This document shows positions 1 through 64,000 of a stretch of DNA of 64,000 nucleotides, one piece after another; within the stretch, counting starts at the first letter, position 1, and the number at the start of each line of letters is the position of its first letter. This DNA comes from Closterium sp. NIES-65. Its lineage: Eukaryota > Streptophyta > Zygnematophyceae > Desmidiales > Closteriaceae. Location: contig CANXME010002514.1 of assembly GCA_948144175.1 (NCBI GenBank), positions 124,001 through 188,000 of the forward strand, written 5' to 3'. Position numbers and translations under genes: made by a program. Under the pieces are notes generated by a model that was given only the letters and a program-made list of their open reading frames with translations, had not been told where the DNA came from and ran no database searches.

Positions 1-1334
1 CTCTCCACCTCACCGTAGTGTACACGCAGAACAGGAAGGCCGAGCTGAAACTCTCGCTGAACTGATGACGGGCAGCGAGGATCCAGTCGATCAGCAGCTC
101 AGTTACCTCACCCTTGCGGCGCAAGGGGAAGACTGTGGTGTGACATGAGTAGTCGTCAACGACCAGCAGAAAGTAGCGCTTGTGACCCTGTTCACGGACG
201 CGGGCGGGGCCCCATACGTTCATGTGAAGAGTCTCCAGGAGAGCCTTCGTCAGAGGGAATTCGGAGGAGTGAGAAGCGGCGCGCTGCCGCCCCTTGACGC
301 AAGGAACGCAGGTAGGGGCAGGCCCCGGGGGAAGGGGAGGAAGAGACCGGGGAAGACCAGTGACAAGGACACGGGAGGCCATGCCTCTGAGACGAGGCAG
401 GGAGGGGTGACCAAGGCGGTGGTGCCAGAGGAGAGTCTGGTGGGACAGGAGGCGACACGAGCAAGGGGCAGACTCAGGACCAGACCGGGACGCTGCAGCA
501 AACACCTGACCCGACGCGGCTACCTGATGAGACTCAGCAACCGGAGGAGACACTGTAGTCAGGTTGTACAGGCTCGACCCTGGCTGACGGGTGAACGTGG
601 CCAGGTGTCGGCCCATTCGAGTATACGAACAGTGGGTCACCCGCTGACCTCCAGGAGTGAACTGGTCAACCTACGCGTCCTGAAGTTCAGCTCCACTCAC
701 AAAGTTTGTGGAGAACGAGGGAAGGTGGAGGCCAGACAGAGAGCCAGACAGGACCGCCGGACACGGCAGAACCTTGGAGGAGTGTGCAAGGACCGGATCC
801 CCAGAGCGGTCAGCGAGAGAGACTGCCCCTGGCCGACTGAGCGGCGAGAGTGTGGTGCAGTCGTGAAAGAAGGAGCAGGAAGCACCCGAGTCAAGGGTGA
901 AAGTGTGCAAGGCCGCAGCAAGCGCAGTGCCAGAGAGAGCAGACTCACCAGCACCTGGAGCAGTGGACTCACTTGCGCCTAGAGCAGCAGCTTCACCAGT
1001 ACCTAGAGCAGCAGACTCTATACCTAGGTCAGGCGGCACACACAGGTAACAGGCACCCTCAGCACAAGTAGGCAATGCATACATGGCAGTGAGGATAGCA
1101 TCATAGTTAAGAGCAAAGGTATATATCCTCTCTCTAAGCAGCTCCACCCAAGAGGGGAGCTCAGCGTCGTCGCCAAACTCTGTACGCCAGGCGTCACTCA
1201 GACTGGAGAAGCAGCAGGACTCTGTGTGACCAACTGTCCCGCAAGGCTGACCAGCCCGAGCACCAGTGCGAATGACATACAGGTACCATAATCTGAGCAT
1301 ACCACTCACAAAGCTGCTGGGGCGAATAGGACCA

Positions 1335-1655
1335 CGCGCGGACGCTGCTCCAGCTGCACCTGGTCACTACCAGAAGCTCCCGAACGACCCATTATAGGGC
1401 GACTTCCTGGCCACCCCTACAACCCCAACTAGCGTACCACTCACGAAGCCGCTGGGGAGTAAGGGTCTCGCGTGGACGCCGCTGCAGCTGCATCTGGCCA
1501 CTGCCAGAAGCTCCCGGCTGACCAGCTCCAGGGTGACTGCCACTACGACCGCCGCCACAACCCCAACCAGCGTACTACTCAGGAAGCTGCTAGGGTGTGA
1601 GGGACACGCGCGGATGTTGCTGGAGCTGCATCTGGCCACCGCCAGTAGCAAGAGT
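1335..1655. repeat. Tandem repeat, period about 135 bp, ~2.4 units
   Basis: Three successive stretches begin near 1337, 1471 and 1608 with variants of GCGCGGACGCTGCTCCAGC and continue with CTGGCCACTGCCAGAAGCTCC. The first two end with variants of CAGCGTACCACTCACGAAGC. The units differ at many positions, so the duplication is not recent. They lie in the Gag or leader part of Copia-1. Confidence 0.7.
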
Positions 1656-1749
1656 AGCACCTAGGGCAGCAACACCTAGGGCTCCTCTATTTTTTGTTTT
1701 TTTAAAGAACTATTTATTTATTTTAGGGTTTGGCAGGGCGCACTAGGCG

Positions 1750-1930
1750 CTGCAGAGGTGGCTCGCGGGCTGCACGGGTGGCTCGTGGGCTGCACGGGTG
1801 GCTCGCGGGCTGCAACAGGTAGGCGCGCTAGCTGTAGGGGCGGTTCGCGGGCTGCAGTGGAGGCTCGCGGGCTGCAGACGGGCTGCGCACGGGCTGCAAG
1901 GGTCTGCGCGCGGGCGGCTTGCACGGGGCG
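1750..1930. repeat. GC-rich minisatellite, ~20-bp unit
   Basis: The unit is close to GGGTGGCTCGCGGGCTGCAC. The first three copies are nearly perfect and later ones are degenerate. Both strands have long arginine- or proline-rich open frames here that follow from the repeat composition and are not credible genes. Confidence 0.75.
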
Positions 1931-2044
1931 GCGCGTCGCGAGGCCGGCAGGGGCGGCGCGCAGGCAGGCAGGGCAGACGGGCGTCGCGGCGGGCTGGGGC
2001 AGCTCGCTCTGGTGACGCGACGAGCACGGGCAGGGCTGACGGGC

Positions 2045-2175
2045 AACGCGACAGGCTGCAGGGGCGCGCGACGTGACGGGCTGCAGGGGCGTGCGACGGG
2101 ACGAGCTGCAGGGGCGCACGGCGCGGCGGGCAGCAGGGGCGCGCGACGCGACGGTCAGCAGGGGCGCTTACCAGG
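2045..2175. repeat. GC-rich minisatellite, ~25-bp unit, about 5 copies
   Basis: The unit approximates GACGGGCTGCAGGGGCGCG plus GACGT. It is separate from the 20-bp array to its left and the longer array to its right, though all three share the GGGCTGC or GGGGCG core. Confidence 0.7.
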
Positions 2176-2211
2176 GGCGGGTGCAGGGCAGGGTCGCGAT
2201 GGATGGTTAGG

Positions 2212-2525
2212 TCAGGGCCGCAACGGGGCGGATGTAGGGTAGAGCCGCGACGAGGCGGCGGCAGAGCAGGGCCGCGACGGGGCGGCGATAGAGCAGGGCC
2301 GCGACGGGGCGGCGATAGAGCAGGGCCGCGACGAGCGGCTGAGGGCAGGGCCGCAACGGGTGGCGGCAGGGCAGGGCCGCGACGGGCGGAGAGGTCAGGG
2401 CCGCGACGGGCGGCGAGGTCAGGGCTGCGACGGGTCGTTAGGGCAGGGCCACGACGGGCCGAGAGGGCAGGGCCGCTACGGGCCGAGAGAGCAGGGCCGC
2501 TATGGGCGGCACTAGGGCAGGGGGC
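2212..2525. repeat. GC-rich minisatellite, ~22-27-bp unit, about 12 copies
   Basis: The core CAGGGCCGCGACGGG recurs about twelve times with variable spacers such as GCGGCGATAGAG. The array lies between the Copia-1 primer-binding site and its Gag region, so it appears to belong to the element's 5' leader. Confidence 0.75.
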
Positions 2526-2628
2526 GCGACGGCGCAGGTGAGGCAGGCACGAGGCGCGCTTTGGGCAGGGCAGGAAAAAACGATCGTGGTGGGCCCTTAA
2601 AAAAAAAAACGTTCACACTAGGGAACCT
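2526..2628. other. Short spacer in the Copia-1 leader
   Basis: A GC-rich stretch followed by an 11-base A run near 2600-2610. I recognise no gene or motif here. Confidence 0.5.
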
Positions 2629-2640
2629 GCTCTGAAACCA
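2629..2640 (-). other. Primer-binding site of Copia-1
   Basis: On the minus strand the bases read TGGTTTCAGAGC, one mismatch from the initiator tRNA-Met primer-binding site TGGTATCAGAGC used by Cop-N. It directly abuts the proposed LTR end at 2641. Confidence 0.65.
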
Positions 2641-2652
2641 TGTGAAAGATAG
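2641..2652 (-). repeat. Copia-1 5' LTR, first 12 bp
   Basis: The LTR starts TGTGAAAGATAG on the plus strand and resumes after copy A at 10611. The break is the insertion point of copy A, whose target duplication GATAG is the last five bases here. Confidence 0.6.
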
Positions 2653-3745
2653 TGTTGGGTGCAAATTCACATTGCACGACATCCTGCCGTCTGTTTGTAC
2701 GAGTATGCGTGTGCGAATGCATTTGTGTGTGAATGGTATGTTTGTCTGTTTGCTTGCTTTCGCAATTTTCGCTTGAAGCATTTGCAGGTACTCGCAAAAT
2801 GTGCGCTTCGGCATAACATTGTACGCGCTATGAACAGTACAAGCAGAAAGGACGAGCTCGCAAAGGAACCCAAGATGGAAGCTTTGCGGTTCGGCTTATT
2901 TGATTGCGCGGATTCAGTTCTATCCAACTCGAAATTGTACTGTTTTGTTTGGTTGACTATAGTGTAGCAGGGCAGGCACTATAGGGGTACAATTTAGGTG
3001 AAGGTTGGATGTTGTTTGTCTGTATCTGCATGCTACAGGGCCAGGGGAAACCAGCGGAACCAGCATTTGGCTGGTTGGGCAAAGACAAAACAGGTTCTGT
3101 TTTTAGGACCTGAACCTGGTTGTTGTTTTCCCAGGTTGGAAAAACAGAACCAGAGGTTGTTCACCAACCTACCACCTGCTATTTTGTCCAGCCAGGTTGG
3201 TTCTGTTGCTTGGAATTATTTGGGATCATCCCTGGTTGTTCCCAGGTTGATTCCCAAGGTCCTTGCTAGCTAGAGCTATTTATTCCTTCTCTGTTTGTAC
3301 CTGAATATAGTGAAATTGATTCAAGTGAATTCCTCCCTTGCTGGAATTTCCTTTCTACGCGGTGCGACAGCGGAATGCTACCCGAGTCAACGCTAGTACG
3401 GTAGCACTCCAACGCTAGGCAAACGCTGTCCGAGCCATAACTTCGTAATGGCAGAACTTTTCGCGAGGCAACTTGGCTTATTTTAAAGCTCTTAGAGTGA
3501 GCTTCGATATAGGAAATTCTCAGCTTAGTCCGATCGACGGTCTGCACGATTCGCTGCGCGACGTTCAAGGTACTCTTGCTGTTTTGACTAAGTCCCTCTT
3601 GATCCCTCTCTCTACAAACTCGGACCCGAGGATAGGGGCTGGTCTTGTACCAGGCACCCAAGGACCCTTGGAGGTGACCCCGAGGAGAGGTTTTAAGTTT
3701 GATAAAGTCTTAATAGCTTGAGTTTATTAGGCCCTTACACCAACA
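2653..3745 (+). repeat. Cop-N LTR, 5' LTR of copy A (1,093 bp)
   Basis: Starts TGTTGGGTGC and ends CCTTACACCAACA, with TGTTGG/CCAACA terminal inverted bases. It serves as the reference copy for the hairpin cluster at 3058-3246. Short open frames within it recur in every LTR and are not genes. Confidence 0.97.
3058..3246. other. Cluster of small inverted repeats in the Cop-N LTR
   Basis: Perfect stems seen here: AACCAGC/GCTGGTT (3058-3076, loop ATTTG); AAAACAG/CTGTTTT (3087-3103, loop GTT); CAGGTTC/GAACCTG (3091-3118, an alternative pairing); AACCTGG/CCAGGTT (3113-3137); AGGTTG/CAACCT (3154-3170, loop TTCAC); GGGAT/ATCCC (3222-3232); CCTGG/CCAGG (3231-3246). Most recur in the other LTRs. I infer a structured RNA or a paired-site control region, without direct proof. 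Confidence 0.6.
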
Positions 3746-3748
3746 AGC

Positions 3749-3760
3749 TGGTATCAGAGC
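3749..3760 (+). other. Primer-binding site, Cop-N copy A
   Basis: TGGTATCAGAGC, three bases after the LTR end, complementary to the 3' end of initiator tRNA-Met as in most plant Copia elements. The same site follows the LTRs ending at 22079, 25796, 31558 and 39222. Confidence 0.9.
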
Positions 3761-5837
3761 TGCGTTATAGTGATCCTCAATAAAGGTAGCTATGGCGGGC
3801 AACACCTCGGCGGTAGCTGGTGAATCTTCAGCCCAAGATCGTAGCGGCAGCCAAGATTCTGGTGTTTCTGCGCCAAGGGGAGCACGAACAAGCCAGGGCT
3901 CGCTGATCAAGGAGGTGCTGAAAAACTTCACCGTCGAGAAGTTCAATGGTGAGGGCTATGATGATTGGGCCTGGAAAATGCAACTTTATTTCCGTCAGAT
4001 CGGTTTGCTGAAACTAATGATTGGGGAGGAGCCTAGACCGAGTGACCCCGCCCTTCAGGAAGATTGGGACGAGCGCGCCTCGGCTGGCTACTATTTGATG
4101 TCGCAGAGTTTGGAGCTGAACCAGCGTCACCACGTCATGCACCTGCTGCCGGAGGTTGAGTGCGGTCCGAAGGCGTGGACGGTGTTGAGGGAGCTGCACG
4201 CCCCGACCTCCGTTGTTGCAACATTGATGCTGGAGAGGGAGCTGTCCGCGTTGCGCCTGAGCGAGGGAGAGCCGGTGCAACCTGTCCTGGACAAATTGCG
4301 CGACCTCTACGCAAAGTTGGCGACCGCAGGAATCACCTACCCGGAGCAGACCAAGTGCCTGAAGATGCTCTCGCTGCTGCCGGAATCGTGGCTTCAATTC
4401 ACGAGCGGATTGAGCCTGCCGCAGAACCAGAGCTCGTGGACACTCGAGTGGGTGCGGACAAAGATTCTAGAGGAGGACTTCCGTCGCCGTCAACTGAGGG
4501 GTGGAGACGACGGCAGCAGCGGCTACGGGATGCAAGGGAGCCGACGTGGCAAAGGACGTGGCTTCGGTGGTGCTGGACGCGGTGCAAAGAAAGACGACGA
4601 CTCCAACGACCAACAAGGAGGTACCGGTTGGGGTCGCGGTGCGAAATCTGGACGTGGGGGCAAGTCGGGTGCTGGTGGCAAAATGAAAGGGAGTTGCTGG
4701 TATTGTGAGAAGGAAGGGCACCCCTGGTTTTTGTGCTATAAGAAACCCGATGGATGGACCCCCCAGAATCGTCACCAGGATGGCGGCGCGCGGAGGAACC
4801 AGAAAAACGGCGCCAACATGGTCGCTGATTTGTCCGACAACAACCCGAAGAGCAACGGTGGTGCGGAAAAGAAGAAGGAGCGCACCGCGGGCCAATTCTT
4901 CCATATGGGGGACAAGGGGGGGCAAGGAGACGCATCTGCTAAGGCTGGAGCAGAGCTGCACCCCCTGGACTATTGGGTGTTGGACACAGGCGCTGCTTGG
5001 ACAATGACGCCGCGCAAGGACCTGCTGGACGACGTACACGCTGCACCGATTAACGAGGTGTGCTCTGCCTCTGGACACATGTTGAAGGTGGCTGGTGCGG
5101 GACGAGCTGCGTTTAAGGGAGCGGATGGCAAGCCGGTGGTGCTGCACGACGTTCTCCTCGTCCCCGACCTGAAGGCCAACCTTATCTCCCTCCGTAAGCT
5201 TGGCAAGGCTGGGGTGAACACCAGCACGGATGGGGCTTGCACTTATAAGGGGAAGCTGGGCAATCGGGTGCTTTGGGATCTGCACGAGAGCAAGGACGTG
5301 TACAGATCTATGTGGCAGCTGCCGGCGCTGGCGTGGCATGGTGGGGGGCAGGCTGGAGAGGGGTCTGCATCCCAGGGGGAGTGCAACGCCGTTGGAGGGG
5401 TTGGTGTGAAAGTGTCGGCCAGATCTGGGGAGACGGATTGGGCAACTGCACACCGACGTTTGGGGCATGTGGCAATGCCTTTGCTGAAGCAGCTGGAGAA
5501 GGATGGAGCCGTTAAGGGCTTGAAGCTGAACGGACAACCACCCGATGATAACTGTGAAATTTGCCTCCTTTCAAAGTTCACCCGTTTCCCCTTCCATAGT
5601 GTGGCTGGCAGGAGCAAAAAGCCGTTGGAGCTGGTCCACATGGACTTGGTGGGGCCGCTGCCGGTGCAAGGGCACAAGGGGGAGCGGTATTTTCTAACCA
5701 TTGTGGATGACTGGAGCAGGCTAATGTGGGCGTATCCGCTGAAGCAGAAAGATCATGCCGCCTCCACGATTCGAGACGATTGGCTGCCGTTCGTGGAGAA
5801 GCAAGCGGAGTGTGTGGTGAAGCGAATTAGGACAGAT

Positions 5838-6930
5838 TGTTGGTGTAAGGGCCTAATAAACTCAAGCTATTAAGACTTTATCACACTTAAAACCTCTCCT
5901 CGGGGTCACCTCCAAGGGTCCTTGGGTGCCTGGTACAAGACCAGCCCCTATCCTCGGGTCCGAGTTTGTAGAGAGAGGGATCAAGAGGGACTTAGTCAAA
6001 ACAGCAAGAGTACCTTGAACGTCGCGCAGCGTATCGTGCAGACCGTCGATCGGATTAAGCTGAGAATTTCCTATATCGAAGCTCACTCTAAGAGCTTTAA
6101 AATAAGCCAAGTTGCCTCGCGAAAAGTTCTGCCATTACGAAGTTATGGCTCGGACAGCGTTAGCCTAGCGTTGGAGTGCTAGCGTACTAGCGTTGACTCG
6201 GGTAGCGTTCCGCCATCGCACCGCGTAGAAAAGAAATTCCAGCAAGGAAGGAATTCGCTTGAATCAATTTCACTATATTCAGGTACAAACAGAGAAGGAA
6301 TAAATAGCTCTAGCTAGCAAGGACCTTGGGAATCAACCTGGGAACAACCAGGGATGATCCCAAATAATTCCAAGCAACAGAACCAACCTGGCTGAACAAA
6401 ATAGCAGGTGATAGGTTGGTGAACAACCTCTGGTTCTGTTTTTCCAACCTGGGAAAACAACAACCAGGTTCAGGTCCTAAAAACAGAACCTGTTTTGTCT
6501 TTGCCCAACCAGCCAAATGCTAGTTCCGCTGGTTTCCCCTGGGCCTGTAGCATGCAGATACAGACAAACAACATCCAACCTTCACCTAAATTGTACCCCT
6601 ATAGTGCCTGCCCTGCTACACTATAGTCAACCAAACAAAACAGTACAATTTCGAGTTGGATAGAACTGAATCTGCGCAATCAAGTAAGCCGAACCGCAAA
6701 GCTTCCATCTTGGGTTCCTTTGCGAGCTCGTCCTTTCTGCTTGTACTGTTCATAGCGCGTACAATGTTATGCCGAAGCGCACATTTTGCGAGTACCTGCA
6801 AATGCTTCAAGCGAAAATTGCGAAAGCAAACAAACACACAAACATACCATTCACACGCAAATGCATTCGCACACGCATACTCGTACAAACAGACGGCAGG
6901 ATGTCGTGCAATGTGAATTTGCACCCAACA
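5838..6930 (-). repeat. Solo Cop-N LTR inside copy A
   Basis: A complete 1,093-bp LTR in reverse orientation, flanked by CAGAT at 5833-5837 and 6931-6935, lying in the integrase region of copy A. No internal sequence accompanies it, so it is the usual product of recombination between the two LTRs of one insertion. It shares rare variants with the 3' LTR of copy I (a GTTCAGCC and a CTATCACC stretch), so both probably come from one recent source. Confidence 0.95.
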
Positions 6931-9512
6931 CAGATCGGGGTGGTGAGTTCCTTGGAGCTGAGATGACGGCCTGGCTCAAGAAGCAGGGCATCCAGAGGGA
7001 GCTGACCACAGCTTACACCCCACAGTCCAACGGTGTAGCAGAACGGGCGAACCGGACAATTCTGGAGACAGCTAGGGCGCTGCTCATAGAATCTGGGCTG
7101 GGCAACTTGATGTGGCCCCATGCTGTTCGGCATGCTACCGTCGCTAGAAACAGGGTACTCACAAAGGTTGGGGATGACTCGTGGGTGCCGTTGGAGAGGT
7201 GGCTTGGGAGGAAGCCGCCGGTGGACATGCTGAGGGTGTTCGGTTGCATGGCAGTCGCCCACGTCCCCAAGACCTACCGCAGTAAGTTGGGGGCGAGTGC
7301 AATCTGGTGTGTGCATTTGGGGCTGGCTGCTGAGAGCAAGGGATGGCTGCTGTGGGAACCCTCCAAGGGTGTGTTATTTGACAGCAGGGATGTGAAGTTT
7401 GTTGAGGGCATGATGTATGGGAGCTGGGAGAAACAGCCGGAGGCCAGGGTGTCCCAGCAGATGGAGCAGATTACCATGCAGCTGGACCTGACTCCTAGTG
7501 TGTGGGAGGAGGGAGAGGAGGCAGCTGCAGAGGGTGGTGATAAAGAGAAGGTGCAGGAGGCACCTGCTGGTGGAGGTGATGGTGTGGAGATTAGCGGTAG
7601 CACTAGTGGAGCTGCTGGATCCGAGGGAGGAGAGCAGCAGCAGGGGAAAACTAAGAAGCCGAAGGGTGTTGTTATGAAGGGATGGGAGACACCCGTCTCC
7701 AGGCCAGGACGTACCCGTATGGCTACTAAGAAGCTGACTGCAGGAGCTGATGTAGCGGAGCAGCAGCTTGGGACCGAGGAGGCCTTGCTGATTCTACCGC
7801 ATGGCTATGATCCGGATGAGGAGGATGAGCCTGCGTACTGTTTTCTTGCCCCTGCACCAGAGGAACCAGCTAGCATGGAGGAGGCATTAGCTGGACCAGA
7901 TAGGGACAAATGGCTGGCTTCTAGGGATGCTGAGTACCAGAGCCTGCTGGATAATGGGACTTGGGAACTGGTGGTGCTGCCTGAGGGAAAGAAAGCGGTA
8001 CAATGCAAGTGGATACTAAGGATCAAGACTGACGACAAGGGGCAGGTCACCATCTACAAGAGTAGGTTGGTGGCTAAGGGGTTTATGCAGAAGGAGAAGC
8101 GGGACTTCAATGAGATCTTTGCTCCCACTGCCAAAACCCCTACCCTTCGTGTCTTGTTGGCAGATGCAGCCGTTGGTGGGAAGTTCATTATCTAGATGGA
8201 CATATCAACGGCATTCCTCAACGGGATTTTAGAGGAGGAGGTGTTCATGACGCAGCCACCTGTGTATGAGGATGGTACGGGCAGGGTGTGCAAGCTGAAA
8301 AAGTCCATCTACGGCTTGAAGCAGGAGCCACGCTGCTGGTACCAGAAGTTGGCAGCTGTTTTAGAGGAGATGGGATTCAGGACCAGCAGCTGTGATGAGA
8401 GCCTCTTTCTCAAGGGGGAGGGGGAGAAGCTGGTGCTGTTTCTGGTCTATGTGGACGACATTCTTCTCTTTAGCAGCAGCATGAAGGAGATCCAGAAGGT
8501 GCAGCAGCAGCTGATGGAGAACTTCAAGTGCAAGAACCTTGGGGAGGTAAAGTACTACCTCGGGATGCACGTGGAGAGAGATCTGGATCACAGGTGGTTG
8601 AAGCTGCACCAGGAGAAGTTCATCAAGGAGCTTGGGGAGAAGTACGGAATTGAGAATGAGCGCAAGGTTGCAACTCCCCTGCCAGCAGAATTCAAGCTTG
8701 TGAAAGCTGCAGAGGATGAAGGGGTTGAAGCCGAGGAGCAGCAGCAATTTCAGTCCTTGGTGGGCAGCCTCTTGTATGCAGCAGTTCACACGAGGCCCGA
8801 CATCTCTTTCTCGGTTGGGCAGCTGGCTAGGGTAGTGCAGAATCCATCAGAGGAGCAGGTGGATGCAGCTGAGCGTGTGGTGAAGTATCTGAGCTCTCAC
8901 CCAAGCATTGGAGTTCAATACTCCGCATCTGCACAGGTGAAGCAGAAAGGGGTTGAGGTGCTGAAAGAGAAGGGGGAGAGGCTTGGAGAAGGCAAGCTTT
9001 TTCTCACTTGCTTTACTGATGCTACGTGGGCCTCTGAGAAGGAGGATTCCTCATCTGTGGGAGGATACATCTGCGTAGTTGGAGGAGGACCGGTTAGTTG
9101 GAGGTCAAAGAAGCAGACGGAGACAGCACTCTCTTCCGTGGAATCAGAGTACATGGCGATGTTCCATGGGGTGAAGGAGGTGATTTGGCTGAGGAGGCTG
9201 TTGGAGGAGATTGGCCAGGAGCAAAAGGTTGCTACGCCGTTGTTTTGTGATAGCAAGGGAGCTCTTGGGATGGCCAGGAACGCTGTGCTTCATGGGCTGA
9301 ATAAGCACATGCGTATCAAGTGGCACTGGCTGCGTAAGGAGGTGAAGAGGGGGACGGTGAATCCGATCTACATCAAGACTCACCAGCAACCAGCAGACTT
9401 CCTCACAAAGAGGCTTGCGGATGAGCCTCATTGGCGTTGTGTGCGCATGAGTGGAATGAGCATGATCTAGTATGGAATGATGGGGATGCAGCCGGCAGGC
9501 TGAGGGGGAGTG

Positions 9513-10605
9513 TGTTGGGTGCAAATTCACATTGCACGACATCCTGCCGTCTGTTTGTACGAGTATGCGTGTGCGAATGCATTTGTATGTGAATGGTATG
9601 TTTGTCTGTTTGCTTGCTTTCGCAATTTTCGCTTGAAGCATTTGCAGGTACTCGCAAAATGTGCGCTTCGGCATAACATTGTACGCGCTATGAACAGTAC
9701 AAGCAGAAAGGACGAGCTCGCAAAGGAACCCAAGATGGAAGCTTTGCGGTTCGGCTTATTTGATTGCGCGGATTCAGTTCTATCCAACTCGAAATTGTAC
9801 TGTTTTGTTTGGTTGACTATAGTGTAGCAGGGCAGGCACTATAGGGGTACAATTTAGGTGAAGGTTGGATGTTGTTTGTCTGTATCTGCATGCTACAGGG
9901 CCAGGGGAAACCAGCGGAACCAGCATTTGGCTGGTTGGGCAAAGACAAAACAGGTTCTGTTTTTAGGACCTGAACCTGGTTGTTGTTTTCCCAGGTTGGA
10001 AAAACAGAACCAGAGGTTGTTCACCAACCTACCACCTGCTATTTTGTCCAGCCAGGTTGGTTCTGTTGCTTGGAATTATTTGGGATCATCCCTGGTTGTT
10101 CCCAGGTTGATTCCCAAGGTCCTTGCTAGCTAGAGCTATTTATTCCTTCTCTGTTTGTACCTGAATATAGTGAAATTGATTCAAGTGAATTCCTCCCTTG
10201 CTGGAATTTCCTTTCTACGCGGTGCGACAGCGGAATGCTACCCGAGTCAACGCTAGTACGGTAGCACTCCAACGCTAGGCAAACGCTGTCCGAGCCATAA
10301 CTTCGTAATGGCAGAACTTTTCGCGAGGCAACTTGGCTTATTTTAAAGCTCTTAGAGTGAGCTTCGATATAGGAAATTCTCAGCTTAGTCCGATCGACGG
10401 TCTGCACGATTCGCTGCGCGACGTTCAAGGTACTCTTGCTGTTTTGACTAAGTCCCTCTTGATCCCTCTCTCTACAAACTCGGACCCGAGGATAGGGGCT
10501 GGTCTTGTACCAGGCACCCAAGGACCCTTGGAGGTGACCCCGAGGAGAGGTTTTAAGTTTGATAAAGTCTTAATAGCTTGAGTTTATTAGGCCCTTACAC
10601 CAACA
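9513..10605 (+). repeat. Cop-N LTR, 3' LTR of copy A
   Basis: 1,093 bp, preceded by the purine-rich tract GGCTGAGGGGGAGTG. It differs from the 5' LTR of the same copy at a single base by eye. Confidence 0.97.
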
Positions 10606-10610
10606 GATAG

Positions 10611-10816
10611 AACGAGGAATGACTAGAAACAAGGCAGTACAAGGTTTCTGTAGGCAAAACCTAACAATACTGTACCCCACAAGGAGTGTTCCAATACAGC
10701 CTACAACATAGTTCTGACAAACAGTTACTCTTATATGACTTAGAAATTGTTATGTATAATAAGAAAGATTATGAAAAAAATAAAAAAGGCATTGTAGAAA
10801 TTGTTAAGGAAACACA
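10611..10816 (-). repeat. Copia-1 5' LTR, remainder
   Basis: Continues the LTR begun at 2641, making about 218 bp in all. The proposed end is AAACACA at 10810-10816, mirroring the TGTG start. The stretch is AT-rich, unlike its surroundings. The outer end is set only by the TGTG/CACA symmetry, so it is uncertain by some tens of bases. Confidence 0.5.
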
Positions 10817-10849
10817 TAAGTTTACTGCTCGAGAGCATGTTGGGGACGC

Positions 10850-11500
10850 TACCAGCACGCTTCGTTAAGCAGGAGCCGCGGGCGGCGTACCGAGCGGAGG
10901 AAGCAGACTTGTTTAAGGACCTAGACAAATGGACCTGGCAGGAGTATGTAGAGGAGGGAACGCGGAGGATTGAAATGAGCGAGACGGGGCAACGGACGCC
11001 AGATCTTAAGGACCGTGTTAGCAAGATCTGGTGTCTCAAAGGTGCCATCTGCATCCTGAAGCTTTTCGGGGGTATTGGAACCGGGCTAGCAGGGGCGTTG
11101 AAGGCAGGGTGTTTTGTATGGAAATGGATCCACGTTGTGAAGGACCCGGTAGTGCGGAAGATGGCGTACCATCATGCGCTCAAACTTCTGGAGGAGTACC
11201 CCCAACAGATGTCGATTTCTGCGATCCACCAAGAGGGCGCCGAAGAAGTTCATGATGTGCGCGACATCACGCGACCGCAGTTGGAGGTTTGGGGACCAGT
11301 AGACCTTGTCGTCGCAGGCTGGGAATGCCAGGGGTACTCGCGAGCTGGGGAAGGGAGAGGAATGGGAGATCCTCAGGGAGCCTCGTTCCGGGACCTAGAG
11401 GGGGTGTTGAGGATGCTACATCAGACGGGAAGGGAGTTCATCTTCATTCTGGAGAACGTGGACATGGCAAACGACCGGAGGGAGCAAGCTAGCATACGAG
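10850..11500 (+). other. C5 cytosine methyltransferase-like domain in the gypsy-like element
   Basis: C5-methyltransferases transfer a methyl group from S-adenosylmethionine to cytosine in DNA. The segment shows a motif I-like glycine-rich loop (LKLFGGIGTGLAGALKAG, near 11056-11110), a motif IV-like stretch (VDLVVAGWECQGYSRAG, near 11302-11350) with the cysteine-glutamine pair of the catalytic loop, a following GDPQG...FRDLEGVLRML, and a motif VI-like FILENV (near 11448-11460). The spacing between motifs fits the family. It lies on the same strand as, and directly upstream of, the reverse transcriptase remnant. I take it as cargo of that element rather than a host gene, but cannot exclude a host gene fragment lying next to a gypsy fragment. 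Confidence 0.7.
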
Positions 11501-11638
11501 GAGATTCAATCACTGTTGGGGAGGGGGGTGGCGGCCGACGCGGCGCAGCTGGGCTCAAGGGCACATCGGCCCCGCCGCTACTGGCAGAATGGCGTATAAA
11601 AAACGCAGCCGCAGCTGAGAGGGGTCCCAGCTGCCGCC

Positions 11639-11935
11639 GATTACATTGACGATGTGATTGTGTTCAGCGCTAACGAAGAGGAACACGTGAAGGATGTGCA
11701 GGCCACGCTGGACGCGATAAAACAAGCAGGGCTAACCTGCCACCCGAAGAAGTGCAGGTTTGGGCAGCGGACAGTGCAGTATCTAGGATTCGAAGTGGGC
11801 GATGGGAAGTTGGGCGTCCAAGAGGCGAAGATGGAGGTCCTAGATCAAGTTCCCTCGCCCACAGATCGCTCTTTCCTGAGAGCAGTCCTAGGATTCCTCG
11901 GGTACAACCGGAGGTTCGTCCCGAACCTTAGCTGA
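11639..11935 (+). other. Ty3/gypsy reverse transcriptase remnant
   Basis: Begins at DYIDDVIVFS, the reverse transcriptase active-site motif. It continues with HVKDVQATLDAIKQAGLT, CHPKKCRFG and VQYLGFEV, then LRAVLGFLGYNRRFVPNLS, the typical Ty3/gypsy connection region. Sequence after the solo LTR at 13127 continues the same element with RNase H. Confidence 0.85.
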
Positions 11936-12033
11936 ACAGCAGCAGTCCTGAACCGCTCTGTGAGAGAAGAGCAACCGTGCCAGTAGGGAGACAAGGAGCA
12001 GCAGGCCTTGAACCATCTGACCTAAGTCGTCCA

Positions 12034-13126
12034 TGTTGGTGTAAGGGCCTAATAAACTCAAGCTATTAAAACTTTATCAAACCTAAAACCTCTCCTCGGG
12101 GTCACCTCCAAGGGTTCTTGGGTGCCTGGTACAAGACCAGCCCCTATCCTCGGGTCCGAGTTTGTAGAGAAAGGGATCAAGAGGGACTTAGTCAAAACAG
12201 CAAGAGTACCTTGAACGTCGCGCAGCGTATCGTGCAGACCGTCGATCGGATTAAGCTGAGAATTTGCTATATCGAAGCTCACTCTAAGAGCTTTAACATA
12301 AGCCAAGTTGCCTCGTGAAAAGTTCTGCCATTACGAAGTTATGGCTCGGACAGCGTTAGCCTAGCGTTGGAGTGCTAGCATACTAGCGTTGACTCGGGTA
12401 GCATTCCGCCGTCGCACCGCGTAGAAAGGAAATTCCAGCAAGGAAGGAATTCGCTTGAATCAATTTCACTATGTTCAGGTACAAACAGAGAAGGAATATA
12501 TAGTCCAAGCTAGCAAGGACCTTGGGAATCAACCTGGGAAGAACCAGGGATGATCCCAAAAAATTCCGAGCAACAGAACCAACCTGGCTGGACAAAACAG
12601 CAGGTGGTAGGTTGGTAAACAACCTCTGGTTCTGTTTTTCCAACCTGGGAAAACAACAACCAGGTTCAGGTCCTAAAAACAGAACCTGTTTTGTCTTTGC
12701 CCAACCAGCCAAATGCTGGTTCCGCTGGTTTCCCCTGGCCCTGTAGCATGTAGATACAGACAAACAACATCCAACCTTCACCTAAATTGTACCTCTATAA
12801 TGCCTGCCCTGCTACACACTAGTCAACCAAACAAAACAGTACAATTTCGAGTTGGATAGAACTGAATCTGCTCAATCAATTCAACCGAACCGCAAAGCTT
12901 CCATCTTGGGTTCCTTTGCGAGCTCGTCCTTTCTGCTTGTACTGTTCATTGCGCGTACAATGTTGTGCCGAAGCGCATAATGCGCGAGTACCTGCAAATG
13001 CTTCAAGCGAAAAATGCGAAAGCAAACAAACACACCAACATTCCATTCACACCCAAATGCATTCGCACACGTATACTCATACAAACAGACGGCAGGATGT
13101 CGTGCAATATGAATTTGCACCCAACA
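12034..13126 (-). repeat. Solo Cop-N LTR (third LTR subfamily) in the gypsy-like element
   Basis: A complete 1,093-bp LTR in reverse orientation between the reverse transcriptase and RNase H regions. It carries the markers of the third Cop-N LTR subgroup (on its own strand GCGCATTATGCGC and TTCGGTTGAATTGATT), shared with the LTRs at 20063 and 61219. The five bases on each side (GTCCA and GCCGC) do not match, unlike most other insertions here. Confidence 0.9.
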
Positions 13127-14362
13127 GCCGCGACGGTACTGGCGCTACCAAACAAGAATGACCCGTTTGTGCTATACACCGACTGGAGTAGTGGAGGGAT
13201 GGGCGTTGTACTATGCCAAGAGAAGGAAGGAGAAGAGAAGGTGGTGGCCTCTGCTAGCCGCAACTGCAACCCTGCCGAGGCCAACTACCGCTCGTATGAA
13301 GGAGAGGGACTGGCGGCCGTATGGGCGATCACGCATTTCCGTGTGTACCTGCAAGGGAGGCCGTTCATACTCGTCACTGACTACCAGCCTTTGACCTGGC
13401 TAATGACGAACCAGGCGCTCATAGAACGGAACGCGCGGTGGGCTATGAGGCTACAAGAATACGACTTCGTCATCAAACATAGGCCGGGTAAAAGTATGCA
13501 ACACGTGGACGGCCTGTCACAGCACCCAGCTCTGGAGAGACCGTCGGCATGCCTAGTAGCTATGGCACTAGACATAAATTGGGCAGGAGCCAAGAGGAGC
13601 AACAGGCGGGGACAGGAGGACGTGTGGGAGGATTGGGAAGTGCTGCAGTGGGTACACGGCAAGACTGGGGAAGACGGAGCCGTGCCAGAGCGAGTAAGGG
13701 TGCGAAGGGCCCACTACCGGTGGTACCAGGACCAACTGCAGGTAAACACGAAGGAAGGCTGGAATGTAGTGCCGGAGCCAAGGCAGAGAGAAGCGACAAT
13801 TGCACGTGTGCATCGTCAGCTGGGACTCTTTGGGGAACTGAGGACACAACAACTAGTAGAGACCGCGTGGTGGTGGGCCGGGATGAGGAAGCAGGTGAAG
13901 GAGTGGGTGAAGGGCTGCGAGCTGTGTAGCCGCAACAGGGCGGAACTGGACTGCGGGAGGCAGGACCTCCAGTCGCTGCCCATCTACGGATTGGGGTTCC
14001 GCTGGTCGTTGGATCTGGCAGGGGAAATGCCATTGAGCCACCGGGGCAAGCAATACATACTGATCATGATTGAGCATGACAGAAAGTGGGTGGAAGTGAA
14101 AGCGCTGCTGAGTAAGAACTCAGCACGGATCACAGAAGCTTTCGAAGAACAAGTGTTGACACGGTTCGGGGCGTCCGGAGAAGTGTTGACGGACCAAGGC
14201 ACCGAATTCCAAAGGCACTTTGACCAGCTCTTGCAAGAGATAGGAATCACGCACCGAAGGACCTCCCGATACCACCCCCAAAGCGACGGCCTTACTAAGA
14301 GGTCCGTGCAAACCCTGAAGAAAGGGCTGCGGGCGTACGGAGAGCAGTATAAGCGAGATTGA
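13127..14362 (+). other. Ty3/gypsy RNase H and integrase remnant
   Basis: RNase H is recognisable by VLYTDWSSGGMGVVL, the AVWAITHFRVYL helix, VTDYQPLTWL and the tether-like HRPGKSMQHVDGLSQHP. The integrase zinc-binding region follows (VHRQLG...CELCSRNRA, about 13807-13935). The catalytic core follows that (WSLDLAGEMP, VLTDQGTEFQ, YHPQSDG, about 14000-14310). It belongs with the reverse transcriptase piece to the left and is part of a broken element. Confidence 0.85.
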
Positions 14363-14964
14363 GACCTAAGGCTACCCTGGGTGACAGCCAGGTATCACTT
14401 CAGCAAACAAGCGGCTCCGAGGGACATGTCGCCGTATTACCTTCTCCGAGGGAGGGAGCCCGTCCTTCCCATTGCGCGCCGAAACTACTGACGGACACAA
14501 TACTGGCGGGGGTAGCAGTGGCAGAAGCACGAGCCAAATACCTGCGGGAGCTACTGCCAGCGGCTTTGGAGAATCTACATGTTGCCCAGCTGAGGGATGT
14601 GCAGAGATATAAGCAGCGAGGAAGCAAGAGATAGGGAGAACGGAGCAAGGCCATCCGGCCTGGAAGGGAAGTATACTTGAGGAAGGCGAGGGGGGACCTG
14701 CTAGATATTGGACTTACGACAAAGAGGTGGAAGGTGCGGGAGGTGAAGAACTCGGGGGTGATCGTACTCATGAGCGCAAAGGGGGAGGAGCGCAGGGACC
14801 ACGTCACCAACGTAGCGCCAGCCTGGCCTAGACGCGCAGGCACGGGCCAGAAGGAAGAAGGCACGAGGGGCTTCCGTGTTACTGAGTGCAGGGATCCTTC
14901 AGCTAACCCAGGAGCTAGGAGCCGAGGAGGGGGCAAGCGAGGGAGACAGGGAGGTCAGCACTAA
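14363..14964 (+). other. Integrase C-terminal and tail region of the gypsy-like element
   Basis: Degraded coding sequence after the integrase core. A stretch near 14700-14830 (KRWKVREVKNSGVIVLMS...DHVTNVAPAW) resembles the small barrel domain found after many Ty3/gypsy integrases. Beyond about 14880 the translation is low in complexity and I recognise nothing. Confidence 0.5.
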
Positions 14965-15073
14965 GGCAGGAGCAGAGGACGGAAGGGCATGGGAAGGAAC
15001 TAGCGAAGCGGAGAGCCAAGAGAGGAAGAGTCATATTCCGACAGTCATCATAAACTCATCCTTGAGTTCTTGA

Positions 15074-15378
15074 TATGTCTGCTGCACACAAATGCGACAC
15101 GCCGAACGTTCCACACACGACAAAACGGGAACCGCACGACACACACACAAACGACAAGATAAAAAACGCGCGTGGGACATAAAAGAACGCGTGACACGCG
15201 ACTAGCGATAACTCACTATTGATTCGACACACACATACTCGAAATCATGACTCAGCATTTGCACCATATTATAAGCATGAAATATATATATTATCCCATT
15301 CCTTTATACCATTCCATGCACATACGCATGCACGCACATGAACAACAAGCCGAGTGCATACTGTAGGGTTGCACCAAC
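15074..15378. other. Non-coding stretch, possibly a terminal repeat of Copia-3
   Basis: AT-richer sequence with no coding frame. On the minus strand it follows a purine-rich tract (CCGAGAGGGAGT) at the end of Copia-3 and holds a TATA-like GGTATAAAGG, as an LTR would. I found no second copy to the right of Copia-3, so the assignment is tentative. Confidence 0.35.
15363..15378. repeat. 16-bp direct repeat, left copy
   Basis: GTAGGGTTGCACCAAC here and GTAGGATTGCACCAAC at 19548-19563, one mismatch, same orientation, flanking the coding part of Copia-3. Confidence 0.6.
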
Positions 15379-18300
15379 CAACTCCCTCTCGGATTGTTGG
15401 CCTTAGGATCTGTTGCTCTTAATTTACAGCCATCCCAGCCAGCTTGCAACACTTCCAATACTTCTGCTCCACCAGCCTCTTGGTCATCGTGTTAGCCAGC
15501 TGCCCCGTCATCTTCACATAGCGCAACTCAACTTCACACGCGGCCACCATGCTCCTCCTCCAATGCCACTTCACCCTCATGTGCTTAGTGAAGCCGTGCA
15601 ACACAGGATGGGAGTGTTTACCGCCACATACATGAGGCTGCCCACCAACGAGTGAAAATGGCACCTCTCCTCTTCACCAACGCTCTCGTCCTCTGGTCCC
15701 TTCATACACTTGAACCCAGAGGGAAAGGGTGTAGCCTCATGACCTTCACTCTGCCCAAAGTTGGCAGCCAATGCCTCTAGGTACTTTCATCGGTGCACCC
15801 GTATGCACCGCTTCTCCACGTCGCGTTCGATTTGGAGCCCGAGGTAGAAGTCTACGTTGCCGAATTCCTTGCACTTGAACCTTTCCTGAAGCATTAGTAT
15901 CACCTCCTTCACAAGGTCAGAGGAGGGTGAGAAGATGAGGATGTCATCCATGTATACCACCATGAAGCTGCTCTGCTTCCCCTCGCAAAGCATGAACAAG
16001 GAGTGATCGGCCGTTGAGGGAGTGAAGCCGATCTCCTCCAAAACTTCTTGCAGCTTCAAGCACCACCGCCTAGGGGCCTACTTCAGCCCATAGAGAGCTT
16101 TCTTCAGCTTCAAAACTCTGCCACTACCATCATCAAACCCCTCTGGCTGCGCCAAGAAAATCTCTTCTTCAAAGATGTCGTTGAGGAACGCGGTTGTCAC
16201 GTCCATTTGTTTCACCACCCATCCTTTGATGGCAGCCCCCGCAAGTAGGGTCCGCAGCGTCGTCGGCTTCACCACAGGAGCAAACAGCTCGTTGAAGTCC
16301 ACCTTCTCCTCCTGCTGGTACCCCTTGGCTACAAGCCTAGACTTGTAGCGCTAGATCTTGCCGTCGGCGTCCGACTTGATCTTGAAGAGCCACTTGGACG
16401 TAATTGCCTTACGCCCCTCTGGTAGCTCCACCAATTCCCACGTGTCGTTCTCCTCAATACACTTCAACTCGCTCTCCATGACCTTCTTCCACTCCTCAGC
16501 ATCAATATTCTCCAAGGCCTCCTTCACAGTTGCTGGTTCCCCCGGCATCTCCACCGGACAGAACACGAAGGAACACTCCACGTAGTCGCTTTCCTCATCA
16601 TCTCCGACCATCATTGTTGCTCCGGCCAGGGCTGACTTTCCCTGCTTTCCCGGTGCATCATAGGTGCTTGATCTATCCTCTTGCTCCTTCCTTCCTACTC
16701 AACTGCAGGGACTTGAAGGCCTTGGCGTTGCTGCAGGGTGAATTGGATCCTTGGAGCACTCGTAGTGCGAGAAGGAAGTGTCAGTGCAAGCTCGCTCACT
16801 TGCTGCACCTCCTCCTCCTCTTCCTCTGCATCCTTGGCCTCCTCTCCCCCATTCACATGGGAAGATTGGCTTGTGGTAGTGCTGCCACTGCTCAGCTCCA
16901 AAGGCAGCTCCACGTGCTCCAAGTCGGAACTCTTAACCTCCCCAAACCGGATGCCTATCTTCGCCTCACTCTCCGCATTCCAATTCTTGTACATGAGGTT
17001 CTTCATGAACTTGCAGTCCCTTCTTACCAAAAACTTCTTGGTGAATGGGTACGAAAGAAGCCACCCCTTGCTGTTTTGAGCCATGCCGAAGTGCACGGCC
17101 CATATCGCCTTGGCACCAAGTTTGTTGTGCCGAAGATGCTTAGGTACGAGCGTCATGCACATGCACCTGAACACCCGAAGCATATCCACCTTTTTCTTCC
17201 TTCCAATCCACTCCACATAGGGCTCCCATTGGTCTGCTCCCACATGAGTCAAAGCTCTGTTCTTGGCCACACACGCACTCCGCACCGCATCAGGCCAAAA
17301 GTAATCGGGTAACCCGGCTTCAATGAGCAACCTGCGTGCCGTCTCTGTGATGGTGCGGTTCGCTCGCTCGGCGATGCCGTTCATTGCAGGGGAGTACGGC
17401 ATGGTAAGAGAGTGCCATATCCCATTCTCCTTCAGCCACAATCCAAACTCCTTGCTCAAGAACTCTCCCCCTCGATCGGTGCGGATTGACTTGACTAGCC
17501 GGTCAGGTTGCCACTCCACCATCCGCAACCGATCGGTCTTCACCGTTTCAGCCACGTCACTCTATAGGATAGCACGTATACCAGGTCATGCGGGTGTAGA
17601 AGTTGACAATGGTGAGGAAGTTTTCTGCTCCAGCAGTTCCTAGGTTCAAGGCGCCCACCTCGTCCATCACCACCTCATCAAGTGGTGCCTTAGCCGTTGC
17701 CTCCGAGCTAGAGAACGGGTAATGGATAAACTTGGCTTGCATGCACGTGGGGCAGCCAAGTACCTCTTCGGGCTCCCCCTTCACACGTATGCCAGCAACC
17801 ATCTCTCCCTTTACTAGCTGCTGCAAGATAGGCAGGGCCACATGCCCCATTCACCGGTGCAAGGTGAGCCAATTACACTCCCCCGTAGCCGAAGTCGGAT
17901 TGGAGAATGCCGCACTCGCAATAGTGCCCCACATGCTCCCTCCATACTCCTCCGCTGCTACCTTGGGTTTCTCCTCACCCTTGTGCTGCTCCTTGGCTTC
18001 TGCACCACTATCCGTGACCGTTCGCGCCATCGCCGCTACCAATAGCTTCACCCTTGGTGCTGGCGCTTGTTCCCTCTTGCCTCTCCTTGGGCATAGGGAC
18101 CACAGGGATCTGCCACATCTCGTTGTAGACATCTCTATCCTCGTGAAGGTTCTAAAGGATCCGCTCGCCAATCCTTGCTGTGTAGGTCTGGCTCCCTTCA
18201 AGTTTGTGTCCATTTGCCGGAAATCAGGTTTGCAGCAAGAATGGGCACCCAAAGCACGTTCTTAAGGCCCACCATCTTCCAATCAGCACCCATGAACATG

Positions 18301-19560
18301 GCCTTGCCCATGCCTATCACCTCTGCTCGATGCCCCAAAGCCGAAGTGACATGCTTCACCGGTGATGGTTCGAGTTCGGCGAGCAAGTCCGCGCGAGGTG
18401 TCATGCTATAGGTAGCGCCGCTATCGATCACCCAATAGTCCAGGTAGTCTAGGGTCACTTCCCCATAGCAGCAGGCTCCTCCTTCAACCTTCTCTGGCGC
18501 AGCCAGTGCTTGCGTCGAGACGAAGAAAATTTGACCCAGGAACTGATCGTCACTCGAGTCGTTGTCGTTATCTCTGCCGTTCATGTTTGCAGCACCACCT
18601 CCGCGACCGCCACACCCTCCACGGCCTCTTCCTCTCCCTTATCCTGCTCCTCTAACCTCCTGGCCTTGAGCAGGGGTCCAACCATGAGGGGGTTTGTAAC
18701 AACCGCGCCTTATGTGTCCACTCTTGTGGCAAAAGTGGCACTCGCCGTCGAATTGGCTGCGACCGCGTCCGTAGCTCTTGTCGTCGCTGCCGTAACCGCA
18801 AATCTCACGGCCTCCATTACATTTGTTTCTTCCAAATCTGCCTCCCCCTCGTCCTCTGCCCCTTCCACGGCCATACCACCGGCCGATGCTTACTGCCCCA
18901 GCACCATCCGCACTCGCCAACTCACGGCGGCAGAAATTCTCTTGAAGGATTGCTCGCTACACGTCTTCAAGCGAGAGGCGGCGCAGATCACGGTTGAGGT
19001 TAATGATGAGGGAGGACCATGACTCTGGAAGTAAGGCCAGCAACTTGGTCTTTTTCTGGAGCTCACTGTGGTTCAAATCAGCTCCCTCAAGCCGCATCAA
19101 CAAGTCGAAGAATTTCGGCACCCCTTCTTCCATGGATTCATCTTCTTCAGTTCGTAGTGTCGCTATTTGCCGCTTCAACACCACCGCTACCGCCGCTGTT
19201 GCAGGAGCGTGTACACCCTTGAGAACAGCTCATGCCTTTGGTTCACACTGAAATGGCTTGATGTGACGGATTTGGCTGCTCCCCAACGCTTGCCCAAGTT
19301 AAAGATAGCCTTGTGCGCTCTATTGCACCCACGGGCTCTTCTCAGGGTCGTTCTCGGGGCGCTTCTCCGTACCTTCCATCACCTCCAGCAGGTCATAGTG
19401 GTCAAACATGTTCTCCATTCTGAAGGACCACTCAGCAAAGTTATCACCGTTAAACTTGTCAAGCCCAAACTCTCTTGGTTCATCCTTAGGAGGTCCAAGA
19501 GTAGGTTGCACGGGCGCCATGGCCCAATTACGCAGCACATTGAAACCGTAGGATTGCACC
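15379..19560 (-). mobile_element. Copia-3: decayed Ty1/copia element
   Basis: Read on the minus strand: Gag start near 19520 (MAPVQPTLGPPKDEP) and a Gag body. A zinc knuckle CHFCHKSGHIRRGC follows near 18740, then protease VIDSGATYSMTP near 18420 and pre-integrase MGHVALPILQQL near 17840. Integrase RTDRGGEF and NGIAERANR lie at about 17490-17360, reverse transcriptase YMDDILIF near 15950, and RNase H remnants extend to about 15420. The order is that of Copia. The zinc knuckle and protease layout resembles Cop-N at a distance, so it is a related but separate family. It is broken in about ten places and is clearly older than the Cop-N copies. Its terminal repeats are not resolved. Confidence 0.85.
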
Positions 19561-19563
19561 AAC
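19548..19563. repeat. 16-bp direct repeat, right copy
   Basis: Partner of 15363-15378. On the minus strand the right copy includes TGGTGCAATCCTAC just upstream of Gag, which could be a primer-binding site for a tRNA ending GGATTGCACCA. That reading is unproven. Confidence 0.5.
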
Positions 19564-19576
19564 AACATTCTAGTGC

Positions 19577-20062
19577 TACATACTATTCTTTTGCCATAGG
19601 GGCTGGTTTGAGCTCGTTCGCACAACTACGCAGCACGCGACGCTTGTTTCTGCGTTTACTGGCCTGAATCTGTGCAAGGATAGGCCTGTGCGCAACATGT
19701 CACCGTTTCAACTTCTGGATGTACCATTTGGTTAGTTATTACATCCTATTCTCTTACTATAGGAACTGTTTCGAGCTCTTCTGCACAACTATGCAGCACG
19801 TGACGCTTGTTTGTGCGTTTGCTGGCCCGAATCTGTGCAATGATAGGCCTGTGCGCAACATGTTAGCGTTTCAGCGTTGAGATGTTGTGTTTAGCAATAT
19901 TTCTTCACAAATTCAGGTATTACATCTTATTCTCTTGCCGTAGGAACGGGTTTGAGCTAGTCTGAACCACTACGCAGCACGTGACGCATGTTTGTGCGTT
20001 TACTTGCCTCTAGCTATCAAAGGATGGGCCCGTGTGTAAACATGTCACCGTTTCAACATTTG
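19577..20062. repeat. Three-unit tandem repeat, period about 163-181 bp
   Basis: Units start at 19577, 19740 and 19921 with TACATMYTATTCT-like sequence. Each continues through a TTTGAGCT-like stretch, CTACGCAGCACG, a GTTTGTGCGTTT-like stretch, a GGCCTGTGCGCAACATG-like stretch and CACCGTTTCAAC. They differ at 15-25% of positions by eye. No coding frame. The third unit is cut by the LTR at 20063. Possible source: the leader or LTR of Copia-3, or a satellite. Confidence 0.75.
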
Positions 20063-20995
20063 TGTAGGGTGCAAATTCACATTGCTCGACATCCTGCCGT
20101 CTGTTTGTATGAGTATGCGTGAGCGAATGCATTTGGGTGTGAATGGAATGTTGGTGTGTTTGTTTGCTTTCGCAATTTTCGCTTGAAGCATTTGCAGGTT
20201 ATCGCGCATTATGCGCTTCGGCACAACATTGTACGCGCTATGAACAGTACAAGCAGAAAGGACGAGCTCGCAAAGGAACCCAAGATGGAAGCTTTGCGGT
20301 TCGGTTGAATTGATTTTGCAGATTCAGTTCTATCCAGCTCGAAATTGTACTGTTTTGTTTGGTTGACTATAGTGTAGCAGGGCAGGCACTATAGAGGTAC
20401 AATTTAGGTGAAGGTTGGATGTTGTTTGTCTGTATCTGCATGCTACAGGGCCAGGGGAAACCAGCGGAACCAGCATTTGGCTGGTTGGGCAAAGACAAAA
20501 CAGGTTCTGTTTTTAGGACCTGAACCTGGTTGTTGTTTTCCCAGGTTGGAAAAACAGAACCAGAGGTTGTTTACCAATCTACCACCTGCTGTTTTGTCCA
20601 GCCAGGTTGGTTCTGTTGCTTGGAATTATTTGGGATCATCCCTGGTTGTTCCCAGGTTGATTCCCAAGGTCTTTGCTAGCTAGAGCTATTTATTCCTTCT
20701 CTGTTTGTTCTTGAATATAGTCAATTTGATTCAAGCGAATTCCCCCCTTCCTGGAATTTCGTTTCTATGCGGTGCGACGCCGGAATGCTACCCGAGTTAA
20801 CGCTACTACGCTAGCACTCCAACGCTAGGCAAACACTGTTCAAGCCATAACTTTATAATGGCAGAACTTTTCGCGAGGCAACTTGGCTTATTTTAAAGCT
20901 CTTGGAGTGAGCTTCGATATAGGAAATTCTCAGCTTAATCCGGTCGACGGTCTACACGATACGCTGCGCGACGTTCAAGGTACTCTTGTTATTTT
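20063..20995 (+). repeat. Partial Cop-N LTR (third subgroup)
   Basis: Starts TGTAGGGTGC and matches the third LTR subgroup, ending where the 5' LTR of copy B begins. It shares its start and several markers with the LTR at 61219-62310, so the two might once have been the ends of one element, but flanking bases do not support this. Confidence 0.85.
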
Positions 20996-22079
20996 TGTTG
21001 GGTGCAAATTCACATTGCACGACATCCTGCCGTCTGTTTGTACGAGTATGCGTGTGCGAATGCATTTGCGTGAGAATGGTATGTTCGTGTGTTTGTTTGC
21101 TTTCGCAATTTTTGCTTGAAGCATTTGCAGGTACTCGCACAATGTGCGCTTCGGCATAACATTGTACGCGCTATGAACAGTACAAGCAGAAAGGACGAGC
21201 TCGCAAAGGAACCCAAGATGGAAGCTTTGCGGTTCAACTTACTTGATTGCGCAGATTCAGTTCTATCCAACTCGAAATTGTACTGTTTTGTTTGTTTGTA
21301 GCAGGGCAGGCACTATAGGGGTACAATTTAGGTGAAGGTTGGATGTTGTTTGTCTGTATCTGCATACTACAGGGCCAGGGGAAACCAGCGGAACCAGCAT
21401 TTGGCTGGTTGGGCAAAGACAAAACAGGTTCTGTTTTTAGGACCTGAACCTGGTTGTTGTTTTCCCAGGTTGGAAAAACAGAACCAGAGTTTGTTCACCA
21501 ACCTACCACCTGCTATTTTTTCCAGCCAGGTTGGTTCTGTTGCTTGGAATTATTTGGGATCATCCCTGGTTGTTCCCAGGTTGATTCCCAAGGTCCTTGC
21601 TAGCTAGAGCTATTTATTCCTTCTCTGTTTGTACCTGAATATAGTGAAATTGATTCAAGCAAATTCCTTCCTTGCTGGAATTTCCTTTCTACGAGGTGCG
21701 ACGGCGGAATGCTACCCGAGTCAACGCTAGTACGCTAGCACTCCAACGCTAGGCTAACGCTGTCCGAGCCATAACTTCGTAATGGCAAATCGTTTCGCGA
21801 GGCAACTTGGCTTATTTTAAAGCTCTTAGAGTGAGCTTCGATATAGCAAATTCTCAGTTTAATCCGATCAACGGTCTGCACGATACGCTGCGCGACGTTC
21901 AAGGTACTCTTGCTGTTTTGACTAAGTCCCTCTTGATCCCTCTCTCTACAAACTCGGACCCGAGGATAGGGGCTGGTCTTGTACCAGGCACCCAAGGACC
22001 CTTGGAGGTGACCCCGAGGAGAGGTTTTAAGTTTGATAAAGTCTTAATAGCTTGAGTTTATTAGGCCCTTACACCAACA
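20996..22079 (+). repeat. Cop-N LTR, 5' LTR of copy B
   Basis: 1,084 bp, TGTTGGGTGC to ACACCAACA, followed by the initiator-Met primer-binding site. It carries the TTCAACTTACTTG marker of the first LTR subgroup. Confidence 0.93.
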
Positions 22080-24342
22080 AGCTGGTATCAGAGCTGCGTT
22101 ATAGTGATCCTCGTTATAGGTAGCTATGGCGGGCAACACCTCGGCGGTAGCTGGTGAATCTTCAGCCCAAAATCGTAGCGGCAGCCATGATTCTGGTGTT
22201 TCAGTGCCAAGGGGAGCGCGAACAAGCCAGGGCTTGCTGATCAAGGAGGTGCTGAAAAACTTCACCGTCGAGAAGTTCAATGGTGAGGGCTATGATGATT
22301 GGGCCTGGAAAATGCAACTTTATTTCCGTCAGATCGGTTTGCTAAAACTAATGATTGGGGAGGAGCGTAGACCGAGTGACCCCGCCCTTCAGGAAGATTG
22401 GGACGAGCGCGCCTCGGCTGGCTACTACTTGATGTCGCAGAGTTTGGAGCTGAACCAGCGACCTCCGTTGTTGCAACATTGATGCTGGAGAGGGAGCTGT
22501 CCGCGTTGCGCCTAAGCGAGGGAGAGCCGGTACAACCCATCCTGGACAAGATGCGTGATCTCTACGCGAAGCTGGCGATCGCGGGAATCACCTACCCGGA
22601 GCAGACAAAGTGCCTGAAGATGCTCTCGCTGCTGTCGGAATCGTGGCTTCAATTCACGAGCGGATTGAGCCTGCCGCAGAACCAGAGCTTGTGGACGCTC
22701 GAGTGGGTGCGGACGAAGATTCTGGAGGAGGACTTCCGTCGCCGCCAACTGAGGGGTGGAGACGACGGCAGCAGCGGCTACGGGATGCAAGGGAGCCGAC
22801 GTGGCAAAGGACGTGGCTTCGGTGGTGCTGGACGCGGTGCAAAGAAAGACGACGACTCCAACGACCAACAAGGAGGTACCGGTTGGGGTCGCGGTGCGAA
22901 ATCTGGACGTGGGGGCAAGTCGGGTGCTGGTGGCAAAATGAAAGGGAGTTGCTGGTATTGTGAGAAGGAAGGGCACCCCTGGTTTTTGTGCTATAAGAAA
23001 CCCGATGGATGGACCCCCCAGAATCGTCACCAGGATGGCGGCGCGCGGAGGAACCAGAAAAACGGCGCCAACATGGTCGCTGATTTGTCCGACAACAACC
23101 CGAAGGGCAACGGCGGTGCGGAAAAGAAGAAGGAGCGCACCGCGGGCCAATTCATCCATATGGGAGACAAGGGGGAGCAAGGAGACGCATCTGCTAAGGC
23201 TGGAGCAGAGCTGCACCCCCTGGACTATTGGGTGTTGGACAGAGGCGCTGCTTGGACAATGACCCCGCGCAAGGACCTGCTGGACGACGTACGAGCTGCT
23301 CCGATCAACGAGGTGTGCTCCGCCTCTGGACACGCGTTGAAGGTGGCTGGTGCGGGACGAGCTGCGTTTAAGGGAGCGGATGGCAAGCCGGTGGTGCTGC
23401 ACGACGTTCTTCTTGTTCTTGAACTTAAGGCCAACCTCATCTCCCTCCGTAAGCTTGGCAAGTCTGGGGTGAGCACTAGCACGGATGGGGCACGCACTTA
23501 TAAGGGGAAGCTGGGCAATCGGGTGCTTTGGGATCTGCACGAGAGCAAGGACGTGTACAGATCTATGTGGCAGCTGCCAACGCTGGCGTGGCACGGTGGG
23601 GGGCAGGCTGGAGAAGGGTCTGCATCCCAGGGGGAGTGCAACGCCGTTGGAGGGGTTGGTGTGAAAGTGTCGGCCAGATCTGGGGAGACGGATTGGGCAA
23701 CTGCACACCGACGTTTGGGGCATGTGGCAATGCCTTTGCTGAAGCAGCTGGAGAAGGATGGAGCCGTTAAGGGCTTGAAGCTGAACGGACAACCACCCGA
23801 TGATAACTGTGAAATTTGCCTCCTTTCAAAGTTCACCCGTTTCCCCTTCCATAGTGTGGCTGGCAGGAGCAAAAAGCCGTTGGAGCTGGTCCACATGGAC
23901 TTGGTGGGGCCGCTGCCGGTGCGAGGGCACAAGGGGGAGCGGTATTTCCTAACCATAGTGGATGACTGGAGCAGGCTAATGTGGGCGTATCCGCTGAAGC
24001 AGAAAGATCACGCCGCCTCCACGATTCGGGACGATTGGCTGCCGTTCGTGGAGAAGCAAGCGGAGTGTGTGGTGAAGCGGATTAGGACAGATCGGGGTGG
24101 TGAGTTCCTTGGAGCTGAGATGACGGCCTGGCTCAAGAAGCAGGGCATCCAGAGGGAGCTGACCACGGCTTACACCCCACAGTCCAACGGTGTAGCAGAA
24201 CGGGCGAACCGGACAATTCTGGAGACACCTAGGGCGCTGCTCATAGAATCTGGGCTGGGCAACTTGATGTGGCCCCATGCTGTTCGACACGCTACCGTCG
24301 CTAGAAACAGGGTACTCACAAAGGTTGGGGATGACTCGTGGG

Positions 24343-24702
24343 TGTTGGGTGCAAATTCACATTGCACGATATCCTGCCGTCTGTTTGTACGAGTATGCGT
24401 GTGCGAATGCATTTGCGTGTGAATGGTATGTTTGTGTGTTTGTTTGCTTTCGCAATTTTCGCTTGAAGCATTTGCAGGTACTCGCAAAATGTGCGCTTCG
24501 GCATAACATTGTACGCGCTATGAACAGTAGAAGCAGAAAGGACGAGCTCGCAAAGGAACCCAAGATGGAAGCTTTGCGGTTCAACTTACTTGATTGCGCA
24601 GATTCAGTTCTATCCAACTCGAAATTGTACTGTTTTGTTTGGTTGACTATAGTGTAGCAGGGCAGGCACTATAGGGGTACAATTTAGGTGAAGGTTGGAT
24701 GT
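24343..24702 (+). repeat. Front 360 bp of a Cop-N LTR
   Basis: Matches the first 360 bp of the LTR, then a new LTR starts at 24703. The junction falls at TGTTG, which occurs both at the LTR start and about 360 bp into it (GGATGTTGTTTG), so the join uses a 5-bp shared word. Confidence 0.92.
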
Positions 24703-25796
24703 TGTTGGGTGCAAATTCACATTGCACGACATCCTGCCGTCTGTTTGTACGAGTATGCGTGTGCGAATGCATTTGGGTGTGAATGGTATGTTTGTGTGTT
24801 TGTTTGCTTTCGCAATTTTCGCTTGAAGCATTTGCAGGTACTCGCACAATGTGCGCTTCGGCATAACATTGTACGCGCTATGAACAGTAGAAGCAGAAAG
24901 GACGAGCTCGCAAAGGAACCCAAGATGGAAGCTTTGCGGTTCAACTTACTTGATTGCGCAGATTCAGTTCTATCCAACTCGAAATTGTACTGTTTTGTTT
25001 GGTTGACTATAGTGTAGCAGGGCAGGCACTATAGGGGTACAATTTAGGTGAAGGTTGGATGTTGTTTGTCTGTATCTGCATGCTACAGGGCCAGGGGAAA
25101 CCAGCGGAACCAGCATTTGGCTGGTTGGGCAAAGACAAAACAGGTTCTGTTTTTAGGACCTGAACCTGGTTGTTGTTTTCCCAGGTTGGAAAAACAGAAC
25201 CAGAGGTTGTTTACCAACCTACCACCTGCTGTTTTGTCCAGCCAGGTTGGTTCTGTTGCTTGGAATTATTTGGGATGATCCCTGGTTGTTCTCAGGTTCA
25301 TTCCCAAGGTCCTTGCTAGCTAGAACTATTTATTCCTTCTCTGTTTGTACCTGGATATAGTGAAATTGATTCAAGCGAATTCCTTCCTTGCTGGAATTTC
25401 TTTTCTACGCGGTGCGACGGCGGAATGCTACCCGAGTCAACGCTAGTACGCTAGCACTCCAACGCTAGGCTAACGCTGCCCGAGCCATAACTTCGTAATG
25501 GCAGAACTTTTCGCGAGGCAACTTGGCTTATTTTAAAGCTCTTAGAGTGAGCTTCGATATAGGAAATTCTCAGCTTAATCCGATCGACGGTCTGCACGAT
25601 ACGCTGCGCGACGTTCAAGGTACTCTTGCTGTTTTGACTAAGTCCCTTTTTGATCCCTCTCTCTACAAACTCGGACCCGAGGATAGGGGCTGGTCTTGTA
25701 CCAGGCACCCAAGGACCCTTGGAGGTGACCCCGAGGAGAGGTTTTAAGTGTGATAAAGTCTTAATAGCTTGAGTTTATTAGGCCCTTACACCAACA
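24703..25796 (+). repeat. Cop-N LTR, 5' LTR of copy G
   Basis: 1,094 bp, followed by the primer-binding site at 25800-25811. Confidence 0.95.
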
Positions 25797-25842
25797 AGCT
25801 GGTATCAGAGCTGCGTTATAGTGATCCTCGATATAGGTAGCT

Positions 25843-28800
25843 ATGGCGGGCAACACCTCGGCGGTAGCTGGTGAATCTTCAGCCCAAGATCGTAGCGGCA
25901 GCCATGATTCTGGTGTTTCTGCGCCAAGGGGAGCGCGAACAAGCCAGGGCTCGCTGATCAAGGAGGTGCTGAAAAACTTCACCGTCGAGAAGTTCAATGG
26001 TGAGGGCTATGATGATTGGGCCTGGAAAATGCAACTTTATTTCCGTCAAATCGGATTGCTGAAACTAATGATTGGGGAGGAGCCTAGACCGAGTGACCCC
26101 GCCCTTCAGGAAGATTGGGACGAGCGCGCCTCGGCTGGCTACTACTTGATGTCGCAGAGTTTGGAGCTGAACCAGCGTCACCACGTCATGCACCTGCTGC
26201 CGGAGGTTGAGTGCGGTCCGAAGGCGTGGACGGTGTTGAAGGAGCTGCACGCCCCGACCTCCGTTGTTGCAACATTGATGCTGGAGAGGGAGCTGTCCGC
26301 GTTGCGCCTGAGCGAGGGAGAGCCGGTGCAACCTGTCCTGGACAAATTGCGCGACCTCTACGCGAAGTTGGCGACCGCAGGAATCACCTACCCGGAGCAG
26401 ACCAAGTGCCTGAAGATGCTCTCGCTGCTGCCGGAATCGTGGCTTCAATTCACGAGCGGATTGAGCCTGCCGCAGAACCAAAGCTCGTGGACACTCGAGT
26501 GGGTGCGGACAAAGATTCTAGAGGAGGACTTCCGTCGCCGTCAACTGAGGGGTGGAGACGACGGCAGCAGCGGCTACGGGATGCAAGGGAGCCGACGTGG
26601 CAAAGGACGTGGCTTCGGTGGTGCTGGACGCGGTGCAAAGAAAGACGACGACTCCAACGACCAACAAGGAGGTACCGGTTGGGGTCGCGGTGCGAAATCT
26701 GGACGTGGGGGCAAGTCGGGTGCTGGTGGCAAAATGAAAGGGAGTTGCTGGTATTGTGAGAAGGAAGGGCACCCCTGGTTTTTGTGCTATAAGAAACCCG
26801 ATGGATGGACCCCCCAGAATCGTCACCAGGATGGCGGCGCGCGGAGGAACCAGAAAAACGGCGCCAACATGGTCGCTGATTCGTCCGACAACAACCCGAA
26901 GGGCAACGGCGGTGCGAAGAAGAAGAAGGAGCGCACCGCGGGCCAATTCTTCCATATGGGAGACAAGGGGGAGCAAGGAGACGCATCTGCTAAGGCTGGA
27001 GCAGAGCTGCACCCCCTGGACTATTGGGTGTTGGACACAGGCGCTGCTTGGACAATGACGCCGCGCAAGGACCTGCTGGACGACGTACGCGCTGCACCGA
27101 TTAATGAGGTGTGCTCTGCCTCTGGACACATGTTGAAGGTGGCTGGTGCGGGACGAGCTGCATTTAAGGGAGCGGATGGCAAGCCGGTGGTGCTGCACGA
27201 CGTTCTCCTCGTCCCCGACCTGAAGGCCAACCTCATCTCCCTCCGTAAGCTTGGCAAGGCTGGGGTGAACACCAACACGGATGGGGCTCGCACTTATAAG
27301 GGGAAGCTGGGCAATCGGGTGCTTTGGGATCTGCACGAGAGCAAGGACGTGTACAGATCTATGTGGCAGCTGCCGGCGCTGGCGTGGCACGGTGGGGGGC
27401 AGGCTGGAGAGGGGTCTGCATCCCAGGGGGAGTGCAACGCCGTTGGAGGGGTTGGTGTGAAAGTGTCGGCCAGATCTGGGGAGACAGATTGGGCAACTGC
27501 ACACCGACGTTTGGGGCATGTGGCAATGCCTTTGCTGAAGCAGCTGGAGAAGGATGGAGCCGTTAAGGGCTTAAAGCTGAACGGACAACCACCCGATGAT
27601 AACTGTGAAATTTGCCTCCTTTCAAAGTTCACCCGTTTCCCCTTCCATAGTGTGGCTGGCAGGAGCAAAAAGCCGTTGGAGCTGGTCCACATGGACTTGG
27701 TGGGGCCGCTGCCGGTGCAAGGGCACAAGGGGGAGCGGTACTTCCTAACCATAGTGGATGACTGGAGCAGGCTAATGTGGGCGTATCCGCTGAAGCAGAA
27801 AGATCACGCCGCCTCCACGATTCGGGACGATTGGCTGCCGTTCGTGGAGAAGCAAGCGGAGTGTGTGGTGAAGCGGATTAGGACAGATCGGGGTGGTGAG
27901 TTCCTTGGAGCTGAGATGACGGCCTGGCTCAAGAAGCAGGGCATCCAGAGGGAGCTGACCACGGCTTACACCCCACAGTCCAACGGTGTAGCAGAACGGG
28001 CGAACCGGACAATTCTGGAGACAGCTAGGGCGCTGCTCATAGAATCTGGGCTGGGCAACTTGATGTGGCCCCATGCTGTTCGGCACGCTACGGTCGCTAG
28101 AAACAGGGTACTCACAAAGGTTGGGGATGACTCGTGGGTGCCGTTGGAGAGGTGGCTTGAGAGGAAGCCGCCGGTGGACATGCTGAGGGTGTTCGGTTGC
28201 ATGGCAGTCGCCCACGTTCCCAAGACCTATCGCAGTAAGTTGGGGGCGAGTGCAATCTGGTGTGTGCATTTGGGGCTGGCTGCTGAGAGCAAGGGATGGC
28301 TGTTGTGGGAGCCTTCCAAGGGTGTGTTGTTTGACAGCAGGGATGTGAAGTTTGTTGAGGGCATGATGTATGGGAGCTGGGAGAAACAGCCGGAGGCCAG
28401 GGTGTCCCAGCAGATGGAGCAGATTACCATGCAGCTGGACCTGACTCCTAGTGTGTGGGAGGAGGGAGAGGAGGCAGCTGCAGAGGGTGGTGATAAAGAG
28501 AAGGTGCAGGAGGCACCTGCTGGTGGAGGTGATGGTGTGGAGATTAGCGGTAGCACTAGTGGAGCTGCTGGATCCGAGGGAGGAGAGCAGCAGCAGGGGA
28601 AAACTAAGAAGCCGAAGGGTGTTATTATGAAGGGATGGGAGACACCCGTCTCCAGGCCAGGACGTACCCGTATGGCTACTAAGAAGCTGACTGCAGGAGC
28701 TGATGTAGCGGAGCAGCAGCTTGGGACCGAGGAGGCATTGCTGATTCTACCGCATGGCTATGACCCGGATGAGGAGGATCAGCCTGCGTACTGTTTTCTT

Positions 28801-30423
28801 GCCCCTGCACCAGAGGAACCAGCTAGCATGGAGGAGGCATTAGCTGGACCAGATAGGGACAAATGGCTAGCTTCCAGGGATGCTGAGTACCAGAGCCTGC
28901 TGGAGAATGGGACTTGGGAACTAGTGGTGCTGCCTGAGGGAAAGAAAGCGGTACAATGCAAGTGGGTGCTAAGGATCAAGACTGACGACAAGGGGCAGGT
29001 CACCATCTACAAGAGTAGGTTGGTGGCTAAGGGGTTTATGCAGAAGGAGAAGCGGGACTTCAATGAGATCTTTGCTCCCACTGCCAAACCCCCTACCCTT
29101 CGTGTCTTGTTGGCAGATGCAGCCGTTGGTGGGAAGTTCATTATCCAGATGGATATATCAACGGCATTCCTCAATGGGATTTTAGAGGAGGAGGTGTTCA
29201 TGACGCAGCCGCCTGGGTATGAGGATGGTACGGGCAGGGTGTGCAAGCTGAAAAAGTCCATCTACGGCTTGAAGCAGGCGCCACGCTGCTGGTACCAGAA
29301 GTTGGCAGCTGTTTTAGAGGAGATGGGATTCAGGACCAGCAGCTGTGATGAGAGCCTCTTTCTCAAGGGGGAGGGGGAGAAGCTGGTGCTGTTTCTGGTC
29401 TATGTGGACGACATTCTTCTCTTTAGCAGCAGCATGAAGGAGATCCAGAAGGTGCAGCAGCAGCTGATGGAGAACTTCAAGTGCAAGAACCTTGGGGAGG
29501 TAAAGTACTACCTCGGGATGCACGTGGAGAGGGATCTGGATCACAGGTGGTTGAAGCTGCACCAGGAGAAGTTCATCAAGGAGCTTGGGGAGAAGTACGG
29601 AATTGAGAATGAGCGCAAGGTTGCAACTCCCCTGCCAGCAGAATTCAAGCTTGTGAAAGCTGCAGAGGATGAAGGGGTTGAAGCCGAGGAGCAGCACCAA
29701 TTTCAGTCCTTGGTGGGCAGCCTCTTGTATGCAGCAGTTCACACGAGACCCGACATCTCTTTCTCGGTTGGGCAGCTGGCTAGGGTAGTGCAGAATCCAT
29801 CAGAGGAGCAAGTGGATGCAGCTGAGCGTGTGGTGAAGTATCTGAACTCTCACCCAAGCATTGGAGTTCAATACTCCGCATCTGCACAGGTGAAGCAGAA
29901 AGGGGTTGAGGTGCTGAAAGAGAAGGGGGAGAGGCTTGGAGAAGGCAAGCTTTTTCTCACTTGCTTTACTGATGCTACGTGGGCCTCTGAGAAGGAGGAT
30001 TCCTCATCTGTGGGAGGATACATCTGCGTAGTTGGGGGAGGACCGGTTAGTTGGAGGTCAAAGAAGCAGACGGAGACAGCACTCTCTTCCGTGGAATCAG
30101 AGTACATGGCCATGTTCCATGGGGTGAAGGAGGTGATTTGGCTCAGGAGGCTGTTGGAGGAGATTGGCCAGGAGCAAAAGGTTGCTACGCCGCTGTTTTG
30201 TGATAGCAAGGGAGCTCTTGGGATGGCCAGGAACGCTGTGCTTCATGGGCTGAATAAGCACATGCGTATCAAGTGGCACTGGCTGCGTAAGGAGGTGAAG
30301 AGGGGGACGGTGAATCCGATCTACATCAAGACTCACCAGCAGCCAGCAGACTTCCTCACCAAGAGGCTTGCGGATGAGCCTCATTGGCGTTGTGTGCGCA
30401 TGAGTGGAATGAGCATGAACTAG
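25843..30423 (+). CDS. Cop-N Gag-Pol polyprotein, copy G (looks whole)
   Basis: A single 1,526-codon frame. The Gag-like region (about 1-300) includes NFTVEKFNGEGYDDWAWKMQ, typical of Copia Gag. A glycine/arginine-rich linker leads to the zinc knuckle CWYCEKEGHPWFLC (about 302-315). Protease has DTGA near 398. The pre-integrase HHCC region is about 550-600. The integrase catalytic triad is HMD near 617, RTD near 681 and AERANR near 716, a DD35E spacing. Reverse transcriptase spans about 1020-1260 with YVDD near 1187. RNase H (TDATWASEKED to THQQPADFLTKR) ends the protein. Gag and Pol are in one frame, as is usual for plant Copia. The ATG follows the primer-binding site by about 30 bases. It acts in virus-like particles in the cytoplasm and in nuclear integration. 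Confidence 0.95.
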   Translation: MAGNTSAVAGESSAQDRSGSHDSGVSAPRGARTSQGSLIKEVLKNFTVEKFNGEGYDDWAWKMQLYFRQIGLLKLMIGEEPRPSDPALQEDWDERASAGYYLMSQSLELNQRHHVMHLLPEVECGPKAWTVLKELHAPTSVVATLMLERELSALRLSEGEPVQPVLDKLRDLYAKLATAGITYPEQTKCLKMLSLLPESWLQFTSGLSLPQNQSSWTLEWVRTKILEEDFRRRQLRGGDDGSSGYGMQGSRRGKGRGFGGAGRGAKKDDDSNDQQGGTGWGRGAKSGRGGKSGAGGKMKGSCWYCEKEGHPWFLCYKKPDGWTPQNRHQDGGARRNQKNGANMVADSSDNNPKGNGGAKKKKERTAGQFFHMGDKGEQGDASAKAGAELHPLDYWVLDTGAAWTMTPRKDLLDDVRAAPINEVCSASGHMLKVAGAGRAAFKGADGKPVVLHDVLLVPDLKANLISLRKLGKAGVNTNTDGARTYKGKLGNRVLWDLHESKDVYRSMWQLPALAWHGGGQAGEGSASQGECNAVGGVGVKVSARSGETDWATAHRRLGHVAMPLLKQLEKDGAVKGLKLNGQPPDDNCEICLLSKFTRFPFHSVAGRSKKPLELVHMDLVGPLPVQGHKGERYFLTIVDDWSRLMWAYPLKQKDHAASTIRDDWLPFVEKQAECVVKRIRTDRGGEFLGAEMTAWLKKQGIQRELTTAYTPQSNGVAERANRTILETARALLIESGLGNLMWPHAVRHATVARNRVLTKVGDDSWVPLERWLERKPPVDMLRVFGCMAVAHVPKTYRSKLGASAIWCVHLGLAAESKGWLLWEPSKGVLFDSRDVKFVEGMMYGSWEKQPEARVSQQMEQITMQLDLTPSVWEEGEEAAAEGGDKEKVQEAPAGGGDGVEISGSTSGAAGSEGGEQQQGKTKKPKGVIMKGWETPVSRPGRTRMATKKLTAGADVAEQQLGTEEALLILPHGYDPDEEDQPAYCFLAPAPEEPASMEEALAGPDRDKWLASRDAEYQSLLENGTWELVVLPEGKKAVQCKWVLRIKTDDKGQVTIYKSRLVAKGFMQKEKRDFNEIFAPTAKPPTLRVLLADAAVGGKFIIQMDISTAFLNGILEEEVFMTQPPGYEDGTGRVCKLKKSIYGLKQAPRCWYQKLAAVLEEMGFRTSSCDESLFLKGEGEKLVLFLVYVDDILLFSSSMKEIQKVQQQLMENFKCKNLGEVKYYLGMHVERDLDHRWLKLHQEKFIKELGEKYGIENERKVATPLPAEFKLVKAAEDEGVEAEEQHQFQSLVGSLLYAAVHTRPDISFSVGQLARVVQNPSEEQVDAAERVVKYLNSHPSIGVQYSASAQVKQKGVEVLKEKGERLGEGKLFLTCFTDATWASEKEDSSSVGGYICVVGGGPVSWRSKKQTETALSSVESEYMAMFHGVKEVIWLRRLLEEIGQEQKVATPLFCDSKGALGMARNAVLHGLNKHMRIKWHWLRKEVKRGTVNPIYIKTHQQPADFLTKRLADEPHWRCVRMSGMSMN

Positions 30424-30465
30424 TATGGAATGATGGGGATGCAGCCGGCAGGCTGAGGGGGAGTG

Positions 30466-31558
30466 TGTTGGGTGCAAATTCACATTGCACGACATCCTGC
30501 CGTCTGTTTGTACGAGTATGCGTGTGCGAATGCATTTGCGTGTGAATGGTATGTTTGTGTGTTTGTTTGCTTTCGCAATTTTCGCTTGAAGCATTTGCAG
30601 GTACTCGCACAATGTGCGCTTCGGTATAACATTGTATGCGCTATGAACAGTACAAGCAGAAAGGACGAGCTCGCAAAGGAACCCAAGATGGAAGCTTTGC
30701 GGTTCAACTTACTTGATTGCGCAGATTCAGTTCTATCCAACTCGAAATTGTACTGTTTTGTTTGGTTGACTATAGTGTAGCAGGGCAGGCACTATAGGGG
30801 TACAATTTAGGTGAAGGTTGGATGTTGTTTGTCTGTATCTGCATGCTACAGGGCCAGGGGAAACCAGCGGAACCAGCATTTGGCTGGTTGGGCAAAGACA
30901 AAACAGGTTCTGTTTTTAGGACCTGAACCTGGTTGTTGTTTTTCCAGGTTGGAAAAACAGAACCAGAGGTTGTTTACCAACCTACCACCTGCTGTTTTGT
31001 CCAGCCAGGTTGGTTCTGTTGCTTGGAATTATTTGGGATCATCCCTGGTTGTTCTCAGGTTCATTCCCAAGGTCCTTGCTAGCTAGAACTATTTATTCCT
31101 TCTCTGTTTGTACCTGGATATAGTGAAATTGATTCAAGCGAATTCCTTCCTTGCTGGAATTTCTTTTCTACGCGGTGCGACGGCGGAATGCTACCCGAGT
31201 CAACGCTAGTACGCTAGCACTCCAACGATAGGCTAACGCTGTCCGAGCCATAACTTCGTAATGACAGAACTTTTCGCGAGGCAACTTGGCTTATATTAAA
31301 GCTCTTAGAGTGAGCTTCGATATAGGAAATTCTCAGCTTAATCCGGTCGACGGTCTGCACGATACGCTGCGCGACGTTCAAGGTACTCTTGCTGTTTTGA
31401 CTAAGTCCCTCTTGATCCCTCTCTTTACAAACTCGGACCCGAGGATAGGGGCTGGTCTTGTACCAGGCACCCAAGGACCCTTGGAGGTGACCCCGAGGAG
31501 AGGTTTTAAGTGTGATAAAGTCTTAATAGCTTGAGTTTATTAGGCCCTTACACCAACA
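30466..31558 (+). repeat. Cop-N LTR shared by copies G and H
   Basis: 1,093 bp. The purine-rich tract of G lies just before it and the primer-binding site of H just after it. Its front part shares markers (GGTATAAC, TTGTATGCGC) with the 5' LTR of copy I. Confidence 0.95.
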
Positions 31559-31604
31559 AGCTGGTATCAGAGCTGCGTTATAGTGATCCTCGATATAGGT
31601 AGCT

Positions 31605-34600
31605 ATGGCGGGCAACACCTCGGCGGTAGCTGGTGAATCTTCAGCCCAAGATCGTAGCGGCAGCCATGATTCTGGTGTTTCTGCGCCAAGGGGAGCGCGA
31701 ACAAACCAGGGCTCGCTGATCAAGGAGGTGCTGAAAAACTTCACCGTCGAGAAGTTCAATGGTGAGGGCTATGATGGTTGGGCCTGGAAAATGCAACTTT
31801 ATTTCCGTCAAATCGGATTGCTGAAACTAATGATTGGGGAGGAGCCTAGACAGAGTGACCCCGCCCTTCAGGAAGATTGGGACGAGCGCGCCTCGGCTGG
31901 CTACTACTTGATGTCGCAGAGTTTGGAGCTGAACCAGCGTCACCACGTCATGCACCTGCTGCCGGAGGTTGAGTGCGGTCCGAAGGCGTGGACGGTGTTG
32001 AAGGAGCTGCACGCCCCGACCTCCGTTGTTGCAACATTGATGCTGGAGAGGGAGCTGTCCGCGTTGCGCCTGAGCGAGGGAGAGCCGGTGCAACCTGTCC
32101 TGGACAAATTGCGCGACCTCTACGCGAAGTTGGTGACCGCAGGAATCACCTACCCGGAGCAAACAAAGTGCTTGAAGATGCTCTCGCTGCTGCCGGAATC
32201 GTGGCTTCAATTTACGAGCGGATTGAGCCTGCCGCAGAACCAGAGCTTGTGGACGCTCGAGTGGGTGCGGACGAAGATTCTGGAGGAGGACTTCCGTCGC
32301 CGCCAACTGAGGGGTGGAGACGACGGCAGCAGCGGCTACGGGATGCAAGGGAGCCGACGTGGCAAAGGACGTGGCTTCGGTGGTGCTGGACGCGGTGCAA
32401 AGAAAGACGACGACTCCAACGACCAACAAGGAGGTACCGGTTGGGGTCGCGGTGCGAAATCTGGACGTGGGGGCAAGTCGGGTGCTGGTGGCAAAATGAA
32501 AGGGAGTTGCTGGTATTGTGAGAAGGAAGGGCACCCCTGGTTTTTGTGCTATAAGAAACCCGATGGATGGACCCCCCAGAATCGTCACCAGGATGGCGGC
32601 GCGCGGAGGAACCAGAAAAACGGCGCCAACATGGTCGCTGATTCGTCCGACAACAACCCGAAGGGCAACGGCGGTGCGGAGAAGAAGAAGGAGCGCACCG
32701 CAGGCCAATTCTTCCATATGGGAGACAAGGGGGAGCAAGGAGACGCATCTGCTAAGGCTGGAGCAGAGCTGCACCCCCTGGACTATTGGGTGTTGGACAC
32801 AGGCGCTGCTTGGACAATGACGCCGCGCAAGGACCTGCTGGACGACGTACGCGCTGCACCGATTAATGAGGTGTGCTCTGCCTCTGGACACATGTTGAAG
32901 GTGGCTGGTGCGGGACGAGCTGCATTTAAGGGAGCGGATGGCAAGCCGGTGGTGCTGCACGACGTTCTCCTCGTCCCCGACCTGAAGGCCAACCTCATCT
33001 CCCTCCGTAAGCTTGGCAAGGCTGGGGTGAACACCAACACGGATGGGGCTCGCACTTATAAGGGGAAGCTGGGCAATCGGGTGCTTTGGGATCTGCACGA
33101 GAGCAAGGACGTGTACAGATCTATGTGGCAGCTGCCGGCGCTGGCGTGGCACGGTGGGGGGCAGGCTAGAGAGGGGTCTGCATCCCAGGGGGAGTGCAAC
33201 GCCGTTGGAGGGGTTGGTGTGAAAGTGTCGGCCAGATCTGGGGAGACAGATTGGGCAACTGCACACCGACGTTTGGGGCATGTGGCAATGCCTTTGCTGA
33301 AGCAGCTGGAGAAGGATGGAGCCGTTAAGGGCTTGAAGCTGAACGGACAACCACCCGATGATAACTGTGAAATCTGTTTGCTCTCAAAGTTTACCCGTTT
33401 CCCCTTCCATAGTGTGGCTGGCAGGAGCAAGAAGCCGTTGGAGCTGGTCCACATGGACTTGGTGGGGCCGCTGCCGGTTCAGGGACACAAGGGGGAGCGG
33501 TACTTCCTGACCATTGTGGATGACTGGAGCAGGCTAATGTGGGCGTATCCGCTGAAGCAGAAAGATCACGCCGCCTCCACGATTCGGGACGATTGGCTGC
33601 CGTTCGTGGAGAAGCAAGCGGAGTGTGTGGTGAAGCGGATTAGGACAGATCGGGGTGGTGAGTTCCTTGGAACTGACATGACGGCCTGGCTCAAGAAGCA
33701 GGGCATCCAGAGGGAGCTGACCACGGCTTACACCCCACAGTCCAACGGTGTAGCAGAACGGGCGAACCGGACAATTCTGGAGACAGCTAGGGCGCTGCTC
33801 ATAGAATCTGGGCTGGGCAACTCCATGTGGCCCCATGCTGTTCGGCACGCTACCGTCGCTAGGAACAGGGTACTCACAAAGGTTGGGGATGACTCGTGGG
33901 TGCCGTTGGAGAGGTGGCTTGGGAGGAAGCCGCCGGTGGACATGCTGAGGGTGTTCGGTTGCATGGCAGTCGCCCACGTCCCCAAGACCTACCGCAGTAA
34001 GTTGGGGGCGAGTGCAATCTGGTGTGTGCATTTGGGGCTGGCTGCTGAGAGCAAGGGATGGCTGCTGTGGGAACCCTCCAAGGGTGTGTTATTTGACAGC
34101 AGGGATGTGAAGTTTGTTGAGGGCATGATGTATGGGAGCTGGGAGAAACAGCCGGAGGCCAGGGTGTCCCAGCAGATGGAGCAGATTACCATGCAGCTGG
34201 ACCTGACTCCTAGTGTGTGGGAGGAGGGAGAGGAGGCAGCTGCAGAGGGTGGTGATAAAGAGAAGGTGCAGGAGGCACCTGCTGGTGGAGGTGATGGTGT
34301 GGAGATTAGCGGTAGCACTAGTGGAGCTGCTGGATCCGAGGGAGGAGAGCAGCAGCAGGGGAAAACTAAGAAGCCGAAGGGTGTTATTATGAAGGGATGG
34401 GAGACACCCGTCTCCAGGCCAGGACGTACCCGTATGGCTACTAAAAAGCTGACTGCAGGAGCTGATGTAGCGGAGCAGCAGCTTGGGACCGAGGAGGCAT
34501 TGCTGATTCTACCGCATGGCTATGACCCGGATGAGGAGGATCAACCTGCGTACTGTTTTCTTGCCCCTGCACCAGAGGAACCAGCTAGCATGGAGGAGGC

Positions 34601-36185
34601 ATTAGCTGGACCAGATAGGGACAAATGGCTAGCTTCCAGGGATGCTGAGTACCAGAGCCTGCTGGAGAATGGGACTTGGGAACTAGTGGTGCTGCCTGAG
34701 GGAAAGAAAGCGGTACAATGCAAGTGGGTGCTAAGGATCAAGACTGACGACAAGGGGCAGGTCACCATCTACAAGAGTAGGTTGGTGGCTAAGGGGTTTA
34801 TGCAGAAGGAGAAGCGGGACTTCAATGAGATCTTTGCTCCCACTGCCAAACCCCCTACCCTTCGTGTCTTGTTGGCAGATGCAGCCGTTAGTGGGAAGTT
34901 CATTATCCAGATGGACATATCAACGGCATTTCTCAACGGGATTTTAGAGGAGGAGGTGTTCATGACGCAGCCACCTGGGTATGAGGATGGTACGGGCAGG
35001 GTGTGCAAGCTGAAAAAGTCCATCTACGGCTTGAAGCAGGCGCCACGCTGCTGGTACCAGAAGTTGGCAGCTGTTTTAGAGGAGATGGGATTCAGGACCA
35101 GCAGCTGTGATGAGAGCCTCTTTCTCAAGGGGGAGGGGGAGAAGCTGGTGCTGTTTCTGGTCTATGTGGACGACATTCTTCTCTTTAGCAGCAGCATGAA
35201 GGAGATCCAGAAGGTGCAGCAGCAGCTGATGGAGAACTTCAAGTGCAAGAACCTTGGGGAGGTAAAGTACTACCTCGGGATGCACGTGGAGAGGGATCTG
35301 GATCACAGGTGGTTGAAGCTGCACCAGGAGAAGTTCATCAAGGAGCTTGGGGAGAAGTACGGAATTGAGAATGAGCGCAAGGTTGCAACTCCCCTGCCAG
35401 CAGAATTCAAGCTTGTGAAAGCTGCAGAGGATGAAGGGGTTGAAGCCGAGGAGCAGCAGCAATTTCAGTCCTTGGTGGGCAGCCTCTTGTATGCAGCAGT
35501 TCACACGAGACCCGACATCTCTTTCTCGGTTGGGCAGCTGGCTAGGGTAGTGCAGAATCCATCAGAGGAGCAGGTGGATGCAGCTGAGCGTGTGGTGAAG
35601 TATCTGAACTCTCACCCAAGCATTGGAGTTCAATACTCCGCATCTGCACAGGTGAAGCAGAAAGGGGTTGAGGTGCTGAAAGAGAAGGGGGAGAGGCTTG
35701 GAGAAGGCAAGCTTTTTCTCACTTGCTTTACTGACGCTACGTGGGCCTCTGAGAAGGAGGATTCCTCATCTGTGGGAGGATACATCTGCGTAGTTGGGGG
35801 AGGACCGGTTAGTTGGAGGTCAAAGAAGCAGACGGAGACAGCACTCTCTTCCGTGGAATCAGAGTACATGGCGATGTTCCATGGGGTGAAGGAGGTGATT
35901 TGGCTGAGGAGGCTATTAGAGGAGATTGGCCAGGAGCAAAATATTGCTACGCCCCTGTTTTGTGATAGCAAGGGAGCTCTTGGGATGGCCAGGAACGCTG
36001 TGCTTCATGGGCTGAATAAGCACATGCGTATCAAGTGGCACTGGCTGCGTAAGGAGGTGAAGAGGGGGACGGTGAATCCAATCTACATCAAGACTCACCA
36101 GCAGCCAGCAGACTTCCTCACCAAGAGGCTTGCGGATGAGTCTCATTGGCGTTGTGTGCGCATGAGTGGAATGAGCATGAACTAG
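31605..36185 (+). CDS. Cop-N Gag-Pol polyprotein, copy H (looks whole)
   Basis: A 1,526-codon frame with the same domain order and length as copy G, differing from it at a small number of residues. In a few blocks, for example GNSMWPHAVRH in the integrase, it agrees with copy I rather than G. All catalytic motifs named for G are visible: CCHC knuckle, DTGA, DD35E triad, YVDD, RNase H. It shares its upstream LTR with G, so its transcription would start from that shared LTR. The near identity of G, H and I indicates recent copying of one active lineage. Confidence 0.95.
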   Translation: MAGNTSAVAGESSAQDRSGSHDSGVSAPRGARTNQGSLIKEVLKNFTVEKFNGEGYDGWAWKMQLYFRQIGLLKLMIGEEPRQSDPALQEDWDERASAGYYLMSQSLELNQRHHVMHLLPEVECGPKAWTVLKELHAPTSVVATLMLERELSALRLSEGEPVQPVLDKLRDLYAKLVTAGITYPEQTKCLKMLSLLPESWLQFTSGLSLPQNQSLWTLEWVRTKILEEDFRRRQLRGGDDGSSGYGMQGSRRGKGRGFGGAGRGAKKDDDSNDQQGGTGWGRGAKSGRGGKSGAGGKMKGSCWYCEKEGHPWFLCYKKPDGWTPQNRHQDGGARRNQKNGANMVADSSDNNPKGNGGAEKKKERTAGQFFHMGDKGEQGDASAKAGAELHPLDYWVLDTGAAWTMTPRKDLLDDVRAAPINEVCSASGHMLKVAGAGRAAFKGADGKPVVLHDVLLVPDLKANLISLRKLGKAGVNTNTDGARTYKGKLGNRVLWDLHESKDVYRSMWQLPALAWHGGGQAREGSASQGECNAVGGVGVKVSARSGETDWATAHRRLGHVAMPLLKQLEKDGAVKGLKLNGQPPDDNCEICLLSKFTRFPFHSVAGRSKKPLELVHMDLVGPLPVQGHKGERYFLTIVDDWSRLMWAYPLKQKDHAASTIRDDWLPFVEKQAECVVKRIRTDRGGEFLGTDMTAWLKKQGIQRELTTAYTPQSNGVAERANRTILETARALLIESGLGNSMWPHAVRHATVARNRVLTKVGDDSWVPLERWLGRKPPVDMLRVFGCMAVAHVPKTYRSKLGASAIWCVHLGLAAESKGWLLWEPSKGVLFDSRDVKFVEGMMYGSWEKQPEARVSQQMEQITMQLDLTPSVWEEGEEAAAEGGDKEKVQEAPAGGGDGVEISGSTSGAAGSEGGEQQQGKTKKPKGVIMKGWETPVSRPGRTRMATKKLTAGADVAEQQLGTEEALLILPHGYDPDEEDQPAYCFLAPAPEEPASMEEALAGPDRDKWLASRDAEYQSLLENGTWELVVLPEGKKAVQCKWVLRIKTDDKGQVTIYKSRLVAKGFMQKEKRDFNEIFAPTAKPPTLRVLLADAAVSGKFIIQMDISTAFLNGILEEEVFMTQPPGYEDGTGRVCKLKKSIYGLKQAPRCWYQKLAAVLEEMGFRTSSCDESLFLKGEGEKLVLFLVYVDDILLFSSSMKEIQKVQQQLMENFKCKNLGEVKYYLGMHVERDLDHRWLKLHQEKFIKELGEKYGIENERKVATPLPAEFKLVKAAEDEGVEAEEQQQFQSLVGSLLYAAVHTRPDISFSVGQLARVVQNPSEEQVDAAERVVKYLNSHPSIGVQYSASAQVKQKGVEVLKEKGERLGEGKLFLTCFTDATWASEKEDSSSVGGYICVVGGGPVSWRSKKQTETALSSVESEYMAMFHGVKEVIWLRRLLEEIGQEQNIATPLFCDSKGALGMARNAVLHGLNKHMRIKWHWLRKEVKRGTVNPIYIKTHQQPADFLTKRLADESHWRCVRMSGMSMN

Positions 36186-36227
36186 TATGGAATGATGGGG
36201 ATGCAGCCGGCAGGCTGAGGGGGAGTG

Positions 36228-37320
36228 TGTTGGGTGCAAATTCACATTGCACGACATCCTGCCGTCTGTTTGTACGAGTATGCGTGTGCGAATGCATTTG
36301 CGTGTGAATGGTATGTTTGTGTGTTTGTTTGCTTTCGCAATTTTCGCTTGAAGCATTTGCAGGTACTCGCAAAATGTGCGCTTCGGCATAACATTGTACG
36401 CGCTATGAACAGTAGAAGCAGAAAGGACGAGCTCGCAAAGGAACCCAAGATGGAAGCTTTGCGGTTCAACTTACTTGATTGCGCAGATTCAGTTCTATCC
36501 AACTCGAAATTGTACTGTTTTGTTTGGTTGACTATAGTGTAGCAGGGCAGGCACTATAGGGGTACAATTTAGGTGAAGGTTGGATGTTGTTTGTCTGTAT
36601 CTGCATGCTACAGGGCCAGGGGAAACCAGCGGAACCAGCATTTGGCTGGTTGGGCAAAGACAAAACAGGTTCTGTTTTTAGGACCTGAACCTGGTTGTTG
36701 TTTTTCCAGGTTGGAAAAACAGAACCAGAGGTTGTTTACCAACCTACCACCTGCTGTTTTGTCCAGCCAGGTTGGTTCTGTTGCTTGGAATTATTTGGGA
36801 TCATCCCTGGTTGTTCTCAGGTTCATTCCCAAGGTCCTTGCTAGCTAGAACTATTTATTCCTTCTCTGTTTGTACCTGGATATAGTGAAATTGATTCAAG
36901 CGAATTCCTTCCTTGCTGGAATTTCTTTTCTACGCGGTGCGACGGCGGAATGCTACCCAAGTCAACGCTAGTACGCTAGCACTCCAACGATAGGCTAACG
37001 CTGTCCGAGCCATAACTTCGTAATGACAGAACTTTTCGCGAGGCAACTTGGCTTATTTTAAAGCTCTTAGAGTGAGCTTCGATATAGGAAATTCTCAGCT
37101 TAATCCGGTCGACGGTCTGCACGATACGCTGCGCGACGTTCAAGGTACTCTTGCTGTTTTGACTAAGTCCCTCTTGATCCCTCTCTCTACAAACTCGGAC
37201 CCGAGGATAGGGGCTGGTCTTGTACCAGGCACCCAAGGACCCTTGGAGGTGACCCCGAGGAGAGGTTTTAAGTGTGATAAAGTCTTAATAGCTTGAGTTT
37301 ATTAGGCCCTTACACCAACA
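36228..37320 (+). repeat. Cop-N LTR, 3' LTR of copy H
   Basis: 1,093 bp. It ends at 37320 and is followed by GTGGG, the right copy of the target duplication of the whole array. Confidence 0.95.
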
Positions 37321-38129
37321 GTGGGTGCCGTTGGAGAGGTGGCTTGGGAGGAAGCCGCCGGTGGACATGCTGAGGGTGTTCGGTTGCATGGCAGTCGCCC
37401 ACGTCCCCAAGACGTACCGCAGTAAGTTGGGGGCGAGTGCAATCTGGTGTGTGCATTTGGGGCTGGCTGCTGAGAGCAAGGGATGGCTGCTGTGGGAACC
37501 TTCCAAGGGTGTATTGTTTGACAGCAGGGATGTGAAGTTTGTTGAGGGCATGATGTATGGGAGCTGGGAGAAACAGCCGGAGGCCAGGGAATCCCAGCAG
37601 ATGGAGCAGATCACCATGCAGCTGGACCTGACTCCTAGTGTGTGGGAGGAGGGAGAGGAGGCAGCTGCAGAGGGTGGTGATGGAAAGAAGGTACAGGAGG
37701 CACCTGCTGGTGGAGAAAATGATGTGGAGACTGGCACTAGTGGAGCTGCTAGATCTGAGGGGAGAGAGCAGCAGCAGGGGAAAACTAAGAAGCCGAAGGG
37801 TGTCGTTATGAAGGGATGGGAGACACCTGTCTCCAGGCCAGGACGTACCCGTATGGCTACTAAGAAGCTGACTGCAGGAGCTGATGTAGCGGAGCAGCAG
37901 CTTGGGACTGAGGAGGCATTGCTGATTCTACCGCATGGCTATGACCCGGATGAGGAGGATGAGCCTGCGTACTGTTTTCTTGCCCCTGCACCAGAGGAAC
38001 CAGCTAGCATGGAGGAGGCATTAGCGGGACCAGATAGGGACAAATGGCTAGCTTCTAGGGATGCTGAGTACCAGAGCCTGCTGGAGAATGGGACTTGAGA
38101 ACTAGTGGTGCTGCCTGAGGGAAAGAAAG

Positions 38130-39222
38130 TGTTGGGTGCAAATTCACATTGCACGACATCCTGCCGTCTGTTTGTACGAGTATGCGTGTGCGAATGCATT
38201 TGCGTGTGAATGGTATGTTTGTGTGTTTGTTTGCTTTCGCAATTTTCGCTTGAAGCATTTGCAGGTACTCGCACAATGTGCGCTTCGGTATAACATTGTA
38301 TGCGCTATGAACAGTACAAGCAGAAAGGACGAGCTCGCAAAGGAACCCAAGATGGAAGCTTTGCGGTTCAACTTACTTGATTGCGCAGATTCAGTTCTAT
38401 CCAACTCGAAATTGTACTGTTTTGTTTGGTTGACTATAGTGTAGCAGGGCAGGCACTATAGGGGTACAATTTAGGTGAAGGTTGGATGTTGTTTGTCTGT
38501 ATCTGCATGCTACAGGGCCAGGGGAAACCAGCGGAACCAGCATTTGGCTGGTTGGGGAAAGACAAAACAGGTTCTGTTTTTAGGACCTGAACCTGGTTGT
38601 TGTTTCCCCAGGTTGGAAAAACAGAACCAGAGGTTGTTCACCAACCTATCACCTGCTATTTTGTCCAGCCAGGTTGGTTCTGTTGCTTGGAATTATTTGG
38701 GATCATCCCTGGTTGTTCTCAGGTTCATTCCCAAGGTCCTTGCTAGCTAGAACTATTTATTCCTTCTCTGTTTGTACCTGAACATAGTAAAATTGATTCA
38801 AGCGAATTCCTTCCTTGCTGGAATTTCTTTTCTACGCGGTGCGACGGCGGAATGCTACCCGAGTCAACGCTAGTACGCTAGCACTCCAACGCTAGGCTAA
38901 CGCTGCCCGAGCCATAACTTCGTAATGGCAGAACTTTTCGCGAGGCAACTTGGCTTATATTAAAGCTCTTAGAGTGAGCTTCGATATAGGAAATTCTCAG
39001 CTTAATCCAATCGACGGTCTGCACGATACGCTGCGCGACGTTCAAGGTACTCTTGCTGTTTTGACTAAGTCCCTTTTGATCCCTCTCTCTACAAACTCGG
39101 ACCCGAGGATAGGGGCTGGTCTTGTACCAGGCACCCAAGGACCCTTGGAGGTGACCCCGAGGAGAGGTTTTAAGTGTGATAAAGTCTTAATAGCTTGAGT
39201 TTATTAGGCCCTTACACCAACA
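38130..39222 (+). repeat. Cop-N LTR, 5' LTR of copy I
   Basis: 1,093 bp. Its front part resembles the shared G/H LTR more than its own 3' partner. Confidence 0.95.
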
Positions 39223-39268
39223 AGCTGGTATCAGAGCTGCGTTATAGTGATCCTCGATATAGGTAGCT

Positions 39269-42200
39269 ATGGCGGGCAACACCTCGGCGGTAGCTGGTGA
39301 ATCTTCAGCCCAAGATCGTAGCGGCAGCCATGATTCTGGTGTTTCTGCGCCAAGGGGAGCGCGAACAAGCCAGGGCTCGCTGATCAAGGAGGTGCTGAAA
39401 AACTTCACCGTCGAGAAGTTCAATGGTGAGGGCTATGATGATTGGGCCTGGAAAATGCAACTTTATTTCCGTCAAATCGGATTGCTGAAACTAATGATTG
39501 GGGAGGAGCCTAGACCGAGTGACCCCGCCCTTCAGGAAGATTGGGACGAGCGCGCCTCGGCTGGCTACTACTTGATGTCGCAGAGTTTGGAGCTGAACCA
39601 GCGTCACCACGTCATGCACCTGCTGCCGGAGGTTGAGTGCGGTCCGAAGGCGTGGACGGTGTTGAAGGAGCTGCACGCCCCGACCTCCGTTGTTGCAACA
39701 TTGATGCTGGAGAGGGAGCTGTCCGCGTTGCGCCTGAGCGAGGGAGAGCCGGTGCAACCTGTCCTGGACAAATTGCGCGACCTCTACGCGAAGTTGGCGA
39801 CCGCAGGAATCACCTACCCGGAGCAAACAAAGTGCTTGAAGATGCTCTCGCTGCTGCCGGAATCGTGGCTTCAATTTACGAGCGGATTGAGCCTGCCGCA
39901 GAACCAGAGCTTGTGGACGCTCGAGTGGGTGCGGACGAAGATTCTGGAGGAGGACTTCCGTCGCCGCCAACTGAGGGGTGGAGACGACGGCAGCAGCGGC
40001 TACGGGATGCAAGGGAGCCGACGTGGCAAAGGACGTGGCTTCGGTGGTGCTGGACGCGGTGCAAAGAAAGACGACGACTCCAACGACCAACAAGGAGGTA
40101 CCGGTTGGGGTCGCGGTGCAAAATCTGGACGTGGGGGCAAGTCGGGTGCTGGTGGCAAAATGAAAGGGAGTTGCTGGTATTGTGAGAAGGAAGGGCACCC
40201 CTGGTTTTTGTGCTATAAGAAACCCGATGGATGGACCCCCCAGAATCGTCACCAGGATGGCGGCGCGCGGAGGAACCAGAAAAACGGTGCCAACATGATC
40301 GCTGATTCGTCCGACAACAACCCAAAGGGCAACGGCGGTGCGGAGAAGAAGAAGGAGCGCACCGCGGGCCAATTCTTCCATATGGGAGACAAGGGGGAGC
40401 AAGGAGACGCCTCTGCTAAGGCTGGAGCAGAGCTGCACCCCCTGGACTATTGGGTGTTGGACACAGGCGCTGCTTGGACAATGACGCCGCGCAAGGACCT
40501 GCTGGACGACGTACGCGCTGCACCGATTAATGAGGTGTGCTCTGCCTCTGGACACATGTTGAAGGTGGCTGGTGCGGGACGAGCTGCATTTAAGGGAGCG
40601 GATGGCAAGCCGGTGGTGCTGCACGACGTTCTCCTCGTCCCCGACCTGAAGGCCAACCTCATCTCCCTCCGTAAGCTTGGCAAGGCTGGGGTGAACACCA
40701 ACACGGATGGGGCTCGCACTTATAAGGGGAAGCTGGGCAATCGGGTGCTTTGGGATCTGCACGAGAGCAAGGACGTGTACAGATCCATGTGGCAGCTGCC
40801 GGCGCTGGCGTGGCATGGTGAGGGGCAGGCTAGAGAGGGGTCTGCATCCCAGGGGGAGTGCAACGCCGTTGGAGGGGTTGGTGTGAAAGTGTCGGCCAGA
40901 TCTGGGGAGACGGATTGGGCAACGGCACACCGACGCTTGGGGCATGTGGCAATGCCTTTGCTGAAGCAGCTGGAGAAGGATGGAGCCGTTAAGGGCTTGA
41001 AGCTGAACGGACAACCACCCGATGATAACTGTGAAATCTGTTTGCTCTCAAAGTTTACCCGTTTCCCCTTCCATAGTGTGGCTGGCAGGAGCAAGAAGCC
41101 GTTGGAGCTGGTCCACATGGACTTGGTGGGGCCGCTGCCGGTTCAGGGACACAAGGGGGAGCGGTACTTCCTGACCATTGTGGATGATTGGAGCAGGCTT
41201 ATGTGGGCATATCCGCTGAAGCAGAAGGACCATGCCGCCTCTACGATACGGGAAGATTGGCTGCCATTCGTGGAGAAGCAAGCGGAGTGTGTGGTGAAGC
41301 GGATTAGGACAGATCGGGGTGGTGAGTTCCTTGGAGCTGAGATGACGGCCTGGCTCAAGAAGCAGGGCATCCAGAGGGAGCTGACCACGGCTTACACCCC
41401 ACAGTCTAACGGTGTAGCAGAACGGGCGAACCGGACAATTCTGGAGACAGCTAGGGCGCTGCTCATAGAATCTGGGCTGGGCAACTCCATGTGGCCCCAT
41501 GCTGTTCGGCACGCTACCGTCGCTAGGAACAGGGTACTCACAAAGGTTGGGGATGACTCGTGGGTGCCGTTGGAGAGGTGGCTTGGGAGGAAGCCGCCGG
41601 TGGACATGCTGAGGGTGTTCGGTTGCATGGCAGTCGCCCACGTCCCCAAGACCTACCGCAGTAAGTTGGGGGCGAGTGCAATCTGGTGTGTGCATTTGGG
41701 GCTGGCTGCTGAGAGCAAGGGATGGCTGCTGTGGGAACCCTCCAAGGGTGTGTTATTTGACAGCAGGGATGTGAAGTTTGTTGAGGGCATGATGTATGGG
41801 AGCTGGGAGAAACAGCCGGAGGCCAGGGTGTCCCAGCAGATGGAGCAGATTACCATGCAGCTGGACCTGACTCCTAGTGTGTGGGAGGAGGGAGAGGAGG
41901 CAGCTGCAGAGGGTGGTGATAAAGAGAAGGTGCAGGAGGCACCTGCTGGTGGAGGTGATGGTGTGGAGATTAGCGGTAGCACTAGTGGAGCTGCTGGATC
42001 TGAGGGAGGAGAGCAGCAGCAGGGGAAAACTAAGAAGCCGAAGGGTGTTATTATGAAGGGATGGGAGACACCCGTCTCCAGGCCAGGACGTACCCGTATG
42101 GCTACTAAGAAGCTGACTGCAGGAGCTGATGTAGCGGAGCAGCAGCTTGGGACCGAGGAGGCATTGCTGATTCTACCGCATGGCTATGACCCGGATGAGG

Positions 42201-43849
42201 AGGATCAACCTGCGTACTGTTTTCTTGCCCCTGCACCAGAGGAACCAGCTAGCATGGAGGAGGCATTAGCTGGACCAGATAGGGACAAATGGCTAGCTTC
42301 CAGGGATGCTGAATACCAGAGCCTGCTGGAGAATGGGACTTGGGAACTAGTGGTGCTGCCTGAGGGAAAGAAAGCGGTACAATGCAAGTGGGTGCTAAGG
42401 ATCAAGACTGACGACAAGGGGCAGGTCACCATCTACAAGAGTAGGTTGGTGGCTAAGGGGTTTATGGAGAAGGAGAAGCGGGACTTCAATGAGATCTTTG
42501 CTCCCACTGCCAAACCCCCTACCCTTCGTGTCTTGTTGGCAGATGCAGCCGTTAGTGGGAAGTTCATTATCCAGATGGACATATCAACGGCATTTCTCAA
42601 CGGGATTTTAGAGGAGGAGGTGTTCATGACGCAGCCACCTGGGTATGAGGATGGTACGGGCAGGGTGTGCAAGCTGAAAAAGTCCATCTATGGCTTGAAG
42701 CAGGCGCCACGCTGCTGGTACCAGAAGTTGGCAGCTGTTTTAGAGGAGATGGGATTCAGGACCAGCAGCTGTGATGAGAGCCTCTTTCTCAAGGGGGAGG
42801 GGGAGAAGCTGGTGCTGTTTCTGGTCTATGTGGACGACATTCTTCTCTTTAGCAGCAGCATGAAGGAGGTCCAGAAGGTGCAGCAGCAGCTGATGGAGAA
42901 CTTCAAGTGCAAGAACCTTGGGGAGGTAAAGTACTACCTCGGGATGCACGTGGAGAGGGATCTGGATCACAGGTGGTTGAAGCTGCACCAGGAGAAGTTC
43001 ATCAAGGAGCTTGGGGAGAAGTATGGAATTGAGAATGAGCGCAAGGTTGCAACTCCCCTGCCAGCAGAATTCAAGCTTGTGAAAGCTGCAGAGGATGAAG
43101 GAGTTGAAGCCGAGGAGCAGCAGCAATTTCAGTCCTTGGTGGGCAGCCTCTTGTATGCAGCAGTTCACACGAGACCCGACATCTCTTTCTCGGTTGGGCA
43201 GCTGGCTAGGGTAGTGCAGAATCCATCAGAGGAGCAGGTGGATGCAGCTGAGCGTGTGGTGAAGTATCTGAACTCTCACCCAAGCATTGGAGTTCAATAC
43301 TCCGCATCTGCACAGGTGAAGCAGAAAGGGGTTGAGGTGCTGAAAGAGAAGGGGGAGAGGCTTGGAGAAGGCAAGCTTTTTCTCACTTGCTTTACTGATG
43401 CTACGTGGGCCTCTGAGAAGGAGGATTCCTCATCTGTGGGAGGATACATCTGCGTAGTTGGGGGAGGACCGGTTAGTTGGAGGTCAAAGAAGCAGACGGA
43501 GACAGCACTCTCTTCCGTGGAGTCAGAGTACATGGCGATGTTCCATGGGGTGAAGGAGGTGATTTGGCTGAGGAGGTTGTTAGAGGAGATTGGCCAGGAG
43601 CAGAAGGTTGCTACGCCGCTGTTTTGTGATAGCAAGGGAGCTCTTGGGATGGCCAGGAACGCTGTGCTTCATGGGCTGAATAAGCACATGCGTATCAAGT
43701 GGCACTGGCTGCGTAAGGAGGTGAAGAGGGGGACGGTGAATCCGATCTACATCAAGACTCACCAGCAGCCAGCGGACTTCCTCACCAAGAGGCTTGCGGA
43801 TGAGTCTCATTGGCGTTGTGTGCGCATGAGTGGAATGAGCATGAACTAG
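39269..43849 (+). CDS. Cop-N Gag-Pol polyprotein, copy I (looks whole)
   Basis: A 1,526-codon frame, same start context and domain order as G and H: Gag, CCHC knuckle, DTGA protease, HHCC and DD35E integrase, YVDD reverse transcriptase, RNase H. It is very close to H in sequence. The element encodes the full set of proteins known for Ty1/copia retrotransposons in one polyprotein. By family precedent the polyprotein is cut by its own protease, and many Copia elements make extra Gag by alternative splicing or read-through. I see no direct sign of which this family uses. Confidence 0.95.
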   Translation: MAGNTSAVAGESSAQDRSGSHDSGVSAPRGARTSQGSLIKEVLKNFTVEKFNGEGYDDWAWKMQLYFRQIGLLKLMIGEEPRPSDPALQEDWDERASAGYYLMSQSLELNQRHHVMHLLPEVECGPKAWTVLKELHAPTSVVATLMLERELSALRLSEGEPVQPVLDKLRDLYAKLATAGITYPEQTKCLKMLSLLPESWLQFTSGLSLPQNQSLWTLEWVRTKILEEDFRRRQLRGGDDGSSGYGMQGSRRGKGRGFGGAGRGAKKDDDSNDQQGGTGWGRGAKSGRGGKSGAGGKMKGSCWYCEKEGHPWFLCYKKPDGWTPQNRHQDGGARRNQKNGANMIADSSDNNPKGNGGAEKKKERTAGQFFHMGDKGEQGDASAKAGAELHPLDYWVLDTGAAWTMTPRKDLLDDVRAAPINEVCSASGHMLKVAGAGRAAFKGADGKPVVLHDVLLVPDLKANLISLRKLGKAGVNTNTDGARTYKGKLGNRVLWDLHESKDVYRSMWQLPALAWHGEGQAREGSASQGECNAVGGVGVKVSARSGETDWATAHRRLGHVAMPLLKQLEKDGAVKGLKLNGQPPDDNCEICLLSKFTRFPFHSVAGRSKKPLELVHMDLVGPLPVQGHKGERYFLTIVDDWSRLMWAYPLKQKDHAASTIREDWLPFVEKQAECVVKRIRTDRGGEFLGAEMTAWLKKQGIQRELTTAYTPQSNGVAERANRTILETARALLIESGLGNSMWPHAVRHATVARNRVLTKVGDDSWVPLERWLGRKPPVDMLRVFGCMAVAHVPKTYRSKLGASAIWCVHLGLAAESKGWLLWEPSKGVLFDSRDVKFVEGMMYGSWEKQPEARVSQQMEQITMQLDLTPSVWEEGEEAAAEGGDKEKVQEAPAGGGDGVEISGSTSGAAGSEGGEQQQGKTKKPKGVIMKGWETPVSRPGRTRMATKKLTAGADVAEQQLGTEEALLILPHGYDPDEEDQPAYCFLAPAPEEPASMEEALAGPDRDKWLASRDAEYQSLLENGTWELVVLPEGKKAVQCKWVLRIKTDDKGQVTIYKSRLVAKGFMEKEKRDFNEIFAPTAKPPTLRVLLADAAVSGKFIIQMDISTAFLNGILEEEVFMTQPPGYEDGTGRVCKLKKSIYGLKQAPRCWYQKLAAVLEEMGFRTSSCDESLFLKGEGEKLVLFLVYVDDILLFSSSMKEVQKVQQQLMENFKCKNLGEVKYYLGMHVERDLDHRWLKLHQEKFIKELGEKYGIENERKVATPLPAEFKLVKAAEDEGVEAEEQQQFQSLVGSLLYAAVHTRPDISFSVGQLARVVQNPSEEQVDAAERVVKYLNSHPSIGVQYSASAQVKQKGVEVLKEKGERLGEGKLFLTCFTDATWASEKEDSSSVGGYICVVGGGPVSWRSKKQTETALSSVESEYMAMFHGVKEVIWLRRLLEEIGQEQKVATPLFCDSKGALGMARNAVLHGLNKHMRIKWHWLRKEVKRGTVNPIYIKTHQQPADFLTKRLADESHWRCVRMSGMSMN

Positions 43850-43891
43850 TATGGAATGATTGGGATGCAGCCGGCAGGCTGAGGGGGAGTG

Positions 43892-44984
43892 TGTTGGGTG
43901 CAAATTCACATTGCACGACATCCTGCCGTCTGTTTGTACGAGTATGCGTGTGCGAATGCATTTGCGTGTGAATGGTATGTTTGTGTGTTTGTTTGCTTTC
44001 GCAATTTTCGCTTGAAGCATTTGCAGGTACTCGCAAAATGTGCGCTTCGGCATAACATTGTACGCGCTATGAACAGTACAAGCAGAAAGGACGAGCTCGC
44101 AAAGGAACCCAAGATGGAAGCTTTGCGGTTCGGCTTACTTGATTGCGCAGATTCAGTTCTATCCAACTCGAAATTGTACTGTTTTGTTTGGTTGACTATA
44201 GTGTAGCAGGGCAGGCACTATAGGGGTACAATTTAGGTGAAGGTTGGATGTTGTTTGTCTGTATCTGCATGCTACAGGGCCAGGGGAAACCAGCGGAACC
44301 AGCATTTGGCTGGTTGGGCAAAGACAAAACAGGTTCTGTTTTTAGGACCTGAACCTGGTTGTTGTTTTCCCAGGTTGGAAAAACAGAACCAGAGGTTGTT
44401 CACCAACCTATCACCTGCTATTTTGTTCAGCCAGGTTGGTTCTGTTGCTTGGAATTATTTGGGATCATCCCTGGTTGTTCCCAGGTTGATTCCCAAGGTC
44501 CTTGCTAGCTAGAGCTATTTATTCCTTCTCTGTTTGTACCTGAATATAGTGAAATTGATTCAAGCGAATTCCTTCCTTGCTGGAATTTCTTTTCTACGCG
44601 GTGCGACGGCGGAATGCTACCCGAGTCAACGCTAGTACGCTAGCACTCCAACGCTAGGCTAACGCTGTCCGAGCCATAACTTCGTAATGGCAGAACTTTT
44701 CGCGAGGCAACTTGGCTTATTTTAAAGCTCTTAGAGTGAGCTTCGATATAGGAAATTCTCAGCTTAATCCGGTCGACGGTCTGCACGATACGCTGCGCGA
44801 CGCTCAAGGTACTCTTGCTGTTTTGACTAAGTCCCTCTTGATCCCTCTCTCTACAAACTCGGACCCGAGGATAGGGGCTGGTCTTGTACCAGGCACCCAA
44901 GGACCCTTGGAGGTGACCCCGAGGAGAGGTTTTAAGTGTGATAAAGTCTTAATAGCTTGAGTTTATTAGGCCCTTACACCAACA
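43892..44984 (+). repeat. Cop-N LTR, 3' LTR of copy I
   Basis: 1,093 bp, followed by GAAAG. It carries the TTCGGCTTACTTG marker of the second subgroup, and rare variants shared with the solo LTR at 5838-6930. Confidence 0.95.
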
Positions 44985-46507
44985 GAAAGCGGTACAATGC
45001 AAATGGGTGCTAAGGATCAAGAGTGGCGACAAGGGGCAGGTCACCATCTACAAGAGTAGGTTGGTGGCTAAGGGGTTTATGCAGAAGGAGAAGCGGGACT
45101 TCAATGAGATCTTTGCTCCCACTGCCAAACCCCCTACCCTTCGTGTCTTGTTGGCAGATGCAGCCGTTAGTGGGAAGTTCATTATCCAGATGGACATATC
45201 AACGGCATTTCTCAACGGGATTTTAGAGGAGGAGGTGTTCATGACGCAGCCACCTGGGTATGAGGATGGTACGGGCAGGGTGTGCAAGCTGAAAAAGTTC
45301 ATCTACGGCTTGAAGCAGGCGCCACGCTGCTGGTACCAGAAGCTGGCAGCTGTTTTAGAGGAGATGGGATTCAGGACCAGCAGCTGTGATGAGAGCCTCT
45401 TTCTCAAGGGGGAAGGGGAGAAGCTGGTGCTGTTTCTGGTCTATGTGGACGACATTCTTCTCTTTAGCAGCAGCATGAAGGAGATCCAGAAGGTTCAGCA
45501 GCAGCTCATGGAGAACTTCAAGTGCAAGAACCTTGGGGAGGTAAAGTACTACCTCGGGATGCACGTGGAGAGGGATCTGGATCACATGTGGTTGAAGCTG
45601 CACCAGGAGAAGTTCATCAAGGAGCTTGGGGAGAAGTACGGAATTGAGAATGAGCGCAAGGTTGCAACTCCCCTGCCAGCAGAATTCAAGCTTGTGAAAG
45701 CTGCAGAGGATGAAGGGGTTGAAGCCGAGGAGCAGCAGCAATTTCAGTCCTTGGTGGGCAGCCTCTTGTATGCAGCAGTTCATACGAGACCCGACATCTC
45801 TTTCTCGGTTGGGCAGCTGGCTAGGGTAATGCAGAATCCATCAGAGGAGCAGGTGGATGCAGCTGAGCGTGTGGTGAAGTATCTGAACTCTCACCCAAGC
45901 ATTGGAGTTCAATACTCCGCATCTGCACAGGTGAAGCAGAAAGGAGTTGAGGTGCTGTAAGAGAAAGGGGAGAGGCTTGGAGAAGGCAAGCTTTTTCTCA
46001 CTTGGTTTACCGATGCTATGTGGGCCTCTGAGAAGGAGGATTCCTCATCTATGGGAGGATACATCTGCGTAGTTGGAGGAGGACCGGTTAGTTGGAGGTC
46101 AAAGAAGCAGACGGAGACAGCACTCTCTTCTGTGGAATCAGTGTACATGGCGATGTTCCATGGGGTGAAGGAGGTCATTTGGCTAAGGAGGCTTGTTGGA
46201 GGAGATTGGCCAGGAGCAAAAGGTTGCTACGCCGCTGTTTTGTGATAGCAAGGGAGCTCTTGGGATGGCCAGGAACGCTGTGCTTCATGGGCTCAATAAG
46301 CACATGCGTATCAAGTGGCACTGGCTGCGTAAGGAGGTGAAGAGGGGGACGGTGAATCCGATCTACATCAAGACTCACCAGCAGCCAGCAGACTTCCTCA
46401 CCAAGAGGCTTGCGGATGAGCCTCATTGGCGTTGTGTGCGCATGAGTGGAATGAGCATGAACTAGTATGGAATGATGGGGATGCAGCCGGCAGGCTGAGG
46501 GGGAGTG

Positions 46508-47599
46508 TGTTGGGTGCAAATTCACATTGCACGACATCCTGCCGTCTGTTTGTACGAGTATGCGTGTGCGAATGCATTTGCGTGTGAATGGTATGTTCGT
46601 GTGTTTGTTTGCTTTCGCAATTTTCGCTTGAAGCATTTGCAGGTACTCGCACAATGTACGCTTCGGCATAACATTGTACGCGCTATGAACAGTACAAGCA
46701 GAAAGGACGAGCTCGCAAAGGAACCCAAGATGGAAGCTTTGTGGTTCGGCTTACTTGATTGCGCAGATTCAGTTCTATCCTACTCGAAATTGTACTGTTT
46801 TGTTCGGTTGACTATAGTATAGCAGAGCAGGCACTATAGGGGTACAATTTAGGTGAAGGTTGGATGTTGTTTGTCTGTATCTGCATGCTACAGGGCCAGG
46901 GGAAACCAGCGGAACCAGCGTTTGGCTGGTTGGGCAAAGACAAAACAGGTTCTGTTTTTAGGACCTGAACCTGGTTGTTATTTTCCCAGATTGGAAAAAC
47001 AGAACCAGAGGTTGTTCACCAACCACCCACCTGCTATTTTGTCCAGCCAGGTTGGTTCTGTTGCTTGGAATTATTTGGGATCATCCCTGGTTGTTCCCAG
47101 GTTGTTTCCGAAGGTCCTTGCCAGCTAGAGCTATTTATTCCTTCTCTGTTTGTACCTGAATATAGTGAAATTGATTCAAGCGAATTCCTTCCTTGCTGGA
47201 ATTTCCTTTCTACGCGGTGCGACGGCGGAATGCTACCCGAGTCAAACGCAAGTACGCTAGCACTCGAACGCTAGGCAAACGCTGTCCGAGCCATAACTTA
47301 GTAATGGCAGAACTTTTCGCGAGGCAATTTCATACATTTTAAAGCTCTTGGAGCGAGCTTCGATATAGTAAATTCTCAGTTTAACCGGAACAGCGATCTG
47401 CACAATACGCTGCGCGACGTTCAAGGTACTCTTGCTGTTTTGACTAAGTCCCTCTTGATCCCTCTCTACAAACTCGGACCCGAGGATAGGGGCTGGTCTT
47501 GTACCAGGCACCCAAGGACCCTTGGAGGTGACCCCGAGGAGAGGTTTTAAGTTTGATAAAGTCTTAATAGCTTGAGTTTATTAGGCCCTTACACCAACA
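46508..47599 (+). repeat. Cop-N LTR, 3' LTR of copy B
   Basis: 1,092 bp, clearly diverged from the 5' LTR at 20996, most of all near 47330-47400. Immediately to its right lies minus-strand copy C. Confidence 0.93.
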
Positions 47600-50595
47600 A
47601 TCTCAGCTCCAAGGAACTAACCACCCCGATCTGTCCTAATCTGCTTCACCACACACTTCTCTTGCTTCTCCACGAACGGCAGCCAATCGTCATGAATCGT
47701 GGAGGCGGCGTGTTCTTTCCTTCAGCGGATACGCCCACATTAGCCTGCTCCAGTCATCCACAATGGTTAGGAAATACCGCTCCCCCTTGTGCCCTTGCAC
47801 CGGCAGCGGCCCCACCATGTCCATGTGGACCAGCTCCAACGGCTTTTTGCTCCTGCCAGCCACACTATGGAAGGGGAAACGGGTGAACTTTGAAAGGAGG
47901 CAAATTTCACAGTTATCATCGGGTGGTTGTCCGTTCAGCTTCAAGCCCTTAACGGCTCCATCCTTCTCCAGCTGCTTCAGCAAAGGCATTGCGACATGCC
48001 CCAAACGTCGGTGTGCCGTTGCCCAATCTGTCTCCCAAGATCTGGCCGACACTTTCACACCAACCCCTCCAACGGCGTTGAATTCCCCCTGGGATGCAGA
48101 CCCCTCTCTAACCTGCCCCCCACCATGCCACGCCAGCGCCGGCAGCTGCCACATAGATCTGTACACGTCCTTGCTCTCGTGCAGATCCCAAAGCACCCGA
48201 TTGCCCAGCTTCCCCTTGTAAGTGCGAGCCCCATCTGTGTTGGTGTTCACCCCAGCCTTGCCAAGCTTACGGAGGGAGATAAGGTTGGCCTTCAGGTCAG
48301 GGACGAGGAGAACGTCGTGCAGCACCACCGGCTTGCCATCCGCTCCCTTAAACGCAGCTCATCCCGCACCAGCCACCTTCAACATGTGTCCAGAGGCAGA
48401 GCACACCTCATTAATCGGTGCAGCGCGTACGTCGTCCAGCAGGTCCTTGCGCGGCGTCATTGTCCAAGCAGCGCCCGTGTCCAACACCCAATAGTCTAGG
48501 GGGTGCAGCTCTGCTCCAACCTTAGCAGATGCGTCTCCTTGCTCCCCCTTGTCTCCCACATGGAAGAATTGGCCCGCGGTGCGCTCCTTCTTCTTTTCCG
48601 CACCGGCTTTGCCCTTCGGGTTGTTGTCGGACGAATCAGCGACCATGTTGGCGCCGTTTTTTCTGGTTCCTGCGCGCGCCGCCATCCTGGTGACGATTCT
48701 GGGGGGTCCATCCATCGGTTTTCTTATAGCACAAAAACCAGGGGTGCCCTTCCTTCTCACAATACCAGCAACTCCCTTTCATTTTGCCACCAGCACCCGA
48801 CTTGCCCCCACGTCCAGATTTCGCACCGCGACCCCAACCGGTACCTCCTTGTTGGTCGTTGGAGTCGTCGTCTTTCTTTGCACCGCGTCCAGCACCACCG
48901 AAGCCACGTCCTCTGCCACGTCGGCTCCCTTGCATCCCGTAGCCGCTGCTGCCGTCGTCTCCACCCCTCAGTTGGCGGCGACGGAAGTCCTCCTCCAGAA
49001 TCTTCGTCCGCACCCACTCGAGCGTCCACAAGCTCTGGTTCTGCGGCAGGCTCAATCCGCTCGTGAATTGAAGCCATGATTCCGGCAGCAGCGAGAGCAT
49101 CTTCAGGCACTTGGTCTGCTCTGGGTAGGTGATTCCCGCGATCGCCAGCTTCGCGTAGAGATCACGCATCTTGTCCAGGATGGGTTGCACCGGCTCTCCC
49201 TCGCTTAAGCGCAACGCGGACAGCTCCCTCTCCATCATGAGCGTCCCAGCGACGGAGGTAGGGGCGTGCAGCTCCTTCAACACCGTCCACGCCTTCGGAC
49301 CGCACTCAACCTCCGGCAGCAGGTGCATGACATGGTGACGCTGGTTCAGCTCCAAACTCTACGACATCAAGTAGTAGCCAGCCGAGGCGCGCTCGTCCCA
49401 ATCTTCCTGAAGGGCGGGGTCACTCGGTCTAGGCTCCTCCCCAATCATTAGTTTCAGCAATCAGATCTGACGGAAATAAAGTTGCATTTTCCAGGCCCAA
49501 TCATCATAGCCCTCACCATTGAACTTCTCGACGGTGAAGTTTTTCAGCACCTCCTTGATCAGCGAGCCCTGGCTTGTTCGCGCTCCCCTTGGCGCAGAAA
49601 CACCAGAATCATGGCTGCCGCTACGATCTTGGGCTGAAGATTCACCAGCTACCGTCGAGGTGTTGCCCGCCATAGCTACCTATATCAAGGATCAGTATAA
49701 TGCAGCTCTGATACCAGCTTGTTGGTGTAAGGGCCTAATAAACTCAAGCTCTTAAGACTTTATCAAACTTAAAACCTCTCCTCGGGGTCACCTCCAAGGG
49801 TCCTTGGGTGCCTGGTACAAGACCAGCCCCTATCGTCGGGTCCGAGTTTGTAGAGAGAGGGATCAAGAAGGACTTACTCAAAACAGCAAGAGTACCTTGA
49901 ACGTCGCGCAGCGTATCGTGCAGACCGTCGATCAGATTAAGCTGAGAATTTTCTATATCGAAGCTCACTCTAAGAGCTTTAAAATAAGCCAAGTTGCCAT
50001 GCGAAAAGTTCTGCCATTACGGAGTTATGGCTCGGACAGCGTTAGCCTAGCGTTGGAGTGCTAGCGTACTAGCGTTGACTCGGGTAGCATTCCGCCGTCG
50101 CACCGCGTAGAAAGGAAATTCCAGCAAGGAAGGAATTCGCTTGAATCAATTTCACTATATTCAGGTATAAACAGAGAAGGAATAAATAGCTCTAGCTAGC
50201 AAGGACCTTGGGAATCAACCTGGGAACAACCAGGGATGATCCCAAATAATTCCAAGCAACAGAACCAACCTGGCTGGAGAAAATAGCAGGTGGTAGGTTG
50301 GTGAACAACCTCTGGTTCTGTTTTTCCAACCTAGGAAAACAACAACCAGGTTCAGGTCCTAAAAACAGAACCTGTTTTGTCTTTGCCCAACCAGCCAAAT
50401 GCTGGTTCCGCTGGTTTCCCCTGGCCCTGTAGCATGCAGATACAGACAAACAACATCGAACCTTCACCTAAATTGTACCCCTATAGTGCCTGCCCTACTA
50501 CACTATAGTCAACCAAACAAAACAGTACAATTTCGAGATGCATAGAACTGAATCTGCGCAACCAAGTAAGCTGAACCACCAAGCTTCCATCTTGG
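47600..50595 (-). mobile_element. Cop-N copy C: 5' part, minus strand
   Basis: On the minus strand, from right to left: part of the 5' LTR (49720-50595), primer-binding site at about 49705-49716, Gag start near 49673, zinc knuckle, protease (DTGA) and the first part of integrase, which ends at 47600 where copy B begins. The reverse transcriptase half is not seen next to it. The coding part has a few breaks. Its join to B at ATCTC suggests B, or one parent of B, inserted here. Confidence 0.88.
49720..50595 (-). repeat. Cop-N LTR of copy C, partial
   Basis: Reverse-orientation LTR starting TGTTGGTGTAAGG on the plus strand. It gives way at about 50595 to a second reverse LTR piece that restarts at an internal LTR position. 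Confidence 0.88.
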
Positions 50596-50607
50596 CTTAT
50601 TTGCGTC

Positions 50608-51449
50608 GCGAAGCTCACTCTAAGAGCTTAGTTGCATCGCGAAAAGTTCTGCCATTACGAAGTTATGGTTCGGACAGCGTTAGCGTAGCGTTGGAGTGCT
50701 AGTGTGTAGCGTTGACTCGGATAGCATTCCGCCGTCGCACCGCGTAGAAAGGAAATTCCAGCAAGGAAGGAATTCGTTTGAATCAATTTCACTATATTCA
50801 GGAACAAACAGAGAAGGAATAAATAGCTCTAGCTAGCAAGGACCTTGGGAATCAACCTGGGAACAACCAGGGATGATCCCAAATAATTCCAAGCAACAGA
50901 ACCAACCTGGCTGGACAAAATAGCAGGTGGTAGGTTGGTGAACAACCTCTGGTTCTGTTTTTCCAACCTGGGAAAACAACAACCCGGTTCAGGTCCTAAA
51001 AACAGAACCTGTTTTGTCTTTGCCCAACCAGCCAAATGCTGGTTCCGCTGGTTTCCCCTGGCCCTGTAGCATGCAGATACAGACAAACAACATCCAACCT
51101 TCACCTAAATTGTACCCCTATAGTGCCTGCCCTGCTACACTATAGTCAACCAAACAAAACAGTACAATTTCGAGTTGGATAGAACTGAATCTGCGCAATC
51201 AAGTAAGCCGAACCGCAAAGCTTCCATCTTGGGTTCCTTTGCAAGCTCATCCTTTCTGCTTGTACTGTTCATAGCGCGTACAATGTTATGCCGAAGCGCA
51301 CATTGTGCGAGTACCTGCAAATGCTTCAAGCGAAAATTGCGAAAGCAAACAAACACACGAACATACCATTCACACGCAAATGCATTCGCACACGCATACT
51401 CGTACAAACAGACGGCAGGATGTCGTGCAATGTGAATTTGCACCCAACA
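50608..51449 (-). repeat. Second reverse Cop-N LTR piece (5' LTR of rearranged copy E)
   Basis: Covers the front of the LTR as read on the minus strand, ending at 51449 with the LTR start. The flanking five bases 51450-51454 read ACAAG on the minus strand, matching ACAAG at 54058-54062 on the plus strand. Confidence 0.85.
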
Positions 51450-51779
51450 CTTGTGACCCTGAACCGGCAGCGGCCCCACTAAGTCCATGTGGACCAGCTC
51501 CAACGGCTTCTTGCTCCTGCCAGCCACACTATGGAAGGGGAAACGGGTAAACTTTGAGATTAAACAGATTTCAGAATTCTCATCAGGTGGCTGTCCGTTC
51601 AGCTTCAGGCCCTTAACAGCTCCATCTTTCTCCAATTGCTTCAATAAGAGCATTGCCACATGCCCCAAGCGTCGGTGTGCCGTTGCCCAATCAGTCTCCC
51701 CAGATCTGGCCGACACTTTCACACCAACCCATCCAACGGCATTGCACTCCCCCTGGGATGCAGACCCCTCTCCAGCCTG
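51450..51779 (-). other. Minus-strand Cop-N pre-integrase and integrase piece
   Basis: Encodes the Cop-N segment from the protease/pre-integrase linker to the integrase start (TDWATAHRRLGHVAM, then LELVHMDLVGPLP). It ends at ACAAG next to the LTR. The same Cop-N segment continues on the opposite strand at 54058. Confidence 0.85.
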
Positions 51780-52093
51780 CAACCCATCCTGGACAAGATG
51801 CGTGATCTCTACGCGAAGCTGGCGATCGCGGGAATCACCTACCCAGAGCAGACCAAGTGCCTGAAGATGCTCTCGCTGCTGCCGGAATCGTGGCTTCAAT
51901 TCACGAGCGGATTGAGCCTGCCGCAGAACCAGAGCTTGTGGACGCTCCAGTGGGTGCGGACGAAGATTCTGGAGGAGGACTTCCGTCGCCGCCAACTGAG
52001 GGGTAGACACGACGGCAGCAGCGGCTACGGGATGCAAGGGAGCCGATGTGGCAAAGGACGTGGCTTCGGTGGTGCTGGACGCGGTGCAAAGAA
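51780..52093 (+). other. Plus-strand Cop-N Gag piece in the rearranged patch
   Basis: Matches the Gag region from about residue 165 to 270 of Cop-N (LRDLYAKLAIAGITYPEQ onward). It changes abruptly to minus-strand sequence on the left and to reverse transcriptase sequence on the right. Confidence 0.85.
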
Positions 52094-52974
52094 TTGAGAT
52101 AAGTATGGGATTGAGAATGAGCGCAAGGTTTGCAACTCCCCAGCCAGCAGAATTCAAGCTCGTGAAAGCTGCAGAGGATAAAGAGGTTGAAGCCGAGGAG
52201 CAGCAACAATTTCAGTCCTTGGTGGGCAGCCTCTTGTATGCAGCAGTTCACACGAGGCCCGACATCTCTCTCTCGGTTGGGCAGCTGGCTAGGGTGGTGC
52301 AGAATCCATCAGAGGAGCAGGTGGATGCAGCTGAGCGTGTGGTGAAGTATCTGAACTCTCACCCAAGCATTGGAGTTCAATACTCCGCATCTGCACAGGT
52401 GAAGCAGAAAGGGGTTGAGATGCTGAAAGAGAAGGGGGAGAGGTTTGGAGAAGGCAAGCTTTTTCTCACTTGCTTTACCGATGCTACGTGGGCCTCTGAG
52501 AAGGAGGATTCCTCATCTGTGGGAGGATACATCTGCGTAGTTGGAGGAGGACCTGTTAGCTGGAGGTCAAAGAAGCAGACGGAGACAGCACTCTCTTCCA
52601 TGGAGTCGGAGTATATGGCAATGTTTCATGGGATGAAAGAGGTGATTTGGCTGAGGAGGCTGTTGGAGGAGATTGGCCAGGAGCAAAAGGTTGCTACACT
52701 GCTGTTTTGTGATAGCAAGAGAGCTCTTGGGATGGCCAGGAACGCTGTGCTTCATGGGCTCAATAAGCACATGCGTATCAAGTGGCACTGGCTGCGTAAG
52801 GAGGTGAAGAGGGGGACGGTGAATCCGATCTACATCAAGTCTCACCAGCGGCCAGCAGACTTCCTCACCAAGAGGCTTGCGGATGAGCCTCATTGGCGTT
52901 GTGTGCGCATGAGTGGAATGAGCATGAATTAGTATGGAATGATGGGGATGCAGCCGGCAGGCTGAGGGGGAGTG
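52094..52974 (+). other. Plus-strand Cop-N reverse transcriptase end and RNase H
   Basis: Runs from the end of reverse transcriptase (EFKLVKAAEDKEVEAEEQQQ) through RNase H (TDATWASEKED, THQ-type tail) to the purine-rich tract, directly before the LTR at 52975. Probably the 3' part of copy E. Confidence 0.88.
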
Positions 52975-54057
52975 TGTTGGGTGCAAATTCACATTGCACG
53001 ATATCCTGCCGTCTGTTTGTACGAGTATGCGTGTGCGAATGCATTTGCGTGTGAATGGTATGTTCGTGTGTTTGTTTGCTTTCGCAATTTTCGCTTGAAG
53101 CATTTGCAGGTACTCGCATAATGTGCGCTTCGGCATAACATCGTACGCGCAATGAACAGTACAAGCAGAAAGGACGAGCTCGCAAAGGAACCCAAGATGG
53201 AAGCTTTGCGGTTCGTCTTACTTGATTGCGCAGATTCAGTTCTATCCAACTCGAAATTGTACTGTTTTGTTTGGTTGACTATAGTGTAGCAGGGCAGGCA
53301 CTATAGGGGTACAATTTAGGTGAAGGTTGGATGTTGTTTGTCTGTATCTGCATGCTACAGGGCCAGGGGAAACCAGCGGAACCAGCATTTGGCTGGTTGG
53401 GCAAAGACAAAACAGGTTCTGTTTTTAGGACCTGAACCTGGTTGTTGTTTTCCCAGGTTGGAAAAACAGAACCAGAGGTTGTTCACCAACCTACCACCTG
53501 CTATTTTGTCCAGCCAGGTTGGTTCTGTTGCTTGGGATCATCCCTGGTTGTTCCCAGGTTGATTCCCAAGGTCCTTGCTAGCTAGAGCTATTTATTCCTT
53601 CTCTGTTTGTACCTCAATATTGTGAAATTGATTCAAGCGAATTCCTCCCTTCCTGGAATTTCGTTTCTACGCGGTGCGACGGCAGAATGCTACCCGAGTC
53701 AACGCTAGTACGCTAGCACTCCAACGCTAGACAAACGCTGTCCGAGCCATAACTTCGTAATGGCAGAACTTTTCGCGAGGCAACTTGGATTATTTTAAAG
53801 CTCTTAGAGTGAGCTTCGATATAGGAAATTCTCAGCTTAATCCGATCAACGGTCTGCACGATACGCTGCGCGACGTTCAAGGTACTCTTGCTGTTTTGAG
53901 TAAGTCCCTCTTGATCCCTCTCTCTACAAACTCGGACCCGAGGATAGGGGCTGGTCTTGTACCAGGCACCCAAGGACCCTTGGAGGTGACCCCGAGGAGA
54001 GGTTTTAAGGGTGATAAAGTCTTAATAGCTTGAGTTTATTAGGCCCTTACACCAACA
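52975..54057 (+). repeat. Cop-N LTR, 3' LTR of copy E
   Basis: 1,083 bp, followed by ACAAG and then integrase sequence of copy F, so E had inserted into the integrase region of F. Confidence 0.93.
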
Positions 54058-56254
54058 ACAAGGGGGGAGCGGTACTTTCTGACCATAATGGATGATTGGA
54101 GCAGGCTTATGTGGGCATATCCGTTGAAGCAGAAGGACCATGGCGCCTCTACGATACGGGAAGATTGGCTGCCATTCGTGGAGAAGCAAATAGAGTGTGT
54201 CGTGAAGCGGATTAGGACAGATCGGGGTGGTGAGTTTCTTGGAGCTGAGATGACGGCCTGGCTCAAGAAGCAGGGCATCCAGAGGGAGCTGACCATGGCT
54301 TACACCCCACAGTCTAACGGTGTAGCAGAACGGGCGAACCGGACAATTCTGGAGACAGCTAGGGCGCTGCTCATAGAATCTGGGCTGGGCAACTCCATGT
54401 GGCCCCATGCTGTTCGGCACGCTACCGTCGCTAGGAACAGGGTACTCACCAAGGTTGGGGATGACTCGTGGGTGCCGTTGGAGAGGTGGCTTGGGAGGAA
54501 GCCGCCGGTGGAGATGCTGAGGGTGTTCGGTTGCATGGCAGTCGCCCACGTCCCCAAGACCTACCGCAGTAAGTTGGGGGCAAGTGCAATCTGGTGTGTG
54601 CATTTGGGGCTAGCTGCTGAGAGCAAGGGATGGCTGCTATGGGAACCTTCCAAGGGTGTGTTGTTTGACAGCAGGGATGTGAAGTTTGTTGAGGGCATGA
54701 TGTATGGCAGCTGGGAGAAACAGCCGGAGGCCAGGGTGTCCCAGCAGATGGAGCAGATCACCATGCAGCTGGACCTGACTCCTAGTGTGTGGGAGAAGGG
54801 AGAGGAGGTAGCTGCAGAGGGTGGTGATGGAGAGAAGGTGCAGGAGGCACCTGTTGGTGGAGGTGATGGTGTGGAGACTAGCGGTAGCACTAGTGGAGCT
54901 GCTGGATCCGAGGGAGGAGAGCAGCAGCAGGAAAAAACTAAAAAGCCGAAGGGTGTTTTTATGAAGGGATGGGAGACACCCGTCTCCAGGCCAGGACATA
55001 CCCGTATGGCCACTAAGAAGCTGACTGCAGGAGCTGATGTAGCGGAACAGCAGGGATGGGTGGGAGGAAGGGGAAGGGCAGGACGAAAGGGGAGGAAGGG
55101 AGCCGCATGCAGGGGCGAAGGGAGGGATGGAGAAGGAATGAGGGTGGGAGGGGCAGCACAGACTCTCGAAGAGTTGAGAATAGAGCATGGCACTGGGAGC
55201 AACAAACTAACCAGCCTCCCCGTGCGTGCACTCGGCATGAGAGAATCAAAGGAGAGAGTTGAGAAAGATTGGGTTGGAACCTGTAGAGGTCATTAGTGGG
55301 TGTGTGCTTCTGGAGAGTAGCAGCAGCTGCGGATCCACGTACCCACGCACGCCCACCACTGCATGCTCGCCACCCCCTGCAGCCCCGCGTGTCACATAGT
55401 CAAACCCTGCAATCTTCGCCTTGCCATGGCGTTTTATGGGACAAGGGTGGTACAGTGACGTGCGGGATGGCCTCATGTTGCGTGGCCGGGCAGGAGGGGG
55501 GGGGTAGAGGGAGACAGAGAATCGCTTGGTACAGCATCAGAATAATGGCGCAGGGGGGTAACCCAGTGGTCCTTTATGGATCTTGCTCTGCTCCACAACA
55601 CGACATGAGTGTGCAGCATGTTTGCGAGTCGTGTGATAACGTGTGGAGGATGGTGGCCTCACAGCACACACACTCACCTGCATGCTGCCATCCAGAAAAA
55701 CGCTTCTAAGGCAAAGGCAGCGATGCAAGATGCCAAAGCTGTGCAGATACTCCAACCCGTGCGCCACTCCTATGAGAATGCCCAGCCGCTGCTGCAGGGT
55801 CAAAGGCACGCCGCTGCAACCTGCAAGGGCAAGAGAAAGAATACACTGTAGGGTAGAAATCATGGACCAACGTAACGGAATAAAACGCATGCGATGGACA
55901 GATGTCATGCAAGCAGACACAGTAGGGCCAAACGCACAAAAGGAGTACACGCAGCGAGGACCAGAGCGGGGGAAAGGAAGAACAGGCAAGCACCTGCATA
56001 TTTGGAATTGGCATGGGCACCTACTGTGATTACTGGGACGTGGACTCAGTGAGAACGAGAGGTGTGTGTGTGATGCGGCATGCGTGACCCACCCGGTTGA
56101 AACTGGTCGAGCAGGCTGCCAGCAGGCATGGATTCATACACCACGACCTTCTCCCACCGGCCCTGCTTGTCTTGCTCGTCGCAGTACCCCAGCAGCCGCA
56201 CCAGGTTGGGGGTGGTTCTTGTTGCCCATCTCCGTCACCTGCTTGCCCCTTGAT

Positions 56255-56400
56255 GGCGCGCACGCCAGGGGGAGGGGGGCGGGGAAGGCACGCCAGGGGG
56301 CGGGGGGGGGGAGGGAGGAGGCACGCCAGGGGGAGGGGGGGGGGGGGGGAGGCACGCCAGGGGGAAGGGGGCGGGGAAGGCACGCCAGGGGGGGAGGGCG
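56255..56400. repeat. G-rich minisatellite in a kinase intron
   Basis: Five or so units built on GGCACGCCAGGGGG plus runs of G and GGGAAGG, period about 30-34 bp. It lies in the intron between the first two kinase exons. The plus strand has many G runs that could form quadruplexes. Confidence 0.7.
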
Positions 56401-56846
56401 GAGAAGGAAGGGTGGAGGGCGGAGAAGGAAGGGTGGGGGACGGGTGGGATGGGAGGGAGAGGGTAAGACGAGGGGAGGAAGCAGTTCTTCAAACGTGTAC
56501 TTTCCTCCTTCGCCTGCATCGGCTCCACAGACTGGGCTGGTAATGTGGCAGTATGACAGTATCAGACGGGCTTCCAGTGGGGCACGAGGCGACAATGCAG
56601 AGCTGATTCCCATGGGAAATGTGTGAGCGCGTGGGTTCTGTGGGTGAACCAGCACAATCCAATAACTATAATTTTGAGCGGCCCAGTTGAGGAGGTTGCA
56701 GGATCTCAGCCCTTCACTTTCATTCTCTCTCCTCCCTTCACCTCTGCCTGTTGCACCTTCCCCCTCTCCTCCCCATCATCTCTCCTCTCTCCGATCTCCA
56801 GCACCACATTCTTCTATCGTCCCCTTTCCCCAACACCCCCACCACT

Positions 56847-56880
56847 CCCCCCCCCCCCCCCTCCTCTCCTCATCCCCCCC
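56847..56880. repeat. C-rich low-complexity tract
   Basis: A run of about 14 C followed by CTCCTCTCCTC and another C run, in the same intron region. Confidence 0.7.
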
Positions 56881-59451
56881 TCGCACCTCCGCGTGGAACT
56901 CGTCGAACTCGCGCGCGCGGCAGCGCTTGAGGAGCCACGGGGTGGCGCCGTCGCGCGGGTCCACGCCCCTGAACATGAGGCGGGTACCCGTCGCCCACCA
57001 GCAACTGCAGTGCCCAGCGGTTCGTCGCGGTTAACATGTCCGCCAGGGAAAACCGCACGCAGGCGCCCTGGATGGGGGCGGCTGAGGGGAAGGGGGGGGG
57101 AGGAGGGGAAAGGGTGGGGGGTGTTAAGGAACAAGGCGATTCTGGGGAGAAAGAGGGGGAGGAGCAGCGTTGGAGGCAGAGATACTTGAGAGCAAGATAC
57201 ACAATGAGGAGGAAATACAGAAGCCGGAAAGAGCGGAACGAGCCGACAAATTGCGGGCGACGAGGGCGTGCGGAAGGCGCGCGAATCGCCGGAGACATTC
57301 GCGAAGTTTCGAGGCGTCGCGAAAAAAAAGGATGTCTTGGCATCGCTAGGCGTTGAGCAAAGTACTGAACTGCAGTTCTCAGTAAGAATGTCTTGCCTCT
57401 CGCTGTGTCCGCACGCTTGGCCTTGTCCGACTTGCCAAGCATCTTCCGCATCTTCGTCCACGTCAGTACACCACCACTCGCTGCGAATCACGTCGGAGTA
57501 AAGGCCGCGCTGATCGTGCCACGTCACACATACGTGACCAATTTGAGTCTTCACATCCTGAATTTCAGCATAAAGTACGGAACTTTTACGTGCACGTCAG
57601 TACTTCTATCAGGAGTTGAAAACCTCATCGCTTTTCTTCCCTCGCGCTGCCCGCATACTAAAACCTCATCATTGTGCATCTGCCGAACATCTGGTACTTC
57701 TATCATTGGGACCGAGGAGGCATTGCTGATTCTACCGCATGGCTATGATCTGGATGAGGAGGATGAACCTGCCTACTGTTTTCTTGCCCCTGCACCAGAG
57801 GAACAAGCTAGCATGGAGGAGGCATTAGCTGGCCCAGATAGGGAGAAGTGGCTGGTTTCCAGGGATGCTGAGTACAAGAGCCTGCTAGAGAATGGGACAT
57901 GGGAGCTGGTGGTGCTGCCTGAGGGGAAGAAAGCCATAGAGTGCAAGTGGGTGCTAAGGATCAACACCGATAACAAGGGACAGGTAACCATCTACAAGAG
58001 TAGGCTGGTGGCTAAGGGGTTTATGCAAAGGAGAAGCGGGACTTCAATGAGATCTTTGCTCCCACTGCCAAACCCCCTACCCTTCGTGTCTTGTTGGCAG
58101 ATGCACTCGCTAGTGGGAAATTCATCATTTAGATGGATATATCTACGGCATTCCTCAATGGGATTTTAGAGGAGGAGGTGTTCATGACGCAGCCGCGTGG
58201 ATATGAGGATGGTACGGGCAGGGTGTGCAAGCTGAAAAAGTCCATCTACGGCTTGAAGCAGGCGCCACGCTGCTGGTACCAGAAGTTGGCAGCTGTTTTA
58301 GAGGAGGTGGGATTCAGGACCAGCAGCTGTGATGAGAGCCTCTTTCTCAAGGGGGAGGGGGAGAAGCTGGTGCTGTTTCTGGTCTATGTGGACGACATTC
58401 TTCTCTTTAGCAGCAGCATGAAGGAGATCCAGAAGGTGCAGCAGCAGCTGATGGAGAACTTCAAGTGCAAGAACCTTGGGGAGGTAAAGTACTACCTCGG
58501 GATGCACGTGGAGAGGGATCTGGATCACAGGTGGTTGAAGCTGCACCAGGAGAAGTTCATCAAGGAGCTTGGGGAGAAGTACGGAATTGAGAATGAGCGC
58601 AAGGTTGCAACTCCCCTGCCAGCAGAATTCAAGCTTGTGAAAGCTGCAGAGGATGAAGGGGTTGAAGCCGAGGAGCAGCAGCAATTTCAGTCCTTGGTGG
58701 GCAGCCTCTTGTATGCAGCAGTTCACACGAGGCCCGACATCTCTTTCTCGGTTGGGCAGCTGGCTAGGGTGGTGCAGAATCCATCAGAGGAGCAGGTGGA
58801 TGCAGCTGAGCGTGTGGTGAAGTATCTGAACTCTCACCCAAGCATTGGAGTTCAATACTCCGCATCTGCACAGGTGAAGCAGAAAGGGGTTGAAGTGCTG
58901 AAAGAGAAGGGGGAGAGGCTTGGAGAAGGCAAGCTCTTTCTCACTTGGTTTTACCGATGCTACGTGGGCCTCTGAGAAGGAGGATTCCTCATCAGTGGGA
59001 GGATACATCTGCGTAGTTGGGGGAGGACCGGTTAGTTGGAGGTCAAAGAAGCAGACGGAGACAGCACTCTCGTTCCGTGGAGTAAGAGTAGATGGCAATG
59101 TTTCATGGGGTGAGAAGGTGATTTGGCTGAGGAGGCTGTTGGAGGAGATTGGCCAGGAGCAAAAGGTTGCTACGCCGCTGTTTTGTGATAGCAAGGGAGC
59201 TCTTGGGATGGCCAGGAACACTGTGCTTGATGGGCTCAATAAGCATATGCGTATCAAGTGGCACTGGCTGCGTAAGGAGGTGAAGAGGGGGACGGTGAAT
59301 CCGATCTACATCAAGACTCACCAGCAGCCAGCAGACTTCCTCACCAAGAGGCTTGCAAATGAGCCTCATTGGCGTTGTTGTGCGCATGAGTGGAATGAGC
59401 ATGAACTAGTATGGAATGATGGGGATGCAGCCGGCAGGCTGAGGGGGAGTG

Positions 59452-60545
59452 TGTTGGGTGCAAATTCACATTGCACGACATCCTGCCGTCTGTTTGTACG
59501 AGTATGCGTGTGCGAATGCATTTGCGTGTGAATGGTATGCTCGTGTGTTTGTTTGCTTTCGCAATTTTCGCTTGAAGCATTTGCAGGTACTCGCACAATG
59601 TGCGCTTCGGCATAACATTGTACGCGCTATGAACAGTACAAGCAGAAAGGACGAGCTCGCAAAGGAACCCAAGATGGAAGCTTTGTGGTTCGGCTTACTT
59701 GATTGCGCAGATTCAGTTCTATCCAACTCGAAATTGTACTGTTTTGTTTGGTTGAGTATAATGTAGTAGGGCAGGCACTATAGGGGTACAATTTAGGTGA
59801 AGGTTGGATGTTGTTTGTCTGTATCTGCATGTTACAGGGCCAGGGGAAACCAGTGGAACCAGCATTTGGCTGGTTGGGCAAAGACAAAACAGGTTCTGTT
59901 TTTTAGGACCTGAACCTGGTTGTTGTTTTCCCAGGTTGGAAAAACAGAACCAGAGGTTGTTCACCAACCTACCACCTGCTATTTTGTCCAGCCAGGTTGG
60001 TTCTGTTGCTTGGAATTATTTGGGATCATCCCTGGTTGTTCCCAGGTTGATTCCCAAGGTCCTTGCTAGCTAGAGCTATTTATTCCTTCTCTGTTTGTTC
60101 CTGAATATAGTCAAATTGATTGAAGCGAATTCCTTCTTTGCTGGAATTTCCTTTCTACGCGGTGCGACGGCGGAATGCTACCCGAGTCAACGCTAGTATG
60201 CTAGCACTCCAACGCTAGGCTAACGCTGTCCGAGCCATAAGTTCGTAATGGCAGAACTTTTCGCGAGGCAACTTGGCTTATTTTAAAGCTCTTAGAGTGA
60301 GCTTCGATATAGGAAATTCTCAGCTTAATCCGATCGACGGTCTGCACGATACGCTGCGCGACGTTCAAGGTACTCTTGCTGTTTTGACTAAGTCCCTCTT
60401 GATCCCTCTCTCTACAAACTCGGACCCGAGGATAGGGGCTGGTCTTGTACCAGGCACCCAAGGACCCTTGGAGGTGACCCCGAGGAGAGGTTTTAAGTTT
60501 GATAAAGTCTTAAGAGCTTGAGTTTATTAGGCCCTTACACTAACA
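59452..60545 (+). repeat. Cop-N LTR, 3' LTR of copy F
   Basis: 1,094 bp, ending TTACACTAACA, followed at 60546 by RNase H sequence of copy J. Confidence 0.93.
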
Positions 60546-62310
60546 GAATCCATCAGAGGAGCAGGTGGATGTAGCTGAGCGTGTGGTGAAGTATCTGAAC
60601 TCTCACCCAAGCATTGGAGTTCAGTACTCCGTATCTGCACATGTGAAGCAGAAAGGGGTTGAGATGCTGAAAGAAAAGGGGAAGAGGCTTGGAGAAGGCA
60701 AGCTCTTTCTCACTTGCTTTACCGATGCTACGTGGGCCTCTGAGAAGGAGGATTTCTCATTTGTGGGAGGATATATCTGCGTAGTTTGAAGAGGACCTGT
60801 TAGTTGGAGGTCAAAGAAGCAGACGGAGACAGCACTCTCTTCTGTAGAATCAGAGTACATGGCGATGTTTCATGGGGTGAAGGCGGTGATTTGGTTGAGG
60901 AGGCTGTTAGAGGAGATTGGCCAGGAACAAAAGGTTGCTACGCCGCTGTTTTGTGATAGCAAGGGAGCTCTTGGGATGGCCAGGAACGCTGTGCTTCATG
61001 GGCTGAACAAACACATGCGTATCAAGTGGCACTGGCTGCGTAAGGAGGTGAAGAGGGGGACGGTGAATCCGATCTACTTCAAGACTCACCAGCAGCCAGC
61101 AGACTTCCTCACCAAGAGGCTTGCGGATTAGCCTCATTGGCGTTGTATGCGGATGAGTGGAATGAGCATGAACTAGTATAGAATGATGGGGATGCAGCCG
61201 GCAGGCTGAGGGGGAGTGTGTAGGGTGCAAATTCACATTGCACGATATCCTGCCGTCTGTTTGTATGAGTATGCGTGTGCGAATGCATTTGGGTGTGAAT
61301 GGAATGTTGGTGTGTTTGTTTGCTTTCGCAATTTTCGCTTGAAGCATTTGCAGGTACTCGCGCATTATGCGCTTCGGCACAACATTGTACGCGCTATGAA
61401 CAGTACAAGCAGAAAGGACGAGCTCGCAAGGGAACCCAAGATGGAAGCTTTGCGGTTCGGTTGAATTGATTGTGCAGATTCAGTTCTATCCAACTCGAAA
61501 TTGTACTGTTTTGTTTGGTTGACTATAGTGTAGCAGGGCAGGCACTATAGAGGTACAATTTAGGTGAAGGTTGGATGTTGTTTGTCAGTATCTGCATGCT
61601 ACTGGGCCAGGGGAAACCAGCGGAACCAGCATTTGGCTGGTTGGGCAAAGACAAAACAGGTTCTGTTTTTAGGACCTGAACCTGGTTGTTGTTTTCCCAG
61701 GTTGGAAAAACAGAACCAGAGGTTGTTCACCAACCTACCACCTGCTGTTTTGTCCAGCCAGGTTGGTTCTGTTGCTTGGAATTATTTGGGAACATCCCTG
61801 GTTCTTCCCAGGTTGATTCCCAAGGTCCTTGCTAGCTAGAGCTATATATTCCTTCTCTGTTTGTACCTGAATATAGTCAAATTGATTCAAGCGAATTCCT
61901 TCCTTGCTGGAATTTCCTTTCTACGCGGTGCGACGGCGGAATGCTACCCGAGTCAACGCTAGTATGCGAGCACTCCAACGCTAGGCTAACGCTGTCCGAG
62001 CCATTACTTCGTAATGGCAGAACTTTTGGCGAGGCAACTTGGCTTATTTTAAAGCTCTTAGAGTGAGCTTCGATATAGAAAATTCTCAGCTTAATCCGAT
62101 TAACGGTCTGCACGATACGCTGCGCGACGTTCAAGGTACTCTTGCTGTTTTGAGTAAGTCCCTCTTGATCCCTCTCTCTACAAACTCGGACCCGAGGATA
62201 GGGCTGGTCTTGTACCAGGCACCCAAGGACCCTTGGAGGTGACCCCGAGGAGAGGTTTGAAGTTTGATAAAGTCTTAATCGCTTGAGTTTATTAGGCCCT
62301 TCCACCAACA
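60546..62310 (+). mobile_element. Cop-N copy J: 3' end
   Basis: Begins within the reverse transcriptase/RNase H boundary (NPSEEQVD-type sequence), runs through RNase H to the purine-rich tract, then the 3' LTR 61219-62310. The LTR belongs to the third subgroup (TGTAGGG start, GCGCATTATGCGC). The coding part has a few breaks. On the right it is joined to the RNase H of Copia-4, so J had inserted into that element. Confidence 0.88.
61219..62310 (+). repeat. Cop-N LTR, 3' LTR of copy J
   Basis: 1,092 bp, third subgroup, ending CTTCCACCAACA. Confidence 0.93.
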
Positions 62311-63080
62311 TCTCCGGCTACAGTGACTCTTCTTACGCTGATTCCCGCCCTGATCGCCGCGCATCTCAGGGCTATGGTTTTACTTTTGGAAATGATATAA
62401 TCAGATAACGCTCTACTCGCTCATCCTCTGTCTCCCTTTCCACCTACGAGGCTGAGTTGTACGCAGGCACCTTGGCATCTCAAGAGGCCCACTGGCTCTC
62501 CTTTCTCCTTGCTGAGCTTGGTCATTTTCAGTCATTTGTGATGCTCTCTTATGATAGTGAGAGCATGATTCATCTTACTGAAATCCTATTTATCACGCCC
62601 GCAGCAAGCATATCAGGGTCCGCTATTTTTCGTGCGCGAGCTGGTGCAGTCTGGCTTCTTATGTCTTCGCATGGTGGACGCTGCTGCCAACCTTGCTGAC
62701 ATTTTCACTAAGGCCCTTGTGCGTGCACCACACCGTTTTAACATGCGTTAGCTTGGGCTCACGCGTCTCTCCACTTCACGGGGTGTGCTGGTTCACTAGG
62801 GTTTTGCTCCAGAGCTTCACCTAGCTCTGGGGTGTGTTGGAGTAGGCTAGAGCTCGCTTTGGCCTATACTTTGGTGTTCTTATGTTCTTTCTCCATGCTT
62901 AGAGTTACGCAGTCAGGTTCATTTTAGGTTCATTTCGTAGTTTTTTGTAGAAACAGAACACACCCTAGGTTCAATTAGGGTTTTCAACCCTCTCTTTTGT
63001 ACCTCGACATTCTCTTCATAGTCTAACTTCTTTCACCTCACCAAAACCTCTCGCCATACATGGCTTCTCTAACTTCAACA
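62311..63080 (+). mobile_element. Copia-4: 3' end of another Ty1/copia family
   Basis: Broken RNase H sequence: SGYSDSSYAD near 62313, STYEAELYAGTLASQEAHWL near 62441, then KHIRVRYF and the ADIFTKAL signature near 62605-62720, all typical of the Copia C-terminus. A purine-rich GGGGTG precedes a probable 3' LTR from 62835 (TGTTGGAGTAGG) to about 63080 (CTTCAACA), roughly 246 bp. It is a different family from Cop-N and Copia-3, with a few breaks. Confidence 0.7.
62835..63080 (+). repeat. Probable Copia-4 3' LTR
   Basis: Bounded by TGTTG and CAACA. The right end is chosen only for this symmetry, as no second copy is in the window. Confidence 0.45.
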
Positions 63081-64000
63081 GCCTGCCCCCTCCTCAGTCA
63101 AAAAGAAGACACCGGCTGTTTACTTGATGACACCTTGTTCAGGATGTTGTTTCCATGACATGCAAAAGGATTTCTTTTGTTGCGTAAGATTTAGCTGTAT
63201 GTATTTCTGTTTTGTAGGTTGTGGGCGGCAGAAATTTTGTTTCACATATCCAGTTTGTATTGCAAACGACTCGTTCAGCAGGATTGCATAGCCCAACAGA
63301 TTTTGAGTCTGTCCCGTTAACCACTCCGGTATAAACGCGACGTATAACGTTTTTATGTAATATTCTATGTTGTAAAGTTGTTTGTATATTTTTGTCACCC
63401 TCGAAACATTTCTACATGGGGGGAGTTGAACACTCAATAATGTTCTCTCACTATTATCGGGAATATTCTCCACGCTTCTAGATTCGGTTTGTCCATCCAT
63501 CATTATAGTCGTCTCGAAAGGCTGAATTCTATTTTTTCGAGCTCTCCTCTTAGATATATAACGAAGCACTCATATCTTGATAGTATTCTTGCCTCGATCT
63601 TTCCCTTATCCGCCCTAAGAGATCCCACCTACTCCTTCATACGTCTTACTCGATTTGACGTCCCGTGCGTTTTGAATCCCCGATAAACGCGCTTGCGCTC
63701 GCTCTTCACAGGATCGTAAACGCATTCGTAGGCAATAGTCTACTTGCTATTGCTTATCTTGTTCTCCACGATCTCCCAAATCCAACAATATGCGCAGCTC
63801 TGCTTGAAGTTGTGAGTTGTAAAGGAAAATTATTTTCCTTACTTCACGTCCCTGCTCAGCACATACACTCCTGTTCCCGCCAACAGCACTCAACAGTAAA
63901 CTGTTACCACTCGCAACATTCGCCTCGACACTGTTTCCGCCACTGTTCACGACACGACCCAGCCTCAAGGTTCGGTTGGTAACCTGCGTTCCGGACCTCT
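63081..64000. other. Unassigned, less GC-rich tail
   Basis: No recognisable gene, repeat or RNA. A minus-strand open frame of 149 codons at 63120-63569 has no motif I know and unremarkable composition, so I do not call it. A purine-rich CATGGGGGGAGT near 63414 could be the polypurine tract of yet another element, but nothing around it supports that. Confidence 0.4.

What the first reader, a model, noticed from the sequence alone, without database searches (positions are those of the whole stretch)
10850..15073. Ty3/gypsy-like retroelement carrying a C5 DNA methyltransferase domain
Seen: methyltransferase motif I-like (LFGGIGTGLAGALKAG), IV-like (VVAGWECQGYSRAG) and VI-like (FILENV) stretches directly upstream of, and on the same strand as, a gypsy YIDD reverse transcriptase, RNase H and integrase. 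Known, from memory: charophyte and dinoflagellate retrotransposons have independently taken up DNMT genes, and self-methylation of the element was proposed. This would be a further, decayed case. Inference: the element could have influenced its own silencing state. The placement of the methyltransferase ahead of reverse transcriptase may differ from the reported elements.
Basis: partly seen in the sequence, partly recalled or inferred. Interest (0 to 1): 0.85.

Follow-up and report, generated by a model that had tools for sequence, protein, structure and literature searches.

The report
Jumping gene carrying a DNA methylase
The window holds a broken copy of a large family of jumping genes in a green-plant-lineage genome that carry their own DNA-methylating enzyme; the kind was reported before in one alga, but the intact relatives here also suggest an unusual way of inserting into the host DNA, through a circle.

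Summary
The window holds a decayed Ty3/gypsy copy: a cytosine-5 methyltransferase (MTase) fragment, then pieces of reverse transcriptase (RT), RNase H and integrase, all on the + strand. Gag, protease and about 416 codons between MTase and RT are missing; an antisense solo copia LTR splits RNase H.

The same 874-Mb genome holds many relatives: 141 places scored with the window MTase; by my count 34 MTase places in open frames of 2000 codons or more. Two copies read in full show gag-protease-MTase-RT-RNaseH-integrase in one frame. The MTase is DNMT3-like and under purifying selection.

This is the kind of element reported from Klebsormidium (KnitGypsy-Dnmt3, de Mendoza 2018), DIRS-like repeats included, so I file it as a new member of a known kind.

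Not found in print by my searches: the repeats (A-ORF-B-GC-A-B, 4-bp target duplications, TGTC...GACA ends) are out of register with the primer sites, which predict an LTR of B-GC-A. The A|B joint varies between near-identical copies of one subfamily; B-GC-A is a palindrome, GACAGCTGTC. I infer a self-primed gypsy whose integrase opens DNA circles inside the LTR. MTase activity is untested.

The parts
10831..11596 (+). DNMT3-like C5 methyltransferase fragment, motifs I (LFGGIGTG), IV (AGWECQG), VI (ILENV) and, after a frameshift near 11485, VIII (GSRAHRPRRYW); motif numbers by recall
   Evidence: Pfam PF00145 9.6e-7; tblastn of intact copy L041 residues 676-893 and 898-932
11600..12033 (+). 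3' part of gypsy reverse transcriptase (YIDD) and what follows it, cut by the LTR insertion
   Evidence: Pfam RVT_1 1.3e-11; L041 residues 1349-1491
12034..13126 (-). antisense solo copia LTR inserted in the RNase H region
   Evidence: 95% inverted match to 9513-10605
13130..14473 (+). RNase H, H2C2 zinc finger and DDE integrase core
   Evidence: Pfam RT_RNaseH, Integrase_H2C2, rve; L041 residues 1490-1937, 73%
14476..14835 (+). integrase C-terminal part, frameshifted
   Evidence: L041 residues 1939-2063, 58%
14924..14933 (+). purine tract GAGGAGGGGG, the putative plus-strand primer site that precedes repeat B in intact copies
   Evidence: same kind of tract in intact copies
14934..15043 (+). 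degenerate B repeat ending TTCCGACA; right end of the element, no A2-B2 after it
   Evidence: position of the end (no blastn match of the B module there); sequence read directly

Best explanation
A decayed copy of a multi-lineage family of Ty3/gypsy retrotransposons whose single polyprotein is gag-protease-DNMT3-like MTase-RT-RNaseH-integrase. SHOWN from sequence: this order; retained MTase catalytic motifs; purifying selection; the repeat order A-ORF-B-GC-A-B with TGTC...GACA ends and 4-bp target duplications; a primer-like site just after A that is complementary to a stretch inside A; a purine tract just before B; a GACAGCTGTC palindrome at B|A in two deep lineages; and, in one subfamily, a variable A|B joint. 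INFERRED: (1) the RNA starts inside A and its 5' end primes its own reverse transcription, as in Tf1 (about 0.8); (2) reverse transcription makes an LTR of B-GC-A, so the linear product is B-A-ORF-B-A (about 0.7); (3) its ends are joined into a two-LTR circle, which gives the variable A|B joint, and the integrase cuts a palindrome inside an LTR, leaving CA-3' ends with two-base overhangs that integrate as A-ORF-B-GC-A-B; one-LTR circles, or linear DNA cut at both palindromes, would give the A-ORF-B form (about 0.55); (4) the MTase, made with the polymerase, methylates the new cDNA before or at integration, so that it reads as host-like DNA or takes a favourable chromatin state (about 0.5).
For: Copies and frames. 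Motifs. DNMT3 nearest among solved structures. dN/dS of MTase 0.019, 0.053 and 0.089 in three pairs, RT 0.030 and 0.115 in two of them. Repeats and target duplications. Self-primer complementarity: 14 nt in 25 of 27 readable A ends, and a different matching pair in the C550 lineage; 0 of 2000 shuffles in each of three copies from three lineages. Joint variability: in the L039 type 5 of the 9 copies at 97.5% or more to the reference have an indel at A|B, against 10 indels elsewhere in 8 of them over 782 bp; over the whole samples 8 of 17 L039-type, 1 of 8 L041-type and 4 of 8 C1051-type copies, against 0.095, 0.040 and 0.020 indels per 9-nt window per copy elsewhere. Precedent for integrase cutting the palindrome at LTR-LTR junctions: PMC1180852 and PMC1905944 (abstracts).
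Against: No RNA, circle, methylation or enzyme data. The usual motif IV Pro-Cys is Glu-Cys in all seven element rows compared, and motif VI ENV is ENL or EHL in three of them, so activity cannot be assumed. CpG observed/expected is higher in the elements (0.78-0.87) than in neighbouring copia sequence and flanks (0.44-0.62), which is not what lasting CpG self-methylation would leave, though age and composition differ. In the L041 type 7 of 8 copies have the A|B joint of their reference, and the two C550-type copies that keep it share one joint, as inheritance would also give; joints shared by descent may also inflate the L039 count. Most copies were chosen by an exact B-GC-A joint, so its constancy is partly a matter of choice. 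The A-ORF-B form could come from B1 x B2 recombination; a solo A-B with target duplication suggests that such recombination occurs (C2078).
Confidence: 0.6

Rival explanations
1. Same element, but the split repeats are copied as in DIRS elements: the B-A stretch of the RNA templates a circle directly and A|B is inherited from A2-B2. No end-joined two-LTR circle is needed, and A-ORF-B copies are B1 x B2 recombinants.
For: Repeat order equals the one that de Mendoza 2018 calls typical of DIRS. A|B joint as in the reference in 7 of 8 L041-type copies and the same in two C550-type copies. Solo A-B with a target duplication points to repeat recombination (C2078).
Against: A|B carries indels in 5 of 9 near-identical L039-type copies, including a 30-nt loss exactly there. 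Integrase is DDE with 4-bp target duplications, not a tyrosine recombinase. The self-primer site and purine tract suit LTR-type reverse transcription.
Confidence: 0.3
2. The MTase domain is kept for a role other than DNA methylation, for example RNA or particle binding, or it methylates RNA.
For: Pro to Glu next to the catalytic Cys in all seven element rows; motif VI altered in three of them. CpG less depleted in the elements than around them. de Mendoza 2018 discusses RNA methylation for the LINE type, whose tested enzyme did not methylate DNA in yeast.
Against: Catalytic Cys, motif I, motif VI Glu and motif VIII arginines are kept in all seven element rows; SymbioDIRS-Dnmt3 enzymes were reported to methylate CG de novo.
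Confidence: 0.25
3. The MTase and the gypsy pieces lie together by chance nesting or assembly error.
For: The window is full of nested, broken elements.
Against: Protease-MTase-RT in one open frame in each of L026, L029, L039, L041 and, 49-50% identical to L041, L134, L135 and L136.
Confidence: 0.01

Closest known systems
KnitGypsy-Dnmt3 of Klebsormidium nitens (de Mendoza et al. 2018, PMC5890265; abstract, sections 9 and 11 and passages read)
   Same: Gypsy domains, a Dnmt3-type DNMT in the Pol frame, purifying selection on it, and a repeat structure described as that of DIRS.
   Different: Other genome. Whether motif IV, MTase position, self-primer, palindrome and variable joint are shared could not be checked: its sequence is not held here, and the main text has no 'circular', 'split', 'self-prim' or 'primer binding'.
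SymbioDIRS-Dnmt3 and SymbioLINE-Dnmt of dinoflagellates (same paper)
   Same: Retroelements with a DNMT; SymbioDIRS has A-coding-B-A-B repeats.
   Different: Tyrosine recombinase (DIRS) or LINE elements; here a DDE integrase and 4-bp target duplications.
Tf1/sushi group, Tcn1 (self-primed chromoviruses; PMC6317226, passages)
   Same: Primer site complementary to the element's own RNA instead of a tRNA.
   Different: Split repeats and an MTase here; no chromodomain among the Pfam hits at E 0.01 in L039 and L041.
Foamy virus and HIV-1 integrase cutting of the LTR-LTR palindrome (PMC1180852, PMC1905944, abstracts)
   Same: Integrase cuts the palindrome of two-LTR junctions.
   Different: There the palindrome is the joint of the two LTRs; here it lies inside the LTR that the primer sites predict.
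DNMT3 and phage DNMT3-like C5 methyltransferases
   Same: Unrotated motif order; best solved match DNMT3A/3B; best phage match Morganella phage Henu15, 29%, 2e-12.
   Different: AGWEC in place of the Pro-Cys motif; a separate group with 100/99 support.

Membership tests
Ty3/gypsy LTR retrotransposons | PR-RT-RNaseH-integrase order with DDE integrase, nearest to Ty3 | tested here: met
   Pfam order in L039 and L041, protease hit in L041 only; best solved match Ty3 Gag-Pol 7q5b, 2e-81
Ty3/gypsy LTR retrotransposons | Identical LTRs at both ends of the integrated copy | tested here: not met
   Left end A only, right end B-GC-A-B or B
KnitGypsy-Dnmt3 | Dnmt3-type DNMT inside the Pol frame of a gypsy element | tested here: met
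KnitGypsy-Dnmt3 | DIRS-like repeats | tested here: met
   A-coding-B-A-B
KnitGypsy-Dnmt3 | Purifying selection on the DNMT (Ka/Ks below 0.2) | tested here: met
   0.019, 0.053, 0.089 in three diverged pairs; 0.079 and 0.272 in two near-identical pairs with few changes; three further pairs saturated or above dS 2 (0.148, 0.207, or not computable)
KnitGypsy-Dnmt3 | Common descent with the Klebsormidium copies | not testable with these tools
   No Klebsormidium sequence held in the collections used
DIRS | Tyrosine recombinase, no target duplication | tested here: not met
   rve/H2C2 integrase; 4-bp target duplications
DIRS | Split direct repeats | tested here: met
Self-primed (Tf1-type) elements | Primer site complementary to the RNA 5' end | tested here: inconclusive
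   Complementarity found; RNA start not measured
DNMT3 methyltransferases | Unrotated motifs with catalytic Cys, nearest to DNMT3 | tested here: met
   (among solved structures only)
DNMT3 methyltransferases | Pro-Cys in motif IV | tested here: not met
   Glu-Cys in all seven element rows
DNMT3 methyltransferases | Cytosine methylation of DNA | not testable with these tools
   No assay

The most novel reading that the evidence does not exclude
A class of gypsy retrotransposons that must pass through a two-LTR circle. Self-primed reverse transcription makes LTRs of one register, integrase uses a palindrome in the middle of that LTR, and the integrated copies are therefore circularly permuted. 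The two-LTR form is the one that keeps a 3' copy of the RNA start region and so can replicate again. A DNMT3-like enzyme in the polyprotein marks the circle or cDNA before it enters the genome.
Probability: 0.5. Interest if true: 0.82.

Novelty: new member of a known kind. Interest (0 to 1): 0.62.

Why it matters
DNMT-carrying gypsy elements were described from one charophyte; here, in a genome with a green-type plastid, they are abundant, split into several deep lineages and recently active, so why a parasite keeps an enzyme of the silencing system can be asked by comparing lineages. If the circle model holds, it would revive, in a different form, the old question of whether retroviral-type circles can be integration precursors, with insertion scars that can be read in a genome.

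Tried and rejected
Chance nesting or assembly error: rejected. Ordinary LTR element with LTR = A: rejected, since target duplications lie outside B. MTase taken from a bacterium or phage: not resolved; L041 scores 77 bits with a phage DNMT3-like enzyme and 53 with a (shorter) human DNMT3A stretch, and the tree does not order these groups. The scan of genome contigs found no relative (79 pattern matches, none confirmed); viral contigs gave two weak ones, 24% and 34% over short stretches, one of which (L137) I left out of the tree. C1133 has two B-GC-A joints 6863 bp apart and looks like a tandem; the upstream end was not found. The ends of the C2251 lineage were not resolved. C550 itself shows no B2. 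C1144 has an A-B without target duplication. Host: not named. rbcL gives 24 hits, with green-type (form IB, by recall) enzymes as best solved matches; the likeness to streptophytes is recalled, from no call.

Rows dropped. In one search, 8 of 35 5' ends were unreadable by my patterns. In one search, C298 (A cut short) and the first C1133 place have no B2, C1295 and C1780 a partial one. C850 and C612 look like duplicate contigs of C1975 and C387, and C1295 of C1244. In one search the count of 10 indels elsewhere leaves out C729b, which lacks B1 (it has 8).
Full report
OBSERVATION. Window 10798-11649 (+) is an open stretch with a Pfam DNA_methylase match (9.6e-7); 11600-11935 matches RVT_1 and 12866-14362 matches RNase H, integrase zinc finger and rve, all on the + strand. 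Against the intact copy L041 the window holds residues 676-932 (with a frameshift) and 1349-2063 of the 2119-residue polyprotein. Gag and protease are missing at the left, and about 416 codons are missing between MTase motif VIII and the YIDD of RT. A 1.1-kb antisense copy of the neighbouring copia LTR-like unit lies in RNase H. The right end is at 15043.

COPY NUMBER. The window is part of an 874-Mb assembly of 2400 contigs. The window MTase scores 141 places there (1238 candidates, 141 scored), the Pfam profile 123 (901 candidates, 123 scored), a human DNMT3B fragment 132 (778 candidates, 150 scored). These sets overlap and are lower bounds. By my count of the three lists, 34 places lie in uninterrupted frames of at least 2000 codons (12, 10 further, 12 further); some may be allelic contigs, and I read the domains of only a few of them. 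The nearest copy to the window is 92% identical over the MTase (C1812), the next 77%. No host-like DNMT3 came out above the element copies; exons may escape such a search, so absence is not shown.

ANATOMY OF INTACT COPIES. L039 and L041 have frames of 2123 and 2119 codons with CCHC zinc knuckle, protease (Pfam hit in L041), MTase, RT, RNase H, H2C2 and rve. In L134, L135 and L136 protease, MTase and RT also follow each other in one frame; L006 shows protease and MTase. These stretches are 41-50% identical to L041, so the arrangement is older than these lineages. All eight element MTases in the tree, the window's included, form one group (100/99).

THE METHYLTRANSFERASE. Motif order is unrotated. 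Motif I, the catalytic Cys of motif IV, the motif VI Glu and the motif VIII arginines are kept in all seven element rows (motif numbers by recall). The residue before the Cys is Glu, not Pro, in all seven; motif VI reads ENV in four, ENL in one, EHL in two. Among solved structures the profile is nearest to DNMT3A/3B (1.2e-11), then M.HhaI (7e-8), then 4onj, named only 'DNA methyltransferase' (7.8e-6; a plant DRM by recall), and DRM2 (0.003). Phage enzymes of DNMT3 type match to 2e-12 (143 records). The origin, host or viral, is open. dN/dS in diverged pairs is 0.019 (synonymous changes saturated), 0.053 and 0.089, against 0.030 and 0.115 for RT in the first two pairs and 0.174 for the linker in the first; deeper pairs (0.148, 0.207) have saturated synonymous sites. 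So the MTase is conserved about as strongly as RT.

REPEATS. In L039 and L041 the order is A1-ORF-B1-GC-A2-B2. The joint B-GC-A was sought as an exact 23-mer and found at 39 places, 0 for the reversed control. All 39 right ends were read and 37 have some B2 after A2, two of them partial. This sample is biased to an intact B-GC-A joint by its choice. Of 25 copies with a left A end and a right A-B end both readable (22 from that set plus C441, C2165 and C729b, the last without B1), 23 have exact 4-bp target duplications outside A1 and B2; C1639 has none and C1829 matches 3 of 4 (my reading; C850 and C1975 are probably one locus). A shorter form, A-ORF-B, was seen in four copies, three with exact duplications (C729a, C1072, and C1851 if its TG start is mutated) and one with 3 of 4 (C676). 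Among copies with A1 at 93% or more (40 of 173 candidates scored), 11 have the long form and 3 the short one. The C550 lineage shows the same layout and the same palindrome GACAGCTGTC; C550 itself lacks B2, but both further copies read have B2 and target duplications (C1977 TCAA, C430 CGGA).

PRIMER SITES. Right after A1 lies ACATACAAGCAAG. A contains its complement CTTGCTTGTATGTT at about base 204, 33-34 bases after a TACTTA box. The match is 14 nt in 25, 12 nt in one and 7 nt in one (the inner A of C1133) of 27 readable A ends (8 of 35 not readable). In the C550 lineage both the site and its partner are different and still match: 12 nt within the first 20 bases, 0 of 2000 shuffles; L039 14 nt and L041 13 nt, 0 of 2000 each. 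Such change on both sides is what self-priming predicts. Just before B1 lies a purine tract (GAGGAGGGGG; GTGAGGGGG in C550), though it lies within or near the end of the frame, so coding may explain it too.

REGISTER. With these primer sites, standard reverse transcription yields an LTR of B-GC-A. I saw no single integrated copy that begins with B or ends with A2 at a target duplication. The A|B joint is where the two ends of such a linear molecule would meet. Compared with L039, 5 of 9 copies at 97.5% or more have an indel within a few bases of A|B (extra T, A, AT, T, or a 30-nt loss), while 8 of them (C729b left out) have 10 indels in all elsewhere over 782 bp. Over the whole samples the joint differs in 8 of 17 L039-type copies (0.095 indels per 9-nt window per copy elsewhere), 1 of 8 L041-type (0.040) and 4 of 8 C1051-type (0.020). 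Copies that share a joint by descent are not independent. The B-GC-A joint shows no indel in 16 of 17, 8 of 8 and 8 of 8, but most of these were chosen by that joint. Cutting both strands after CA in GACAGCTGTC gives CA-3' ends with two-base 5' overhangs, the usual product of integrase processing (established knowledge). Foamy virus and HIV-1 integrases were reported to cut the palindrome of LTR-LTR junctions (PMC1180852, PMC1905944; abstracts only). Hence the inferred life cycle. Recombination between repeats also seems to happen: C2078 is a solo A-B with target duplication ACAC, so A-ORF-B copies need not come from circles.

WHAT THE MTASE DOES. de Mendoza 2018 (abstract, sections 9 and 11 and passages read) reported de novo CG methylation by SymbioDIRS-Dnmt3 enzymes, none by the tested SymbioLINE enzyme in yeast, and proposed methylation of the cDNA. 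The position in the same polyprotein as RT suits that. Against a lasting CpG burden, CpG observed/expected is 0.78-0.87 in three intact copies and the window copy, but 0.44 and 0.62 in two neighbouring copia stretches and 0.52 and 0.59 in two flanks (whole window 0.67); few sequences, different ages, no other contexts tested.

COMPARISON. The element meets every feature of KnitGypsy-Dnmt3 that I could test: gypsy domains, Dnmt3-type domain in Pol, DIRS-like repeats, purifying selection. Common descent was not testable. A 2025 survey (PMC12344493, passages) mentions DNMT3s in LTR Copia and DIRS elements of streptophytes and dinoflagellates. A brown-alga paper (PMC12477816, passages) mentions algal transposons with ParB and an N4-cytosine or N6-adenine methyltransferase, another kind. 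Ten searches of the open-access library (some lists capped, such as 15 of 103) listed no paper, by title and start of abstract, on gypsy elements that integrate from circles at an internal palindrome; subscription papers are mostly not in that library.

VERDICT. A real feature: a decayed copy of a known kind of element, abundant and recently active here (A1 = A2 at 100% in L039). The novel part is the inferred route through circles, about even odds.

Noticed in passing
window 6756-10605: A copia element on the + strand with a 1.1-kb LTR-like unit at 9513-10605; the same unit lies inverted at 5838-6932 and 12034-13126, and part of it in direct orientation from 3000, so several nested insertions of one copia family seem to stand here.
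   Followed up: partly
window 15419-17850: A second copia-like element, antisense, broken by frameshifts, directly right of the gypsy copy (read from the translations only).
   Followed up: no
window 19571-20000: Three diverged copies of an 86-nt unit spaced 163 and 181 bases apart.
   Followed up: no
window 63270-63338: Weak tRNA match on the minus strand, just over Rfam's cut-off (29.5 against 29 bits), E 0.043.
   Followed up: no
L062 and L063 (G000:C1133): Two B-GC-A joints 6863 bp apart in the same orientation, the left one preceded by the purine tract: a head-to-tail tandem of the element, whose left end was not found.
   Followed up: partly
G000 contigs C75, C97, C162, C824, C1848, C2174, C40 and others: rbcL occurs 20 times over the full profile, in both orientations at very different spacings within contigs: a plastid assembled as fold-back concatemers, or an unusual plastid genome.
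   Followed up: no
L039, L040, L041 and the window copy: MTase-carrying copies are less CpG-depleted than neighbouring copia sequence and flanks, even the decayed window copy.
   Followed up: partly
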